A stretch of 64,000 nucleotides of DNA from an uncultured Granulosicoccaceae bacterium (GTDB lineage Bacteria > Pseudomonadota > Gammaproteobacteria > Granulosicoccales > Granulosicoccaceae), in assembly GCA_938041955.1 (NCBI GenBank), contig CALISD010000042.1, forward strand, positions 1-64,000, given 5' to 3'. Below are positions 1 to 64,000 of this stretch, piece after piece; position 1 is the stretch's first letter; every line of letters starts with the position of its first letter. The position numbers were made by a program, and so were the translations under genes. Below the pieces are notes generated by a model. The model searched no databases. It saw nothing but the letters and a program-made list of their open reading frames with translations, and was not told the origin of the DNA.

Positions 1-91
1 TTGAACTATTCACGTGAGAAATAAACTCCTGGGCAGATCGACTCATACGACAATCGCGTTTTAACAGCGCTCTGATAAGTGATTAACACCG

Positions 92-1486
92 CTATTGCAC
101 CAGCACCAACTGACTGAAACTACCGCGTTGTATATCGAACAGGGTTTTTCCTGCTCGGCGCGCCACTGCTCCGATCATTTCTTCTACCGACTCCACCGCA
201 ACACGATTAACCGACAAGACAATGTCTCCGCGCTTAAATCCATAGCGCGCCATGGAACTGCCCGGTCGAACACTGGCTATCATCACAACTTGTTGCTGTT
301 GCAGACGCACGTTTTCAAATACCGCACCGTGCAGTTGGTCTGCCAGCTCTTCCCCTTTTATTTCTGATAAATCAGACTCACCTACGTAGAGCTCCGCACT
401 GTAGGCCTGTTGGTCTCTGACAAATTTAATCTCGATTTGCTCGCCTACCTTCAACAAACCAATGGCGTTTTTTACCTGATTCACAGACCTGACTTTGCGG
501 CCATCAATGGCGATGAGCACATCGCCCCTGCGCAGCCCGGACAGATCCGCCGGTGACTCGCTTTCCACCCCTGAAATCACAACCCCTTTTTTTACACCGA
601 ACACTTGCTGCAGATCTTCCGTCAGTTCCTGTACTGAAATACCCAGCTTGCCCCGGCGCACCTCACCTTCATCGACCAGCTGCTGCATGAGATCAGACGC
701 AAGATTCGATGGAATCGCAAAACCAATTCCTACATTGCCGCCAGAGGGACCCACAATGGCTGTATTGATACCTACCAACTCGCCACGCAGATTCACCAGT
801 GCACCGCCTGAATTACCGGGGTTGATAGAAGCATCAGTTTGAATAAAATCTTCAATCTCTTCAATGCCCAGGCCGCTGCGGCCAAGCGCTGAGACAATAC
901 CGGAGGTGACGGTTTGGCCAAGACCAAAGGGATTGCCGATGGCCACGACAAAGTCTCCGACCCGAAGCCGATCTGAGTCTGCCCATCGCAACGCCGACAA
1001 ATCTTTTGCTTCAATACGAATGACCGCGATATCCGCTTCCGGATCCTGACCGATGATCTGCGCACCGAATTCACGCCCATCGGTTAACGTCACCAGCACC
1101 TCCTGGGCGTTTTCAATGACGTGGTGATTGGTGACGACCAAGCCTTGTTCGGCATCAACAATGACACCCGAACCAAGACTCTGTGTATGGCGCTGGCTCG
1201 GCGTACGCTGCCGATTCGAGTTACCCGGCAGATCAAAGAAATGGCGGAAGAACGGATCTTCAAAGAGCGGATTACGAGCACGCACTTCACCGCGCGTAGA
1301 GATGTTCACCACCGCGGGCGTCGTATGCTCAAGCATTGGCGCAAGGCTTGGCAGCGGCTCGCCGTCAACAATTGCGGGCAACCCGCCAGCCGCTATAATG
1401 CCTGGCAAAAACACTATTAACAACACTAACCAGGAACGTACGGTAACCGGGAGTCGGGTTGAACTACTGTGTAACAATCTCATCAT
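92..1486 (-). CDS. degQ: Do-family periplasmic serine endoprotease (DegQ/DegP-like)
   Basis: Periplasmic quality-control protease that degrades misfolded envelope proteins. The protein has an N-terminal hydrophobic export segment, then a trypsin-like domain with all three catalytic motifs visible: TNHHVI (His), DPEADIAVI (Asp) and GNSGGALV (Ser). Two PDZ-type domains follow, the first around SGLRRGDVLIAIDG and the second near GFKRGDIVLSVN. Length (about 464 residues) suits DegQ/DegP. The frame can be opened further upstream to a TTG at 1546, but the ATG pair at 1486/1483 directly precedes the signal-like segment and is preferred. Its promoter must lie close to or inside the repeat array immediately upstream. 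DegP, DegQ and AlgW cannot be told apart with certainty from this. Confidence 0.93.
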   Translation of the reverse strand: MMRLLHSSSTRLPVTVRSWLVLLIVFLPGIIAAGGLPAIVDGEPLPSLAPMLEHTTPAVVNISTRGEVRARNPLFEDPFFRHFFDLPGNSNRQRTPSQRHTQSLGSGVIVDAEQGLVVTNHHVIENAQEVLVTLTDGREFGAQIIGQDPEADIAVIRIEAKDLSALRWADSDRLRVGDFVVAIGNPFGLGQTVTSGIVSALGRSGLGIEEIEDFIQTDASINPGNSGGALVNLRGELVGINTAIVGPSGGNVGIGFAIPSNLASDLMQQLVDEGEVRRGKLGISVQELTEDLQQVFGVKKGVVISGVESESPADLSGLRRGDVLIAIDGRKVRSVNQVKNAIGLLKVGEQIEIKFVRDQQAYSAELYVGESDLSEIKGEELADQLHGAVFENVRLQQQQVVMIASVRPGSSMARYGFKRGDIVLSVNRVAVESVEEMIGAVARRAGKTLFDIQRGSFSQLVLVQ

Positions 1487-1559
1487 GCCTAACAATATTT
1501 GGTTTGAGCCTCTACCTTCCAAAACACCGCAATTTACTGCAAACAATGTTCACTCTCAC

Positions 1560-1976
1560 GGTGCACCTGTCATGTTCGGAGTTGGAGTTCGCCCGCAACA
1601 TACAGAGGTGTATTTGAGCACGAACGACAACACCCATGGACACAACAGGTGCGCACTGAATAGCTACTAAACTCACATGTCGACTGCTTTTGCAGTTTTT
1701 TGGTAGCTGTTCAGGGTGCGCGTGTCGTATTCATGGGCCATGGAGTTCGCGCGCAACATACAGGTGTATTTGAGCACGAACGACAACGCCCATGGACAAC
1801 AGGTGCGCACTGAATAGCTACTAAATTCACATCTCGACAGCTTTTGCAGTCCTTTGGTAGCTGTTCAGGGTGCACATGTCGTATTCATGGGGTAGGAGTT
1901 CGCGCGCAACATACAGGTGTATTTGAGCACAAACGACAACGCCCATGGATGCGACAGGTGTGCCCTGAATAGTTAC
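1560..1976. repeat. Tandem array of three palindromic intergenic repeat units
   Basis: Two full units (1703-1821 and 1857-1976) and one left-truncated unit (about 1560-1667) are arranged head to tail with a period near 154 bp. Each full unit begins GTAGCTGTTCAGGGTG and ends with a near inverted copy, such as GTGCGCACTGAATAGCTAC, so a single unit can fold on itself. The 35-bp stretches between units are also conserved and share CTTTTGCAGT. The array fills the gap between glpD and degQ. A further copy lies at 20916-21093. No gene is evident inside. Confidence 0.9.
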
Positions 1977-2020
1977 CTAAATAATAAGCCAAAACCCGCA
2001 CAGTTCAAGTGATGCAGAAA

Positions 2021-3565
2021 TTATCTTTGTATCGCCGCCTGAGCAGCGACTGGTAATGTCAGGCGTTGCGTTACGTATTGATCCAACCCGTCAACCTCTG
2101 CCGCTGACAAGCGCAGGCCTTTTTTTGATCGACGCCAGAGAATGTCTTGCGAGGTTTGCGCCCACTCATTCTGAATCAGGTAATCCACCTCAACCTGGTA
2201 GAGTCCTCCGCCAAAATACTTGCCTAAATCTTCAACCTTTGTGCAGTGCTGTAAAAGTTGAATGACTCGCGTGCCATAATTGCGAACATAGTCATACATC
2301 ACCGATTTTTCCAGCCAGTGATACTGTGCCTCTATCTCACTTACATAGGCATCAAAGTCTGCGTTTGGCATGTCACCGCCAGGTAATGGCGCATCGAAGG
2401 TCCAGTCGCTTCGGGAAACAGACAGATGCTCCGAGAGCATGCCCATCGCATCATCGGCCAATTTCCTGTAGGTCGTGATTTTACCGCCATAGACAGATAA
2501 TACCGGCGCTCCTTTACGGATATCAAAATCAAGCTTGTAATCACGCGTCACCTTGGACGCATTGGCCGAGGCGTCGTCATAAAGTGGCCTGACCCCCGAA
2601 TAGCTCCACACGACATCCGCAGGCTTAACCCTATCGTTGAAATATTCACTTGCAGCATCACAGATATACTTTATTTCTTCCGCGTCTATTTCGACAGTAC
2701 CGGGCTCATCACCTACTTCCATATCGGTGGTGCCCAACAACGTATAATCCTGCTCATAAGGGACTGCAAAAATAATCCGGTTATCAGCATTTTGAAAAAT
2801 ATAGGTATACGGGTGGTCAAAGATTTTAGGCACAACAACATGGCTTCCCTTTACCAACCGGGTCGCGTAACGCGTGTCATGCTCTTCATCCAGATCAAGC
2901 GTTTTTTCCACCCACGGGCCAGACGCATTCACGACCACCCTGGCGGTTACCGTACTCTTTTCATCGGTGTTGTTGTCTCTTAAAGAAATAGACCAGGATC
3001 CCTCATGCCTGACAAGATCTGTCACCTCGGTTCGAACGCGAACATCACAACCGCGCTCCGCAGCATCCATAGCATTCAACACGACCAAACGTGCATCCTG
3101 AACCCAGCAGTCTGAATATTCGAAGCCATGGGTAAATTCATTTTTCAGTGGTTCACCCGACACATGCTGAGTCAGGTCAACTGAGTGCGATTTAGGTAGC
3201 AGTTTTCGACCACCAATATGATCATACAAAAACAAGCCCAGCCGGATAAGCCATCGCGGGCGAAGTGATCGGTGGTGCGGCAGAATAAATCTTAACGGCC
3301 AGATTATGTGAGGTGCTGCTCTCAGCAATACCTCGCGTTCCTGCAGAGCGTGGCGCACCAGCATGAAATCGTAGTGTTCTAAATACCGCAAACCGCCGTG
3401 TATCAGCTTGGTACTGGCGGAAGATGTGTGCTGTGCCAAATCGTCCTTCTCACACAGCAGTACAGACAGACCGCGACCGACAGCGTCGCGCGCGATGCCC
3501 GCACCGTTGATCCCGCCGCCTATAACGACGACATCGTAATCACATGTATCTGGTAGTTCACTCAT
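2021..3565 (-). CDS. glpD: Aerobic glycerol-3-phosphate dehydrogenase (FAD)
   Basis: Oxidises sn-glycerol-3-phosphate to dihydroxyacetone phosphate and passes electrons to the quinone pool at the inner membrane. The N-terminus has the FAD dinucleotide-binding motif VVVIGGGINGAGIARDA, followed by the family segment STKLIHGGLRYLE. Length (about 514 residues) is standard. A TTG at 3583 would add six residues, but the ATG at 3565 has an AGAAG-like ribosome site and gives the usual MSE start. It is the last gene of the leftward glycerol operon, 128 bp after glpV, with a strong hairpin in that gap. With GlpK and the importer it completes glycerol entry into glycolysis. Confidence 0.95.
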   Translation of the reverse strand: MSELPDTCDYDVVVIGGGINGAGIARDAVGRGLSVLLCEKDDLAQHTSSASTKLIHGGLRYLEHYDFMLVRHALQEREVLLRAAPHIIWPLRFILPHHRSLRPRWLIRLGLFLYDHIGGRKLLPKSHSVDLTQHVSGEPLKNEFTHGFEYSDCWVQDARLVVLNAMDAAERGCDVRVRTEVTDLVRHEGSWSISLRDNNTDEKSTVTARVVVNASGPWVEKTLDLDEEHDTRYATRLVKGSHVVVPKIFDHPYTYIFQNADNRIIFAVPYEQDYTLLGTTDMEVGDEPGTVEIDAEEIKYICDAASEYFNDRVKPADVVWSYSGVRPLYDDASANASKVTRDYKLDFDIRKGAPVLSVYGGKITTYRKLADDAMGMLSEHLSVSRSDWTFDAPLPGGDMPNADFDAYVSEIEAQYHWLEKSVMYDYVRNYGTRVIQLLQHCTKVEDLGKYFGGGLYQVEVDYLIQNEWAQTSQDILWRRSKKGLRLSAAEVDGLDQYVTQRLTLPVAAQAAIQR

Positions 3566-3614
3566 AGAACTTCTGGCAGGCAAAGTTTGAATTAATTTAA
3601 TCCGGGTTAGAGAC

Positions 3615-3646
3615 TGTGCGGGCTATCCTTAGTGATAACCCGCACA
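3615..3646 (-). promoter_or_regulatory. Intercistronic hairpin between glpV and glpD
   Basis: TGTGCGGGCTATC (3615-3627) pairs with GATAACCCGCACA (3634-3646) across a 6-nt loop, a 13-bp stem with one mismatch. No T-run follows in the direction of transcription, so it is not a classical terminator. It could stabilise the upstream transporter mRNA or lower glpD expression; that is inference. Confidence 0.55.
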
Positions 3647-3693
3647 AAGACGTCCATGTCAGGACAAAGCAAGGTCCAAGCCTTGTCTGATGA

Positions 3694-5427
3694 TTACTGC
3701 GCCCACTGCTTGATCAGCTCATCATACGCAATGGTTTCACCCTGCGGCTTTTCGTTATCGAGCTTGGCTTTCGCGCCACCCTTACCGAGCCATTCTGAAG
3801 CATCTTTAGGCTCATTCAGACGCGGGCCACAGCCACCGTACACTTGAGCAGATTCGTCTGCAGATTGCATACGTGCCATAACGAGATCCATTTCCGATGC
3901 CAATCGATCCATTGCCTGTTGTGGCGTAAACGCACCCGAATTCACATCACCAATTTGCTGCCACCAAATCTGGGCAAGTTTGGGATAGTCAGGAACATTG
4001 ATACCAGTCGGTGACCAGCGAACACGATCAGGAGACCGATAGAACTCCACCAGACCGCCTAGCTTCGCGGCGCGCTCAGTAAAAGATTCGTGCCTTACAG
4101 ACGAGTCACGAATAAACGTAAGACCGACATGACTTTTCTTTACATCCACTGTTTTTGATACAGCAAATTGCGCGTATAACCACGCAGCTTTTGCACGAGG
4201 TGTCGGTGTTGACTTGAGAATAGTCCACGAACCTACATCCTGATAACCGACTTTCTGACCTTCTTCCCAGTACGGTCCATGCGGTGAGGGCGCCATACGC
4301 CACAACGGGTTGCCTTCATCATCAACTGTGTTGTTACCTTCTGACTTTGGCGCAACCATTGATGCAGTAAACGCGGTATACCAGAATATCTGTTGCGCCA
4401 CATTACCCTGACTCAACGCTGGCAATGACTGATAGAAGTCATAGCTGGCAGCACCCGGCGGCGCGTACTCACGTAACCATTCATCCCATTTGCGAATCGC
4501 ATAAACGGCGGCAGGACCATTGGCTGCTCCCCCACGGCTGACTGACGCACCGGAAGGATTACAAGAACCAGCTTCCATACGAATGCCCCACTCATCAATG
4601 GGAATACCATTCGGTTCACCAGGACTACCCGCGCCAGCCATAGACAGCCAGGCATCCGTCATGCGCCAACCCAGATCGGGAGCTCGTTTTCCGTAATCCA
4701 TGTGACCATAGATGTCTACGCCATCAATATTTTTCACATCTTTGGAGAAAAATTCTGCGATGTCTTCATAGGCTGACCAGTTCACTGGTACACCCAGATC
4801 ATAGCCATACTTTTCTTTAAACGCAGATTTCAGATCATCGCGTTCAAACCAGTCTTTGCGAAACCAGTACAGGTTGGCGAATTGCTGATCGGGAAGTTGG
4901 TAGAGATCACCATCAGGACCCGTCGTGAACTGCGTACCCATGAAATCCTCAAGGTCTAGAGTCGGCAACGTAACATCTTTGCCTTCGCCTGCCATGAAGT
5001 CAGTCAGGTTGACCGCCAGTTGTAAGCGAGAGTGCGTTCCAATGAGATCGGAATCATTCACATAGGCGTCGTACAAGTTACGACCGGTCTGCATCTGTGT
5101 TTGTACTGCCTGTACCACTTCACCTTCACCCAATATCTGGTGATTGACTTTGATACCGGTGATTTCTTCAAACGCTTTTGTCAGTGTCTCAGATTCATAG
5201 GTATGAGTCGGAATACCTTCTGACAACACATTGATTTCCAATCCCTTCAATGGCTCAGCAGCTTTGATGAACCATTCCATTTCAGCCATTTGTTCGTCTT
5301 TACTTATTGAAGACGGCTGAAACTCATCATCAACCCATTTTTTTGCCGCATCGATATCGGCTAATGCAAGCCCGCTCGAAACAGTGAATGCAGTCGCTAC
5401 CAAAGTAGCTACCAATTGTCGTTTCAT
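3694..5427 (-). CDS. glpV: Glycerol ABC transporter substrate-binding protein
   Basis: Periplasmic solute receptor that delivers glycerol to the GlpPQ permease. The real start is the ATG at 5427, preceded by a clear GAGGAGA ribosome site; a longer in-frame extension to 5544 lacks this and would disrupt the signal peptide. MKRQLVATLVATAF with an ALA-type cleavage site is a classic Sec signal. At about 577 residues it is longer than most sugar-binding proteins, as expected of the glycerol/DUF2160-linked type. Position after the two permeases and the DUF2160 gene supports the assignment. The symbol follows the rhizobial glpSTPQUV naming; substrate is inferred from context with glpD and glpK. Confidence 0.88.
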   Translation of the reverse strand: MKRQLVATLVATAFTVSSGLALADIDAAKKWVDDEFQPSSISKDEQMAEMEWFIKAAEPLKGLEINVLSEGIPTHTYESETLTKAFEEITGIKVNHQILGEGEVVQAVQTQMQTGRNLYDAYVNDSDLIGTHSRLQLAVNLTDFMAGEGKDVTLPTLDLEDFMGTQFTTGPDGDLYQLPDQQFANLYWFRKDWFERDDLKSAFKEKYGYDLGVPVNWSAYEDIAEFFSKDVKNIDGVDIYGHMDYGKRAPDLGWRMTDAWLSMAGAGSPGEPNGIPIDEWGIRMEAGSCNPSGASVSRGGAANGPAAVYAIRKWDEWLREYAPPGAASYDFYQSLPALSQGNVAQQIFWYTAFTASMVAPKSEGNNTVDDEGNPLWRMAPSPHGPYWEEGQKVGYQDVGSWTILKSTPTPRAKAAWLYAQFAVSKTVDVKKSHVGLTFIRDSSVRHESFTERAAKLGGLVEFYRSPDRVRWSPTGINVPDYPKLAQIWWQQIGDVNSGAFTPQQAMDRLASEMDLVMARMQSADESAQVYGGCGPRLNEPKDASEWLGKGGAKAKLDNEKPQGETIAYDELIKQWAQ

Positions 5428-5515
5428 TGTTAATCTCCTCTCAATGATGCTTGTGTAAAACCACCTAAACAAATTTCGACACCACAGCCAAGCAATGTGG
5501 TGCGTACAACTTTTC

Positions 5516-5800
5516 CTACACCCACCGAAAAACAGCCAGTGCAAAGAATGCCGAAACCACCGATCCCCACCACAATGGCAGATCAGTTAAACCAAGCCAC
5601 GCTACATGGATATATGCGCTGCCGAGTAACGAAATAAATAAACGATCACCACGAGTCGTGTCGAGACCGAGAATCCCGGTACGGGGATCTCCACCCGGCT
5701 TAACAAGCTCCCAGACAAACATGGTAATCAAACAAAACGCAATGAAGCAAAAAAACGCCGCAGTTTGCCATGTCCAGGCCATCCATGAAAGAGCACTCAT
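5516..5800 (-). CDS. glpU: Small DUF2160-type membrane protein of the glycerol transporter
   Basis: A 94-residue inner-membrane protein with three hydrophobic segments (about residues 9-32, 53-72 and 76-93) and a short loop with GGDPRTGILGLDTTRGDR. This matches the small integral membrane family (DUF2160/COG5477) that accompanies glycerol ABC importers. Its biochemical role is not established. TGAGGAG lies just upstream of the ATG. It sits between the permease gene glpQ and the binding-protein gene glpV, so it is probably co-transcribed with them. Confidence 0.85.
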   Translation of the reverse strand: MSALSWMAWTWQTAAFFCFIAFCLITMFVWELVKPGGDPRTGILGLDTTRGDRLFISLLGSAYIHVAWLGLTDLPLWWGSVVSAFFALAVFRWV

Positions 5801-5882
5801 GACGACTCCTCAACATTACATAAGACACGAAAACAACCCGTCTGTAAAACGTTAAAAAAGGCCCGTTGGTTTCTGTGCTTCA

Positions 5883-6683
5883 TCATACGCGCCCCAGGGC
5901 GAAACCTTTCGCAATATGCTTTCGTACAAACCAAATAACAATTACACCCGGTATCAGGGTCAATGCACCTGCGGCTGCAAGCAAACCAAGCTCATACCCT
6001 GCGGTGGATGCCGTGCGTGTCATTACCGCTACAATCGGCTTAGCAGCAACCGAGGTTAGATTCTTGGCAAGGAGCATCTCAACCCAGCTGAACATGAAAC
6101 AAAAGAATGCGGTCACGCCGATACCGGCAGCGATAAGCGGCATGAATATCTTGACAAAGAAATGCGGAAAAGAATAACCGTCAATATAAGCGGTCTCGTC
6201 TACTTCACGCGGAACACCGGACATAAAACCCTCCAGTATCCAGACCGCCAACGGTACATTGAATAGACAGTGTGCAAGCGCCACCGCCAGCGTGGTATCA
6301 AACAAATTCATAGCTGAATAGAGTTCTACAAAGGGCAATACAAATACCGCCGGAGGGGCCATGCGATTTGATAGCAACCAGAAGAACAAGTGCTTATCAC
6401 CCATAAAACGATAACGTGAAAACGCGTAAGCCGCCGGCAGTGCCAGCGACACGGAAATCACGGTATTCATTAATACATAAGAGATTGAGTTGATATAACC
6501 GCTATACCAGGTGGGATCGGTGAATATGGTGATGTAACTGTCTAGCGTGAACTGCTGCGGGTACCAGCTAAAGCCACCAAGTATTTCATTTGTGGTTTTA
6601 AAACTCATGTTGAGCAGCCAGTAAATCGGCAGCATCAAAAACAGAATATAGACAAAAACAACTATGATTTTGGCCCCTCTCAT
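5883..6683 (-). CDS. glpQ: Glycerol ABC transporter permease 2
   Basis: Inner-membrane permease of the MalG-like carbohydrate type, 266 residues with about six transmembrane helices. The cytoplasmic coupling (EAA-type) loop is visible as ETAYIDGYSFPHFFVKIFMP near residues 170-190; this docks onto the ATPase subunits. The start overlaps the end of glpP by 4 bp (ATGA-type overlap), indicating translational coupling. With GlpP it forms the membrane pore fed by GlpV. The substrate is inferred from the operon. Confidence 0.9.
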   Translation of the reverse strand: MRGAKIIVVFVYILFLMLPIYWLLNMSFKTTNEILGGFSWYPQQFTLDSYITIFTDPTWYSGYINSISYVLMNTVISVSLALPAAYAFSRYRFMGDKHLFFWLLSNRMAPPAVFVLPFVELYSAMNLFDTTLAVALAHCLFNVPLAVWILEGFMSGVPREVDETAYIDGYSFPHFFVKIFMPLIAAGIGVTAFFCFMFSWVEMLLAKNLTSVAAKPIVAVMTRTASTAGYELGLLAAAGALTLIPGVIVIWFVRKHIAKGFALGRV

Positions 6684-7546
6684 GACTCATCTCCTCGCAT
6701 CATAGCGGTGTAAAAAACCCAACAAACGAGCAGTGTCATTAAGAAGTAAAGAATACTCATGGCAGCGGCTATGCCTAAATTGAACTCTCCAATGGCAGCT
6801 TTGACGAGATCAATCGACAGAAAGGTAGTGGAGTTACCAGGGCCACCACCGGTGAGAACAAACGGTTCTGTGTAGATCATGAATGAATCCATGAAGCGCA
6901 ATAACAAGGCGATAATCAACACCCGCTTCATCTTAGGCAGTTGTATATAGCGAAGCACTGCAAACGCGCTGGCACCATCAATTTTTGCCGCTTGATAGTA
7001 CGCATCAGGAATAGAGGATAAGCCTGCATAGGCCAGTAAAACCACCAATGACGTCCAATGCCAGACATCCATTAATACCACGGTAAACCAGGCCGCCACC
7101 GGCTGCTGGGTGTAATTGTAATCAAACCCCAGCCAGTTCAATCCGTAACCTAACAAGCCAATATCCGGCAGTGCAAAAATATTCCACATGGCACCGACAA
7201 CGTTCCACGGAATCAGCAGCGGCAGGGCCATTAGTACCAAGCACACCGATACCCACGGCCCCTTGCGCGGCATCGCCAGTGCAACTGCAACACCCAATGG
7301 GATTTCTATCAATAGAATGATTCCGGTAAATAGAAACTGCCTTCCCAGTGCCCCATGAAAACGCGGTGAGGACAGCACATCCTGATACCACTTGGTCCCC
7401 TCGTAAAAGAATACCCCCGGGCTAAAGGTATCCTGCAGCGAGTAGTTCACCACAGTCATCAGTGGAATGATGGCGTTCAGTGCAACGATCAGCAATACCG
7501 GAAGTACCAGCAACCACGCTTTTTGATTTACCGGTTTAACGGTCAT
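6680..7546 (-). CDS. glpP: Glycerol ABC transporter permease 1
   Basis: Inner-membrane permease of the MalF-like type, 288 residues with about six transmembrane helices. The coupling loop YYQAAKIDGASAFAVLRYIQ is recognisable near residues 180-200 and contacts an ATPase subunit. It overlaps glpT at one end and glpQ at the other by 4 bp each, a tightly coupled operon. The symbol follows rhizobial glycerol importer naming. Confidence 0.9.
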   Translation of the reverse strand: MTVKPVNQKAWLLVLPVLLIVALNAIIPLMTVVNYSLQDTFSPGVFFYEGTKWYQDVLSSPRFHGALGRQFLFTGIILLIEIPLGVAVALAMPRKGPWVSVCLVLMALPLLIPWNVVGAMWNIFALPDIGLLGYGLNWLGFDYNYTQQPVAAWFTVVLMDVWHWTSLVVLLAYAGLSSIPDAYYQAAKIDGASAFAVLRYIQLPKMKRVLIIALLLRFMDSFMIYTEPFVLTGGGPGNSTTFLSIDLVKAAIGEFNLGIAAAMSILYFLMTLLVCWVFYTAMMRGDES

Positions 7547-8652
7547 GCCGACGCTCCGGCACCATGACGAAAACGTATTGGCTGCAAGCGATGATCGTTG
7601 ACATAAATGCCGATTTTATTCGAATCCAACACCACCCGATGATCTGTCGCGCCTATTTCCTGCCCCTCGGGGACGATCACGTTAAGCAGATGGCCGCCCA
7701 GCCTTACCTTCGCTATGCGATGCCGGCCTACATCATCGACTGCATCAATTGTCACAGGCAAGCCTTGCTCACCGGCTCTCACAAAGCGCACAAACTCCGG
7801 TCGAATACCCAGCTCAACCCGCGATCCCGATACCTTCTGATAATCGGCACCTAATACCACCGGATGGCCCGCCACAACCGCGTAATAGCCGCGCAGCTCA
7901 CAAGGTAATATATTCATACCGGGAGAGCCGATAAAGTAGCCAACGAAGGTGTGCGCAGGGCGTTCAAATAATTCTTCCGGCGTACCAATCTGCACCACCT
8001 GCCCTTCGTACATCACCACCACTTTATCAGCAAAAGTCAGCGCTTCTGTTTGATCGTGCGTGACGTAAATCATGGTGTGGCCGAAGCGTTGATGCAGCTC
8101 CTTGAGTTTGGTTCGCAGCTGCCACTTCATATGCGGATCGATCACCGTTAACGGCTCATCAAATAAAATGGCGTTAACGTCATAACGCACTAACCCGCGT
8201 CCCAGTGAGATTTTTTGTTTCTCATCGGCCGTTAACCCTTGAGCACGCAGGCCGGCCTTGGATGAGAGCTCCAGAGTCGCGAGCATTTCGGTCACCCGTT
8301 TTTTCACTTCAGCCCGATCTACCCCTCGGTTGACCAGCGGAAATTCAAGATTTTGAGCCACGGTCATGGTGTCGTAGATGACCGGAAACTGAAACACCTG
8401 AGCAATATTGCGTTCTTCCGGCGTTCGCATCGTCATGTCTTCTCCGTCAAACAGGATTCTCCCCTGCGACGGTTTGAGTAAGCCGGAAATAATATTCAGT
8501 AACGTAGTCTTACCGCAGCCGGAAGGACCAAGCAGCGCATAGGCCCTGCCGTCATCCCAAAGATAATCCATCGCCTTCAAGGCGTAATCTTCCTGCCCCT
8601 TTGGATGCGGATAATAGGAATGCGCGAGTTGATCGAGTTTAATTTGTGCCAT
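7543..8652 (-). CDS. glpT: Glycerol ABC transporter ATP-binding protein with degenerate signature motif
   Basis: One of two ATPases powering the glycerol importer. Walker A is GPSGCGKTTLL, Walker B AILFDEPLTVIDP, and the H-loop YVTHDQTEA is intact. The signature motif is not LSGGQ but LTADEKQ, so it cannot contribute a normal signature to its partner's ATP site. A C-terminal regulatory (TOBE-type) domain follows. Start at the ATG at 8652, 4 bp after the glpS stop; an extension to 8703 would overlap glpS by some 47 bp. Overlaps glpP by 4 bp. Not to be confused with the E. coli G3P antiporter that shares the symbol. Confidence 0.88.
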   Translation of the reverse strand: MAQIKLDQLAHSYYPHPKGQEDYALKAMDYLWDDGRAYALLGPSGCGKTTLLNIISGLLKPSQGRILFDGEDMTMRTPEERNIAQVFQFPVIYDTMTVAQNLEFPLVNRGVDRAEVKKRVTEMLATLELSSKAGLRAQGLTADEKQKISLGRGLVRYDVNAILFDEPLTVIDPHMKWQLRTKLKELHQRFGHTMIYVTHDQTEALTFADKVVVMYEGQVVQIGTPEELFERPAHTFVGYFIGSPGMNILPCELRGYYAVVAGHPVVLGADYQKVSGSRVELGIRPEFVRFVRAGEQGLPVTIDAVDDVGRHRIAKVRLGGHLLNVIVPEGQEIGATDHRVVLDSNKIGIYVNDHRLQPIRFRHGAGASA

Positions 8653-8656
8653 AAAA

Positions 8657-9736
8657 CTAGCTCTTAACCGACGGCGCATGCGCAAGCGCGCCGCGGCTAT
8701 CAAAAAGAAATAAACTGCGGGGGTTCAGATAAATATCGATTTTATCGTCAGGCCTGACCTGGTGTACACCGTGCGTTAAAATCACCCAGCGGTTGTCGGC
8801 GAAATTCAAATGAATAAACGTTTCCGAGCCGGTAATTTCACTGGTTCGAACCACACCGGACAACCTTACCGTATGGCGATTTGTCGGTACCAGTGACAAA
8901 TGATGCGGCCTGACAGCAGCGGTATAGGGACCCTCTGCCAAATCGGTATTTAAGTCGTTAAGCGTGCCTAGTGATGCATCGTTAAAAACTAACTCATTGG
9001 CGGCAACCGAAATACTCGCAAGGTTAAAAGGCGGGTCTGAAAACGATTGCGCTGTTGCGAGATCGCGCGGTTGGTTGTACACGCTTATGGTGTCACCGAA
9101 TTGTGTTACCCGCCCTTCGAAAAGCGTGGCTGTTTTGCCACCAAGAAGCAACGCTTCCTGGGGTTCAGTGGTCGCATAAACCAGTATCGCACCGGTCTCG
9201 GCGAATAGTCGTGGCAACTCAACGCGCAGCTCTTCGCGTAATTTGTAATCGAGATTAGCCAATGGCTCATCGAGCAACACCAACTCCGCACCTTTGACCA
9301 GCGCACGTGCAATCGCTGTGCGTTGCTGCTGACCACCGGAGAGATTCAGCGGCGTGCGATCAAGATACGGTTCAAGCTTCAAAAGCCGGGCAGCTTCCCG
9401 AACTTTCTTATCAAGGGCAGCTCCCTTAACTTTCGCAAGCCGCATTGGTGACGCGATGTTTTCATACACCGTGAGGCCCGGGTAGTTAATGAACTGCTGA
9501 TACACCATGGCGACGTTGCGATCACGTACCGAGACCCCGACAACGCTCTTTCCATTAAAAATGATGTCACCTGAGGTTGGCTTATCGAGCCCGGCCATCA
9601 ACCGCATTAAGGTGGTTTTACCGGCCAAGGTTGGGCCAAGTAGGACATTCAACGAACCCGGTTCCAATGCCAGTGTAACGTTGCTTATGTGGTTATCGCG
9701 TGCCACACGTTTGCTGACATCGAGTAGTTCGAACAT
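8657..9736 (-). CDS. glpS: Glycerol ABC transporter ATP-binding protein with canonical signature
   Basis: Partner ATPase of GlpT, 359 residues. Walker A is GPTLAGKTTLM, the signature LSGGQQQRTAIARAL is canonical, and Walker B is LVLLDEPLANLD. The H-loop position reads YATTEPQEA, so the switch histidine is replaced by Thr. A C-terminal TOBE-like domain follows. It is the first transporter gene after the 184-bp gap from glpR, where a promoter and operator are expected. The two ATPases have complementary defects (see findings). Confidence 0.88.
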   Translation of the reverse strand: MFELLDVSKRVARDNHISNVTLALEPGSLNVLLGPTLAGKTTLMRLMAGLDKPTSGDIIFNGKSVVGVSVRDRNVAMVYQQFINYPGLTVYENIASPMRLAKVKGAALDKKVREAARLLKLEPYLDRTPLNLSGGQQQRTAIARALVKGAELVLLDEPLANLDYKLREELRVELPRLFAETGAILVYATTEPQEALLLGGKTATLFEGRVTQFGDTISVYNQPRDLATAQSFSDPPFNLASISVAANELVFNDASLGTLNDLNTDLAEGPYTAAVRPHHLSLVPTNRHTVRLSGVVRTSEITGSETFIHLNFADNRWVILTHGVHQVRPDDKIDIYLNPRSLFLFDSRGALAHAPSVKS

Positions 9737-9851
9737 ATCTATCGCTTACTTGAGTGGTTGAGTGCACCACTGTGTTCACCGGTGAGGCATTTCACGCACT
9801 GCTGTTTATTCCCCTCGATCTCCAACAATTTCTCCCTCAACGTCAATCGAA

Positions 9852-9885
9852 TTTCTTTTCAACCCTAAATACAAGGAAAACGAAA
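9852..9885 (-). promoter_or_regulatory. Putative GlpR operator upstream of glpS
   Basis: TTTCTTTTC (9852-9860) and GAAAACGAAA (9876-9885) form an imperfect inverted repeat with AACGAAA half-sites. It lies in the gap between glpR and glpS. The half-site AACGAAAG also appears in the glpR-glpK intergenic region. DeoR-type GlpR proteins bind AT-rich sites with TTCG/CGAA cores. Assignment is inference. Confidence 0.35.
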
Positions 9886-9920
9886 GTCAACTGAAATAAG
9901 CGGTAATAACACCATGCCGC

Positions 9921-10682
9921 TCACAGGTCAGTTTCGATTGTTCTGACATCGAAACTTGTCAGTAATTTTTGAAAATTCTTATCCGGACATCGGTCAGTAA
10001 CAAAGGTATCGATTTGCGAAACATGGCCAATTCGCACGGGTGCTGTGCGTTCGTGCTTGGTGGAGTCGGCTGCCAAAATAACGTGTCGTGCATTGGAGAT
10101 AATGGCCTGAGACACTTTCACCTCACGGTAGTCAAAATCGAGTAGAGCGCCATCGCTATCGATGGCAGACGAACCGATCACAGCAAAGTCAACTTTGAAC
10201 TGATTTATAAAATCCACTGCCGCCTCTCCCACAATACCACCATCACTCGACCTGACTTCACCGGACGCGATAATGACCTTATTATGCTTATAGGGCCGCA
10301 ATAACGAAGCAACATTGATATTGTTAGTAATCACCATCAGGCTTTGATGGTGTATCAAAGCCTGTGCTACCGCCTCGGTGGTTGTGCCGATATTCACAAA
10401 CAAAGAGGCGTTGTCGGGAATAATATCTGCCACTGCCTGGCCAATCGCCAATTTGTGATTACTGGCTAACACACGCCGAGCTTCATAGCTCATGTTCTCA
10501 ACACTGGACGCTAACCGTGCGCCACCGTGGGTACGTGTGAGCAGGCGCTCCTCACACAAAACATTCAGATCCTTCCTAATAGATTGAGGTGTCACTTCGA
10601 AGCGCAGCACCAATTCATCAACTGAAACCATCCCGGTTTCCCGCACAATATCGAGAATCAGTTGCTGTCGATTTGAAGCCAT
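9921..10682 (-). CDS. glpR: DeoR-family transcriptional repressor of the glycerol genes
   Basis: DNA-binding repressor predicted to sense a glycerol metabolite, by analogy glycerol-3-phosphate. Residues 5-55 carry the DeoR helix-turn-helix (VSVDELVLRFEVTPQSIRKD and the LTRTHGGA tail), followed by the sugar-phosphate-sensing domain with FVNIGTTTEAVAQAL. Length from the ATG at 10682 is 253 residues, typical for the family. A TTG at 10733 would add 17 residues and reach into the operator-like repeat, so it is not preferred; the chosen ATG has only a weak ribosome site. Divergent from glpK, upstream of the importer, and inverted repeats flank it on both sides, all consistent with autoregulation. 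Confidence 0.9.
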   Translation of the reverse strand: MASNRQQLILDIVRETGMVSVDELVLRFEVTPQSIRKDLNVLCEERLLTRTHGGARLASSVENMSYEARRVLASNHKLAIGQAVADIIPDNASLFVNIGTTTEAVAQALIHHQSLMVITNNINVASLLRPYKHNKVIIASGEVRSSDGGIVGEAAVDFINQFKVDFAVIGSSAIDSDGALLDFDYREVKVSQAIISNARHVILAADSTKHERTAPVRIGHVSQIDTFVTDRCPDKNFQKLLTSFDVRTIETDL

Positions 10683-10697
10683 AGGAAGAATATTAGG

Positions 10698-10749
10698 TTC
10701 GTTTCTGTTTATTTTTACACAAACGAAAGCCAATACGAAATAAATCGTA
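10698..10749. promoter_or_regulatory. Putative GlpR operator pair between glpR and glpK
   Basis: Two inverted repeats lie just upstream of glpR. TTCGTTT (10698-10704) pairs with AAACGAA (10721-10727), and TACGA (10734-10738) pairs with TCGTA (10745-10749). Both have the TTCG/CGAA character of DeoR-family GlpR sites. Position between divergent glpR and glpK suggests control of both. No footprint data; inference. Confidence 0.4.
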
Positions 10750-10956
10750 CGCGGGTAATTTTAGAACGCACCCAATTTGGGCCCAGACAGGGCAAAGATA
10801 CCAGCGCAAAAATACTCAGCCTGGCTGCACCAGGCAGCCACAACTCCTGCAAGCAGTGGTGTCTATAACAATTTTTCGAGTTAAACTTCGCTCAAAACGA
10901 ACGGCGTACTCCGGTACACCTAACTACATCTCGACTTGCCTCGGCGGAGCTTTGAT

Positions 10957-12462
10957 ATGGGCGAAAATTTAATACTGAGTATTGATCAGGGAACCACGAG
11001 CTCGCGAGCCATCCTGTTTGCAAAAGACGGCACGTCGGTGTTCACCGCACAAAGAGAATTCACGCAGCACTTTCCGAACTCCGGATGGGTTGAACACGAC
11101 CCTGAAGAAATCTGGCAAACCATACTGACGGTTTGCGAAGAAGCGGTAAAAGCTGCGACCAATGGAGGACACACCATTGCAGCCGCTGGCATTACCAATC
11201 AACGCGAGACCACCGTAGTGTGGAACAGAAAAACAGGCACTGCCGTGCATAACGCCATTGTCTGGCAAGACCGACGGACCTCGTCATTCTGCACAGAGTT
11301 AAAAGAGGCCGGCCATGAGCCAGGCTTTACAGCAAAAACCGGTTTGCTTTTAGACCCCTATTTTTCGGGCACAAAAATAAAATGGATTCTCGACAATGTC
11401 GAAGATGCGCGTGCGAGCGCTGAGAATGGAGATCTTGCGTTTGGAACAATAGACAGCTTTCTACTCTGGCGTTTTAGCAACGGGCAACGGCACATCACCG
11501 ATGCAACCAATGCATCCCGCACATTGATCTACAATATTCACAAGAGTGAGTGGGATGATGAACTACTCAACATCCTGGATATACCAAAGTCCATGTTGCC
11601 CGACGTGCAGGACAGCAGTTCCGACTTTGGCAGCATAGATAAATCTCTTTTTGGTGAAGAGATACGCATAGGCGGCGTAGCGGGTGATCAACAAGCAGCA
11701 ACGTTTGGTCAGGTTTGCCTGGAACCAGGAACGATTAAAAGCACTTACGGCACTGGCTGCTTCGTGATTTTAAACACCGGGAATGAAGCACTTCCATCCG
11801 ATAACAAACTCCTGACAACCGTCGCCTATCAGCTCAATGGCAAACCGACCTATGCCATAGAAGGCTCAATTTTCGTTGCAGGGGCGGCTGTTCAATGGCT
11901 GCGTGATGGTCTGGGCGTTATTCAATCAGCTGAAGAAACCGAGTCAATGGCGCACCAGCTTTCCTCTAACCAGGGCGTCTATCTGGTGCCGGCGTTTACC
12001 GGCTTAGGTGCACCCTACTGGAATCCGGATGCACGTGGTGCGTTGTTTGGATTAACCCGTGATACCGGCATTGAACAGATTGTCCGTGCCACACTCGAAT
12101 CCGTTGCGTTTCAAACTTATGATCTTTTTAAAGCCATGGCAGATGATGGCGTCACACCCACTAAAGTTCGAGTGGATGGCGGCATGGTGCAAAACAACTG
12201 GCTATGCCAGTTCCTTGCAGACATATTAAACATTCCGGTGCAGCGCCCAATGCAAACTGAAACCACAGCACTTGGTGCTGCTTATCTTGCCGGCCTGCAT
12301 TGCGGAGTGTACAAAAGCCACCAAGACTTAGCAGCAAACTGGAAAATTGATCGGGAGTTCACCCCGACAATGGAAAGCGCCGAACGGGAAAATCTGCTAG
12401 GCGACTGGAAAAACGCGGTAGCAGGTGTCATTCATCAAACGCAGCCGCAGCGAAATACCTAG
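10957..12462 (+). CDS. glpK: Glycerol kinase
   Basis: Phosphorylates glycerol with ATP to sn-glycerol-3-phosphate in the cytoplasm. The FGGY-kinase N-terminal motif [12 protein letters not shown] and the family segment [11 protein letters not shown] are present, as are the C-terminal [14 protein letters not shown] and [18 protein letters not shown] motifs. The ATG at 10957 with an upstream GGAG gives about 501 residues, the standard length; a TTG at 10936 is in frame but less likely. Divergent from glpR with operator-like repeats between. Its stop lies within the left end of an inverted-repeat element. Confidence 0.97.
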
Positions 12463-12624
12463 TGGGCTATACGGAAAGTTCGGTAACAAACTTTTCACAG
12501 CCACAGTCGTCAGCGCAAGGCGGAAAAATGCAGGCATAGCAGGGCTACGTCGAATTTTTCTAACGCAGCCATGGCGGCGGTGGCGAAGATAAAGCAATAC
12601 CGCACGTTCCAAACTGCCCACTAG
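12459..12624. repeat. Inverted-repeat element A (166 bp)
   Basis: The ends share CTAGTGGGC as a perfect 9-bp inverted repeat, continuing as an imperfect match (roughly 20 of 27 positions). The left end overlaps the glpK stop codon. The interior is GC-rich without a credible gene. Only one copy was seen in this window. It abuts element B at the CTAG shared by both. MITE-like or REP-like; the mobilising enzyme is unknown. Confidence 0.6.
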
Positions 12625-12863
12625 CCTGCATTATTCATGAGGATTCGTCACTCAGTGGAAATAGCGCTAAACAGGTCGCATAATCGAGTGAGAAACGTGG
12701 CCTGCCACGTGCCGGGCTTGTTCATGTGAGATGTGACGCGATATTTTCGTCTGATGGCGAATAGACACACTGCTATTCAAAGTAGCCCTCCAATTACAGT
12801 TTAAACCTATGTTTACAGGTGTTTCCTTAGTTTTCCACGTCGCCTCGTGAATAATGCAGGCTA
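12622..12863. repeat. Inverted-repeat element B, copy 1 (242 bp)
   Basis: The left end TAGCCTGCATTATTCATGAGG (12622-12642) and right end (12843-12863) are inverted copies with one mismatch in 21 bp. The left 29 bp (from 12623) match the inverted right end of a second copy near 27416-27651 with one mismatch, and similarity continues through the following 20-30 bp (CTAAACAGG in both). The interiors then diverge. No gene is seen inside. Looks like a non-autonomous mobile or structural repeat. Confidence 0.75.
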
Positions 12864-12904
12864 GGCGAGCAAGATTCGATGCATGTAGCGGTTTAGCCTT
12901 GTGG

Positions 12905-13621
12905 TCAGCATTTTATTGTTTGTCTGCTGTAATCAGATAATTTTTGTACCGACACTCGTGGCTTTGAAAGTGTTTTTGGATCGCTTATTTTGTGCTCCAT
13001 GGATGCTCTAAAGCCAAACTTGTCAAAAAATCGATCGTACATGTCTGCACCATAGCTGCCGGTAGCATAGAGTTGCTTTGTTGTTTCATCGTATTCGAGT
13101 TCAATGGCTGCGAGTGGATGCGGCGCGGGCCCTCCCAGGACCCGTGCACCTTGTGCAGGATCATAAACACTTCGTTCCGAGCAGCAGGAGATGAGTCCGG
13201 ACTTTTCCACTGTTTTCCGTTCAGTTTGACTATAAAAGCTGACGGGATCATGACGATAATTGATGAATGAAATCTCTTTGGCCGGGTGGCTCATCTTATG
13301 GCTGCATATAGCTGAGTATGCAACGATAGAATTTTTTTCCCCCACACCGCCGCGCCATTGTGGTTCGTTCTTTGTCGGGTTGTCACTATCGCTGCTTACA
13401 CGGTTACCAAGGTTGATTAACAAGCATGGTGTGGTGAGAAACGGATAAAAGAAAATATACGGTTCGCCAACTACAAGGCTGTCTGCTGTAAGTGGTGCAG
13501 ATTTCCCGGATTGCAATAGACTGCGCTGATAGTTTTGTTTTTCATTGCCGGCGATTAGATCTGTTGTAGTTGCAGATACAATCAGAGATGTACAGATTTT
13601 TGTAAAATGCCTGCGGTTCAT
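12905..13621 (-). CDS. Tat-exported Rieske-like protein with an incomplete cluster motif
   Basis: About 238 residues. The N-terminus MNRRHFTK followed by a hydrophobic stretch is a twin-arginine signal, so export in folded form is expected. The Rieske-like part has the first ligand pair CSH (in AICSHKMSHP) and the region GLISCCSERSVYDPAQGARV with GGPAPHPL after it, matching the second half of a Rieske domain. The expected C-x2-H is absent: after CC come Ser, Glu and Arg. The ATG at 13621 is chosen for its GGGGA ribosome site; another ATG lies 12 bp upstream. It stands alone between repeat element B and a divergent DUF481 gene. Whether it binds a cluster is doubtful. Confidence 0.7.
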   Translation of the reverse strand: MNRRHFTKICTSLIVSATTTDLIAGNEKQNYQRSLLQSGKSAPLTADSLVVGEPYIFFYPFLTTPCLLINLGNRVSSDSDNPTKNEPQWRGGVGEKNSIVAYSAICSHKMSHPAKEISFINYRHDPVSFYSQTERKTVEKSGLISCCSERSVYDPAQGARVLGGPAPHPLAAIELEYDETTKQLYATGSYGADMYDRFFDKFGFRASMEHKISDPKTLSKPRVSVQKLSDYSRQTIKC

Positions 13622-13978
13622 AACGTTCCCCATTAGTGCGCTTGTTATCCAGTGCGTAACTGGTTGTTAATCCGATTTCATGTGACTGTGCGTGTCCGAA
13701 CTAGACCGACTATAAACCCGTCGCTACACACGTGATGGAATTAAAAAAATGTTTGGTTATTGTTCAGCTACGAAGTGTAAGTCTTACTAATCAGACAAAT
13801 CGAACTGTTACTTTGTAAACATCTGTTTCTTGTATTGTACGTTAGTTAAAAAGATATCAATGTACAACACCGACGATCGCAGATCGGGATACATAACAGT
13901 TTTCTTGAAATACGCGTTACCACCCCTATTACAACGAAGTAAGTTACAACCAACTACAACTACAAAAAGGCTAGTGAC
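13622..13978. other. Divergent intergenic region, 357 bp
   Basis: AT-rich stretch between the divergent Rieske-like and DUF481 genes. It should hold both promoters. Apart from the candidate promoter at 13905-13932, no repeat, RNA gene or credible small ORF was seen. Confidence 0.6.
13905..13932 (+). promoter_or_regulatory. Candidate sigma-70 promoter of the DUF481 gene
   Basis: TTGAAA (13905-13910) and TATTAC (13927-13932) are spaced 16 bp apart, about 47 bp before the ATG. Match to consensus is moderate; no experimental support. Confidence 0.3.
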
Positions 13979-14797
13979 ATGAATGTAAAACATACCCTAA
14001 TTTCTGCTGTTCTTACCGGTGCCGTAGTTGCAGGTACGCCTGCACTGGCCCAAGACAGTATGCTCGACGGTTGGTCGGGTAGTGCTGGTCTGGGTGCGGT
14101 TATAACAGCTGGCAACAGCGATACACGAAATATCAGTGGCTCAGCCAATGTGACGAAACAAACTGGTATATGGCGTCATACCGCTTTTGGCAGCACCTAT
14201 AGTGCGGAAAATAATGATCTTGAAACAGCGAATCGCTTTGATCTTGGTTATAAGCTTGACAGGCAGATCAACGAGCTGATGTACGGTTTTGGCCGCCTTC
14301 GTTATGACTCTGATGACTATGGAAACATTGATGGCCGTTTTTCAGGCGTTGTTGGTGTAGGTCGACAATTCCTTGATGATGGCAAGCAGACACTAAACGG
14401 TGAGATAGGCATTGGTGCACACAGTACTGATTATATCATTCCCAATGGAGCAACCTCCCAGATAGACATAACCGGTGCACCGGTGCTGGATCCCGTTACT
14501 GGAGATCCTGTGCTAACTCCGGGATCAGGGACTGCGGATGATAGTGGTGCAGTGCTATACGGTGGTTTGAACTACAGCAATATCTTAAGCGAAATATTGA
14601 CGTTCAACTCTGTTTTTACCTTTGAGGCGGCAGACAGCAATACTTACACTGTTTGGGACAACAGCCTTGGAGTCAAGCTGTCAGATAGAATCTCTCTGTC
14701 ACTTGGATTGTTGAGTAGAAGCAATAGTGATATCGAGGGTGAGTTGGGTGAAAAGACTGACACAGCTACCCGAATCAGTTTCGTCTACGGTATCTAG
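13979..14797 (+). CDS. DUF481-type outer membrane beta-barrel protein
   Basis: A 272-residue exported protein with a Sec signal (cleavage near TPALA-QD). The mature part has alternating beta-strand segments. It carries the DUF481 pattern: GLGAVITAGNSDTRNISGSA at the start, the repeated length of salt-dependent or YdiY-like barrels, and a terminal FVYGI with an aromatic residue near the end. An AAAGG-like ribosome site precedes the ATG. Followed 20 bp later by a strong terminator, so it is probably monocistronic. The function of DUF481 proteins is not settled. Confidence 0.85.
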   Translation: MNVKHTLISAVLTGAVVAGTPALAQDSMLDGWSGSAGLGAVITAGNSDTRNISGSANVTKQTGIWRHTAFGSTYSAENNDLETANRFDLGYKLDRQINELMYGFGRLRYDSDDYGNIDGRFSGVVGVGRQFLDDGKQTLNGEIGIGAHSTDYIIPNGATSQIDITGAPVLDPVTGDPVLTPGSGTADDSGAVLYGGLNYSNILSEILTFNSVFTFEAADSNTYTVWDNSLGVKLSDRISLSLGLLSRSNSDIEGELGEKTDTATRISFVYGI

Positions 14798-14817
14798 TAG
14801 TAACTCAGTGTGTTGAA

Positions 14818-14845
14818 AAATACCCGGGTCAAAGCCCGGGTATTT
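14818..14845. terminator. Bidirectional rho-independent terminator
   Basis: AAATACCCGGG (14818-14828) and CCCGGGTATTT (14835-14845) form a perfect 11-bp stem with a 6-nt loop. T-rich flanks occur on both sides. It lies between the convergent DUF481 gene and glcF and can serve both. Confidence 0.88.
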
Positions 14846-14847
14846 CT

Positions 14848-16074
14848 TCATGGCTTCACGGTTAGTGCGTGATCGAGTAATTCAATCCAATGCACCACGG
14901 GCGTATCTCCTGCAGCAGACTGTAAATGCACCAAGCAACCGATATTGGCGGTCGCTATCTTACTGGGCTCTTGCTTTTTCAGCGTCTCTATTTTTCTTGT
15001 TAACAATTTTTGCGAAAGTTCTTTCTGTAGTACTGAATAGGTGCCTGCTGAACCACAACAGAAGTGCGCATCTTTAACCGGCAGCAGATCAAAGCCCAGG
15101 GACTTTAACAATGTCTCTGTAGTACCCATTTTCTTCTGGCCATGTTGCAGTGTGCAGGGTGGGTGAAAAACGATGGAAGGTTGTTCGTCTACTTTTATAT
15201 TGTCAATTTTTTCTGCAGCAATTACTTCACTGATGTCTACGCAAAGCTCACTGATTTTCTGTGCTTTTTCTGCATAGATTTCATCGTGCTTTAAGAGCTC
15301 GCCATAGTCTGCGACAAAGACACCGCAGCCGCTGGCGGTCATTACAATAGCCTCTGCACCTGCTTCAACTTGTGGCCACCATGCATCAATGTTGGCACGA
15401 GCAAAGTCTAACCCTTCATCTTGTGCATTTAAGTGAAAGCTTAGTGCGCCACAGCAACCCGCTTCTTTTACGGCCACCAGATTAATACCAAGCCGATCCA
15501 ATACGCGAGCGGTTGCCGCATTGATGTCTGGCCCCATAGAGGGCTGTACACAACCATTGAGCACTAACATGGTGCGATCATGCTGCGATGCCGGCCAGGC
15601 GCCTGCCCTTTGTTTCGGCGGTAAGTGAGAACGCAAAGATGTGGGAAGTAGCGGCGCGACAGTCTGACCAAGTTTAACCAGCGGGGTGATGCGATTGCTG
15701 TACGGCAGTACGGTGCGCATTGTTTTTCGCAGAGCACGCTGTGCAAAGCTTCGAGGCACTTGTTCTTCTACAAGGTGTCTTCCTGCATCTACCAGATGGC
15801 CGTATTCAACACCGCTCGGGCAGGTGGTTTCGCAGTTTCTGCATGTCAGGCATCGGTCAAGGTGAGTTTGTGTTTTCTGTGTCGGGGTCTCGCCCTCAAG
15901 CACTTGCTTGATCAGATAGATTCTGCCGCGCGGACTATCAAGCTCATTGCCTAGTAGATCGTAGGTGGGACAGGTGGCAAGACAAAAGCCGCAGTGCACG
16001 CACTTTCGTAAGATGTTATCGGCTTCCTTTCCCAGCTCCGATATTTTGTATTTTTCCAGAAGTGAAGTTTGCAT
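14848..16074 (-). CDS. glcF: Glycolate oxidase iron-sulfur subunit
   Basis: Electron-transfer subunit of glycolate oxidase, which converts glycolate to glyoxylate at the membrane. Two 4Fe-4S motifs are present near the N-terminus, CVHCGFCLATCPTY and CLTCRNCETTCPSG, and two CCG-type cysteine-rich domains follow (CCGALSFHL and CCGSAGTYSV). At 408 residues it has the usual length. The start lies 3 bp after the glcE stop, so it is the third gene of glcD-E-F. The terminator at 14818 ends the operon. Confidence 0.95.
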   Translation of the reverse strand: MQTSLLEKYKISELGKEADNILRKCVHCGFCLATCPTYDLLGNELDSPRGRIYLIKQVLEGETPTQKTQTHLDRCLTCRNCETTCPSGVEYGHLVDAGRHLVEEQVPRSFAQRALRKTMRTVLPYSNRITPLVKLGQTVAPLLPTSLRSHLPPKQRAGAWPASQHDRTMLVLNGCVQPSMGPDINAATARVLDRLGINLVAVKEAGCCGALSFHLNAQDEGLDFARANIDAWWPQVEAGAEAIVMTASGCGVFVADYGELLKHDEIYAEKAQKISELCVDISEVIAAEKIDNIKVDEQPSIVFHPPCTLQHGQKKMGTTETLLKSLGFDLLPVKDAHFCCGSAGTYSVLQKELSQKLLTRKIETLKKQEPSKIATANIGCLVHLQSAAGDTPVVHWIELLDHALTVKP

Positions 16075-16077
16075 AGT

Positions 16078-17163
16078 TTAGAACTCTGGAAATAGTCGTT
16101 GTTGGTTGAAAATGCCTTTCGGATCAAATTCATCTTTGAGCTTTTTGTGTAGCGACAATAGCGGCGCAGGCAGGGGATGAAAGACGCCTGCCTGGCGTTG
16201 CATTTCTTCTGTGCCGCGATATAACGTTGCGTGACCCCCTACCGCTTCGCATGTGCTGCGAATTAAAGCCGCGGGTGCATCACTGATGAGCCAGCGCTGC
16301 ATGCCAGCCCAGTCGTATACCCACTCGCCTTCAATGTCTAACGGCCTGGTTAATGCCGGTACGCTCACGCGCCACAGTGGTTGGCTATTCTGTGGTTGGA
16401 AAAATGGCAGTGAATGTTCGCGAAGTTGTTGCCACAAGGTGCTGTTATCTGTTTTTTCGCCCACCATCGATTTGAGATTGTGCGCTGCGGCGTTTGTGGT
16501 AGTTTCCGTGCCGGATAATCTGGTGAACAATGTACCGTCAATGAAGGCTGCAGCGGTCACTGGTTGCCCGAGACCTGCCAGCGCCTGCATCTTGTCTATT
16601 GCCGATTCCACATCCATGCTGGCGGCAAGTGTGATATCGCGCTCGGCGCGTGGCAGTACTTTGATAGAAACATCAAGCAGCACACCCAAGGTGCCCATCG
16701 CCCCTGTCATTAATCGGCTTGCATCGTAACCTGCGACATTCTTCATTACCTCGCCGCCGAACTTCAGGTTCTGTGCACGGCCGTTTAAAATTCTACAACC
16801 AAGAATGTAATCACGCGTACCGCCGAGATAAGGTTTTGCAGGCCCTGCAAGCGCACACGCAATAGTGCCACCGATTGTGGCTTCAGCGCCAAAGCCAGGC
16901 GGCTCAAAAGCGAGCGTTTGTCCCTGGCTTAGCAGCGTGGAGTTAATTTCTTCTAGCGTGGTGCCGGCACGGGCGGTAATCACCAGTTCAGTCGGTTCGT
17001 AACTGATCACTCCGCTGTGTTGCTTTACATCCAGTGCGATTGCATTGTTGCGCACACCCAGAAAGGATTTACTGCCACCGCCTTGAATGGTTAGTGGTGT
17101 CTGTGTTGCCGCTGCCTGTTCTACTTGTGTTTGTAGCTCAGCGCTAATGTCTTTATCTGTCAC
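16078..17163 (-). CDS. glcE: Glycolate oxidase FAD-binding subunit
   Basis: Second flavin subunit of glycolate oxidase, 361 residues. It has the FAD-linked oxidase fold with LTIQGGGSKSFLG at the N-terminus and the segment GGTIACALAGPAKPYLGGTR. It starts with GTG, overlapping the TAG stop of glcD by 1 bp (TAGTG), which implies coupled translation. The C-terminus FDPKGIFNQQRLFPEF matches the family's LNPGR-like end. Confidence 0.94.
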   Translation of the reverse strand: MTDKDISAELQTQVEQAAATQTPLTIQGGGSKSFLGVRNNAIALDVKQHSGVISYEPTELVITARAGTTLEEINSTLLSQGQTLAFEPPGFGAEATIGGTIACALAGPAKPYLGGTRDYILGCRILNGRAQNLKFGGEVMKNVAGYDASRLMTGAMGTLGVLLDVSIKVLPRAERDITLAASMDVESAIDKMQALAGLGQPVTAAAFIDGTLFTRLSGTETTTNAAAHNLKSMVGEKTDNSTLWQQLREHSLPFFQPQNSQPLWRVSVPALTRPLDIEGEWVYDWAGMQRWLISDAPAALIRSTCEAVGGHATLYRGTEEMQRQAGVFHPLPAPLLSLHKKLKDEFDPKGIFNQQRLFPEF

Positions 17164-18662
17164 TAGAAGCGCTCAATGTCTGGATGGGGAAGTTCGCCAT
17201 GATGTACATGCAGTGCGCCATACTCTGCACACCGATTTAGCGTTGGAATGGCTTTACCGGGATTAAGTAGTGCGCCTGGATCAAACGCGTTTTTAATCGC
17301 GTGAAACTGAGTGATTTCATCGCTGCTGAACTGCACACACATTTGGTTGATTTTTTCCATACCGACTCCGTGTTCACCGGTAATGGTTCCACCGACTTCA
17401 ACGCATAGTTCAAGAATCTTACCGCCGAGCTCTTCGGTTCGTTCCAGTTCACCTTCAACATTTGCGTCAAACAAAATCAGTGGATGCAGGTTGCCATCTC
17501 CGGCATGAAATACATTGGCGATTCTGAGTTTGTATTCGTCAGACCAGGTATTCATTTGTTGTAAGACTCTTGATAGATGACGCCGTGGGATGGTGCCATC
17601 AATACAATAATAATCGGGTGACAGTCTTCCCACCGCGGGGAAAGCAGATTTTCTGCCTTTCCATAGCTGCATGCGTTCTTGTTCGTCGCGCGCGATGTGC
17701 ACCACGGTTGCATTGTTTTTTCTGACCAGTGCTTCCACCTGTTGTAGCTGGTGTTGCACTTCTTCCTCGGTGCCATCAAGTTCACACAAAAATAATGCTT
17801 CAGCATCGGTTGGATAGCCACATTGGGCAAAGGCTTCAGCCGCGACAATGGCGGGCTTATCCATCATCTCAAGGCCTGCTGGAATTATTCCGTCTGCGAT
17901 GATTTCAGCGACGGTGTCACCCGCGGTATCGACGCTATCAAAAGCGGCCATCAGTAGTTTGGTGGTGTCAGGTTTAGGCAGCAGCTTAACGACAATTTCG
18001 ACCGTCACCGCGAGCATTCCTTCAGAGCCATGCAACAGACCAAGCAGATCAAAACCCTGGGTGTCACAAGCCATGCTTCCGACTGTGATCAGTTCCCCTT
18101 CAATGGTGACAGCGGTGACCTGTAACACGTTGTGTACGGTCATACCGTACTTTAAACAATGAACACCACCGGAATTTTCTGCTACGTTGCCACCAATGGT
18201 GCACACTATTTGTGACGACGGATCGGGCGCGTAGTAAAGGTTGTAGTCTGAAGCTGCCTCTGAAATAGCCAGATTGCGAACACCCGGTTGCACTACTGCT
18301 GTGCGGGCGTTTTCATCAATACTGACAATCTTATTGAATTTAGCCATACCCAATAAGATGCCGTTTTTTAAAGGCAACGCTCCGCCGGACAATCCGGTTC
18401 CTGCTCCACGCGCGACAACCGGCACGTTGAGCTCGTTGCAGATTTTTAAAATGCGTTGCACCTGATCGACTGTTTCAGGCAGTACCACCAGGGGTGGCTT
18501 TTGACGATACACCGCCAGACCGTCTGACTCGTATGGGTAGAGGTCTTCGTCGTCACGCAGCACTGATTCGTCGTCCATGAACGACAGAAATCGAGTGATG
18601 AGTGTGCTGCGAGTATCGTCATCAAGCGCAGGTGTTTCATCTTTGAACAATGCTTGGGACAT
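17163..18662 (-). CDS. glcD: Glycolate oxidase catalytic subunit
   Basis: FAD-dependent catalytic subunit, 499 residues, standard length. The FAD-binding motif PVVARGAGTGLSGGALP is near residue 85, and the oxidase C-terminal domain contains HAGDGNLHPLI and TGEHGVGMEK. First gene of glcDEF. No GlcC-type regulator is adjacent, but the upstream region contains a perfect CRP-type palindrome at 18758-18773. D-lactate dehydrogenase paralogues share this fold; the glcE and glcF neighbours settle it. Confidence 0.96.
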   Translation of the reverse strand: MSQALFKDETPALDDDTRSTLITRFLSFMDDESVLRDDEDLYPYESDGLAVYRQKPPLVVLPETVDQVQRILKICNELNVPVVARGAGTGLSGGALPLKNGILLGMAKFNKIVSIDENARTAVVQPGVRNLAISEAASDYNLYYAPDPSSQIVCTIGGNVAENSGGVHCLKYGMTVHNVLQVTAVTIEGELITVGSMACDTQGFDLLGLLHGSEGMLAVTVEIVVKLLPKPDTTKLLMAAFDSVDTAGDTVAEIIADGIIPAGLEMMDKPAIVAAEAFAQCGYPTDAEALFLCELDGTEEEVQHQLQQVEALVRKNNATVVHIARDEQERMQLWKGRKSAFPAVGRLSPDYYCIDGTIPRRHLSRVLQQMNTWSDEYKLRIANVFHAGDGNLHPLILFDANVEGELERTEELGGKILELCVEVGGTITGEHGVGMEKINQMCVQFSSDEITQFHAIKNAFDPGALLNPGKAIPTLNRCAEYGALHVHHGELPHPDIERF

Positions 18663-18757
18663 TGCGGTTCCATTTTGGTGAGTGACGTGTAAAGGATTAT
18701 AGCGCGATGTAACTACTGTGAATCACTTTGTTGCTATGTCACAAAGCATTTCATGAT

Positions 18758-18773
18758 TGTGAATTTAGTCACA
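18758..18773. promoter_or_regulatory. CRP/Vfr-type binding site
   Basis: TGTGAATTTAGTCACA fits the CRP core TGTGA-N6-TCACA exactly. It lies 96 bp upstream of glcD and 88 bp upstream of the transposase-derived gene. A second inverted repeat, CTTTGT (18726-18731) with ACAAAG (18741-18746), lies nearer glcD. Binding is inferred from the consensus. Confidence 0.6.
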
Positions 18774-18860
18774 TGTGTAAAACAGTAGCTCACATAAACT
18801 CTCGTCTCAAGCCTGCGGGTTGATAACTACATTGCCGAGATACAGGGGAAGGATAATGGC

Positions 18861-19511
18861 ATGTACGCTGTAAAAAATCGCTTCTACAAGCACTCAAAGC
18901 TTGATGAAGATCGTTTCAGAATGATTTTAGAGCTTTTTTCTAAAGACATGACTGCGGTTCAGTGCGCCAAGCAAACTGGAGTGAATGTCAGATCTGTTAA
19001 TTCGATCTATTTAAAGCTTCGGGATCGCATTGCACATTGGTGTGAATCCAATGCCTCAGGAACGCCGGGGTTGCACGCCAGCCGGAATACTGACTCTATT
19101 ACAGCCGTTGGTCCGACTTACATTGATAGTGCCAGTGATGGAGTGATCGGCGTCTATTTGTACCTGATGGAAGATCAGGTATATAGCGCCTTGCTAAATG
19201 GTGCGCTACCAGGTGAGCCGGTGGTCAATGAAGAGGGAAACTGGCGCGAGTATCCCATCGGGATTGATGTTCGACGTGACATGCGTTTGAAGATCAAAAA
19301 TTCTACTTTTCAAAGTGCGCACGCCGCAGGTGACATTGAGCGAATTGAAGAGTTTGGTGCATTTCTGAGATTGCGGCTGACTAAATTCAAAGGCCTGCGA
19401 CGTGAGAAGTTCTACTTTCACCTGAAAGAAAGTGAGTACCGATACAATCATCGTCAGGAAGATTTGAATAGCCTGCTATTAAATATGTTAGGTGAAACCC
19501 CGATTGAGTGA
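18861..19511 (+). CDS. IS1595-type transposase-derived protein lacking the catalytic core
   Basis: A 216-residue protein. Residues 15-55 look like the N-terminal helix-turn-helix of IS1595/ISXO2 transposases (LELFSKDMTAVQCAKQTGVN). The C-terminal 45 residues match the end of that family (FKGLRREKFYFHLKESEYRY followed by NHRQEDL). The middle is only about 100 residues where the family has a DDE domain of roughly twice that, and no DDE triad is apparent. The start has a strong GGGGAAGGA ribosome site, and no terminal inverted repeats were seen around it. It may be a domesticated DNA-binding protein or a decayed internal deletion that remains open. Confidence 0.55.
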   Translation: MYAVKNRFYKHSKLDEDRFRMILELFSKDMTAVQCAKQTGVNVRSVNSIYLKLRDRIAHWCESNASGTPGLHASRNTDSITAVGPTYIDSASDGVIGVYLYLMEDQVYSALLNGALPGEPVVNEEGNWREYPIGIDVRRDMRLKIKNSTFQSAHAAGDIERIEEFGAFLRLRLTKFKGLRREKFYFHLKESEYRYNHRQEDLNSLLLNMLGETPIE

Positions 19512-19541
19512 TCAACTGATCGCCTCTATCTCCTGCGATGT

Positions 19542-19567
19542 TGCCAGCGCCATCTTTGGCACTGGCA
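19542..19567. terminator. Probable terminator between convergent genes
   Basis: TGCCAGCGCCA (19542-19552) pairs with TGGCACTGGCA (19557-19567) with one mismatch and a TCTT loop. TTT follows on the plus strand. It lies between the transposase-derived gene and pdxH. Confidence 0.5.
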
Positions 19568-19621
19568 TTTCAGTATAAACCCAGGGTTGTATAAACCTCA
19601 GAGTGAAATCAGTCATGCAGC

Positions 19622-20278
19622 TTACGGAGCCAGCCTGTCGATTTCCCATTGATTGCTGGTTTCAGTGCGTGAAAAACGAAAACGGTCGTGCTGTCGGCTG
19701 GGTCGTCCTTGCCAAAACTCATACACCGATGGGTTTAATATAAAACCGCCCCAATTGTCAGGCCTTGTTATAGGGTCTTTCTCTGAGGCCACTCTCAGCT
19801 CATTGGTTTTATTCGTCAGCCAGGTTTGATTTTCAATGATTTGGGATTGAGGCGAAGCCGCTGCGCTAAACCGGCTTTCCAGCGGTCTTTTATTAAAATA
19901 CTCATCTGATTCCGCTGCAGTGGATCTGCTGACTACGCCTTCAATGCGCACCTGTCTTTCAAGTTCCCGCCAGTAGAAGACCAATGCAGCGTTGGGGTTG
20001 TTGTCGAGTTCGGCTCCTTTGCGGCTGTTGTAGTTGGTGTACCAATAAAACCCTTTTTCGGTGAATTGTTTTAGCAGCACGATACGGGCAGAGGGTGCAC
20101 CACCGGGCCCTACAGTGGCCAATGTCATGGCCGTAGCGTCAATGATTTTTGCCTCTCTGGCGATGTTCATCCATTGGGTGAACATCTCGAGCGGATTGCT
20201 CTCGAGTGATTCGCGGGTTAGCTCGCTGAGTGTGTAGTCTTTTCGCTCGTCCCGAAGGTCACCGGTTTTGGCTGTCAT
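19622..20278 (-). CDS. pdxH: Pyridoxine/pyridoxamine 5'-phosphate oxidase
   Basis: FMN enzyme of vitamin B6 synthesis and salvage that forms pyridoxal 5'-phosphate. 218 residues is the normal length. Conserved segments include PSARIVLLKQFTEKGFYWYT (FMN site), RQVRIEGVVSR and the C-terminal EFWQGRPSRQHDRFRFSR. Standalone, convergent with the transposase-derived gene and divergent from yajQ. Confidence 0.96.
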   Translation of the reverse strand: MTAKTGDLRDERKDYTLSELTRESLESNPLEMFTQWMNIAREAKIIDATAMTLATVGPGGAPSARIVLLKQFTEKGFYWYTNYNSRKGAELDNNPNAALVFYWRELERQVRIEGVVSRSTAAESDEYFNKRPLESRFSAAASPQSQIIENQTWLTNKTNELRVASEKDPITRPDNWGGFILNPSVYEFWQGRPSRQHDRFRFSRTETSNQWEIDRLAP

Positions 20279-20429
20279 GGTAATGGCCTTTAAGTGGTTG
20301 TTAGCTAATGGAGTCGCGGCCGGGCTAGATGAATGTAAATGACTAATCTGGCTTAAAGTGTCGGAGTAACCCGTAGGCTACTTGTTGTATTATACGTTTT
20401 TATTTCCACAATTGGACGGAGGCGATTTA

Positions 20430-20912
20430 ATGGCTTCATTTGATGTTGTTTCTGAAATTGATGAGCATGAACTCACTAATGCGGTAGACCAGGCCAATAA
20501 AGAAATTGGTAACCGTTTTGACTTCAAAGGCTCTGATGCAATTATTGAATTGACAGAAGAGGCGATGACGCTGATCGCTGCCAGTGATTTTCAGGTTCAG
20601 CAAATGCAACCGATTATTCTGCAAAAAATGACCAAGCGCGGGCTTGATATCAGTTGCCTTGACTATGGTGACATACAAACCAGTGGCCAGAAGGCGCGCC
20701 AGGTGCTCGCAATCAAGAAAGGAATAAACAAGGAGATTGCGGGTAAAATTGTTAAGGCAATAAAAAACTCAAAGATGAAATTGCAAGCCGCCATTCAGGG
20801 CGATCAAGTGAGAATTACGGGTAAGAAAAGAGATGATCTTCAGGGTGCAATTGCTCTTCTAAAGGAAACAGACTTTAAATTGCCCTTGCAGTATATAAAT
20901 TTCAGAGACTAA
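20430..20912 (+). CDS. yajQ: YajQ-family nucleotide-binding protein
   Basis: Cytoplasmic protein of 160 residues. The family sequence is clear: MASFDVVSEID at the start, NRFDFKGSDA, and IKNSKMKLQAAIQGDQVRIT followed by GKKRDDLQ near the end. YajQ homologues bind nucleotides, and a cyclic-di-GMP effector role has been reported in Xanthomonas and Pseudomonas. The ATG at 20430 with GGACGGAGG upstream fits the family; an in-frame extension to 20382 is unlikely. The stop is followed within a few bases by a repeat copy. Confidence 0.95.
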   Translation: MASFDVVSEIDEHELTNAVDQANKEIGNRFDFKGSDAIIELTEEAMTLIAASDFQVQQMQPIILQKMTKRGLDISCLDYGDIQTSGQKARQVLAIKKGINKEIAGKIVKAIKNSKMKLQAAIQGDQVRITGKKRDDLQGAIALLKETDFKLPLQYINFRD

Positions 20913-20915
20913 ACA

Positions 20916-21093
20916 GTAACTATTCAGGGCACACCTGTCGCATCTATGGGCGTTGTCTTTCGTGCTGAAATACACCTGTTTATTGTGCGCGAACTCCTGC
21001 GCCATGAATACAGCAGGCTCTCCCTGAAAGTCTACAAAAGACTGTAAAAGCAAGCGAAATCCGAATCGAGTTCATCTCCTGCTGAATAGTTAC
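20916..21093. repeat. Dispersed inverted copy of the palindromic repeat family
   Basis: Begins GTAACTATTCAGGGCACACC and ends GCTGAATAGTTAC. Its reverse complement aligns along most of its length with one unit plus the neighbouring spacer of the array at 1560-1976, including GGAGTTCGCGC and CAGGTGTATTT. It fills the gap between convergent yajQ and rsmJ. The longer span (178 bp) suggests that the mobile unit includes the former spacer. Confidence 0.85.
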
Positions 21094-21108
21094 ATTAAAC
21101 AACCGATT

Positions 21109-21999
21109 CTAGCTGCCGTAAATATCGTAGCGAGTATTAGGTGAGGTGATGTTGCCGGACGGCGCAACGTCTGCCAGTGGGCGGGCTTTACGTGGTCGTT
21201 TTACTACTACCCGCTTTGCGGTTTTGCGCGCTGCCTGCAAAAGCGATATTTCATAGTCTTTTTGTTCATCTGCAGTATTGTCGTATGCGGCAAGATTGCG
21301 CTTCGCCGTATTCGTCACTGCAGGTGATGTTTCCAGTAGAACTCTTAGTGTCTGAATTTCCTTTTTGGCGGTTCGTTTTCCGTCAGGGTACATTGGATCA
21401 AGATAAACCACTTGCGGGGGGGTGTGATACAACCAATTGCCTGGTAGTAAAGTGCTGTCGCTCTTGTACAGAGTCATGCGCTCAGCGATGGTAGCGGTGT
21501 CCGGGTGTGCCGCTGCACGTGTGATGGCGTCTTTTAACAGTGCATGCACAACGATTGATTGTTCCAGTAAAATGACTTCACAGCCCAGTGAAGCAAACAC
21601 AAAGGCATCTCTTCCAAGTCCTGCTGTGGCATCGCACACCAACGGGAGTTCGCGTGTTTTTATCGCTCGTGCGAGCTCTTGCCCGTGGCCGCCTCCATAC
21701 TTTAGCCGATGTAATGCCCGTCCCTGTGTGAAATCGATGCAAACATTGACAACAGAACGTTTGCTGTGATCCTTCAGTGTAAGTTTGTTGTCAATCCACT
21801 GCAGCGTGAAGCGGAAATTGATTGGCTGTGTGGCGGTTTCGGACGAGTGTGTTGCTGCTTTTATTAATTCCAGTGCGGTGCTTTCTGCGAGTGCATAGGT
21901 GCGATCATCATTATCGTCGATAATCGCTACGTTCTTATTATCGGGAAGGGGTATCACGTTGTTAGTACGCTCGGTGAAACGGTATGTGCGACAATCCAA
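21109..21999 (-). CDS. rsmJ: 16S rRNA (guanine1516-N2)-methyltransferase
   Basis: SAM-dependent methyltransferase that modifies 16S rRNA. The SAM motif LVCDATAGLGRDAFVFASLG near residue 120 and the catalytic VYLDPMYPDGKRTAKKE motif are characteristic of RsmJ. At 296 residues it is slightly longer than the E. coli form (250) because of a 5' extension. The frame opens with TTG at 21999, and a later in-frame start could apply. It overlaps the leading part of the divergent reading frame next door. Confidence 0.88.
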   Translation of the reverse strand: MDCRTYRFTERTNNVIPLPDNKNVAIIDDNDDRTYALAESTALELIKAATHSSETATQPINFRFTLQWIDNKLTLKDHSKRSVVNVCIDFTQGRALHRLKYGGGHGQELARAIKTRELPLVCDATAGLGRDAFVFASLGCEVILLEQSIVVHALLKDAITRAAAHPDTATIAERMTLYKSDSTLLPGNWLYHTPPQVVYLDPMYPDGKRTAKKEIQTLRVLLETSPAVTNTAKRNLAAYDNTADEQKDYEISLLQAARKTAKRVVVKRPRKARPLADVAPSGNITSPNTRYDIYGS

Positions 22000-22046
22000 C
22001 AGGTGTTGGGATAACTAAGAAAGCGTCTGCCAGGCAATTAGAGAGT

Positions 22047-22604
22047 ATGGAAAATAACCGATTAACGTTACTGCGGGTGTTGGTAAAACTCATGTCGCTT
22101 CTCGCGCTGTGTGCCTTTGGCTGGGTGTTGTTTGGCTCTGTACCGGAGCGTGCCCCGGGCGAAATCGAGGTAACGCGTTTTGACGTGTCTGATATGAAGC
22201 CGGGGGACTACCTTCTGATAGAGTGGCAAAAAAAACCACTCTATATAGTGTACCGAAAACCGCAATGGGAATCAGCGCTTCAGTCAGTCGATACTGATCT
22301 CTACCGCGATCCGGATAGCCGGAATTCGGTGCAACCGGCCGAGGCTTCTAATGCGTTGCGTACAATGGTCCCCGGTTGGTTTGTCACGCTTGGTCTGGGC
22401 ACTGGTGCCGGTTGCAGTTTAACTTTCAGTCAGCCGGATAACGATACAGCTGCGAACGATGGTTTGCCCGGGGGGTTCATCGATGGCTGTGATCAAAGTC
22501 GTTATGATTTAGCAGGTCGGGTGTACGCAGGTCAATCAGCGAGGCGCAATACCGTGATCCCTCAGTGGCGCCGGGAGAACGGAGTAATTTTGATCAGCGA
22601 GTAA
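22047..22604 (+). CDS. Rieske-fold membrane-anchored protein without cluster ligands
   Basis: 185 residues with one N-terminal transmembrane anchor (about residues 10-28). The body follows the bc1-complex Rieske subunit: FDVSDMKPGDYLLIEWQKKP, then PGWFVTLGLGTGAGCSL in place of the CTHLGC loop, then GGFIDGCDQSRYDLAGRVYA in place of CPCHGS. All four ligand positions are replaced (C to G, H to G, C to D, H to D), while the two cysteines that form the disulfide in true Rieske proteins remain. The ATG at 22047 is preferred over an upstream extension to 21984. Not next to cytochrome b or c1 genes. Function unknown. Confidence 0.65.
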   Translation: MENNRLTLLRVLVKLMSLLALCAFGWVLFGSVPERAPGEIEVTRFDVSDMKPGDYLLIEWQKKPLYIVYRKPQWESALQSVDTDLYRDPDSRNSVQPAEASNALRTMVPGWFVTLGLGTGAGCSLTFSQPDNDTAANDGLPGGFIDGCDQSRYDLAGRVYAGQSARRNTVIPQWRRENGVILISE

Positions 22605-22666
22605 TTGCGCTTGCTGTGGATAGTGATCGTATAAATAGCCGGGTTGTCGGGTATGTTTACAAATAT

Positions 22667-22906
22667 TTAGTAGTGTGGAGGAGGAGTCTCATCCGATTCT
22701 TTCACCAGCGGGGCGGTGAGTGTTTGTAGTTGGCTTTGGTACGCATTGAGCTTGCTGGTCAGATCGTCAATGGTTTGTTCATGGCGTACAACTACTTCAT
22801 TGAGTTGTTCGATGGTGAGCTCCATATCCATCAGCTTCAGCTCCACCGCTTGTATTCTTGATTCCACTTTTGCCACCGTCACTGTTTCAGTGGTGGCAGT
22901 GTACAC
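22667..22906 (-). CDS. slyX: SlyX family protein
   Basis: A 79-residue coiled-coil protein. It matches SlyX in heptad-rich helices (residues 14-62, including LTIEQLNEVVVRHEQTIDDL) and in the diagnostic C-terminal PPPHY. The start is GTG. It lies 10 bp after the mreB-like gene on the same strand, so the two are probably co-transcribed. The SlyX function is poorly known. Confidence 0.88.
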   Translation of the reverse strand: MYTATTETVTVAKVESRIQAVELKLMDMELTIEQLNEVVVRHEQTIDDLTSKLNAYQSQLQTLTAPLVKESDETPPPHY

Positions 22907-22916
22907 CGAATTCGAC

Positions 22917-23966
22917 TTAGGCAGGTTCAGTCAAGTCTTGTGGTGCGACGGCATCCACCATCTGCGAAGCCGCACCACGTACACTGCATGTCAATGGTCG
23001 ACTGACCACTTCAACCGGCAGGTCGGTGGCTTCCATGACGAGCTGATCTACGCGCGACAGGAGTGCTCCGCCTCCGCAAATCTGTATCCCGCTTTCAAAT
23101 GCAACTTCTTTTATCCGATTGTCCACAGAGGCAAAGGCCAGTCGTATGGAGTGTGTTAGCTGCTCTAACAAAGGTTCCAATATTTGACTGATGGTTTCAG
23201 AGCCGACTCTGAATTGTGTGTTGCTGTTGGTAGCCAGAGACAGGCAATTGAGTTGAATAGATTGCCGTGAGTGCTGAACGATAGATTGTGGGGTGGCCGC
23301 CCCGATTTTATGTTTCACTTCCCGTGCATTTTCTGCAGAGACTTGCAGTTCAAAGCGATCAAGCAGGCCCGTTATAATGGCTTGGTCGATCGCATCGCCG
23401 CCACATGATAGTAGTTGGTGATGCTGGACCTGGTTGTCGGCTATGGCAATGAGCCTTGAACTGGTGGCACCGAAATCTATCACTATGCCAGGCGTCGAAT
23501 GGTCAAGGGGGGAGCCCAGGAAGGCGGTGATCGCAGCGTCCTGATAGTCGGCTTTTGTCGCACCGGAACTTATGCAGGTTTGAAGTAGTTGGCTGGCTGT
23601 TCTTACATCACACTGGTGCGGCAGGACCAGGCTGATCTCTGGTCCCCTGTTGAACAAGCCCGATTGCTTTGCCGTTGAAAGGAAGTGAGCCAGCATTTTT
23701 CTGCTAAGCCCAAGATCATTGTGACGATCAGATTGCAGGGGGTGCACACTTCGCAGTTGCTCGTTGTTGCCCTCAATGCTCTCTGCCGCGTTGTTGCCGA
23801 ACGTCACTACTGCGGCATCTCCACTCAATGGGTGATCCATATCCAGCGCACCAATCGATGGCTCATCCAGGAGAAGCCCGTCTGTGGCAGAGTAGAAGCG
23901 GGTGTGGAAAGCACCCAGATCAATTGCTATGTGATCACGAGGGTGTGGTTTTCGGCGATTGAGCAT
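22917..23966 (-). CDS. Divergent MreB-like actin-family protein
   Basis: 349 residues, the same length as MreB. Family signatures can be followed throughout: IAIDLGAFHTRFY (phosphate 1), RSVHPLQSD, LSRKMLAHFL, VIDFGATSSRLIAI (phosphate 2), CGGDAIDQAIITGLL, EVKHKIGAA and ICGGGALLSRVDQL (adenosine). Several catalytic positions differ from MreB: DLGTAN is DLGAFH, the IEEP segment with the catalytic Glu reads YQDAA, and GGGTT is GATSS. It sits divergent to gatC, where mreB lies in Pseudomonas, but mreC and mreD do not follow; slyX does. It may be a paralogue or a decayed MreB with reduced ATPase activity. Confidence 0.75.
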   Translation of the reverse strand: MLNRRKPHPRDHIAIDLGAFHTRFYSATDGLLLDEPSIGALDMDHPLSGDAAVVTFGNNAAESIEGNNEQLRSVHPLQSDRHNDLGLSRKMLAHFLSTAKQSGLFNRGPEISLVLPHQCDVRTASQLLQTCISSGATKADYQDAAITAFLGSPLDHSTPGIVIDFGATSSRLIAIADNQVQHHQLLSCGGDAIDQAIITGLLDRFELQVSAENAREVKHKIGAATPQSIVQHSRQSIQLNCLSLATNSNTQFRVGSETISQILEPLLEQLTHSIRLAFASVDNRIKEVAFESGIQICGGGALLSRVDQLVMEATDLPVEVVSRPLTCSVRGAASQMVDAVAPQDLTEPA

Positions 23967-24140
23967 GAAAGATCACTTAAATTGTCTGTGATTCATTGGA
24001 GTATAGACGTCAAAAACCGGATCGCCAGTGGTTTGAAATGGAGTTTTTGCGGGGTAATCTTCGCGCTACGCATGATCGCCACAGATGGCCACGATGATGA
24101 GCGAATGTGTTAAATTACCTCTTTTGGCCGGAAGATCCAC

Positions 24141-24428
24141 ATGGCGGTTGATAACAAAGTAGTAGAGCAGGTAGCTCATCTTGCGCGGGTTCAGATCAGT
24201 GCCGACTCTGTGGCTGACTACGCAACTGACATGAGTGGTGTGCTTGAGCTTGCAGCGCAGATGGACCAGGTAGATACCAGCTCGGTAGAGCCAATGGCTC
24301 ATCCCACCCATGCAGTGCAGCGGCTGCGTGATGATGTGGTGGATGAAGTTAATCAGCGTGATGCATTTCAGGCAATCGCGCCATCGGTTGAGAATGGCTA
24401 TTACCTCGTGCCCCCCGTTATTGAATAG
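24141..24428 (+). CDS. gatC: Asp-tRNA(Asn)/Glu-tRNA(Gln) amidotransferase subunit C
   Basis: Small subunit that stabilises GatA within the GatCAB complex, which converts misacylated Glu-tRNA(Gln) or Asp-tRNA(Asn) to the correct amide form. 95 residues with the typical [10 protein letters not shown] start and a SVEPMAHP segment, ending in [13 protein letters not shown] precedes the ATG. First of gatC-gatA-gatB. Confidence 0.96.
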
Positions 24429-24475
24429 CCCGTGTTTCTGAATTTCCTCTTCACCAATCTGCGCGTATATTAAGC

Positions 24476-25924
24476 ATGCATAAACTCACTTTGGCTGCGA
24501 TGCAGCGTTCTCTGGAAAGTGGCGAGTTCTCAAGTGTAGAGCTCTGTCAGTATTTGATAGAAAGAACAAAGCAGCACAATGAAACGCTGAACGCGTTTAT
24601 CAGTATCACTGAAGAGCAGGCATTGGCTAAAGCCAAGGCAGCGGATGAAAAGCGGTCTGCCGGAGGTACACTTGGTTCATTGCATGGCCTACCCATCGCA
24701 CACAAAGATATATTTTGTACCGCGGGTGTGCGTACCAGTTGCGGCTCAAAGATGCTTGAGAGTTTCGTGCCGCCGTATAACGCTACCGTGGTTGAAAAGT
24801 TAGATTCTGCGGGTGCAATTAGCTTAGGCAAAACCAATATGGATGAGTTTGCGATGGGCTCATCTAATGAAAACAGTTTTTTTGGTGTGGTTCGCAACCC
24901 GTGGGATACAGAAAGGGTACCGGGCGGATCATCAGGTGGAAGTGCGGCGGCTGTCGGCGGTCGGTTAGTGCCCGCGTGCACAGGGACGGACACTGGTGGG
25001 TCAATAAGACAACCAGCAGCCTTTTGTGGCATTACAGGCATTAAGCCGACCTATGGTCGGGTGTCCCGCTACGGCATGATAGCTTTTGCTTCAAGCCTTG
25101 ATCAGGGCGGGCCGTTAGCGGCAAGTGCCGAAGACTGTGCGATGTTGTTGAATGAAATGGCGGGTTTTGACCCACGGGATTCCACCAGTATTGATCGTGA
25201 CAGTGAGGATTACACGGCGACACTAAACCAGCCCATTAAGGGTATGAAGATTGGTTTGCCAAAGCAGTACTTTGAAGCGGGTCTTGATGATTCCATTGCC
25301 GCCTTGCTGCAACAAGCCATTAAAGAGCTTGAGCACCTGGGTGCTGAGTTTGTTGATATTGAATTGAGGAACCAACACCTGGCGGTGCCTGCTTATTACA
25401 TTGTGGCGCCTGCAGAGTGTTCTTCTAATCTGGCGCGCTTTGACGGTGTGCGTTATGGCCATCGATGTGAAGATCCAAAGGATCTCGAAGACTTGTACAA
25501 GCGTTCCCGTGCTGAAGGATTCGGTCGTGAAGTAAAGCGTCGAATTCTGGTCGGCACTTATGCTTTGTCTGCCGGCTACTACGATGCGTTTTATGTCAAA
25601 GCACAAAAGATCCGGAGTTTGATCAGTCAGGATTTCAGCCAGGCATTTGCCGATGTAGATTTCATACTCGGGCCAACCACCCCAAGCCCGGCGTTTAAAG
25701 TCGGGGAGAAAACCAGTGATCCGGTGGCGATGTATTTGAACGATATTTATACCATCCCGGCTAATCTCGCCGGCCTGCCGGGGATCTCGGTGCCGTGTGG
25801 TGATGTGGGCGGATTGCCTGTCGGCATGCAACTGGTAGGCAACTATTTTGACGAAGCCCGGTTGTTGAATGTTGCTCATCAATATCAAACGGTAACAGAC
25901 TGGCATACCCGCATTCCCGGGTAG
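24476..25924 (+). CDS. gatA: Asp-tRNA(Asn)/Glu-tRNA(Gln) amidotransferase subunit A
   Basis: Amidase subunit that releases ammonia from glutamine. The Ser-cisSer-Lys catalytic set is visible: the lysine in [10 protein letters not shown] and the serines in [14 protein letters not shown], with [17 protein letters not shown] between them. 482 residues, standard length. 47 bp after gatC. Confidence 0.97.
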
Positions 25925-25981
25925 CTCTGTACCGATTAACTCTTAAAGCTGTTTGAACGAAATACGATCGCGGAAATAATT

Positions 25982-27418
25982 ATGCAGTGGGAAACAGTTA
26001 TTGGTCTTGAGATACATGCGCAGCTCGCCACGCGTAGCAAGATATTCTCTGCAAGCTCGACGCAATACGGTGCTGAGCCAAACACACAGGCTAATGCGGT
26101 AGATCTGGGCATGCCGGGTGTACTGCCGGTGTTGAATCGCGAGGCCGTGCACATGGCAATTAAGTTTGCGTTGGCCACTGATGCAGAAATCGGCAAGCAC
26201 AATGTATTTGCACGTAAAAACTATTTTTATCCGGATCTCCCGAAAGGTTATCAAATTTCTCAAATGAGCTTGCCTATTGTCGGCACTGGCACAGTGACAG
26301 TGGAGCTTGACGATGGTGAGATCAAAGAGGTGGGCTTAACGCGTGCGCATCTTGAGGAGGATGCAGGAAAGTCCGTGCATGAAGAGTTTCATGATGCGAC
26401 TGGCGTAGATCTGAACAGAGCAGGTACTCCGTTGCTTGAAATTGTATCTGAACCTGATATGCGTAGCGCGAAAGAAGCTGTTGCTTACGCGCGCAAAATA
26501 CACTCACTGGTTCGCTATATCGAAATATGTGATGGCAACATGCAGGAAGGGTCTTTTCGTTGTGATGCCAATGTATCTATAAGACCTGTTGGGCAAGAGG
26601 AACTAGGGACTCGTTCAGAGATTAAAAACGTAAACTCTTTTCGATTCTTAGAGCGCGCTATAAACTTTGAAGTAGAGCGTCAGATTGACATTCTTGAGGG
26701 TGGTGGTGAGGTTGTGCAAGAGACCCGTTTATATGATGCAGACAATGATGAAACCCGATCAATGCGTAGCAAGGAAGAGGCAAATGACTATCGTTATTTT
26801 CCTGACCCCGATCTACTGCCTGTGCAAATTGAAGACGAATTAATTGAATCTTTGCGTAGCGGTATGCCTGAGCTTCCCGATGTACGACGCAAGCGTTTTA
26901 TTGCAGACTTTGAATTGTCAGAATACGATGCTGGGGTGATGACGGCGGACAGACGCACGGCAGATTATTTTGAAACTGTGCTGGATAAAAGTGGCGCCAG
27001 TGCGAAGCTTGCCTGCAGCTGGATTAGTGGAGAGCTGTTTTCGCGTCTTAACAAAGATGGTGTAGAGCTTGTTGACTCGCCGGTCGACGCAGCACGATTC
27101 AGTGGGCTGGTGGCGCGAATCCATGACAACACAATTTCAGGAAAAATCGGTAAAGACATTCTCGATAAAATGTGGGCCGGTGATGACGATGTGGATGCAA
27201 TTATAGATAAGGAGGGATTGCGGCAGATTTCTGATACCTCAGAAATTGAAAAAATGATTGATGATGTCATTGCTGCTAATCCGGATCAGTTAGCTGAATA
27301 TCGATCAGGCAAAGACAAGTTGCTTGCCTACTTTGTCGGTCAGGTGATGAAGGCTTCACGTGGCAAAGCCAACCCGGGGCAGCTCAATAAGCTGCTTCAG
27401 GAAAAGCTGAAGGCCTAG
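25982..27418 (+). CDS. gatB: Asp-tRNA(Asn)/Glu-tRNA(Gln) amidotransferase subunit B
   Basis: tRNA-binding and kinase subunit of GatCAB. It begins [15 protein letters not shown] and contains [15 protein letters not shown] and [15 protein letters not shown], all family signatures, plus the C-terminal YqeY-like tail ([20 protein letters not shown]). 478 residues. GGAA precedes the ATG. The stop overlaps the first bases of inverted-repeat element B copy 2. Confidence 0.97.
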
Positions 27419-27651
27419 CCTGCATCATTCACAGGGCGGCCGCTCATTCGCGTTAAATTTATATATATAGATTTAACGCGACAGGTGATGTCTTGCAATC
27501 TATCGGCGTGTCTAATCGAGACCGGAAAGAAACCTCGCTAAAAAGGTCGGTCTATTCACATTCGACGCGTGCGGCCACACACCTCAGACCACAAGCTGGC
27601 CTGTTTAGGGGAATTCTTCTGAGTGACGAATCCTGATGAATAATGCAGGCT
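27416..27651. repeat. Inverted-repeat element B, copy 2 (about 236 bp)
   Basis: Starts TAGCCTGCATCATTCAC at the gatB stop and ends with TGATGAATAATGCAGGCT. Its right 29 bp, read in reverse, match the left end of copy 1 at 12623 with one mismatch, and CCTAAACAGG is shared further in. The copy is inverted relative to copy 1 and contains an additional AT-rich hairpin. No gene inside. Like copy 1, it begins directly at a gene's 3' end. Confidence 0.72.
27449..27480. terminator. Long AT-rich hairpin downstream of gatB
   Basis: CGCGTTAAAT (27449-27458) pairs perfectly with ATTTAACGCG (27471-27480), and the TATA-rich loop can pair further. No T-run follows. It may act as a transcription end or mRNA 3' stabiliser for gatCAB; inference. 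Confidence 0.4.
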
Positions 27652-27736
27652 GGGAAGTGTCGTCTCGTGCCGCTGTAATGTTGCAATGTGAACACAATGA
27701 TAATATTTTGATACACTGATCGCCGATCTAGGTGAG

Positions 27737-28297
27737 ATGCTCGCGGTGTATAGAATAATTATAGTGTTGTGCGGTGTCGTGGCGTTTATGCCGATATCCA
27801 AAGGGATGGCTCAGGACGCGTCAGTTCTCCATATGCCAAAAGCCTATGTATCGGCGTTTCTAGATCGCCATTCGCTTGGTTTGAACGACAATAATGTTGA
27901 ATTGAAACCTGTGGTGGGGTCTGCCGCTGTGGGTTATTGGATCCGCGATGGAATCGGTGTTGAGTTAGAAGCGGGTTTCGGTGTGAGCGATGATTCTGTA
28001 GGTCGTCTCGATGTTGATCATGTTTCTACGCTTGGCGCGAGTCTGCGGCTTGAGTCGCCACCGATATCACGCTTTGCCGCTTATGCATTGTTTGGCTATG
28101 TCCGCACATCCTACGATGCCGATACAGATGATGCCAGTTCTTCAGTAAGCCTGCCGGGTGGACGGATGGTCTTGGGCGTAACCTATATGCTTACACCTAA
28201 ACTGGTGTTGGATACAGCCTTTACCCATCATGACTACGACAAGGAAGTCCGCATCAACAGCTTCCGTCTGGGTGTACGCTTTGATCTGGGATCATAG
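27737..28297 (+). CDS. Outer membrane beta-barrel protein, OmpA/porin-like, small
   Basis: 186 residues with a Sec signal (cleavage near KGMAQDA) followed by alternating strands and a terminal FRLGVRFDLGS, typical of an eight-stranded outer membrane barrel. The sequence AGFGVSDDSVGRLDVDHVST and repeated aromatic turn residues support the barrel. The AGGTGAG site abuts the ATG, so a GTG three codons later is a possible real start. It is followed by the lipoprotein gene with a 1-bp gap; co-expression is likely. Specific function unknown. Confidence 0.75.
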   Translation: MLAVYRIIIVLCGVVAFMPISKGMAQDASVLHMPKAYVSAFLDRHSLGLNDNNVELKPVVGSAAVGYWIRDGIGVELEAGFGVSDDSVGRLDVDHVSTLGASLRLESPPISRFAAYALFGYVRTSYDADTDDASSSVSLPGGRMVLGVTYMLTPKLVLDTAFTHHDYDKEVRINSFRLGVRFDLGS

Positions 28298-28298
28298 T

Positions 28299-29573
28299 AT
28301 GAATTGTTTTAAGCGACTTCTTTCTTTGCATCAGCCATGTAAGGTAAAGCTTGTGATCCTGACATTGGTGGTCATCGCTGGCTGCGATAGCAACAGTGAT
28401 GCGCAACGTCTGAGCAATCTGGTGACTGTCGCTGACGCCAGTTACACCAGCGTGGAGCTTCAAGATGGTGCGGAAGTAATCAAGGTTGGTGAACAAATCA
28501 GTTTCACTGTAGATGCAAGTACTGCGTTGGCGGCTGCGGTTCCCACCACAGTGAGCGGCGCAATTTTCTCCAGTAGCGATATCAATGTCGCGACAGTGGA
28601 AAATAATGGCACTGTTACCGGGGTATCTGATGGTGATGTGACGATTACCGTGAACTACGGAAATCTGATAGATACCGCGCCTGTTCGTGTGTCTTCTGCC
28701 CAGTTGAGCGCAATAAATATTATAGTGCCCGGGGATAATTTTAATGTGAATGAATGTGATGCTGTGCAGTTGAGCGCAGAGGGGATTTTTGCCGGTGAGG
28801 AATCTGAGCCACGCGCCATTACCAGCAGTGTTGTTTGGGGAGTATCTTCAACAACAGGCGCTGTTTTCGAGCCGTCAGCTGACAGTAAAGGGTTGTTTCG
28901 AGCGAGGTCAGCCGAGGCAGTGACCGTTACCGCGACGTTGGACAACGTCTCGGGCAATCAGCAACTCAACGTGTTGGATAATCTGGTCTCGATAGAGATA
29001 TCACCGGACACGGGTGAACTGGCTAACGGAAGCCCGTTGCAATATCGTGCTGTACCGACTTACAGCGCTGAAGCAGGTATTGCAGAGATTACCGATAACG
29101 TTGACTGGACGCTCAGCGATGATGCGTTAACGCCGTTTGCCAGCGTGGACAATACGCTGCCGTCCAAGGGGGAAGTCACGCCCGGACGATCCGGTGCTGG
29201 TGTTCTGATGGTTAGTTGTGGAGATGTGACTAAATCATTGAATATAGGTACGGTAGGTACTGGTGTTATTAATCAGGTGCGGATCGATAGGGAAAGTCCC
29301 CTGACCATACAATGGGAAGGTGTTGAGGATACAGAGCAGCTTCGGGTCTTCGCGTTCGAGGGCGACAGGCGAATCCGAGACGTGACTGAGGATTCTGACT
29401 GGGTAGTCGTCTCAAGGACGACCAATCTACTGTTGATTGACGACGATGATGGCAGTAAAGGTGAACTCACCATCAGGGGGCCTGGTGAGATAGTGGTGAG
29501 GGCAACCTTCACTGATGAAGACAATGACGATAACGTGTATGTCGCTCCGGAGCTGACCATTGTTGTCGAGTAG
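28299..29573 (+). CDS. Lipoprotein with Ig-like (BIG2-type) domains
   Basis: About 424 residues. The N-terminus has a charged start, a hydrophobic stretch and the lipobox VVIAGC, so it is lipidated and probably anchored in the outer membrane. The rest is beta-rich with repeated BIG2-like features, such as FSSSDINVATVENNGTVTGV followed by SDGDVTITV. At least three Ig-like units are suggested. The ATG at 28299 is one base after the preceding stop. An extension to 28230 would overlap the previous gene and is rejected. Adhesive or structural surface role is inference. Confidence 0.75.
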   Translation: MNCFKRLLSLHQPCKVKLVILTLVVIAGCDSNSDAQRLSNLVTVADASYTSVELQDGAEVIKVGEQISFTVDASTALAAAVPTTVSGAIFSSSDINVATVENNGTVTGVSDGDVTITVNYGNLIDTAPVRVSSAQLSAINIIVPGDNFNVNECDAVQLSAEGIFAGEESEPRAITSSVVWGVSSTTGAVFEPSADSKGLFRARSAEAVTVTATLDNVSGNQQLNVLDNLVSIEISPDTGELANGSPLQYRAVPTYSAEAGIAEITDNVDWTLSDDALTPFASVDNTLPSKGEVTPGRSGAGVLMVSCGDVTKSLNIGTVGTGVINQVRIDRESPLTIQWEGVEDTEQLRVFAFEGDRRIRDVTEDSDWVVVSRTTNLLLIDDDDGSKGELTIRGPGEIVVRATFTDEDNDDNVYVAPELTIVVE

Positions 29574-29723
29574 AAGTCGGCTCACTCGCAACAATCAATA
29601 AATTCCTGAATTTGCCGATACAGTGGGCCAGTGGGGTCGTCGGCTGACAGGGTGTGATCTGGTTCTTATTCTGATTTGGCTGATGCTCAGTTTCTGAGTG
29701 CATCTGTGTTGATAGAAAGGACT

Positions 29724-30173
29724 ATGAAGTGTTGTCTGTGTGCCGTTGTCTGCACACTGATGTCGTGTGTATCATCACAGGAAAACCGTGCGGCGCAGTA
29801 TGACGGCGACTGGCGCGCTCTGATGCGCGAGACCGCATCGGTACAGCAAGTCCAAAACCTCCGCTTTGATTGTGCACCTTTTACCGAATCGTTTTTTATC
29901 CGGGTAAAAAACGGCGTGGCGTCCGGCTTTATGGAGGCTGATGAAAACTATAGCTTTCATGTCCCACTCGATCATCGCGGTCGCTTTAAGGCACAGATCC
30001 CGACAAATTCTGTTTACACCTACAAAGACGTACAGGTGAGCCGTGAGTCAAACATCGTGCTGGTGTTGGAAGGAGCGCTCTCTACCGGTAAAAAAACAGG
30101 TGTCTTTGTGATCGGTGATCAGGCAATAGACGGACAGGGCTGTGCTACGCAAGTGCAGTTTGTCGCAGTGTAA
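29724..30173 (+). CDS. Small predicted lipoprotein of unknown function
   Basis: About 149 residues. A short hydrophobic signal ends with the lipobox-like TLMSC, so it is probably lipidated. The mature part has two further cysteines (FDCAPF and GQGCATQ) that could pair. I do not recognise the family. AAAGGA lies before the ATG at 29724. Its TAA stop overlaps the start of the M16 peptidase (TAATG), so the two are translationally coupled and may act together. Confidence 0.65.
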   Translation: MKCCLCAVVCTLMSCVSSQENRAAQYDGDWRALMRETASVQQVQNLRFDCAPFTESFFIRVKNGVASGFMEADENYSFHVPLDHRGRFKAQIPTNSVYTYKDVQVSRESNIVLVLEGALSTGKKTGVFVIGDQAIDGQGCATQVQFVAV

Positions 30174-33058
30174 TGCGCAAAACGCTACTAAAAATCAGTT
30201 TGTTAGTGCTGCTGCTGTTCCAGCTGTCATGCACTTCTTCAGTACTGGAAGAGGATAACAAGCCGCTGTTAAATACGATTGATCCGGGAGTGCTAACTGC
30301 ACGACTGGACAATGGCTTTGAGTACTATCTTCGCAGTACCAATGGTGCGGCAGATAACGAGCAAATTGAAGTTCGCCTGGTAGTGAAGGCGGGGGCGTTG
30401 CATGAGACCCGGAGTCAGCGCGGTTATGCCCATTTAGTTGAACACATGGCGTATCGAGGTACCGAGCATTTTAGTGGTGCTGATATAGAAGGTTTGCTTG
30501 ATGATGCCGGCTTAAGGTGGGGAGTGGATGTTAATGCCACTACTCACTATGGGGCGACGATATATCGTTTTACGCTGCATGAAAGTGATTCTGAGTTACT
30601 GCCGCGTTTGTTCGATCTTATGTCTGAATGGCTGACATCGGTTCAGTTTGATGCCGATGCTCTGGAACGGGAAAAAAGAATCATTGAGGCGGAGTGGCGT
30701 GAGCGGTACGCCAAACGCAACTATGTGGTTGATCCTGTAACAGCAGTAGCGTTTAGTGGCAGTCAATATGCAGCCAGTGCTCCGGTGGGAAATCTGGAAA
30801 ATATCCGTGGTGCCACCACGCTGTCAGTAAAGCAGTTCTGGAAAACACATTATCGTCCTGATAACGCGGCACTGGTTGTGACTGGAATCAGCCAACCGTG
30901 GAAGTTAGAGCCCCTCATCAATACTTTTTTTGAGTTGCCTGATCTGGTGAGGGAGCCTGTGTCTGGCGATGAATATCAGATATCTGAAGTGCAGGGAGAC
31001 GTTGTTCGTGCAAAATTTCTATCGTATCTGAATCCTGAGAGCTCGTTGCCGCAGCTGGCGGTGAATTTTATTTCCACTGCTCCGGGGATTACATCACGTG
31101 TTGAAAGTGCAGTAGCAGCGGGCTTTCAGGATCAATTGTTGTTTAAAGTGTTTACTCACTTAGTTCGCAATAGACTGGCAAAAACCAGATACTGTAACGC
31201 AGTGCAGGTTGAGACCTCTTTGCTTGAGTCTGGCCAAACTATAGAGCATGTAAAGCTGTCACTGACAGAGATAGATTTATTACCGTGCTTGTCAGCTTTG
31301 TCAGCTGCGGTTGATTCTGTAGTTTTAACTGCATTAACAGATGAAGAGTTTAACGAGTTTCATCAGTTGTTTGAGGCAATTGTTAAAGACGCCGTCTACC
31401 ACTATCGCAACAGAAATGCCGCTGAGATGGCTGAGAGTCTTGTGGAGATGGTGGTTGGTGGCGAGCCGTCAATTTCAGTATGGGATCTACAGGCTCAATT
31501 GAATCAGGTGGTTGAACGGGTTGACAGGAAAACGCTGAACGAAATGATAAGCAACATTATTAATACACATGATGTTGTGTACTCAGTGATTGGCAATGAG
31601 AATCCGCCACCGACTGCAGCGCAAATGCAAGCCTCGGTCGAGATCGATGAACGTAAGATTCCACATTCCGGGGCATCGCGACTTGTCAACGGGCGTCTGC
31701 ATCCTGATCAGAGCAAAATATCCGTACCTGTGCTGGATATCACAGAAGGATCCGTGGTCAAGCTGGTCGAAAGCGGTTCTCACCATCAGTGGCGTTTGCA
31801 AAACGGTGCAATGGTCACGCTGATTGAAGATGATCGTTTCGATTATGTTGCTGTTACCGCTATGTCTCGCGGGGGTTTTGCTCAACGAGATACTGAATTC
31901 TCCCGTGCAGCTTATGTGTTACCTCAATTTATTGCTACCAATGGAGTGGGCGGTTATATCAGTAGCACTTTGCGTAACGAGAAGAGCAATAATGAGATTG
32001 CCTTAGAACCGTTTGTTGATGCCACCAGTCATGGAATTAATGCCAGCAGCCGTTCTGAAGATTTGCCGCTATTACTGACATTGATAGATGGATATTTTCA
32101 AGAGCCCATGATTATCGAGCCTGCCAGCTCTTCTTTACTGCGTAAGCTTAACGATCAAAAACCCGGGGCGCGCTGGCATCAGCTTGCTGGCAATCACCGG
32201 GTCGGCCATCCACTTTCTGATCGACCAATAGAGCTCACTACAGATGATTTTAAGCAAGTGCAAAGGCAATTGTTTTCATCGCCATCCGATTTTAGTTTTG
32301 TATTTATAGGTTCACTGGATCCGAATGAATTGCAGCGGGAGCTGAATCGGCTGGCTTACAACGGCACGTTTAAGAGAGAGCTGTATTCACATACAGACCG
32401 GTTTTCTGTCAACCAGGTATCTATGTTGAATCATCGTTCGGAGGTTACTGATGTCATATTTAACATGGCTTGTGATTCACTGGCCGACGGTGACGGTGGG
32501 CAATATTGGCAATGGCTTTTGCTGGCAGATATAATTACTAATCGCTTGCGAATGTCGATTCGAGAGCGTCGTGGGCTCGCTTATGAAATAGAAAGCAAGC
32601 AATTCGTCGCTAATACCCCCACGGCATCAAATTACTTGTTGCAACAATACCGATATTCCGTTGCGCCACAGTTTTCCGGGGAGTCTACATTGCTCATGGC
32701 GAATGTGCTTGAAGAGCTGGCCAGCAACGGGGTAACCGAGTCTGAGTTTCAGCGTTCCATTGCCAGAGAAAAAAGAAATCAATTTTTACGCAGACATAGT
32801 GCTGTGAATATGGCAAATACAATGGCCACTGAATGGCTAGCCATGGGAAAGGTTAGTATTTTTGATCAGTCTACTTTTACACTTTCAGGCATCAATGAGT
32901 TAGTGGAGTGCGCGTATAGCGATAGAGCGAGGCAGGTGGTTTTAAAATCCATTGACACCTTTAACAGTACACAACCGGTTGACAGTGCTCTCCATCAGAA
33001 GGAGCAAAATGCGTTTCAAGGCTCAGCTGAAGTTGAGCAGGATGCGTCTAGCCGCTAA
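30173..33058 (+). CDS. Lipoprotein M16-family metallopeptidase (double domain)
   Basis: 961 residues, the size of a pitrilysin-type protease with two homologous halves. The inverted zinc motif HLVEH is at residues 87-91 and the third zinc ligand is a Glu near 172 (RIIEAEW). The second half contains the Arg-Tyr pair in RERRGLAYEIES. The N-terminus has a lipobox (FQLSC, Cys20), so the enzyme is membrane-anchored, probably facing the periplasm. Coupled to the small lipoprotein before it. Substrate unknown; peptides are expected from the family. Confidence 0.9.
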   Translation: MRKTLLKISLLVLLLFQLSCTSSVLEEDNKPLLNTIDPGVLTARLDNGFEYYLRSTNGAADNEQIEVRLVVKAGALHETRSQRGYAHLVEHMAYRGTEHFSGADIEGLLDDAGLRWGVDVNATTHYGATIYRFTLHESDSELLPRLFDLMSEWLTSVQFDADALEREKRIIEAEWRERYAKRNYVVDPVTAVAFSGSQYAASAPVGNLENIRGATTLSVKQFWKTHYRPDNAALVVTGISQPWKLEPLINTFFELPDLVREPVSGDEYQISEVQGDVVRAKFLSYLNPESSLPQLAVNFISTAPGITSRVESAVAAGFQDQLLFKVFTHLVRNRLAKTRYCNAVQVETSLLESGQTIEHVKLSLTEIDLLPCLSALSAAVDSVVLTALTDEEFNEFHQLFEAIVKDAVYHYRNRNAAEMAESLVEMVVGGEPSISVWDLQAQLNQVVERVDRKTLNEMISNIINTHDVVYSVIGNENPPPTAAQMQASVEIDERKIPHSGASRLVNGRLHPDQSKISVPVLDITEGSVVKLVESGSHHQWRLQNGAMVTLIEDDRFDYVAVTAMSRGGFAQRDTEFSRAAYVLPQFIATNGVGGYISSTLRNEKSNNEIALEPFVDATSHGINASSRSEDLPLLLTLIDGYFQEPMIIEPASSSLLRKLNDQKPGARWHQLAGNHRVGHPLSDRPIELTTDDFKQVQRQLFSSPSDFSFVFIGSLDPNELQRELNRLAYNGTFKRELYSHTDRFSVNQVSMLNHRSEVTDVIFNMACDSLADGDGGQYWQWLLLADIITNRLRMSIRERRGLAYEIESKQFVANTPTASNYLLQQYRYSVAPQFSGESTLLMANVLEELASNGVTESEFQRSIAREKRNQFLRRHSAVNMANTMATEWLAMGKVSIFDQSTFTLSGINELVECAYSDRARQVVLKSIDTFNSTQPVDSALHQKEQNAFQGSAEVEQDASSR

Positions 33059-33069
33059 CAGGATACCTG

Positions 33070-34560
33070 TCATTTCTGGGTTTGCTTGGAGTGTGCGATC
33101 ACACCATGTTCAATGTACTGTTCATGGTTTTCATCAATCACATCCAGATCATATAAGTAGTTAACCATCATTCCGTATGATTGGGCCTGGCCATGATTGC
33201 TCAAATCGGCAAGCCAGTTAACGCGTTCGAAGATGGCGCCATTGGATAGATGAAAGTGTGCCACAGAATTTGCCGCGGTGCCGTTACTGCGTTTTTCGGT
33301 CAGGATATAGTGTGCGAGCAAGCGCTGTAAGGGTTTACGCATTGCGTTGCATATGTTTTCATCGGCCAGCCATTCAGTGTTATTGAGTAGGTCCTCGACG
33401 GTGCGCGTGTTATCGACAAGTTGTTGAGATATCGCCTTGCGCTCTTCATCAGTAAATAATTCTGAATCAGGCGCTGCTGCACGGGTAGTAAGCCATTTTG
33501 AAAATCCGGGAGCAGGAGACAATGTTGCAAAGTTTTCTAGACTCGGGCACTCGCGCTTTAGCTCATCAACCACACGTTTGATCAGGAAGTTACCAAGGCT
33601 GACACCTGCAAGTCCCTTTTGTGCGCTGCTTATTGAATAAAAAATCGCCGTGCTGGGCTCGTCATTGGTAATTTCCTGATGGGTAGTATCAAGTAGTGCA
33701 GTGACGTTGTCTGAAATTTTGTCTACCAGTGCAACCCATACAAAGATCAGTGGTTCATTTGGCATGCGCGGGTGAAAGAAGGCAAAGCACCGACGGTTCT
33801 CACCGAGTCGGTGATGCAGATCTACCCATGACTTAACCCGGTGTACTGCTTCATATTCAATCAGTTTTTCAAGCAGGGAGGCAGGTGCATTCCAGTCAAT
33901 TCGCTGCAATTCAAGAAAGCCGATATCGAACCAGCTGCATAGCTGGGTGTGCAGGAGTTCATTGATGGATTTTAATTCGGGGTGTTCCTTAGACAATCGC
34001 ATAACATCCGATCGTAGATCGACCAGAAATTTAATCCCCTGCGGTAAGGCATTAAATTGTGTCAGCAATTTCAGATACGGTGGTGTGAGGTTCTGGCGCA
34101 GCTTCTCTTCGACTTTGCTCCTCTGTTCGTTGCCTAGATCGGTGAACAGCGCTTCGGCAGTGGTACGAACCTTGTCGTGGTCAACATCAAAGTCTGTAAT
34201 CAGTAGTTTTAAATACTTATGTCTGCCCTCATCATTTAACCCGAGATAGGCCGTACCGAGTTCGGCGGCTCGCGCACGTGCTGATACTTCACCGCCTTTA
34301 CCTTCCAGACAGTCGGAGATCTTTACCCGAAGAGGCTCGATTTCGTCTGCATGTAGATACGGGCTCAGCTCGAGGCGTTTTCCACTGAACTGCGTGGATA
34401 CGCCTTTCCACGCACTTAATATATTGCTGAATAGGCGATTGTTCATGAACCTGCTGTTTAGCTGAGATGTGTTGGCCGCCGACTTTGCAGATAATGGTGT
34501 GCCACCCTGGGAGGATGGGCGGGTCGGTTTGCTTTGTTGTTGCATATTATTGTGGGGCAC
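33070..34560 (-). CDS. Malonyl-CoA decarboxylase
   Basis: Converts malonyl-CoA to acetyl-CoA and CO2. 496 residues. The family's catalytic segments are visible: the SPAPGFSKW motif with the active-site Ser and HFHLSNGAIFERVNWLAD with the active-site His, followed by MVNYLYDLDVIDENHEQY. The all-helical N-terminal domain precedes these. No matB/matC malonate genes are adjacent. Convergent with the M16 gene with an 11-bp gap. The N-terminal about 40 residues are low-complexity and the start is uncertain; a later ATG is possible. Confidence 0.9.
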   Translation of the reverse strand: MPHNNMQQQSKPTRPSSQGGTPLSAKSAANTSQLNSRFMNNRLFSNILSAWKGVSTQFSGKRLELSPYLHADEIEPLRVKISDCLEGKGGEVSARARAAELGTAYLGLNDEGRHKYLKLLITDFDVDHDKVRTTAEALFTDLGNEQRSKVEEKLRQNLTPPYLKLLTQFNALPQGIKFLVDLRSDVMRLSKEHPELKSINELLHTQLCSWFDIGFLELQRIDWNAPASLLEKLIEYEAVHRVKSWVDLHHRLGENRRCFAFFHPRMPNEPLIFVWVALVDKISDNVTALLDTTHQEITNDEPSTAIFYSISSAQKGLAGVSLGNFLIKRVVDELKRECPSLENFATLSPAPGFSKWLTTRAAAPDSELFTDEERKAISQQLVDNTRTVEDLLNNTEWLADENICNAMRKPLQRLLAHYILTEKRSNGTAANSVAHFHLSNGAIFERVNWLADLSNHGQAQSYGMMVNYLYDLDVIDENHEQYIEHGVIAHSKQTQK

Positions 34561-34634
34561 AAGCCGTGTCCATTGGTTTCAGCCATGACGCCACATGCGA
34601 TTTCCGCGTGACGGGCCGTCTGATCGCAAACTGA

Positions 34635-35639
34635 CTAGTAGATAGTCGGTTCGCGTTCCAGGTGGATCTGGTAGCGTTGTGTGACGTCCTTTTGTATCTC
34701 ATCCGCGAGTATTGCAATCTGCTGACCATTGCCACCGCCGTGGTTCACCAGAACCAAAGCTTGTTGACTGTGCACGCCCACGTCGCCTGAACGGTGCCCT
34801 TTCCAGCCCGCACGATCAATTAACCATGCGGCGGGCAGCTTGCATTCAGCTTCGGAATGCGGATAGACAGGTAAATCCGGATATTCTTTGCGCAGTGCGT
34901 CAACTTGTTGGCAAGGTATGACCGGGTTTTTAAAAAAGCTCCCGGCGTTGCCAATTACCTTTGGATCGGGCAGCTTTGATTGACGCAAACGGCAGACCTG
35001 GTCGAATACCTCACAAGCGGTAGGTGGTGTGTTTTGCATTGCGTTCTGGAGTGCCTGGTATGTGATTACCGGCTTGTCTTGTGGCGACAAACGCATGTGG
35101 ATGCCAAGGACGATAAAATCTGCGCCGGCCGGAGTCTTAAACAAACTGTGTCGGTAACCGAAGTCGCACTCTTTGTTGCTTAGAGTTGCGGTTTCGCCTG
35201 TTTCGCGATGCAACACATCAACCGAGATCAGGTTGTCACAGAGTTCCTTGCCATAGGCCCCAATGTTTTGAATTGGAGCGGCACCGGCGTTCCCTGGTAT
35301 AAGTGCGAGATTCTCCAGCCCATACTGACCGCTAAACACAGTCTGTTTAACTAATTGGTGCCAGTTAACCCCGGCTCCTGCATGAACGTTGATATCGTTT
35401 TCGTTCTCGTCCGTGGTGAGCTCGTCTATCGCAACATGTAATACCAGTCCGGTAACATTTCGGGTAAACACTGTGTTGCTTCCGCCGCCTAAAACAAGCA
35501 GCGGTTTATTGTGCTTTTGTCTCCACTGTAAGACTTCCTGTATCTCTGCCAGTGACTTTGCACTGAAGAAATACTCGGCACTGATATCAAACCCGAAGCT
35601 ATTGTGCTCGCGTAGTGATACGTTTTCACTAATGTGCAT
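34635..35639 (-). CDS. murB: UDP-N-acetylenolpyruvoylglucosamine reductase
   Basis: Reduces UDP-GlcNAc-enolpyruvate to UDP-MurNAc in peptidoglycan synthesis. The FAD-binding stretch LLVLGGGSNTVFT, the segment GLENLALIPGNAGAAPIQNI and the catalytic NAGSFFKNP are present. The end GNGQQIAILADEIQ is typical of the type I (E. coli-like) form. Starting at the ATG at 35639 gives about 334 residues; a longer frame to 35744 runs into the MATE gene. It overlaps the 3' end of the MATE gene by 11 bp. Confidence 0.95.
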   Translation of the reverse strand: MHISENVSLREHNSFGFDISAEYFFSAKSLAEIQEVLQWRQKHNKPLLVLGGGSNTVFTRNVTGLVLHVAIDELTTDENENDINVHAGAGVNWHQLVKQTVFSGQYGLENLALIPGNAGAAPIQNIGAYGKELCDNLISVDVLHRETGETATLSNKECDFGYRHSLFKTPAGADFIVLGIHMRLSPQDKPVITYQALQNAMQNTPPTACEVFDQVCRLRQSKLPDPKVIGNAGSFFKNPVIPCQQVDALRKEYPDLPVYPHSEAECKLPAAWLIDRAGWKGHRSGDVGVHSQQALVLVNHGGGNGQQIAILADEIQKDVTQRYQIHLEREPTIY

Positions 35640-36969
35640 GGGCTTGATCAATTTTGAGTGAAATATGCGGGTAGTAAACGAGCAATGTGACTGCGCGGGT
35701 AACCATAAATAGAGAAAACGCGCACCACAAACCGGTATTTCCAAAGCGTGGAATCAGCAGTGCTGTGAGCAGAAAAAATATTGTAGTGGATATGATCATC
35801 GCGTTGCGCATTTCTCGTGAGTGTGTGGTGCCGATAAAAATGCCATCAAGCTGGTAACACCAAACTGACAAAAAAGGCAAAACGAGCATCCATGGTAACA
35901 GCGAGTTTGCTGCCGCTAACACTTCAATCTGGTTAGTGAACACACGCAGAACCCAGGGACCTGTGATATAGATCATGGCTGACATGATGACCGCTGTGAC
36001 GATAGCCTGAATGGTCGATATTCGAACGATTTTATGAAAATGATTTTTGTTCTTAGCGCCCCAGGCCTGCCCCGCAAGAGTTTCGGCTGCATGGGCGAAA
36101 CCGTCCAGCGCGTGGGCGCAAATGTGCAGTAGTTGCATCAGAATAACGTTGGCTGCAAAAAGGCTGCTGGGGAGCTTCGCGCTTGCTATGTTGAAGTAGA
36201 AGAAGCTTGAAACCAGCAGCAGGGTTCTGATAAATATATTGCCATTGAGCATCAACAGCCGTTTAAGCGGCTCCCGCTCAAGAAGTGTTTGTGGCGATGA
36301 TTTTTTTACCGAAGACACCACAAGGTCACGGATTAAGTACAGAGCAAAGCAAAGCGCCAGGTATTCACTTATCAACGAGGCAGCGGCAACCCCTGTGATA
36401 CCCCAACCGAAGACCGGTACAAAAAGCAGATCCAGCACGACATTGGTGCAATTCAACACGAGTTGAAAAACAAATACCGCCCGCATTCGCTGGATGCCAA
36501 TGAGTACCCCGGTCAATACATAGTTGGCAAGCGTCGCGGGTGCTGACCAGATACGAACGGTGTAGTATTCTCGGGTCAGTCGTTCTATCTTCTCGCTGCC
36601 ACCAACCAACAGCAGGGCCAGATCCAATAATGGCTTTTGTAGCAATATCACTACTGCACCTATGCATGCGGCGATAACCAACGAGCGTAGCAGGGTGAGG
36701 CCAATTACTTCGTTGTCATTTGCACCGAACGCCTGTGCGATGCTGCCACTGGTGCCCATACGGAGGAAGCCGAACGTCCAGAAAACAAGACTGAAGATGG
36801 ATGCACCCAGCGCTACCGCGGCTATGGGCTCGGGAGAATCCATATGGCCTGTGACTGCGGTATCGACTGCACCGACTAGTGGCACAGTAACGTTGGACAG
36901 AATGATTGGCGCGGCAAGCCACCATACTCGCTTATGCCAGTCGGCATTTGTTAGTGGCAGTGAGGACAT
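35629..36969 (-). CDS. MATE-family multidrug/organic cation exporter, DinF-like
   Basis: About 446 residues with twelve predicted transmembrane helices in two halves, typical of MATE transporters. The first helix region WWLAAPIILSNVTVPLVGAVDTAVTGH is characteristic of the DinF branch. It probably exports toxic cationic compounds by Na+ or H+ antiport. The ATG at 36969 removes a non-homologous extension to 37071. Overlaps murB at its 3' end; co-transcription is likely. Confidence 0.9.
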   Translation of the reverse strand: MSSLPLTNADWHKRVWWLAAPIILSNVTVPLVGAVDTAVTGHMDSPEPIAAVALGASIFSLVFWTFGFLRMGTSGSIAQAFGANDNEVIGLTLLRSLVIAACIGAVVILLQKPLLDLALLLVGGSEKIERLTREYYTVRIWSAPATLANYVLTGVLIGIQRMRAVFVFQLVLNCTNVVLDLLFVPVFGWGITGVAAASLISEYLALCFALYLIRDLVVSSVKKSSPQTLLEREPLKRLLMLNGNIFIRTLLLVSSFFYFNIASAKLPSSLFAANVILMQLLHICAHALDGFAHAAETLAGQAWGAKNKNHFHKIVRISTIQAIVTAVIMSAMIYITGPWVLRVFTNQIEVLAAANSLLPWMLVLPFLSVWCYQLDGIFIGTTHSREMRNAMIISTTIFFLLTALLIPRFGNTGLWCAFSLFMVTRAVTLLVYYPHISLKIDQAHAH

Positions 36970-37178
36970 TGAGGACTTGGCAGAAAAATGAGGCAGTATA
37001 GAACATCGGTAGCTACGATAGGGTGCTGAAATTTTTTCTGATGGCGAACCCGGAATACCTCGTGGTCGCACCGTCCCAGGTTGCCCGGTGAATTCGCAGC
37101 TGCGGGGCGGTGATCACAGGTGGTAAAAATGAGATGATTCTGGTTAAACTGAATAACAATTCAACAGGATAGTTACTT

Positions 37179-37529
37179 ATGAGGGTCGTGAGAATTGTTA
37201 CTAATATCGAGAGTTCAGAATTAGAACTGGCTGCCTCCTTTTACCAGGAGATTTTGGGCCTGGAGTTGTTAATGGATTATGGATGGATTCAAACATACGG
37301 TTCAGATGTGACGATGCCTTTGCAAATAAGTATTGCCTCAGAGGGCGGTTCCGGAATGCCGGTGCCGGACTTATCTATTGAAGTTGATGATCTTGATGAG
37401 GTGTTTCAGGCTGTAGAAAAAGCAGGTCATCAGGTTGTTTATGGTCCGGTTAAGGAGCCTTGGGGTGTTAGCAGGTTTTTTGTACAGGATCCATTTGGTA
37501 AATTACTAAATATCATGCAGCACTGTTGA
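37179..37529 (+). CDS. VOC-superfamily (glyoxalase-like) protein
   Basis: 116 residues, one VOC fold. The typical start VRIVTNIESSELELAASFYQ (lyase I-like helix) and the C-terminal WGVSRFFVQDPFGKLLNI are present. Metal-binding positions are not clear enough to assign an enzyme. Members include glyoxalase I, dioxygenases and resistance proteins. A GAT/GNAT acetyltransferase gene follows on the same strand. Confidence 0.8.
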   Translation: MRVVRIVTNIESSELELAASFYQEILGLELLMDYGWIQTYGSDVTMPLQISIASEGGSGMPVPDLSIEVDDLDEVFQAVEKAGHQVVYGPVKEPWGVSRFFVQDPFGKLLNIMQHC

Positions 37530-37625
37530 GATGTGGGATGCGCAAGCCTGATTGTTTGGCGTTACGGTGTCGGCGTTCGCAAGAGAGGCAGTTGCTGCGA
37601 CTCGCAGTCTCGCACTGAAGTATGC

Positions 37626-38159
37626 ATGTTCGGCAAAATAAGGAATACGTTTTTGGAAATTACAGTGCGGGGCGCAGATGCAACAGAAGTTGATGCGATA
37701 GCTGATGTCTGGTGGCACAGTTGGCACCAGGCACACGCTGATATTGTTCCGGAATCACTTGTAGAGTTGCGGACATTAGCATCATTTGGTGATAGAGCCC
37801 GGAAGCACTTCGATTCAATTCGTGTGGTGGGTGATGTGGGTCAGCCGCAGGGTTTTTGTTATGTGGTAGGTGCGGAGCTGCAGCAGTTATTTGTCAGCTC
37901 TGCGTTTCATGGAGCCGGGGTCGCTTCGGCATTGATTGCTGATGCTGAAAGGATACTTCGCAAATCCGGGGTAGCGACTGCGTGGCTTGCCTGTGCGTTC
38001 GGAAATAAGCGAGCTGAGCGGTTTTACCACAAGCAGGGATGGAGCAATGTTGGCACGATGCTGGAGCTGCTCGAGACGTCGGTGGGCGACTATGAGCTTG
38101 AGACATGGCGTTTTGAGAAACGCCTGAGTGCCGCTCTTGAAGGTGAGGAAATGCCCTAA
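37626..38159 (+). CDS. GNAT-family N-acetyltransferase
   Basis: About 177 residues. The acetyl-CoA site is visible as LFVSSAFHGAGVASALIADA (R/Q-x2-G-x-G/A variant), followed by FGNKRAERFYHKQGW. The substrate is unknown. The frame could begin at 37533, but the ATG at 37626 or a TTG at 37653 with AAGGAAT upstream is better. It lies downstream of the VOC gene. Confidence 0.78.
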   Translation: MFGKIRNTFLEITVRGADATEVDAIADVWWHSWHQAHADIVPESLVELRTLASFGDRARKHFDSIRVVGDVGQPQGFCYVVGAELQQLFVSSAFHGAGVASALIADAERILRKSGVATAWLACAFGNKRAERFYHKQGWSNVGTMLELLETSVGDYELETWRFEKRLSAALEGEEMP

Positions 38160-38244
38160 GGTGAAGTGAGTCTTTTGGGTGTTAGTCAGCGGGCTTTTTC
38201 AAGGCTTTGTATATACTTGTCAGCAAACCTCGTGCACTGATCAC

Positions 38245-38279
38245 AAAAAAAATCAATGCGGTCATTGCGACCGCATTGA
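38245..38279 (-). terminator. Rho-independent terminator of ugd
   Basis: TCAATGCGGTC (38253-38263) and GACCGCATTGA (38269-38279) form a perfect 11-bp stem with a 5-nt loop. Read on the minus strand the stem is followed by eight Ts (38245-38252). It lies 11 bp after the ugd stop. Confidence 0.9.
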
Positions 38280-38289
38280 GCAGGTAGCC

Positions 38290-39621
38290 TTACGACGTTA
38301 CCGGTCGGCCGATACAGTAGTATTGAAAGCCGTTGTCAGCGACGATCGATGGTTCGTATAAGTTCCTTCCATCAAAGATCACCGGGTTTTTCAAGCCAGC
38401 TTTAAGCTCTACCCATGACGGGCTTTTAAATTCGTTCCACTCAGTCATGATGATCAGTGCATCTGCGCCCTGAACCGCTTCAAGCGCGGAGTCGGTTAGT
38501 TGCAAGCCAGGATGATCAGGGTACAGGTGTTTGGCTTCATCCATAGCAACAGGATCATATGCCTTTACAGTTGCACCCTGTGACCACAGTGCATCCATCA
38601 GCACGCGGCTTGGCGCTTCACGCATGTCGTCAGTATTTGGTTTAAACGATAAACCCCAGATAGCAAAGGTTTTACCTGATAGATCGTTGCTGAAGTGTTT
38701 GTTGATCTTATCCGGCAGTACACTTTTTTGTCTTTCGTTGACGCTTTCAACAGACTCAAGCAGTTCGGCCTTGTAGCCCACCTCTTTGGCTGTTGCGATA
38801 AGAGCCTTGACGTCTTTTGGAAAGCATGAGCCACCATAACCTGCACCGGGGTAGATGAAGCTGTACCCGATTCTTGGATCGGAGCCGATACCGATACGAA
38901 CGTTCTCGATGTCTGCACCCAGCGAATCAGCGAGGTTGGATAGCTCGTTCATAAAGCTGATTTTAGTGGCAAGCATCGAGTTGGCTGCATACTTTGTCAG
39001 CTCGGAAGAGCGAATGTCCATGAAGATCAGGCGGTCATGGTTGCGACAGAATGGGGCGTAGAGTTTACGCATCTGCTCAATCGCATGCGGGTCTTGTGTA
39101 CCGACCACAATGCGATCCGGTTTGCGAAAGTCTTCAATTGCCGCGCCTTCTTTAAGAAACTCCGGGTTGGAAATTGTGCTGTATGGAAAACTCTCACCGC
39201 GCTTTTCCAAAACTTCTTTCATTCTCGCAGCAACCCTATCTGACGTGCCTACAGGTACGGTTGATTTAGTGACCACCAGTTTATTATCCTGCATGCGTTC
39301 AGCGATCGTTTGAGCGACGGCAAGTACATGTTTGAGATCGGCTGATCCATCTTCATCTGGCGGGGTGCCGACGGCGATGAACTGCATCTCGCTGTGGGCA
39401 ACAGCTCTGTCCATATCGGTGGTGAAGTTGAGTCTGCCTATTTCAACATTGCGAATAATGACTTCATCAAGGCCTGGCTCATGTATCGGAATAATGCCTT
39501 TGTTTAGATTGGCGACTTTCGCCTCATCAATATCAACACAAAGGACGTCGTTGCCGACATCGGCAAGCAGTGAGCCTGTCACTAAACCGACATAGCCCGA
39601 TCCGTAAACGGTAACTTTCAT
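38290..39621 (-). CDS. ugd: UDP-glucose 6-dehydrogenase
   Basis: Oxidises UDP-glucose to UDP-glucuronate with two NAD+, supplying polysaccharide precursors. Starts [16 protein letters not shown] (NAD site). The catalytic Cys is in [16 protein letters not shown], and the substrate domain contains [15 protein letters not shown]. 443 residues, standard. Monocistronic: a 294-bp leader region and its own terminator. No capsule genes adjoin. Confidence 0.96.
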
Positions 39622-39915
39622 TTATCGTGGTCCGTTAAATCAATTAATTAAAGTGTTCTGTGACTTATCTGTTGCTTGTCTGGGATGTATTGAACAGCTA
39701 AATCGGTGTTGTAATCTGTTTTCTTGGTGCCGGCGAAAGTGCTACTGACTGCAAGCATTACGCCGTGTTTCGGCAGTGGCGCAAGGTAAGCGTAACTATA
39801 ATCCTAAGATGTTGAAGTAAACAGTTGTAAAGCCAATTTTACATCTTATTCAATGTCAAATTTCTGTCTACTTAGAGGTGTTTTTAAATTTAGCTGTTGA
39901 TTTGCGGTGATTGAT

Positions 39916-40635
39916 TCAGGCTTTTGTTAAGTCTGGCGTATTTGTGGGAGAAGCAGTCAACACTTCTCTTTTACCCTTGGGTCCGGGTAATTTCTGCCAT
40001 TTGTAGCCGGCGCTTGTTAGAGCATCGCGGAAACTGCGACTAACGCAGTAAGTGGCCAGAATGCCGCCCTGTTTGGTAGCGATTCGCAGCTTCTCGAGGA
40101 ATGGTTTGCACCACAGGTCAGGATTGTTTTTTATGCTGAATGCATCCAAGTATATCGCATCAAAATAGCCCTCTGGCAGCGCCCAATCCAGAGCATCTGC
40201 GCAAACAAGGTTCAGTGTGGTGAGCGAATCAAATGGCAGCTCACCGCTTTCGCTGTTGGGCAGAGCCTTAGACAGTACATCACAGGTGAAATCACACAGT
40301 GCGACCAATTGTGGTGCGTTGCTTTTTAAAAGTGAGCGTGCAAGGTCTGTCGGCGGTGGTCGCATTTCCAGACCGGTGTAGTGCAATGCGCACTTCGATG
40401 TCATGGCATGCTGTGCCGTGTGGACAAAGTTATAGCCACTTCCAAAACCGATCTCAAGGACAGCGGTAGGTTGTTGATTAGTCAGTCTCTTGTAGACGCC
40501 GGCGTTGTGCAAAAAAACTGTTTCGGATTCAGCGGTTGCACCAAACTTTGAATGGTAGGTTTCCTGCCGCTCAGTATCGTAGAGGGTGTAGCTGCCATCT
40601 TTTGTGGCAAGCAACTGAAGATTGTTTTTTTGCAC
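39916..40635 (-). CDS. mnmD: Standalone tRNA 5-aminomethyl-2-thiouridine methyltransferase (MnmD)
   Basis: 239 residues, homologous to the N-terminal methyltransferase half of MnmC, which completes mnm5s2U at the tRNA wobble position. Signatures are DGSYTLYDTERQETYHS (the family's DGSxT...YHS), VLEIGFGSGYNF (SAM site) and DAIYLDAFSIKNNPDLW. The FAD-dependent oxidase half of gammaproteobacterial MnmC is absent, so the product depends on substrate from another route. Follows an unknown gene on the same strand with an 18-bp gap. Confidence 0.88.
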   Translation of the reverse strand: MQKNNLQLLATKDGSYTLYDTERQETYHSKFGATAESETVFLHNAGVYKRLTNQQPTAVLEIGFGSGYNFVHTAQHAMTSKCALHYTGLEMRPPPTDLARSLLKSNAPQLVALCDFTCDVLSKALPNSESGELPFDSLTTLNLVCADALDWALPEGYFDAIYLDAFSIKNNPDLWCKPFLEKLRIATKQGGILATYCVSRSFRDALTSAGYKWQKLPGPKGKREVLTASPTNTPDLTKA

Positions 40636-40653
40636 GATGGAGTGCTGCAGCGT

Positions 40654-41640
40654 TTACAGGCTTTGTTGCTGCGGGCGCTGGATGCCAAGGGCGGCTTTGT
40701 TAAATTCGGCGCAGGAGTTGTCGAAGAGTGCGGTGCTCACGGGCATTGGTACTCTGGCTAATGCGACCCATTCGATAAGGCATTTACCATCAAATACCAG
40801 CTTTATGCCTGTGCTGTGAAGCCAGGCGGGCATGGCGGGATCGTTGTATGGGTGGCCGGGGTATTCTGCCAACTGCTCACCTGCTGACACGAATTGAGGC
40901 CATACTAAAAAGTTGGTGTTGGCATCGCTGCGCATCGTTTCGCACTCGTACTTTGCTGCAGTGGCGAATTGGTCAATGTAAGTGTTTGCACCATTGAAAG
41001 TCGAAAGTGGCTGCAGTACGCCTTTTAAGCGTTCAGCAATAACATCGATATTTTTCATCGCTTGTGCGATTTTAATAAAACGTGACTCGTAGAAGCTTTC
41101 AATTGGCACAGAGAACGCTCTGAAGGGTTCCCCCCATAGCTCGTCGATACCTTCCTGACCGCTATAGTGTTTGACTTGTGTGCCCAACTCGAGCGCTTCT
41201 TTAAAACACTGACCACATTCCTGCATTAGCTCGTTGTCGTTGCTGACTTCAACGCCGTTAGCGGCAAGATCTACTATGGTTCTGAAGATGTCTGTTGCGC
41301 GGTTAAAGAGGGCGCCGGCAAGCATCGCGGCATTCACGCGTTTTTTGCGTGGGTCGTTTTCTTCTTCGTGAGATTCGCGGGCTTTTGCTAAGTAGTGGCC
41401 CGGGGTATTGATGCCGTGTTCAGTGTGGTGAAAAGTGCGTCTTGTGAGAGATTCAATCAGGTTCTTTTTGGCTTCAAGTGATTCAGGAGGAGGTTGGTAG
41501 TATCTGATCCAGTAGTCGTCATAAAAAACGAATTTCTGATCGTTGACGATCCGATTCGTGCCATTAGCGATGGGGTTGCCATCAGTTGGCTGCCATTCAG
41601 GACCTTTGCGAAAGGTGCTTGAATTGCAGGTGAAATCCAT
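40654..41640 (-). CDS. Unknown predominantly helical protein
   Basis: 328 residues, not recognised. There is no signal peptide or membrane segment, so it is cytoplasmic. The first 65 residues include an aromatic-rich FYDDYWIRYYQPPPES, followed by long amphipathic helices, then a final segment WLHSTGIKLVFDGKCLIEWV with beta character. Cysteines are few. The frame is open to a GTG at 41703; the ATG at 41640 is preferred. It is upstream of mnmD with an 18-bp gap, so it might share an operon. Function cannot be named. Confidence 0.6.
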   Translation of the reverse strand: MDFTCNSSTFRKGPEWQPTDGNPIANGTNRIVNDQKFVFYDDYWIRYYQPPPESLEAKKNLIESLTRRTFHHTEHGINTPGHYLAKARESHEEENDPRKKRVNAAMLAGALFNRATDIFRTIVDLAANGVEVSNDNELMQECGQCFKEALELGTQVKHYSGQEGIDELWGEPFRAFSVPIESFYESRFIKIAQAMKNIDVIAERLKGVLQPLSTFNGANTYIDQFATAAKYECETMRSDANTNFLVWPQFVSAGEQLAEYPGHPYNDPAMPAWLHSTGIKLVFDGKCLIEWVALARVPMPVSTALFDNSCAEFNKAALGIQRPQQQSL

Positions 41641-42318
41641 CTCAGTGGTCACTGTCGACTCCCGAACTGCACGTAGTACGCTGGCTGATAGTTGAGTATG
41701 CACGAGTGTTGAGTTCGAATTTGTGGCTCAAATTGGCATTTGTGGATCTGCTCATATCGCATTGTCTTCAGCGAGAATCCGGCCACATGCCGAATGTTGA
41801 CTCTGTCAAAAAACCGTAACAATCGAGTTGCGATCTTGTGACAGCTGCTGCGTCCAGTGCGGCGCGCATTATTGCACACCTGAAAGTTTTATGCAGCGTC
41901 TGCCCAAGCCAGTGCCATTTTTTGTGCCTTTGGCCGCAGCCAGCAGTTGTTAATACTCATTATTCCATTCCGGGAAATAGCGTTGAGATGTGTGCGTGCC
42001 TGGCTCACATGTATTCACGAGTTGGTGGGCATTCCGCGCAGAGAGTTGATTTTACAGTGAATTCTCTTTTCGAGCTGAATACTTATTGGCACTTAGCAAA
42101 GAATAAATTTGCTGTGGTATCAAGTGAGATGCCGTCATTCTCGTGAATAAAACGGCCGGGGAATTTGTGCGGTAGCACTCTAGGTAGCGACAACATGCCT
42201 TGGTGAGGGCTCGATTATGATCATTTGAGGCACGCGGTGATTTCTGCGTAACGAAAAGGATCGATACAAACGCACCCGTCAGGCGGGCACGCGGCAGTAG
42301 AGGTTCTCCACGAGACTC
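41641..42318. other. Non-coding stretch upstream of the unknown gene, 678 bp
   Basis: A long gap between the unknown gene (transcribed away) and the end of cmoB. A 102-codon open frame at 41838-42146 has no recognisable product, an unusual cysteine-rich composition and no ribosome site; it is not called. No clear repeat, RNA gene or terminator was seen. Confidence 0.5.
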
Positions 42319-43296
42319 CTATGGCTTGTTGGCGATCACAACAGCGCGCGTTGGCGCTGGATAGCCCTCTTTGGTCAGTGTGGGGTCGGTTGGATCCAGG
42401 CCGTGCTGAAGCGAATAAGAAGACATCCATGGCGTTGGTCGTTGCTCGTCAGTGGTGGTGCGGCAAATGTCTACGCAGCGTGGGTTGCCAAAACCTGCGT
42501 CTTTTATTTGCTCAAGCAGCAAGCTGACGCTAGGCAGCTTCCATACGTTGCGCATATTTGCATACCGATCTTCCGGCACCAGTTGTTCAGAATCAGAGCT
42601 GTCAATGATCAGAGTTTCAAGCACCAGTTCTCCGCCTGACTTTAAACAACTGAGCAAACCGGCCAAATGCTCCTGAGGCTCTCTGCGATGACTAAGCACG
42701 CCCATAGAAAAAACAGTATCGAACAAATAGGGTTGCTCAAAAACCATTTCACCAGTGAGCGGTAGCACTGCCAATTGTGTGGCATGTACAAAGTGATTGA
42801 TGGCCAAAAACTGGGTGCAGAATAATTCACCCGGATCTACACCGACTACTGACCTGGCCCCTGCCCCTAACATACGATAACCGTAGTAGCCATTGCCGCA
42901 ACCAACATCAAGTATGGTGCGTCCGCTAAGCGGTGATATATTTTCTGCTATGCGATTCCACTTTAGAAAAGATCTCCATTCACTATCAACAAAAACCCCT
43001 TCTATATTAAACGGACCTTTACGCCACGGTGCCAATTCTAGCAGCGCTTTTTTAATGTGTAATTGCTGATTCGCAGATTGGTTTGCAGCCACAGTGGTGA
43101 TGGAATCGCTGTTCAGATCGGTGCTGCTTGTGTTGTCAGCTGGTAGAGAGTCAAGTGCTGCCAGCCAACGTGGAAAGTGTCCATGGCGGGATGAGTCCGA
43201 TTGGGCTCGAATTACTGGAGCAATGGATTGAAGCCAATCCAGCAACTCTTCTTCGTGATTGGCGTTATAGAAATAATCGTAGTTCAGTGAGCTCAA
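42319..43296 (-). CDS. cmoB: tRNA U34 carboxymethyltransferase
   Basis: Transfers the carboxymethyl group from carboxy-SAM to 5-hydroxyuridine at the tRNA wobble base, making cmo5U. 325 residues, as in E. coli (323). WRKGPFNIEGVFVDSEWRS and the SAM site GRTILDVGCGNGYYGYRM are distinctive. It overlaps cmoA by 4 bp (ATGA). Confidence 0.96.
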   Translation of the reverse strand: MSSLNYDYFYNANHEEELLDWLQSIAPVIRAQSDSSRHGHFPRWLAALDSLPADNTSSTDLNSDSITTVAANQSANQQLHIKKALLELAPWRKGPFNIEGVFVDSEWRSFLKWNRIAENISPLSGRTILDVGCGNGYYGYRMLGAGARSVVGVDPGELFCTQFLAINHFVHATQLAVLPLTGEMVFEQPYLFDTVFSMGVLSHRREPQEHLAGLLSCLKSGGELVLETLIIDSSDSEQLVPEDRYANMRNVWKLPSVSLLLEQIKDAGFGNPRCVDICRTTTDEQRPTPWMSSYSLQHGLDPTDPTLTKEGYPAPTRAVVIANKP

Positions 43297-44045
43297 CGGA
43301 TCGCTACCAATGATGCAAAATTAAAGCATTGAAACCAGACCTCAACGCTTTTAAAGCCGCAGTTGAGTAATCTTGATTTGTGTTCATCCAATGTTTCAGG
43401 AATTAACACATTTTCCAGAGCATCACGCTTTTGGCTGATTTCAAGTTCACTGTAGCCATTGGCGCGTTTGAAATTTTCATACATCGTGGTGAGGAGTTGT
43501 TGCTGTTCGGTATTTTTAAACGCAATTTTTTCAGACAGAATCAATGCGCCACCCGGAATCATTCTATCGGCAATGGATTGCATTGTTGCTGCGCGCACTG
43601 ATAGTGGTACAAACTGTAGTGTGAAGTTTAAAACAGCAACACTGTGTGCTTCGTATTCAAAGTTGGTAATATCAGCAAGTTTGGTATGCACTGGTACGGG
43701 ATTAATATCATCAGCGATTCGCGTGCGCATTCGAGTTAACATCGCCTCGGAGGTATCGAGCGCAATGATTGGAATATGTCTCGACGCTTGCTTATGGTGC
43801 TGGGCAATTTGGTGGCGCATGGACAACGTCGTTGCACCAAGTGAGCTGCCAAGGTCATAGCAGGCAGTGTGAGGTACGGCAAATTTGGCTGCGAGCATGC
43901 CGGTTTGCATCACGATGCTGCGGTACCCGGGCACCGAGCGCTCGATCATGTCATCAAAGACACTGGCAACTGCATCATTGAATTCGAAGGGGCCAATCTG
44001 GCCTAATGGTTCGGCAAAAACCCGATCGGTTGTGGGATCAGTCAC
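43293..44045 (-). CDS. cmoA: Carboxy-S-adenosyl-L-methionine synthase
   Basis: Makes carboxy-SAM from SAM and prephenate for CmoB. Core signatures are IERSVPGYRSIVMQTGMLAA, CYDLGSSLGATTLSMR (SAM motif) and VLNFTLQFVP. The frame opens at 44168, giving 291 residues, but the family is about 247 residues. A GTG at 44045 gives 250 residues with a normal TDPTTDRVFAEPLG start, so that is used. Translationally coupled to cmoB. Confidence 0.93.
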   Translation of the reverse strand: MTDPTTDRVFAEPLGQIGPFEFNDAVASVFDDMIERSVPGYRSIVMQTGMLAAKFAVPHTACYDLGSSLGATTLSMRHQIAQHHKQASRHIPIIALDTSEAMLTRMRTRIADDINPVPVHTKLADITNFEYEAHSVAVLNFTLQFVPLSVRAATMQSIADRMIPGGALILSEKIAFKNTEQQQLLTTMYENFKRANGYSELEISQKRDALENVLIPETLDEHKSRLLNCGFKSVEVWFQCFNFASLVAIR

Positions 44046-44176
44046 GATAGTGGAGATGGTCAGTAGTGAAAAGATGGCTAGAGTATCTACGCAAGTCGTG
44101 AATAGTAACCGATTTCTGTCGCGTAAACGCCTCGATTCCGGTACATGAAATCGATATCGGCGATACAATTCCTGTT

Positions 44177-44881
44177 TTGCAAAAGGCAGATGTCATCACC
44201 AACGATGCCAAACAGTATAAATTGCCAGATGCGCAAACGCATCTGCGTAAAGTGGACAAAACCATGGGGCGGTTAATGCGCCTTGTCGGTCCCAGTGAAG
44301 TGCGCAGCGAACAGGAGCTTAGCGTCTTCCAGTCATTGGTACGGGCTATTGCCTATCAAATGATATCCACCAAGGCTGCTGCAGCTATTCATGGCCGGTT
44401 GTTGGAGCAGTGTGGTGGTGAGGTGCAACCGGACAAGCTATTAGCGCTTGGCGAAGAGAGGCTTCGGGAAATCGGCTACTCACGTGCCAAGGTGTCTTCT
44501 CTTCTGGACTTGTCGGACAAGTGTGCCACCGGAGTCATTCCCGATGATGAAGCGCTAAATAGTCTGTCTGACAAAGAACTGGTGATTTGTTTAACGCAAG
44601 TTCGAGGCATCGGTTTATGGAGTGTGGAGATGCTCATGATCTTTAATCTGCGTCGACCGAATGTGTTCCCGGCCACTGATCTCGGCGTACGTCGTGGTCA
44701 CATGCTGAGTTACGAATTGCCCGAGATGCTGAGCGCAAAGGAGCTGCTGGTCGAGGCCGAAGTGTGGCAACCCTACCGATCGGTTGCAGCGTGGTATCTG
44801 TGGCGCGCAAATGATTGTGTCGATTGGGAGAAAGTTAAGCCATTGGTAAAAGGTAAGCCCGGCAAGGCGTCTAAAAGTTAG
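44177..44881 (+). CDS. HhH-GPD DNA glycosylase, AlkA-like 3-methyladenine type
   Basis: 234 residues. The helix-hairpin-helix LTQVRGIGLWSVEMLM and the catalytic Asp in FPATDLGVRRG define the AlkA branch of base-excision glycosylases. It removes alkylated purines from DNA. Only the core domain is present, lacking the AlkA N-terminal domain. Followed 6 bp later by the Nmad3-like gene. Divergent from cmoA. Confidence 0.9.
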   Translation: MQKADVITNDAKQYKLPDAQTHLRKVDKTMGRLMRLVGPSEVRSEQELSVFQSLVRAIAYQMISTKAAAAIHGRLLEQCGGEVQPDKLLALGEERLREIGYSRAKVSSLLDLSDKCATGVIPDDEALNSLSDKELVICLTQVRGIGLWSVEMLMIFNLRRPNVFPATDLGVRRGHMLSYELPEMLSAKELLVEAEVWQPYRSVAAWYLWRANDCVDWEKVKPLVKGKPGKASKS

Positions 44882-44887
44882 TTGTCG

Positions 44888-45739
44888 ATGAAGATTATTC
44901 TTAGCCGAAAAGGGGTGGACAGCAGTGCAGGTGGGTTTGCGAGTCCGATATTTCCAAATTCAACGATGTGTTCCATTCCCATTCCTGATCGCCGTGCAGA
45001 GGTCAGATATCGCGATATGCACAGTATCGACACGCAGCGATCAATGGCTAAGCTGGTAAAGAATTTAAGTGGTGACAGAATCACCGGCAACACACGTGTG
45101 CACGTTGACCCTGATCTTGATCGAGCTTCGCTACCGAGGGCAGCTGAGTGGCAACCCTTGTTTGGGCAGTGCGGTGCAGCACAAAGCCACTTGCAAAGCC
45201 TGGGCGTTGGGGCGGGGGACGTGTTTCTTTTTTTTGGCTGGTTCAGACAAGTGGAAAGTTATCGCCGGCGTTGGCGTTATGTTCCGGGTGCGCCTGATCA
45301 GCACGTGATCTATGCATGGATGCAAGTGGAGTCTGTTGAGCTTGTTGATGATCTTAAACAAAACAAAAAGCTGAGTTGGGCGCACTATCACCCACATTGC
45401 ATTGCACCGTTTAGCGGTACGAATGTGATTTATCGTGCAAAGAAACAGCTGAGTTTCTCGAGCAGGAAGATAGCCGGAGCCGGGGTGTTTCGCGAGTACC
45501 GTGATAGTCTTAGTTTAACCAATCAGGGCTCCAGCCGTTCTCACTGGCGATTGCCTTTGTGGATGCATCCTCAAGGTAAGGAAAGCACGCTGAGCTATCA
45601 CTCTGATGCTACAAGATGGAAGCGTGGTGACGATCATGTATTGTTGCGATCCGCAGCACGCGGGCAGGAATTTGTTCTTGCTCTGGAGCATTACCCGGAG
45701 GCGTTACAGTGGTTGCGTGAGCTGTTAACAGCTGATTGA
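44888..45739 (+). CDS. Nmad3-like (nucleotide modification associated domain 3) protein
   Basis: 283 residues from the ATG at 44888. The N-terminus MKIILSRKGVDSSAGGFASP with a following SIPIPD segment, the VHVDPDL motif and the stretch LGVGAGDVFLFFGWFRQ match the Nmad3 family, predicted by comparative genomics to be linked to modified DNA bases. Biochemical activity is not known to me. A TTG two codons earlier is possible. Six bases after the glycosylase stop, so the two are probably co-transcribed. Assignment is from remembered family sequence. Confidence 0.7.
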   Translation: MKIILSRKGVDSSAGGFASPIFPNSTMCSIPIPDRRAEVRYRDMHSIDTQRSMAKLVKNLSGDRITGNTRVHVDPDLDRASLPRAAEWQPLFGQCGAAQSHLQSLGVGAGDVFLFFGWFRQVESYRRRWRYVPGAPDQHVIYAWMQVESVELVDDLKQNKKLSWAHYHPHCIAPFSGTNVIYRAKKQLSFSSRKIAGAGVFREYRDSLSLTNQGSSRSHWRLPLWMHPQGKESTLSYHSDATRWKRGDDHVLLRSAARGQEFVLALEHYPEALQWLRELLTAD

Positions 45740-45807
45740 GTTGAGATACCCCGCGTTTATACATAATGTCTGATCGACTGCTTTGAGGCGGGAGTATTCG
45801 GGGCAAT

Positions 45808-45835
45808 CAGGTATCAGGTATCAGGTATCAGGTGT
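45808..45835. repeat. Four-copy heptamer tandem repeat over a stop codon
   Basis: CAGGTAT repeats three times, followed by CAGGTGT (45808-45835). It covers the stop codon of the leftward membrane gene. Copy-number change could alter the C-terminus of that protein. Confidence 0.85.
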
Positions 45836-46430
45836 CTTTGCTTTCGCTACCGGTATCCGTAGTCTGTGAGAATTCCTCGATTGTGCTTTGATCAGTGAGC
45901 AGTTCCGGTCCGTCTTCATCATCAATCACCTCAACACCTTCAATCATTTTGTATCCTGGTGCGGGTAATTGATCCCTGCGTGATCTGGCAAGATAGCCGC
46001 CTGCAGCGCCGCCTACTGTAGTGAGTGTGAGCAAACCCAGTGTGAAGAACTGTGATAGCAACATCACAACACCGAATCCTGCAGCGACAGCCACCGTGCC
46101 GCCTACTTTTAAATTGGCACGAGTGCTTTGTTTGCGCCTTTCAGATTCAATTTCTTTTTGGGTTTTCTTGATTAATTTCTTTTGCGCGCGTTCTGCGGTG
46201 ACGTTGATTTTTTCGCGTTCGCTTGCGAATTGTTGCTTCAGGTTGGCGATACGCTGATCTGCGAGATGTCGTGAAATGGTGCCGAACCATAGAGTGATGA
46301 CTGTCGCCAGAAGCAAGATAACGAACAGCACCAGCATCGACTTTTCTAATAAACTGGTGACCGGGCTAAAGTGCACGAGCACTGCGATGATCAGCTGAGC
46401 CATCAATAAGCCGAGAAAAAAACGCAACAT
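45828..46430 (-). CDS. Membrane protein with coiled-coil middle, unknown
   Basis: About 200 residues. Two N-terminal transmembrane helices (residues 3-23 and 31-52) are followed by a charged coiled coil (about 60-108, rich in Lys and Glu), then a hydrophobic hairpin with VGGTVAVAAGFG and GGAAGGYLA, and an acidic tail ending SESKDT. Not recognised. The ATG at 46430 has AGGA upstream. Stop codon is inside the heptamer repeat. Confidence 0.65.
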   Translation of the reverse strand: MLRFFLGLLMAQLIIAVLVHFSPVTSLLEKSMLVLFVILLLATVITLWFGTISRHLADQRIANLKQQFASEREKINVTAERAQKKLIKKTQKEIESERRKQSTRANLKVGGTVAVAAGFGVVMLLSQFFTLGLLTLTTVGGAAGGYLARSRRDQLPAPGYKMIEGVEVIDDEDGPELLTDQSTIEEFSQTTDTGSESKDT

Positions 46431-46691
46431 GGAGGAATCCTGCACTGATCAAAAGAGCATTTTAGCTTAATCGCCGGGCGTCATTTCAAAAAACGATTCG
46501 AAGGCTGGTTGAAATGGCGTCAGCTGCGCGTTTTAGGTTTGCTGTAAGCGTGTGGATTGTGATTGAGCGGCGCTTACACGTAAATCGAATGTCCGATTTT
46601 TAACGTGGCGTTTGCGTGCCATTTCATCAGTGTCCAGAGCGCTAAAATAACTTATCCTACGCGCTTCCTGCTTACCTCAATTTCACTTGTT

Positions 46692-47414
46692 ATGGCTGTT
46701 TCCCGAAAACGCGAGTTTATCTATGGCGTGCGAGACACGCTACCGATGATTGTTGGTGCGATACCATTTGGCGTACTGTTCGGCGCACTGGCGACTACGG
46801 CGGGTTTGTCTGTCACGGCTACAATGGCCATGTCCTTATTTGTGTTTGCGGGCTCGAGCCAGTTTGTGGCGGCCAGTCTGATTGGTCAGGGTGTTGGTGT
46901 TGTGGTCATTGTGGTAACTACATTTTTCGTTAATCTGCGTCATGCACTTTACTCCGCCTCATTGGGTCCCTATGTGAAAGGCCTGCCGCAACGTTGGTTG
47001 TTGCCGTTGGGTTTTTTATTGACCGATGAAACCTATGCGGTGGTGATCAAGCGTTATAACGATACCCCGGACAATGGTCTTCGCCATTGGTATTTCCTGG
47101 GGTCGGCAGTTGCCATGTACGGCAATTGGCAGGTGTGCACAGCAATCGGGATTTTTGCCGGTAACAGTTTGCAGGGGATGTCGGAGTGGGGGCTTGAGTT
47201 TGCTATGGTGGTGACTTTTATCGGTATCGTGGTGCCGTTGATTACTCGCTTTCCAATGTTGGTCGCAGCTGTTGCAGCTATTGTTGTGGCTTTGATCGCA
47301 AAAGATTTACCTCACAATCTTGGATTGATTGTGGGCTCAATAGCGGGTGTGGTAACTGGTTTTGTGACGGAGCAGTTCGGTGAATCTAACGTGTCTCATG
47401 GTGAGAGTGAATAA
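46692..47414 (+). CDS. azlC: AzlC-family branched-chain amino acid exporter large subunit
   Basis: About 240 residues, with seven or so transmembrane helices. The AzlC signature [17 protein letters not shown] is followed by [16 protein letters not shown]. With AzlD it forms an exporter for branched-chain amino acids or analogues. The ATG at 46692 is chosen; a frame extension to 46605 is not conserved. Overlaps azlD (TAATG). Confidence 0.92.
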
Positions 47415-47734
47415 TGAAAGAATTTGTACTTATTGTCTTTATGATGTTAGTCACTTTTGGTGTTCGATACCCTGTGCTGGCATTGGTGGGTCGAGTCAAT
47501 TTACCGTATTCAGTGCAACGTGCGCTTAAGTTTGTACCTGTCGCAGTATTGAGTGCGTTGAGTGCACCTATCGTGTTGACTAATGACGGGCAATGGAATG
47601 TATCTTTTGACAATGCCTATCTTGCTGCAAGCATTGTTGCGATTCTTGTTGCCTGGAAGACGCGCCATCTGCTGCTGACTATTGTCGTGGGTATGGCGGT
47701 ATTTGCATTTTGGCGAGTTGTTCTGAGTGCTTAG
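47414..47734 (+). CDS. azlD: AzlD-family transporter small subunit
   Basis: 106 residues with four hydrophobic segments, ending FAFWRVVLSA. It has the typical RYPVLALVGRVNLPYSVQRA start of AzlD. The ATG overlaps the azlC stop by one base, so the two are coupled. Confidence 0.92.
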   Translation: MKEFVLIVFMMLVTFGVRYPVLALVGRVNLPYSVQRALKFVPVAVLSALSAPIVLTNDGQWNVSFDNAYLAASIVAILVAWKTRHLLLTIVVGMAVFAFWRVVLSA

Positions 47735-47737
47735 TCT

Positions 47738-48226
47738 TCAAGCTGGCTCTTCTACCCGGTCTATAATCGGGCTCGAATAACTTAGCTCCATATCCCATGG
47801 AAAGTTGATCCAGGTGTTTTGAGGGACTTCCTTGATAAAGTCATCAACTTCTCTGCGACCTTCGGGTTTTGCATAGACGGTGACAAAACGCGCTTTGGGT
47901 ACCAGCGCCCTAACGGCGCGCGCCGTGGTGCCTGTATCAACCAGATCATCAATAAGCAAAAAGCCGCTGCCATCGCCAAACATGGGGTCTACGGTTTTTA
48001 GTATTTCTGTTTCGCCTTTGTCTTGTTTGTCATAAGTTTTTATGCAGATGGTGTCGAGCAGTCGAATATTTAGTTCTCGTGCGATGATAGCGGCCGGAAT
48101 CATGCCGCCCCGGGTGATGGCAATCGCGCCTTGCCATTGATTCGCTGGCATAAGCTGGTGCGCGAGTGTTCTGGTATCGCGATGTAGTTCTTCCCATGAG
48201 ACAAAGAAGTTTTCTGTTCGATTCAT
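47738..48226 (-). CDS. gpt: Xanthine-guanine phosphoribosyltransferase
   Basis: Salvages guanine and xanthine using PRPP. 162 residues. The PRPP loop is FLLIDDLVDTGTTARAVR and the base region WDMELSYSS agrees with XGPRT. Five bases after apt on the same strand, convergent with azlD with a 3-bp gap. Confidence 0.93.
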   Translation of the reverse strand: MNRTENFFVSWEELHRDTRTLAHQLMPANQWQGAIAITRGGMIPAAIIARELNIRLLDTICIKTYDKQDKGETEILKTVDPMFGDGSGFLLIDDLVDTGTTARAVRALVPKARFVTVYAKPEGRREVDDFIKEVPQNTWINFPWDMELSYSSPIIDRVEEPA

Positions 48227-48231
48227 ATTGA

Positions 48232-48792
48232 TTATTCGCCTTCGAATTCGCAGATACTAAAAACATCAAAACCAGCGCTTTTCAGTTTGGCCGAGCCACC
48301 GAGGTCAGGTAAATCAATGATGGCGGCAGCCTCAACAATCTCGCCACCAAGCTTCGTTATGAGTGAGCTGGCGGCAAGCATGGTGCCTCCAGTGGCGATC
48401 AGATCGTCAAGCAATAAGACTTTGTCACCTTTGCTGATAGCGTCTTTGTGTAGCTCTACTTCGGCGATGCCGTACTCAAGTTCATAGGATTCACTGACGG
48501 TGTCAAACGGTAGCTTTCCGCGTTTGCGTACCGGAACCAGGCTGGTGCTGAGTTCATAGGCAAGTGCACCGCCGATGATAAAGCCGCGTGCATCAATACA
48601 AGCCAGTGCATCAAAGTTTTTTTCGTAGTACCTGTGTACGAAACAATCGACTAAGCGTCTGAATGTCGCGGGGTTTTGCAGTAGTGGTGTGATGTCTCTG
48701 AATTGCACTCCGGCTACTGGCCAATCCGGGATGGTACGCACGCGTGTGCGGATGTATTCACTGAAATAACTGTCTTGATTGCTTCGGCTCAT
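48232..48792 (-). CDS. apt: Adenine phosphoribosyltransferase
   Basis: Converts adenine and PRPP to AMP. 186 residues; PRPP loop [18 protein letters not shown], substrate region [14 protein letters not shown]. Overlaps the DAHP synthase gene by 4 bp (ATGA), so it is coupled to it. Confidence 0.95.
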
Positions 48793-49859
48793 GAGTTGAT
48801 ACGCGCGTCCAGTGGTGTAGCCAATTGAGTGGCCATATTGGCGAACAACTGCTCGGTTGTTTCCCAGTTAATGCAGGCGTCGGTGATTGATACACCGTAT
48901 TTAAGGTCTTGCGCGTCTTTACCGAGCTTTTGATTGCCATCATGCAGGTGACTTTCAAGCATCAATCCGATAATTGACCGGTTACCTTCAACGATCTGTT
49001 TAGTGACATTATCCGCCACCAACGGTTGCAGTGTATGGTCTTTGTGTGAGTTGGCATGGCTGCAATCAACAATGAGGCTAGGGTTAAGCTTAGCATCGCC
49101 GAGTGCTTTCTCAGCCACCGCCACGCTGACTGAATCGTAGTTAGGTTCAGAACCGCCACGTAAAATGACATGGCCATACTTGTTGCCGCTGGTTGTCAGC
49201 CTGGTTACCTGGCCGTCGCCGTTGATACCAAGAAAACGGTGCGGTGATGATGCTGACTTCAATGCATTGATGGCGATGTCCAGGCTGCCGTCAGTGCCGT
49301 TTTTAAACCCTACCGGGGTCGATAAGCCGCTCGACATTTCGCGATGAGTTTGCGACTCAGAAGTTCGGGCTCCAATTGCAGTCCAGGAGAAGAGGTCAGA
49401 CAAGTATTGTGGGCTGATTGGATCAAGCGCTTCAGTGCCTGCCGGAATGCCGAGTTCTGCAAGTGCCACCAAAAGCTGACGAGCTTTTTTTAAGCCTTTC
49501 TCGATGTGGAAAGAATCGTTGAGATCAGGGTCGTTCACAAAGCCTTTCCAACCGACAGTGGTCCGAGGTTTCTCGAAGTACACTCGCATCACGATATATA
49601 GCGTGTCTTTGTGTTTATCGTGTTCCGCTTTGAGGCGACGGGCATATTCCATTGCTGCATCAACGTCGTGTATTGAGCAAGGGCCAGCTACCACGAGCAA
49701 ACGCGGGTCCTTTCGATTCAGGATTTGTTCGATAGTTCGCCGCGACTCATAGACGAACTCGCTGGCGGCGGTCGGACAAGGTACAGATTGGTGAAGCTCC
49801 CTGGGGGTAATAAGGACGCTTTCCGAGACGATATTGACGTCGCTCAGGTTGTTGTTCAC
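48789..49859 (-). CDS. 3-deoxy-7-phosphoheptulonate (DAHP) synthase, class I
   Basis: First step of the shikimate pathway: phosphoenolpyruvate plus erythrose 4-phosphate to DAHP. 356 residues. [52 protein letters not shown] and [12 protein letters not shown] are the type I signatures. The feedback specificity (Phe, Tyr or Trp) cannot be read from sequence. Heads an unusual operon with apt and gpt. Confidence 0.95.
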
Positions 49860-50035
49860 GGTTGAATCTTTCCTGTGTTGTCTTTGACCGAAAATGATTG
49901 CCTGCAGTGTATGAGACTATCGGGAAGATTACAAAGGTGAAATTCTGCGCCGGGTCGGTGGCTCCATGGATGCCTGCGGTGCATCCGATGTAGAGCGGTA
50001 GAATGGCAGCCAGACATGGCTGGCCAAGTGTGGGC

Positions 50036-51184
50036 TTAGTTAATAATCACGCTGCCGTTTTCAATTTTTAATCCGGCATCTCCGGACAATACCGATGCCA
50101 GTGCAGGGCCGATCAGTTGGCCTCTCCAGCCTTGCATGACCGCTGTATCTGTTTTGCCCTTGATCAGGTCCTCCATGGATTTTCGTGGCGCCAATATCGA
50201 GGGGTTAATCTCAAGCTTACGAGAATGTATTTTCGCTACCGCCGTGAGCAGGTCAAGTGCCGCATCCTGATCTGCGGTGAGCTTCTCTTTGCGTTTGGAT
50301 TGGTCAGGTTCTACTGGCGTGGTGTCTTTTGCCTTATTAATGCAGGTGGTTAAAGCTTTTCCGTGGCTACGGATGGTGCCATCGTTTAATCCGCGAATGT
50401 GCTTCAGCTCGTCAATACTGGTGGGCATCTGTTTGGCCAGATCCATCATGACTTCATCTTTAAGTAACCAGTTGCGTGGCAGGTTACGGTCCCTCGCAGT
50501 TAATTCGCGCCATTTGGCCAGCTGCTGTGCAACCGCGAGGCGACCTCCTTTTAGTTTGTCTATGCCCCGCAGACGGCGCCACACCTCGTCAGCGGGTTTT
50601 TCATACAGGTCTGCGCGAGTCAGGTTTTGCCATTCGGAATCAAGCCAATGCAGGCGATTAAGCTCTGTTAGCTTGTCTCTCATGATGGGATACATGCGAG
50701 CCAGATAGATCACGTCATCGGCAGCGTATTCGAGTTGCTGTTCTGGCAGTGGTCTTCGTGTCCAGTCTGCTCGGGAGTGTGTTTTGGCTAAGCTGATACT
50801 GAGCACTTCATTGACCAGATTGCCGTAACCTATTTGTTCTGCATGGCCGAGTAGCGGGGCGGCGATTTGTGTATCGAACAGGTTGACCGGTACCTCGCCA
50901 CGAAGCCAATAAAAGATTTCAAGGTCCTGGCTTGCGGCGTGAAGTATTTTTATGATGCCGGGGTCGTAAATGACATCAAGAATCGGGTCAATTGAATCCA
51001 GTTCCAGCGGGTCAATACAAGCTACGCGGTCTGCGGTGGCTACCTGCAATAAGCAGAGCTCAGGGCGGTAGGTGCGCTCACGCAGGAATTCTGTATCAAG
51101 TGCAAGCCACTCTTCTGTGGCTACTTCTTCTGCAAACTGCGCTAGTGCATCAGGCGTTTTTATGAAGAGAATTTTGTTGCTCAT
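50036..51184 (-). CDS. rnd: Ribonuclease D
   Basis: 3'-5' exoribonuclease for tRNA 3'-end maturation. 382 residues. The DEDDy exonuclease residues lie in ALDTEFLRERTY, HAASQDLEIFYW and YAADDVIYLARM, and an HRDC domain follows (about 210-295). AGAGAG precedes the ATG. Standalone. Confidence 0.95.
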   Translation of the reverse strand: MSNKILFIKTPDALAQFAEEVATEEWLALDTEFLRERTYRPELCLLQVATADRVACIDPLELDSIDPILDVIYDPGIIKILHAASQDLEIFYWLRGEVPVNLFDTQIAAPLLGHAEQIGYGNLVNEVLSISLAKTHSRADWTRRPLPEQQLEYAADDVIYLARMYPIMRDKLTELNRLHWLDSEWQNLTRADLYEKPADEVWRRLRGIDKLKGGRLAVAQQLAKWRELTARDRNLPRNWLLKDEVMMDLAKQMPTSIDELKHIRGLNDGTIRSHGKALTTCINKAKDTTPVEPDQSKRKEKLTADQDAALDLLTAVAKIHSRKLEINPSILAPRKSMEDLIKGKTDTAVMQGWRGQLIGPALASVLSGDAGLKIENGSVIIN

Positions 51185-51321
51185 ACGGCTCTCTGTTTTC
51201 TCGACCCGTATGATACCCCTAGCGTAAAACAGGCGGGCAACTTTATCCCGCCCCTGAGCATTTGGCGAAGAACCAGCCGCAGGTGTGAACCCGTGGCTTA
51301 GCTCTTTAGCTGGTTTTGGAT

Positions 51322-51723
51322 CTAGCCGTGAATCTGGCGAGGGTCGCCGGTACCAAAAAACTTGTGCGTCTGAACGAGATACTCCTGATCATCGTTGGCA
51401 GCGTTAAGTTCCATCAGGCTTTCGCGTAAGTCATCCGCCTCATCAAGGCGATTTGATGCGACCAGGGCGTGCATCAGGATTTTACGTGTTTGATCAGAAT
51501 TGCCTGCGAGTTGCTCAGCTGAGTCCTGCAGAATCTGACAGGCTTCATTGTAGTTGCCGCGTGCGAGCTCAACGCTTGCGAGGCCGATTGGCCCTGCAGA
51601 GTGTTCCGGTGCTGCATCAGAAATTAATTCGAAAGCAGGTTGTGCCTCGTCTACTAGACCTGTTGCCAGACAGCTTATAGCGAGTCCATTCAGGTAGGTA
51701 AGGTCCTGGTTATTCATCGTCAT
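51322..51723 (-). CDS. Small TPR-like protein
   Basis: About 133 residues made of helical hairpins that resemble tetratricopeptide repeats (LNGLAISCLATGLVDEAQPA, IGLASVELARGNYNEACQIL, ILMHALVASNRLDEADDL). Similar small TPR proteins act as secretion chaperones, but nothing nearby supports that here. Start is ATG at 51723 or 51717, the second having GGGGA upstream; a longer frame to 51789 is possible. Confidence 0.6.
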   Translation of the reverse strand: MTMNNQDLTYLNGLAISCLATGLVDEAQPAFELISDAAPEHSAGPIGLASVELARGNYNEACQILQDSAEQLAGNSDQTRKILMHALVASNRLDEADDLRESLMELNAANDDQEYLVQTHKFFGTGDPRQIHG

Positions 51724-51841
51724 CCCCGTTTCTCTGCGTCTATCGCGCAGATGAGTTTTAATATTGTCACGACGGGTAGCGGCACTCACTGTGATGACTT
51801 GAAGCTGTCTCCGAATGCAGAGCGGTTGGCTTTGTGGTTTG

Positions 51842-52630
51842 TTAGCTATTCGGCGGTGGTGGGGCTTTTTTGTTTAGAAAATTGTCGACTGCTTCAACTG
51901 TTTCTGCATCCATCATGTTGGTTGCCATTACTTGCGCTGCGTACTGATAGGCCTGGTCGATGTTTTTCGGCTGCTGAGCATAGAACATAGATTTGCCTAT
52001 TGTTCGTGCACTTTTTGGCTTGCCGGCAATTTTATTTGCCAGTTGCTTTGTGGTGTTATCTAGCAGATCAGGCTCTACACTGTGGTTGATCAATCCATAT
52101 TCGACTGCCGTGTCGGCATCAATGAACTCGCCCGTCAGTAGCATTTCCAGCGCACGCTTCGAATTGATGCTGCGCGACAGCGCAACGGATGGGGTGCTGC
52201 AGAACAGACCGAGATTGATTCCGGATACTGCAAACTGTGCGGTATTGGCGGCAATGGCGAGATCACAGGTGGCGACCAGTTGGCAGCCGGCTGCGGTGGC
52301 CAGACCCTGGACGCTGGCGATCACGGGTTGCGGGATATTTCTGATGGTTTGCATCATGGTCGAGCAACTACTGAACAGGGCCTTGTAGTAATCCTCACCA
52401 TGATTGCTACGCATTTGGCGTAGGTCGTGGCCTGCACAAAATGCTCTACCGCGGGCGTTTAGGATCACTACTGCGACAGAATCGTCTTTGCCAACCTCAG
52501 ACAGTGTGGTTTGCAATTCAGCCAGCATCTCTTCGGATAGCGCGTTAAACTTGTTGGGTCGATTGAGGGTGAGTGTTGCCACTCGATTATCGATGACTGT
52601 TTCTAATATCGAATCTGTATTTTCATTCAC
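51842..52630 (-). CDS. Enoyl-CoA hydratase/isomerase family protein
   Basis: 262 residues, crotonase fold. The oxyanion-hole segments are ARGRAFCAGHDLRQM and GLATAAGCQLVATCDLAIA. The GHDLRQM form recalls the ECHDC3 branch, whose acyl-CoA substrate is unclear. The usual catalytic Glu residues of hydratases are not clearly present. Divergent from the thioesterase gene. Confidence 0.88.
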   Translation of the reverse strand: MNENTDSILETVIDNRVATLTLNRPNKFNALSEEMLAELQTTLSEVGKDDSVAVVILNARGRAFCAGHDLRQMRSNHGEDYYKALFSSCSTMMQTIRNIPQPVIASVQGLATAAGCQLVATCDLAIAANTAQFAVSGINLGLFCSTPSVALSRSINSKRALEMLLTGEFIDADTAVEYGLINHSVEPDLLDNTTKQLANKIAGKPKSARTIGKSMFYAQQPKNIDQAYQYAAQVMATNMMDAETVEAVDNFLNKKAPPPPNS

Positions 52631-52713
52631 AGGTGGTTCTCCGCAACTACTACTGGTGCCTTAAGAAACGTGGCTTAAACTATAGTCTTCGTGTGACAGG
52701 GCAGGCAAGGCAT

Positions 52714-53157
52714 ATGTCAAAAATTACTGTACAGGATTTTCAGCAACTAGCCAGTGAGCGGCTGCCGTTTGCCGAGCTTATGGGTTTGCAGTTGCAGTCT
52801 ATTGACGCGGATGGTTTGTGGATGCGCGCCTGCTACAATGATTCGTTTCTGCGCCCGGGTGGAACCATAGCGGGCCCGGTGATGATGGGGCTGGCGGATG
52901 CTGCCATATACGCGTTGATATTGAGTCGTATCGGACCGGTCGAGCTGGCAGTTACCACCAGTTTGAATATCAATTTTCTGCGCAAACCTGCTCCTGGAGA
53001 TATCGTCGCCAGGGCAACCCCTTTAAAGTTTGGCAAGCGATTGGTGATTGGTGAAGTTGCCATGTACAGTGCCAGTCAACACACTGATATTGAAAATTTC
53101 ACGGATCGTGAAATAGTCGCCCATGCTACCGCCACCTATTCCATTCCGCCCATCTGA
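52714..53157 (+). CDS. PaaI-type hotdog thioesterase
   Basis: 147 residues; hotdog-fold acyl-CoA thioesterase. The region RPGGTIAGPVMMGLADAAIY is the active-site helix, and TTSLNINFLRKPAPGDIVA follows. The ATG at 52714 has AAGG upstream. Followed 14 bp later by the dehalogenase gene. Confidence 0.82.
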   Translation: MSKITVQDFQQLASERLPFAELMGLQLQSIDADGLWMRACYNDSFLRPGGTIAGPVMMGLADAAIYALILSRIGPVELAVTTSLNINFLRKPAPGDIVARATPLKFGKRLVIGEVAMYSASQHTDIENFTDREIVAHATATYSIPPI

Positions 53158-53171
53158 AACAGAAGAAAATA

Positions 53172-53861
53172 ATGAGTGACACACCACTTGATATAAAGGC
53201 TTGCGTATTTGATGCCTACGGTACCTTGTTTGATGTACATTCGGCTGTAGGTGCTCACCGACAGCGCCTAGGCAAGCAGGCAAATGAGGTCTCAAACACC
53301 TGGCGAACCAAGCAATTGGAATATACCTGGCTGCGCAGCCTGATGGGAGACTATGCGGATTTTTGGCAAGTCACCGGCGAGGCACTTGACTACTCGCTTG
53401 ACGCACACGGCATTAAAGATGATGCCTTACACGATGATTTGATGCAGGCCTATTTAAAGCTTGAGCCGTATGAGGAAGTGCATCAGGTGTTGTCTGCATT
53501 GAAGGATGCAGGATACAAAACTGCTATCCTGAGCAATGGGGCGCCGCCAATGCTGGAGGCAGCCATTCGCGGTGCGGGCATTGATGATTTGCTTGATGAA
53601 AGCCTTAGTGTGGATGATCTTCAGATTTTTAAGCCTGACCCGCGAGTGTATGAACTTGTGACGAAGGCTTTTGCAGTCGAGCCGGAGCAGGTGTTGTTTC
53701 AATCATCCAACGCATGGGATGCATCAGGCGCTGCGAGCTTTGGCTTTAAAGTGCTGTGGGTGAACCGGTTTTCACAGCGTCCCGAGCGTTTGCCGTCGAA
53801 GCCGGATTATGAGGCGACGGATCTGAAACGATTGCTTGAGTTGCTTAAGATTTCCGGTTGA
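53172..53861 (+). CDS. (S)-2-haloacid dehalogenase-type HAD hydrolase
   Basis: 229 residues. HAD motif I with the nucleophilic Asp is FDAYGTLFDV, motif II TAILSNGAPPML, motif III/IV KPDPRVYELV and SSNAWDASGAASFGF, all in the form typical of haloacid dehalogenase type II. It hydrolyses 2-haloalkanoic acids in characterised members; the real substrate here is not shown. Co-directional with the thioesterase. Confidence 0.88.
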   Translation: MSDTPLDIKACVFDAYGTLFDVHSAVGAHRQRLGKQANEVSNTWRTKQLEYTWLRSLMGDYADFWQVTGEALDYSLDAHGIKDDALHDDLMQAYLKLEPYEEVHQVLSALKDAGYKTAILSNGAPPMLEAAIRGAGIDDLLDESLSVDDLQIFKPDPRVYELVTKAFAVEPEQVLFQSSNAWDASGAASFGFKVLWVNRFSQRPERLPSKPDYEATDLKRLLELLKISG

Positions 53862-54178
53862 CGGTAGAGTAAAAAAGCAGCACGACACCTATACAGGTGC
53901 CGTGCAATACCCCAATCGCTTTGGCTCGGACTATGTTTTTAACCTGCATCGTTCCCTAACGCAGTCTCTTATTACTGTCCGGCTATTTATATAGATAGCG
54001 ACCAAGCCATTGATGTTAATTCGTGTTTCGCAAACGTAAAAAATTTTGAATGCGTTAACTGATCAACAAGCAACGAAATTGTTATCGGCAACAAGCGGGA
54101 TTCTTTGATCGAATAGTAACTGCTGATTTGACGATTACTTGTACTTAGTAGGGTTTGCCTGATGTTAGTCGGTATTGA
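53862..54178. other. Intergenic stretch, 317 bp
   Basis: Between the convergent dehalogenase and CDGSH genes. It contains the hairpin at 53881-53906; the remainder is AT-rich without a credible gene. Confidence 0.5.
53872..53906 (-). terminator. Probable leftward terminator
   Basis: GCACGACACCT (53881-53891) pairs with AGGTGCCGTGC (53896-53906) with one mismatch. Reading leftward the hairpin is followed by GCTTTTTT. It is 273 bp beyond the CDGSH gene. Confidence 0.5.
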
Positions 54179-54409
54179 CTATGAGTTCTTATGGCTTCCG
54201 TCACACAAAGGTGCGTTGCCTGTCTTTTTGCAATTGCAGAAAAACAAGCGCCCATCTTTTTCCGCTGTGTATTTAACCGGTTTGAACTCCGATCCTTTAT
54301 GTGATCCATCGCAAAAAGGCTGCTTGCTGCTTTGTCCGCATGAGCACCAGAAGTAGTCTTTGCCCTCTTCTACGTCTATTGGCGCAGGTTGATTGTTTTC
54401 GTTGCTCAT
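54179..54409 (-). CDS. Tandem CDGSH iron-sulfur protein
   Basis: 76 residues. Two CDGSH motifs are present: CSCGQSSKQPFCDGSH and CNCKKTGNAPLCDGSH, each with three Cys and one His, so two 2Fe-2S clusters are expected. Small bacterial tandem CDGSH proteins are soluble electron-transfer or redox-sensing candidates. Overlaps the membrane gene by 4 bp (ATGA), a coupled pair. Confidence 0.92.
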   Translation of the reverse strand: MSNENNQPAPIDVEEGKDYFWCSCGQSSKQPFCDGSHKGSEFKPVKYTAEKDGRLFFCNCKKTGNAPLCDGSHKNS

Positions 54410-54810
54410 AGGTTTGCTCTGGATGTTCCGTGTGCTTCATGATGATTGTGAGAATGACGGTTGGGGCGATGTTTGTGATCGAACACACGTACTCTTTTGG
54501 ATTTCGATAAATACCATGAGCCGAACAAGCCGCTAAAGAGCCAGACGAAAAAACAGCCGATTGCAAGCACCTTCGCGGCAGTGTGAGGCCACAAAATTAC
54601 GGTGGCCACTACGCCGGCTAATACGAGCCAGAACGAGCAAATCTGCCAAATAAAATGACTGTAGGCGTGAGTGTCGCGAGCCTTTGCTAGATGTGTGTGG
54701 CTGATTATCACGCCGATGACTGCGGTCACGCCGAACAGAATGCCTAGCAGCCAAAGGCAATACACCAGGCCTGCAGTTCTGTGAGCGGTTTCTGATTTGG
54801 TGAGGGTCAA
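54406..54810 (-). CDS. Membrane protein with His-rich tail, coupled to CDGSH protein
   Basis: 134 residues with three transmembrane segments (about 17-38, 52-74, 78-101) and a cytoplasmic tail rich in His and Arg (DHKHRPNRHSHNHHEAHG), which could bind metal. Some likeness to the DUF4870 membrane family (SHFIWQICSFWLV). The function is unknown. It overlaps the CDGSH gene by 4 bp, so the two are likely to work in one process. Confidence 0.6.
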   Translation of the reverse strand: MTLTKSETAHRTAGLVYCLWLLGILFGVTAVIGVIISHTHLAKARDTHAYSHFIWQICSFWLVLAGVVATVILWPHTAAKVLAIGCFFVWLFSGLFGSWYLSKSKRVRVFDHKHRPNRHSHNHHEAHGTSRANL

Positions 54811-54965
54811 AGATTTTCTCCGGCTGTAGCGCTATCCCTGCAATAAGGACCTGACGCGGCGACTCGATTTCCGCCGCAGAGGTAACCGTACTCTATCTAT
54901 CGGTGTGGGTCTAGCGATCAGTGAATAGGCCGAGAATCGGGCTTCGCTGACTTTGGATTGGTTTA

Positions 54966-56102
54966 TCAGGCGCTTTTTAACGAACGGCTGATCACCAGGC
55001 GCTGAATGTCGGATGTTCCCTCGTAGATCTGACACACCCTGACATCACGTGCGATTCTTTCAACCGGGAAATCTGAGAGGTAGCCGTAGCCTCCGTGAAT
55101 TTGAATCGCATCAGAGCAGATTCGTTCGGCGGCTTCACTGGCAAACAGTTTGGCCATAGATGCTTCCGCCAGGCACGGTAAATCCTGTTCTCGCAAATAG
55201 GCGGCGCGGTGAACCAGCAGTCTGGCTGCATCAATGGAGGTCGCCATGTCAGCAAGTTTAAATGCCACGGCTTGCTGAGAGATTATGGGTGCGCCAAATG
55301 CCTCACGCTCTTGCGCATACGCCAGCGCGTGTTCATAAGCCGCGCGTGCCATGCCGACAGACTGAGCGGCGATGCCGATGCGGCCACCCTCCAGATTGCC
55401 CAGGGCTATGCCGTAGCCTTGCCCTTCTTCACCGAGGAGATGATCGGCGGGTATCATGCAATTTTCGAAAATAATCTGGCAGGTATCTGAGGCACGTTGG
55501 CCCATTTTCCTTTCAACAGAAGCCACTTTGTAGCCTTCAGTGTTGGTCGGAACGATGAAGGCACTCATGCCGCGCTTACCGGCTTCCGGGTTGGTTACGG
55601 CAAACACAATGGCAATGTCTGCGTTTTTACCGGAGGTGATGAATTGCTTGACACCGTTGAGGATGTAGCCATCTCCGGTAAATTCTGCACGAGTTTTTAA
55701 GGCGGACGCATCAGAGCCCGCTTGTGGCTCCGTTAAACAGAATGCCGCTAGCATTTTGCCCGTGGCAAGAGAGGGCAGCCATCTTTCTTTTTGTGCATCG
55801 GTACCAAATTTATAAATTGGCAGACAACCGACTGAGTTGTGGACGCTCATGATAGTGGAACATGCGCCATCACCTGCGGCGATTTCTTCAAGCGCCATTG
55901 CATAGGCCACTGTGTCAGTGGCAGAGCCTTGGTATTCTTCTGGCACTACCATGCCGAGCAAACCCAATTCACCCATTGCAGCGATTGCCGCTTTGGGAAA
56001 TTCAGATTGCTGATCCCAGTGAGCAGCATATGGGGCCAGTTGTTCCTGCGCGAACTGGCGTGCCATGTCGCGCACCATGATTTGCTCATCTGTATAGATC
56101 AT
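54966..56102 (-). CDS. Acyl-CoA dehydrogenase
   Basis: 378 residues, FAD-dependent, introduces a 2,3 double bond into an acyl-CoA. The motifs [20 protein letters not shown] and [20 protein letters not shown] are typical. Catalytic Glu is expected near the C-terminus ([14 protein letters not shown]). Neighbours suggest a short- or branched-chain substrate. The start overlaps the stop of the thiolase gene by 1 bp (TGATG). Confidence 0.93.
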
Positions 56103-57289
56103 CAGCTAATCTCAATGGCCATTGCTGTGGCTTCACCACCGCCTATACAAAGAGATGCCATGCCGCGCTTTAGCTTCTTGTTTTTCAGTGCATGAATGAG
56201 TGTCACGAGTATTCTCGCGCCGGAGGCACCAATCGGGTGACCCAGTGCGCAGGCACCGCCGTGAATATTTACCTTATCTGCGGGTAGATCAAGTTCCTTG
56301 ATTGCCGCCATAGTCACCACGGCAAACGCTTCATTGATCTCATAAAGATCAATATCTTCTTGAGTGCAGTTAAGCTTTTCGAATAACTTGCGCATCGCAT
56401 ATACCGGCGCCGTAGTAAACCAGTTTGGTTCGTGGGCGTGCGTGGTGTGGCCTAGTACCGTCGCAAGTGGTGTGAGGCCGCGGGCATCGCATTCACTGCG
56501 TCGCATCATCACAAGCGCTGCAGCACCATCAGATATTGAGCTTGAGTTCGCAGCGGTGACGGTACCGTTTTTTTCGAAAGCTGCTCGAAGCGTGGGTATT
56601 TTTTCAGGTTTTGCTTTGTGTGGCTGTTCATCATGTTCGACGATTTCTTCGCTTTTGCGTGTTTTGACCGTGACCGGTGCCACTTCGTTATCGAAGTCGC
56701 CGTTGTCTATAGCGGCTTTAGCACGGGTTAAAGATCGGATGGCAAACTCATCCTGCGCTTCTCTGGAGAAATTGAAATGACTTGCGGTGGCTTCTGCGAA
56801 GCAACCCATTAGTTTGCCTTTGTCGTAGGCATCTTCCAGTCCATCGAGAAACATGTGGTCCATGGTCTGGCCATGTCCCATGCGCATGCCGCCGCGCGCG
56901 TTGGGCAACAGATAGGGGGCGTTTGTCATACTTTCCATGCCGCCAGCGACTGCTACCTTGGCGCTGCCTGCGATTAACAGATCATGAGCCAACATTGCGG
57001 CTTTCATTCCGGAACCACACATCTTGTTGATTGTGGTGCAATTGGCTCCGAGCGGCAGGCCTGCCCCCAGAGCTGCCTGCCGGGCCGGCGCTTGTCCTTG
57101 TCCTGCTGGCAGCACACAACCCATAATCACTTCTTCCACTGCGTCTGCGGCAAGTGAGCTTTGCTCAATGCTGGCCTTGATTGCCGTGGCGCCTAACTCG
57201 GCGGCGGTCAGACTGGAAAATGCGCCTTGAAATCCACCCAGTGGGGTGCGCATAGCGCTGGTAATAACTATCGGATCATCGTTTTGCAT
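56102..57289 (-). CDS. Acetyl-CoA acetyltransferase (thiolase)
   Basis: 395 residues. The nucleophilic Cys is in [15 protein letters not shown]; the other catalytic residues are in [17 protein letters not shown] (His) and [14 protein letters not shown] (Cys). It condenses two acetyl-CoA or cleaves 3-ketoacyl-CoA. The ATG at 57289 lies inside the end of the MerR gene (14-bp overlap); an extension to 57331 is less likely. Forms an operon with the acyl-CoA dehydrogenase. Confidence 0.93.
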
Positions 57290-57740
57290 GATGGCTTGTC
57301 TCTTCTCTTGTGGTTTTGGCGCATTGGCCATTGCCGGCTTTGATTTTCGAGCGGGTGTTTTCTTTTAGTGCTGCCATATGAGCCTCGCAGCGTCTCTGTA
57401 TCTGTTCAAGATCGGACAATGCGGCTTTGATATCTTTTTCTTGCTGCTGCAGCTGTTTTCGACTTTCCTCGACTTTTCGGCAGGTGTATTCGAGCTGCTG
57501 AAGTTCTCCCTCATTGCCGGCATCGTACATATTTAAAACACTTCGTATTTCCTCAAGTGGCCAACCGAGTCGCTTGCCACGAAGTAGCAGCTTTAAGCGG
57601 GTACGATCGGCGCGGGAATAAATTCTTCTCTGTCCATTCCTTTTCGGACTCAATAACTGTTTGTCTTCGTAGAAACGGATTGCTCTGGTGGTTATTCCAA
57701 ATTCCTTGCCGAGTTCCGAAATGCTGTAAGTTTCTTGCAT
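57276..57740 (-). CDS. MerR-family regulator, LiuR-like
   Basis: 154 residues. The MerR helix-turn-helix YSISELGKEFGITTRAIRFY with EDKQLLSPKR is followed by a long coiled coil (about 75-125) and no obvious metal-binding cysteines at the end. This fits LiuR-type repressors of branched-chain acyl-CoA genes. Divergent from icmF, with a 32-bp perfect palindrome between. Overlaps the thiolase start, so it is in the same transcript. Confidence 0.85.
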   Translation of the reverse strand: MQETYSISELGKEFGITTRAIRFYEDKQLLSPKRNGQRRIYSRADRTRLKLLLRGKRLGWPLEEIRSVLNMYDAGNEGELQQLEYTCRKVEESRKQLQQQEKDIKAALSDLEQIQRRCEAHMAALKENTRSKIKAGNGQCAKTTREETSHHAKR

Positions 57741-57785
57741 GTTCTGCCGTCACAGGTTGCAGAGGATTGTACTTCTCAGACAACA

Positions 57786-57817
57786 GTATATTGACGTTTA
57801 CGTAAACGTCAATATAC
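57786..57817. promoter_or_regulatory. 32-bp perfect palindrome, probable LiuR-type operator
   Basis: The left half GTATATTGACGTTTAC (57786-57801) is followed by its exact reverse complement (57802-57817). The core TTGACGTTTACGTAAACGTC is close to the known LiuR motif type. It lies 45 bp upstream of the MerR start and 76 bp before icmF, so it probably controls both directions. Binding is inferred. Confidence 0.8.
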
Positions 57818-57893
57818 ACTGTTATTGTCGTTTCAGCGTCCGAAGTCGACAGAACGTTAGCGATTTTAAAAGCACAAACTCCAATGGTGTCCA

Positions 57894-60800
57894 ATGACTT
57901 CACTTGCCAACAATGTGGTGCCCATCAGTAGCAACGCTGATATTTCCGTGCGGTTTGTCACTGCGTCAAGTTTGTTTGATGGCCACGATGCGTCGATCAA
58001 TATCATGCGCAGGATTTTGCAAAGCGCCGGCGCTGAGGTGATCCACCTGGGACATAACCGTTCTGTGGCTGAAATTGTCACCGCTGCGATTCACGAAGAC
58101 GTGCAGGGGATAGCCATCAGCTCCTATCAGGGGGGACATGTCGAGTACTTTAAGTACATGGTGGATATGCTGCGTGAGAAAGGCGCCGACCACATTCAGG
58201 TTTTCGGCGGCGGCGGCGGCGTGATCGTTGGAGATGAAATCGATGAGCTGCATCAATACGGTGTAACGAAAATCTATACACCTGAAGATGGCCAGAAAAT
58301 TGGTCTGCGAGGAATGATCGATGACATGCTCTCACGCTGTCATTTTGATCCGGGGGAAAAGGCAGGTAATGATCTATCTGTGTTGGCAAGCGATGACTAC
58401 ACCCACCTTGCTCCGGTGCTCACGGCACTTGAAAATGACACTTACCCTGATGATTTAAAGGGAAAATTACTAGCAGCAGCGGCTGATATTGCATCTGTTC
58501 CAGTTCTGGGCATCACAGGAACTGGTGGTTCCGGCAAATCATCACTGACCGATGAGGTGATTCGTCGTTTCAGGATTGACCATCGTGATGAATTGAAAAT
58601 TGCCATTCTCGCCATTGACCCTACGCGTCGAAAAACCGGTGGTGCATTGCTGGGTGATCGTATTCGAATGAATGCGATTAATCATCCCAATATATTTATG
58701 CGATCGATTGCCACACGTGACGCGGGAGGTGATGTGCCAGCTGAGCTTGGTGACATGGTTGCTGCCACCAGGCTTGCAGGCTTTGATCTGATCATTATCG
58801 AAACCCCGGGTATAGGGCAGGGCGATGCAGGAATTGTTTCACACAGCGATGTGTCTCTTTACGTAATGACGCCTGAGTTTGGCGCTGCCAGTCAGTTAGA
58901 AAAAATTGATATGCTCGACTTCGCAGACGTTGTGGCCATCAATAAATTTGATCGAAAAGGTGCCGCTGATGCGCTTCGCGATGTGAGCAAGCAAGTACAG
59001 CGCAACCGGGAAGCGTTTGATGTGCCGCCCGAGAAAATGCCCGTTTTCGGGACCATGGCGGCAAGATTTAACGATGATGGTGTGAGTGCGTTGTATAAAG
59101 AGGTGTTAACTCAGTTGACAGCAATAGGTTTGTCCGCAACGGGCGGCGGACTCACGACACCGGACACGAGACACTCAACGGATGACTCGGTCATTGTGCC
59201 ATCGCACCGTGTACGCTACCTGGCAGAAATTGCAGAGACGATTCGAAATTATCATACGCATGTAGGACAGCAATCGCTGATCGCGCGTGAGACACAGCAG
59301 CTGAGAGCGGCGCAGCAAATGTTAGCGGCCTCCAATGTCAGTGTTGATGCGGAGGGCCTTACGAAACTTATTGATGGACGTGATCGTGCGCTGGACCCAA
59401 ACCATGGTGAGTTATTGGCGCGGTGGCCGAGCTTGGCGGAACGCTACAGGCAAGAGACTTTCGAGGTGCAGATTCGTGACCGCAAGATTGTTACGCAACT
59501 GACGCATGAGACACTGAGCGGTAGTACAGTTCGCAAAGTGTCGGTGCCGAAATACGCAGACAATGGCGATTTACTAAAGTGGTTGCTATTAGAAAACCTT
59601 CCTGGATATTTCCCTTACACCGCTGGTGTTTTTCCGTTTAAAAGAGAGGGCGAAGATCCCACCAGAATGTTTGCCGGTGAAGGTGATCCATTCCGAACCA
59701 ATGCAAGATTTAAAGCGCTGTCTGAGCATGCACTGGCTAAACGTTTGTCGACCGCTTTTGACTCCGTCACGCTGTACGGCAACGATCCGGACAGGCGGCC
59801 AGATATCTACGGTAAGGTAGGCAACTCGGGTGTTTCTATTGCAACGGTTGAAGACATGCAGGTCTTGTATGACGGATTTGATTTATGCGATCCGAATACA
59901 TCCGTTTCGATGACGATCAATGGGCCGGCGCCCACTATTCTTGCCTTTTACTTTAATACCGCCTTTCGTCAGCAGATAAAAAAGTTTGAAGATGAACACG
60001 GGGCGGCGCCTGATGAAGAGCAGCTTGCGGAGTTAAAACGCTGGACGCTTGCCAATGTGCGCGGCACCGTTCAAGCAGATATTCTTAAAGAAGATCAAGG
60101 CCAGAACACCTGTATCTTTTCCACAGAGTTCAGTCTTAAGGTTATGGGAGATATTCAAGAGTATTTTGTTGAAAACAGTGTAAGAAATTTTTACTCGGTA
60201 TCTATCTCCGGTTATCACATCGCGGAGGCAGGTGCTAACCCGATCAGTCAATTGGCCTTTACTCTGGCGAATGGCTTTACCTACGTTGAGTCTTATCTTG
60301 CGCGCGGCATGCACATAGATGACTTCGCAGCTAATCTATCGTTCTTTTTCAGTAACGGAATGGATCCTGAGTACACCGTGATGGGCCGAGTCGCGAGGCG
60401 TATCTGGGCTGTGGCTATGCGCGAGAAGTACGGTGCGAATGAGCGCAGCCAGAAGCTCAAATATCACATACAAACTTCTGGTCGCTCATTGCATGCGCAA
60501 GAGATGGCGTTTAACGATATCAGGACCACGCTGCAAGCCTTGATCGCAGTGTATGACAACTGCAATTCATTGCACACCAACGCCTATGACGAAGCGGTGA
60601 CGACGCCCACCGAGGAGTCAGTTCGACGCGCTATCGCTATTCAATTGATTATAAATCGCGAGTGGGGTTTGGCGAAGTGTGAAAATACAAACCAGGGGAG
60701 TTTCGTCATTGATGAGTTAACTGATCTCGTCGAAGAGGCCGTCTTGGTTGAGTTTGAACGGATATCAGAACGTGGCGGTGTGTTGGGCGCCATGGAAACA

Positions 60801-61160
60801 GGTTATCAGCGTGGCAAGATTCAAGAGGAGTCAATGTTGTACGAACATCGCAAGCACGATGGGTCATTACCAATTATTGGAGTTAACACCTATACCAATC
60901 CTGCTGAGCAAAGTGAAGAACACACAATTGAATTGGCACGCTCTACCACAAAGGAAAAGGAAAGCCAGATCGCAAGGCTTGAAACATTCAAAAATAACAA
61001 TATAACGCAAGCGTCTCTTGCCCTTGAGAGAGTCCGATCAGTCGCTATGGCCAATGGCAATGTGTTTGAAGAGTTGGTAGATGCTGTACAGTATTGTTCT
61101 CTGGGGCAGATAACAGATGCGCTGTTCGAAGTGGGTGGTGAATACCGCCGCAATATGTAA
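57894..61160 (+). CDS. icmF: Fused isobutyryl-CoA mutase (IcmF)
   Basis: 1088 residues with three parts in order. The B12-binding domain (about 15-140) carries [16 protein letters not shown]. The chaperone G-domain (about 190-400) has Walker [11 protein letters not shown] and ETPGIGQGD. The mutase barrel (about 540-1088) includes [20 protein letters not shown] and [12 protein letters not shown]. It interconverts isobutyryl-CoA and n-butyryl-CoA, with possible action on related acyl-CoAs. Length and domain order are as in characterised IcmF proteins. Divergent from the MerR/thiolase/dehydrogenase operon across a palindromic operator. Which CoA ester it prefers cannot be settled here. Confidence 0.95.
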
Positions 61161-61341
61161 TGTAACTACAATTTGTTTATTGATCTAAGTGTGTGTGGCG
61201 CTGTGCCTGGCTGGATAGGCAGCGAACATGTCCATTAGGCGAGTTGCATCGTTGTTGCGTTCATGAAATGTTCACACGGAATATACTTTAATCAGTAGTA
61301 ACTGGTCGGGCTATCGCCGCGACTTCGGAATGCCATAAGTT

Positions 61342-62085
61342 ATGAGCGTAATGATTGTTACCGGTGGTAGTCGTGGTATCGGCGCCGCTACCGCATTGCT
61401 TGCAGCGGAACATGGCTATGCGGTGGTGGTCAATTACCTGAAAAATGAAACAGCGGCTCAGGTGGTGGTTGATAAAATCAACGCATCCGGTGGACATGCT
61501 ATTGCCGTTGCCGCAGATGTAAGTGTGGAAGATGATGTATTGCGTCTTTTCAAGGTGACGGCTGATAAGTTTGGTCGTCTTACTGCGCTGGTAAATAACG
61601 CTGGCATACTAGAACAGCAGTGTAGTTTGCAGGACATGAGTGCAGAGCGATTTGTACGGGTGATGAATACCAATGTAGTTGGTTGTATGCTTTGTGCACG
61701 CGAAGCGGTGAAAGTCATGTCAAATGTAAACGGTGGGTCGGGTGGCAACATCGTTAACTTATCTTCCATTGCCGCAACACTGGGTGCACCCGGCGAATAT
61801 GTTGACTATGCAGCAACTAAAGGCGCAATTGACAGTCTAACCATCGGTTTGGCCTCTGAAGTGGCTCAACTGGGTATCCGAGTCAATGCAGTCAGGCCTG
61901 GAGTGATACATACAGACATACATGCAAGCGGTGGCGAACCCGGGCGCGTGGAAAGAGTCAGTGGGTCTGTCCCTATGCAACGCGGCGGAACAGCTGGTGA
62001 AGTAGCGCGCGCAATTATATGGTTGGTTTCAGATAATGCGTCTTATACCACCGGGGCGTTTATAAATGTCAGTGGCGGGCGATGA
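61342..62085 (+). CDS. Short-chain dehydrogenase/reductase
   Basis: 247 residues, classical SDR. The NAD(P) site is VTGGSRGIGAATALLA, NNAG is present, and the catalytic Ser/Tyr/Lys are in VNLSSIAATLG and YVDYAATKGAID. Substrate unknown. Followed by a MarR-type regulator that may control it. Confidence 0.9.
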   Translation: MSVMIVTGGSRGIGAATALLAAEHGYAVVVNYLKNETAAQVVVDKINASGGHAIAVAADVSVEDDVLRLFKVTADKFGRLTALVNNAGILEQQCSLQDMSAERFVRVMNTNVVGCMLCAREAVKVMSNVNGGSGGNIVNLSSIAATLGAPGEYVDYAATKGAIDSLTIGLASEVAQLGIRVNAVRPGVIHTDIHASGGEPGRVERVSGSVPMQRGGTAGEVARAIIWLVSDNASYTTGAFINVSGGR

Positions 62086-62203
62086 GTGCTAAGTCATATT
62101 CGGGTGCTTGTTGTTTGCATAAGGTTAGAGCTTGTGACGGTATGTAACAATCTACCTGCATTTATTTATGCCGTAGGAAAAGTAATTTTGCTAGGATGAA
62201 GTG

Positions 62204-62674
62204 ATGTTGGATCACGATGGAATAAGTATGGAAGACGACGGTGAACTTCATTCTCTAATCAGCGTTAAACTGAATGTAGTGAATGTGAAGATAAGTCGTC
62301 AGATTGGACAAGCCGTTCAAGCGAGGGCGAACTTGCGTTTGCCTGAGTGGAGAATAATTTCGTTGCTATCGACGTCCGGGGCGATGAGCCAAGCTGATAT
62401 ACGCAGTAATATCGGCATGGACAAAGGACAGATTAGCAGAACGGTTAAGACCATGATGGCGAATGAATTGCTGAGCTTTGACGGCGAGGATGGTCAGTCC
62501 AGAAACGTACGTCTGTGCCTCACTGACAAGGGGCGCGAAGTACACCTGCGTGTTGACTCTATGATGGAGGAACACAAAGCGAAGGTGCTGGCGTTGCTCT
62601 CACACGATGAGAAGCAGAGCCTCTACAACAGCTTGTTGCAGATCGAAAAATCGGTTGATGGCTGGCTCTCGTAG
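62204..62674 (+). CDS. MarR-family transcriptional regulator
   Basis: 156 residues. Winged helix with LRLPEWRIISLLSTSGAMSQ, ADIRSNIGMDKGQISRTVKTM and the wing SRNVRLCLTDKGREV. ATG at 62204 (a GTG is one codon earlier) with AGGA upstream. Downstream of the SDR gene by 118 bp. Ligand unknown. Confidence 0.88.
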   Translation: MLDHDGISMEDDGELHSLISVKLNVVNVKISRQIGQAVQARANLRLPEWRIISLLSTSGAMSQADIRSNIGMDKGQISRTVKTMMANELLSFDGEDGQSRNVRLCLTDKGREVHLRVDSMMEEHKAKVLALLSHDEKQSLYNSLLQIEKSVDGWLS

Positions 62675-63029
62675 TCAATTGCAATATCTGTCTGAGGATT
62701 AGGTGACTGTGGCGTGCTCTAAGAGCATATGGTCTCTTCACGAAATTGCTATTCTCCCCCCTTGGTAATCCAGTGTCTCAGGGCTTCGAGCGCTGAGCCC
62801 GACACCGTTTGCGCGTCTTTTCTATTAATCGCCACTTCCTAAGTCGTTGAAAAGTGGTGATACGTCAAGATTGTTGTATCAATCAACTGCTTTCGGGTGC
62901 ATCTTGTAGATGCGTGCACGGTTATTAATTTCTTGAAATGCGATAGTGTTCGGTGACTCGGGAATTTGACGCCCAGAGGTGTGTGGCTCAGTATTTCCGT
63001 GACCTTCCCACTAAGAAAGATTACGCCGA
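62675..63029. other. Intergenic stretch, 355 bp
   Basis: Between the MarR gene and the PAS-domain gene. No repeat, RNA or gene was recognised; a promoter for the sensor gene is expected here. Confidence 0.5.
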
Positions 63030-64000
63030 ATGGCAGCACAACAAGCTGGAATCGGGCGACCGCGCAATACGGCCCTTAAAGATGCGCAGTTGACGTACCG
63101 TGCCTGCACTTTGGGTTACGCCGAAGCACTGCAGTTAGCATCCCCGACACAACTCGTTGGGCAAACCGATTATGATCTCTTATCTGATCGCGGCGCGGCG
63201 TTGGTTCATGCGGCGGAGCGCCGGGTTCTTGAAACCGGCACAACAGAGATTACCGCAGGGGAGATTCTCAGCAAGCGTACTGCCGGGCGCTATTTTGTCC
63301 GAAGTCCGGTATTGAATCGTGAAGGGCAAGTCTGCGGTATTGAAATATTTGTGGTTAGTGTGGAAGAGCTACATCGCAGCTATCAGCTATTGCTTGGCGG
63401 TGAACAACAACTGCGCGATGTAATCAACCAATCACCGTTTGGGTTGCTGATACATCGGCAATATGAGCTGATTTATGTTAATGCCAGCTGGCTGCAGCTT
63501 ACGGGCTGTGCCGGTGCATCACCGAGTTCGGATGAAATTAGAAGAATGGTGCCAAGTGGTGCCGGCGACGAAGTAAGAACCATCAGATCGATGCATTCCG
63601 ACGGCGCAGAGGTTGAGTTATTTTTACGGTCTCGTGCGGTGCGATGGAACGGTAGTGATGTGCAAGCGGTCTACTGCACTGCCGGTCGAGTTGTAGAAAC
63701 AGACGCGGATATCGCGCATATCGAGTCCTCATCCTTTGTAGAAAAAAGACATGGCCATCGGCGCGATGCAGAAGCACAAGCTGTCGCACCACAACTCGCG
63801 ATTGATGAAGAGTTTTTTAAAAATATAAAACAACCGATGATTGTCTGTGATGCCTGGCGACCTGTGCAAGCCAATAGTGCTGCACAATCTTTATTAGAGA
63901 AGGACTCGGCAGGTATTTATCGAGCGCTTGATTATTGGTTTAGTGATCGTGTGCGATCGAGCGTTGAATCAATGTTGAATGGCCACGCTAACGGTGATCA
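63030..64000 (+). CDS. PAS-domain sensory protein, truncated by the window edge
   Basis: Open from the ATG at 63030 to the last base without a stop, about 323 residues visible. A TAA at 63012 closes the frame upstream. The first PAS-like domain includes ACTLGYAEALQLASPTQLVG, TDYDLLSD and the strand RYFVRSPVLNREGQVCGIEI, followed by HRSYQLL. A second PAS domain begins near QQLRDVINQSPFGLLIHRQY and a third near FFKNIKQPMIVCDAW. The output domain (kinase or GGDEF/EAL) is beyond the window. AAGAAAGA lies upstream. It is probably a signal-transduction protein; partner unknown. Confidence 0.75.
   Translation, partial: MAAQQAGIGRPRNTALKDAQLTYRACTLGYAEALQLASPTQLVGQTDYDLLSDRGAALVHAAERRVLETGTTEITAGEILSKRTAGRYFVRSPVLNREGQVCGIEIFVVSVEELHRSYQLLLGGEQQLRDVINQSPFGLLIHRQYELIYVNASWLQLTGCAGASPSSDEIRRMVPSGAGDEVRTIRSMHSDGAEVELFLRSRAVRWNGSDVQAVYCTAGRVVETDADIAHIESSSFVEKRHGHRRDAEAQAVAPQLAIDEEFFKNIKQPMIVCDAWRPVQANSAAQSLLEKDSAGIYRALDYWFSDRVRSSVESMLNGHANGD

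Follow-up and report, generated by a model that had tools for sequence, protein, structure and literature searches.

A gammaproteobacterial family of Rieske-fold proteins without cluster ligands, possibly kept as a non-redox docking domain

Introduction

Why would a bacterium keep a membrane-anchored Rieske-fold protein in which none of the four ligands of the 2Fe-2S cluster is left? The question is raised by a gene, designated RSL here, on a contig of an uncultured Granulosicoccaceae bacterium; the whole stretch of DNA analyzed, 64,000 nucleotides in length, is referred to below as the window. The features of the gene are as follows.

22047 to 22604, plus strand: the cluster-less Rieske paralogue RSL (ATG start, 185 aa plus stop)
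22050 to 22136, plus strand: N-terminal membrane helix, residues 2-30, with a hydrophobic core at 11-29 (model, hydropathy, conservation)
22137 to 22166, plus strand: linker predicted with low confidence, residues 31-40, where bc1 Rieske proteins have their hinge (pLDDT 62, low identity)
22398 to 22415, plus strand: loop 1, GTGAGC, residues 118-123 (alignment)
22482 to 22493, plus strand: loop 2, DGCD, residues 146-149 (alignment)
22527 to 22550, plus strand: former Pro loop, residues 161-168, with its prolines lost and Gln163 typical of the RSL family

Identity and Predicted Fold

In the NCBIfam profile search, the only relevant family match of RSL was the bc1 Rieske model TIGR01416, at E 9.7e-22 and with a score of 77.8 bits vs. 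a curated cut-off of 97.4, and the Pfam search of the 185-aa protein returned no match. Among PDB sequences, 8smr_C (P. aeruginosa bc1-cbb3, 6.5e-22) and 7yr9_A (T. tepidum PetA, 1.1e-20) were followed by the next chain at only 6.9e-10; such a lead suggests the descent of RSL from a gamma-type Rieske protein.

The AlphaFold2 model, built on 22 sequences (mean pLDDT 90.6), displays a Rieske fold with a helix at residues 2-30, i.e., the fold and N-terminal membrane helix characteristic of the bc1 Rieske subunit. Apart from the linker and an insert around residues 131-140 (pLDDT 59), the head is predicted confidently. In the Foldseek search against the PDB, bc1 Rieske subunits ranked first (8smr_C, 6.5e-16; 7yr9_A, 2.0e-15, rmsd 2.3 Å, TM 0.87 by target length), in agreement with the resemblance to this subunit proposed in an earlier note made from the DNA letters. 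The head presumably resides in the periplasm.

Loss of the Ligands and Retention of the Disulfide Cysteines

The loops reading CTHLGC and CPCH in intact Rieske proteins read GTGAGC and DGCD in RSL, where none of the four 2Fe-2S ligands is present. In loop 1, Gly118 and Gly120 replace the Cys and His ligands and the disulfide-forming Cys123 is kept; in loop 2, Asp146 and Asp149 replace the other Cys and His, and Cys148 is kept. This bears out the reading of the earlier note that all four ligands were replaced while the two disulfide cysteines remained. The whole protein contains no histidine and only three cysteines (22, located in the membrane helix, 123, and 148), and a Cys2His2 cluster is impossible in it. 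Judging from the overlay with 7yr9, a Cys123-Cys148 disulfide is likely in the model.

The same pattern is characteristic of the entire family. Among 65 complete distinct RSL sequences, the window included (41 from Granulosicoccaceae, 20 from family f93, and one each from f20, f111, f112, and f136), not a single one of the four ligand residues is kept, and both disulfide cysteines are present in all 65, these being the only strictly conserved Cys or His columns of the family. Two further relatives from f111 likewise lack the ligands and possess both cysteines, so the orthologue comparison proposed earlier ends with the shared pattern in 67/67 complete sequences, window included. All six residues are kept in the 37 intact Rieske rows. 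The rows were assigned to the two groups according to whether the intact motif was present, hence the missing full motif is a matter of definition, but the total absence of ligands is not. Near-identical fragments were counted once, and a cut-off intact Rieske sequence (L051) and two cut-off RSL sequences (L187 and L189) were dropped before counting.

The strict conservation of the two cysteines (65/65, plus two more) would suit a thiol-disulfide role, with the Cys123-Cys148 pair being redox-active or sensing in the periplasm. Still, this role seems improbable, since the cysteines correspond to those of the structural disulfide in intact Rieske proteins, the window RSL contains no CxxC, and no thiol-redox gene was recognized by eye among its neighbors. 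For the T. tepidum Rieske protein, PMC10492824 gives Cys124, His126, Cys152, and His155 as the cluster-site residues and Cys129-Cys154 as the disulfide. A redox role of any kind would have to be seated in the disulfide alone, and it finds no support here.

Occurrence among Genomes

The RSL gene was found in 40 of 48 genomes from the order to which the window belongs, all being Granulosicoccaceae (code f1), and the RSL sequences come from this and five other gammaproteobacterial families. The eight apparent absences are mostly assembly gaps and are poor evidence of loss: in G060 and G062 the gene is present but cut off at a contig end; in G006, G008, and G024 the contig with gatA stops before the expected place of RSL; in G015 and G022 neither rsmJ nor gatA was found at the thresholds used; and in G058 rsmJ is present without RSL beside it, slyX lying at a contig end. 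One genome (G017) features two near-identical ligand-less copies, L039 and L019, on contigs C149 and C474, both near contig ends, which can stem either from duplication or from an assembly artefact.

The scan of the class returned 22 of 370 genomes at E ≤ 1e-44, a lower bound given the high threshold and at most 8 candidates scored per genome; 12 of the matches are ligand-less (4 in the window's own family and 8 in the five others) and 10 are intact Rieske proteins. In family f93, 33 of 47 genomes match, and 20 of these sequences were read; in the order of G407, 3 of 20 genomes match. The scan of the phylum at E ≤ 1e-47 retrieved one genome of 397, that of the window itself.

Selection and History

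Of 14 RSL pairs, 12 gave dN/dS of 0.11-0.30, the other two being saturated, vs. 0.023-0.051 in five petA pairs; as judged from these ratios, RSL is under purifying selection which is looser than that on petA. In a tree of 102 rows, RSL and the 37 intact Rieske proteins fall on the two sides of one branch (100/100), though the tree is unrooted, has long branches, and includes the motif columns. The view that RSL is an old paralogue, derived from the gamma-type Rieske subunit of bc1, is part of the explanation preferred below, which as a whole is put forward tentatively.

One could also think of a decaying duplicate of the bc1 Rieske gene, considering the loss of all cluster ligands and dN/dS values several times those of petA. 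However, dN/dS is well below 1, no internal stop was found among the 41 matches listed for the window's order, and both the replacements and the synteny are shared across families, so that this explanation is barely credible; random decay as such is excluded by the dN/dS values and the family-wide conservation. The earlier note regarded the selective loss as a sign of a new structural or redox role and not of decay. The conservation and dN/dS uphold its rejection of decay, and a structural or binding role is favored over a redox one, for which no support emerged. Since RSL is maintained by selection in a genome that also has an intact Rieske gene, it has probably turned into a non-redox partner or structural protein.

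Features Lost and Retained in the RSL Family

Several hallmarks of the working bc1 subunit have been lost or relaxed along with the ligands. A Tat-like motif occurs in 9 of 65 RSL rows vs. 35 of 37 intact Rieske rows, and the Tat scan of the window protein revealed no RR pair. None of 33 RSL members matched Pfam PF10399 (Tat signal) or PF00355 (Rieske domain) at E ≤ 0.1, and the genome's intact PetA matches both. The bc1 hinge sequence is not conserved (mean identity in the hinge region 0.26 in RSL vs. 0.87 in intact Rieske proteins), nor are the prolines of the Pro loop. At the same time, nearly invariant new residues, Arg and Lys (R10 and K14 in the window protein), appeared close to where the membrane helix begins.

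In RSL, conservation is highest in the two tip loops, with a mean column identity of 0.79 for loop 2 and 0.70 for loop 1; the same loops are more conserved in intact Rieske proteins (0.91 and 0.98, respectively). The tip of the Rieske protein is its docking face in bc1. The tip loops being the most conserved part of RSL, the tip is under selection without the metal.

Re-Packing of the Former Cluster Site

The two former His positions, which we take to be His141 and His161 in the bovine numbering, carry Asp and Arg in 45 of the 65 RSL rows. Arg161 is encountered exclusively together with Asp141 (45/45) and in 45 of the 48 rows with Asp141, and 17 rows have neither; each of the two positions is the strongest coupled column of the other among the columns tested. 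The coupling is strong if kinship is ignored (Fisher p 6e-13); on the tree, it comes down to three independent contrasts on supported branches, with the same direction in nearly every pairing (sign test p 0.25). In the genus of the window, the Asp/Arg pair is missing and Gly/Asp (or Ser/Asp, Ala/Asp) is found in its stead. In the intact Rieske fold, both His ligands bind the same iron, so a salt bridge between Asp and Arg at these places is a natural inference. The joint change of the former His positions, mostly to Asp and Arg, suggests a re-packed site.

Alternatively, the emptied site may bind another metal, an anion, or a small molecule via the conserved Asp146 and the Asp/Arg pair. The position of Cys158 is indeed Asp in 62 of the 65 rows, and ZnCl2 can be accommodated in the site of the intact Rieske protein (PMC10492824). 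On the other hand, the family has no conserved His or free Cys, and the fourth ligand position (Arg in 45 rows, Asp in 16, Gly in 3, and Ala in 1) changes for the most part together with its partner, a behavior more in line with packing than with coordination; there seems to be but a slight chance of such binding.

Gene Neighborhood and the Intact bc1 Genes

In the window, RSL is surrounded by yajQ, rsmJ, slyX, a gene for an MreB-like protein, and gatCAB.

20430 to 20912, plus strand: yajQ-like gene, conserved neighbor (Pfam PF04461)
21109 to 21999, minus strand: rsmJ-like methyltransferase gene, conserved neighbor (Pfam PF04445)
22667 to 22906, minus strand: slyX, neighbor in Granulosicoccaceae (Pfam PF04102)
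22917 to 23966, minus strand: gene for an MreB-like protein upstream of gatC (Pfam PF06723, 150.6 bits)

The names yajQ, rsmJ, and gatCAB were assigned by recognition and are thus presumptive, PF04461 and PF04445 being the Pfam matches of the first two. The rsmJ gene adjoins RSL in 20 of 21 regions (the window and 19 other Granulosicoccaceae), the exception being G054 of family f20. Among eight regions from other families, six have rsmJ adjoining RSL, all six with a gene close by that we presume to be cyaY-like, and two of the six have yajQ near RSL. The RSL regions of G054 and G407 contain no rsmJ, cyaY-like gene, or yajQ. Other recurrent genes of these regions include the cluster of the MreB-like gene (14 of the 21 regions compared) and a 216-aa conserved protein near pdxH (11 of 21; window 18861 to 19511, plus strand), for which there was no Pfam match. 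In family f93, a small conserved protein (GIHND..GGMTP) is encoded between the cyaY-like gene and RSL:

L146, 8862 to 9182, minus strand: small GIHND..GGMTP protein (no Pfam match for this copy)
L148, 10033 to 10503, plus strand: small GIHND..GGMTP protein
L149, 9086 to 9463, minus strand: small GIHND..GGMTP protein

Genes for cytochrome b or c1 were found in none of 29 regions (the 64-kb window plus 28 regions, each 10.7-19.9 kb in length, surrounding relatives) by tblastn with the genome's own proteins, a search that recovered the petABC positive control; the statement of the earlier note that RSL does not lie beside them is hereby confirmed for the window. The genome also has an intact petA-petB-petC set, with subunit names assigned by recognition, on a separate contig (G000:C86). 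Considering these intact genes and the 0/29 count, the candidate role of RSL as its genome's own petABC subunit was rejected. A further TIGR01416 match of at least 218 bits was obtained in all 12 other RSL-bearing genomes tested, the ligands having been read only in G054; it is weak evidence, as some Rieske-type match was obtained in 54 of 57 relatives in any case.

The Putative Role of RSL

Overall, the evidence is best accommodated, with somewhat less than even confidence, by a non-redox, disulfide-clamped docking protein whose likeliest partner is bc1. An ancestral copy of the bc1 Rieske gene would have given up the 2Fe-2S cluster and would have been kept as a membrane-anchored periplasmic docking domain without a role in electron transfer. 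The Cys123-Cys148 disulfide, aided by the Asp/Arg pair in most relatives, would hold the emptied tip in shape, and the conserved tip would bind a protein partner, most likely cytochrome bc1 or its assembly intermediate or supercomplex, which RSL could stabilize, hold open, or regulate without turning over. In favor of this explanation as a whole are the lost ligands and kept cysteines, the purifying selection, the 100/100 branch, the conservation of the tip, the coupled Asp/Arg positions, the predicted fold, the coexisting intact petABC, and the precedent of Acidocella (see below). Genome context lends no support to the binding of bc1, there being no cytochrome b or c1 gene in the 29 regions. 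It also counts against the explanation that RSL is not seen in many gammaproteobacteria (no match at the threshold in 348 of the 370 genomes of the class), that the coupling comprises three contrasts, and that the window's own genus is devoid of the Asp/Arg pair. Moreover, with the hinge sequence and Pro loop of the working Rieske protein lost or unconstrained, RSL need not dock in the bc1 crater.

The latter losses, the linkage to rsmJ, yajQ, slyX, and gatCAB, or to cyaY and rsmJ, instead of respiratory genes, and the absence of cytochrome b and c1 from all 29 regions would be expected of a non-redox scaffold of the Rieske fold whose partner lies elsewhere than in bc1, e.g., in the cell envelope, with descent from bc1 being mere history. 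This scaffold is an unlikely but serious contender: housekeeping gene order may represent plain vertical inheritance, and the most conserved part of the protein is the very tip that docks in bc1. Returning to the bc1-docking reading, its more specific form, a dedicated gammaproteobacterial cluster-less Rieske family imitating the Rieske head as a non-redox placeholder, assembly factor, or regulator of bc1 with a site re-packed by co-evolving Asp and Arg, is more doubtful still.

Relation to Known Systems

RSL resembles the gamma-type bc1 PetA (TIGR01416; 8smr_C, 7yr9_A) in the fold, the N-terminal membrane helix, the disulfide cysteines, and many structural residues; it differs in having no cluster ligand, Pro loop, or hinge consensus, in the rarity of the Tat-like motif, and in not being encoded beside petB and petC. 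A Rieske fold without the cluster is also typical of the NirD-type proteins, though these are soluble subunits of nitrite reductase from a different Rieske branch.

A closer parallel is the "deranged" iron-sulfur protein (ISP) of Acidocella, for which, in the report by Degli Esposti and colleagues (PMC10715153), the loss of three to four cluster ligands with the retention of the disulfide pair was described and a structural role in the bc1 complex was proposed. RSL shares with it the lost ligands and the kept disulfide pair. However, according to that report, the Acidocella ISP is alphaproteobacterial and is bc1's own subunit accompanied by a deranged cytochrome b, whereas RSL is a separate gammaproteobacterial paralogue beside an intact petABC; the two are likened by ligand pattern. 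Hence, ligand loss with a preserved disulfide is already known, and what is added here is a conserved paralogue family beside an intact bc1 in Gammaproteobacteria; the literature searched yielded no account of a distinct ligand-less Rieske paralogue from this class.

In RSL, nature provides a long-standing and testable example of a respiratory electron carrier that gave up its cofactor but was retained for the fold; it shows that a Rieske head can be of value even with no cluster in it. It also offers a natural scaffold for comparison with the immature Rieske form.

There are implications for genome annotation as well, since the score of a ligand-less RSL can lie above the NCBIfam threshold set for functional bc1 Rieske proteins. 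Of 12 relatives tested, three did so with 102.5-106.6 bits and are likely misannotated as working bc1 Rieske proteins:

G139:C1:316454-316975 (in L131): ligand-less relative above the TIGR01416 cut-off
G330:C29:26369-26884 (in L129): ligand-less relative above the TIGR01416 cut-off
G423:C1:2304860-2305405 (in L156): ligand-less relative above the TIGR01416 cut-off

A Second Unusual Rieske Protein in the Window

The window harbors another Rieske protein, of 241 aa, related to SoxF/SoxL2/AioB.

12905 to 13633, minus strand: 241-aa Rieske protein

It matches 1jm1 at 1.1e-8 and TIGR03171 at 6.8e-24, the latter far below the cut-off. When aligned with SoxF, the protein retains three ligand positions, has Glu in place of the second His, and carries Ser or Thr at the two positions of the disulfide cysteines; this pattern was found in all four complete homologues, the window included. 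This protein is a mirror image of RSL and possibly has an unusual ligation of the cluster.
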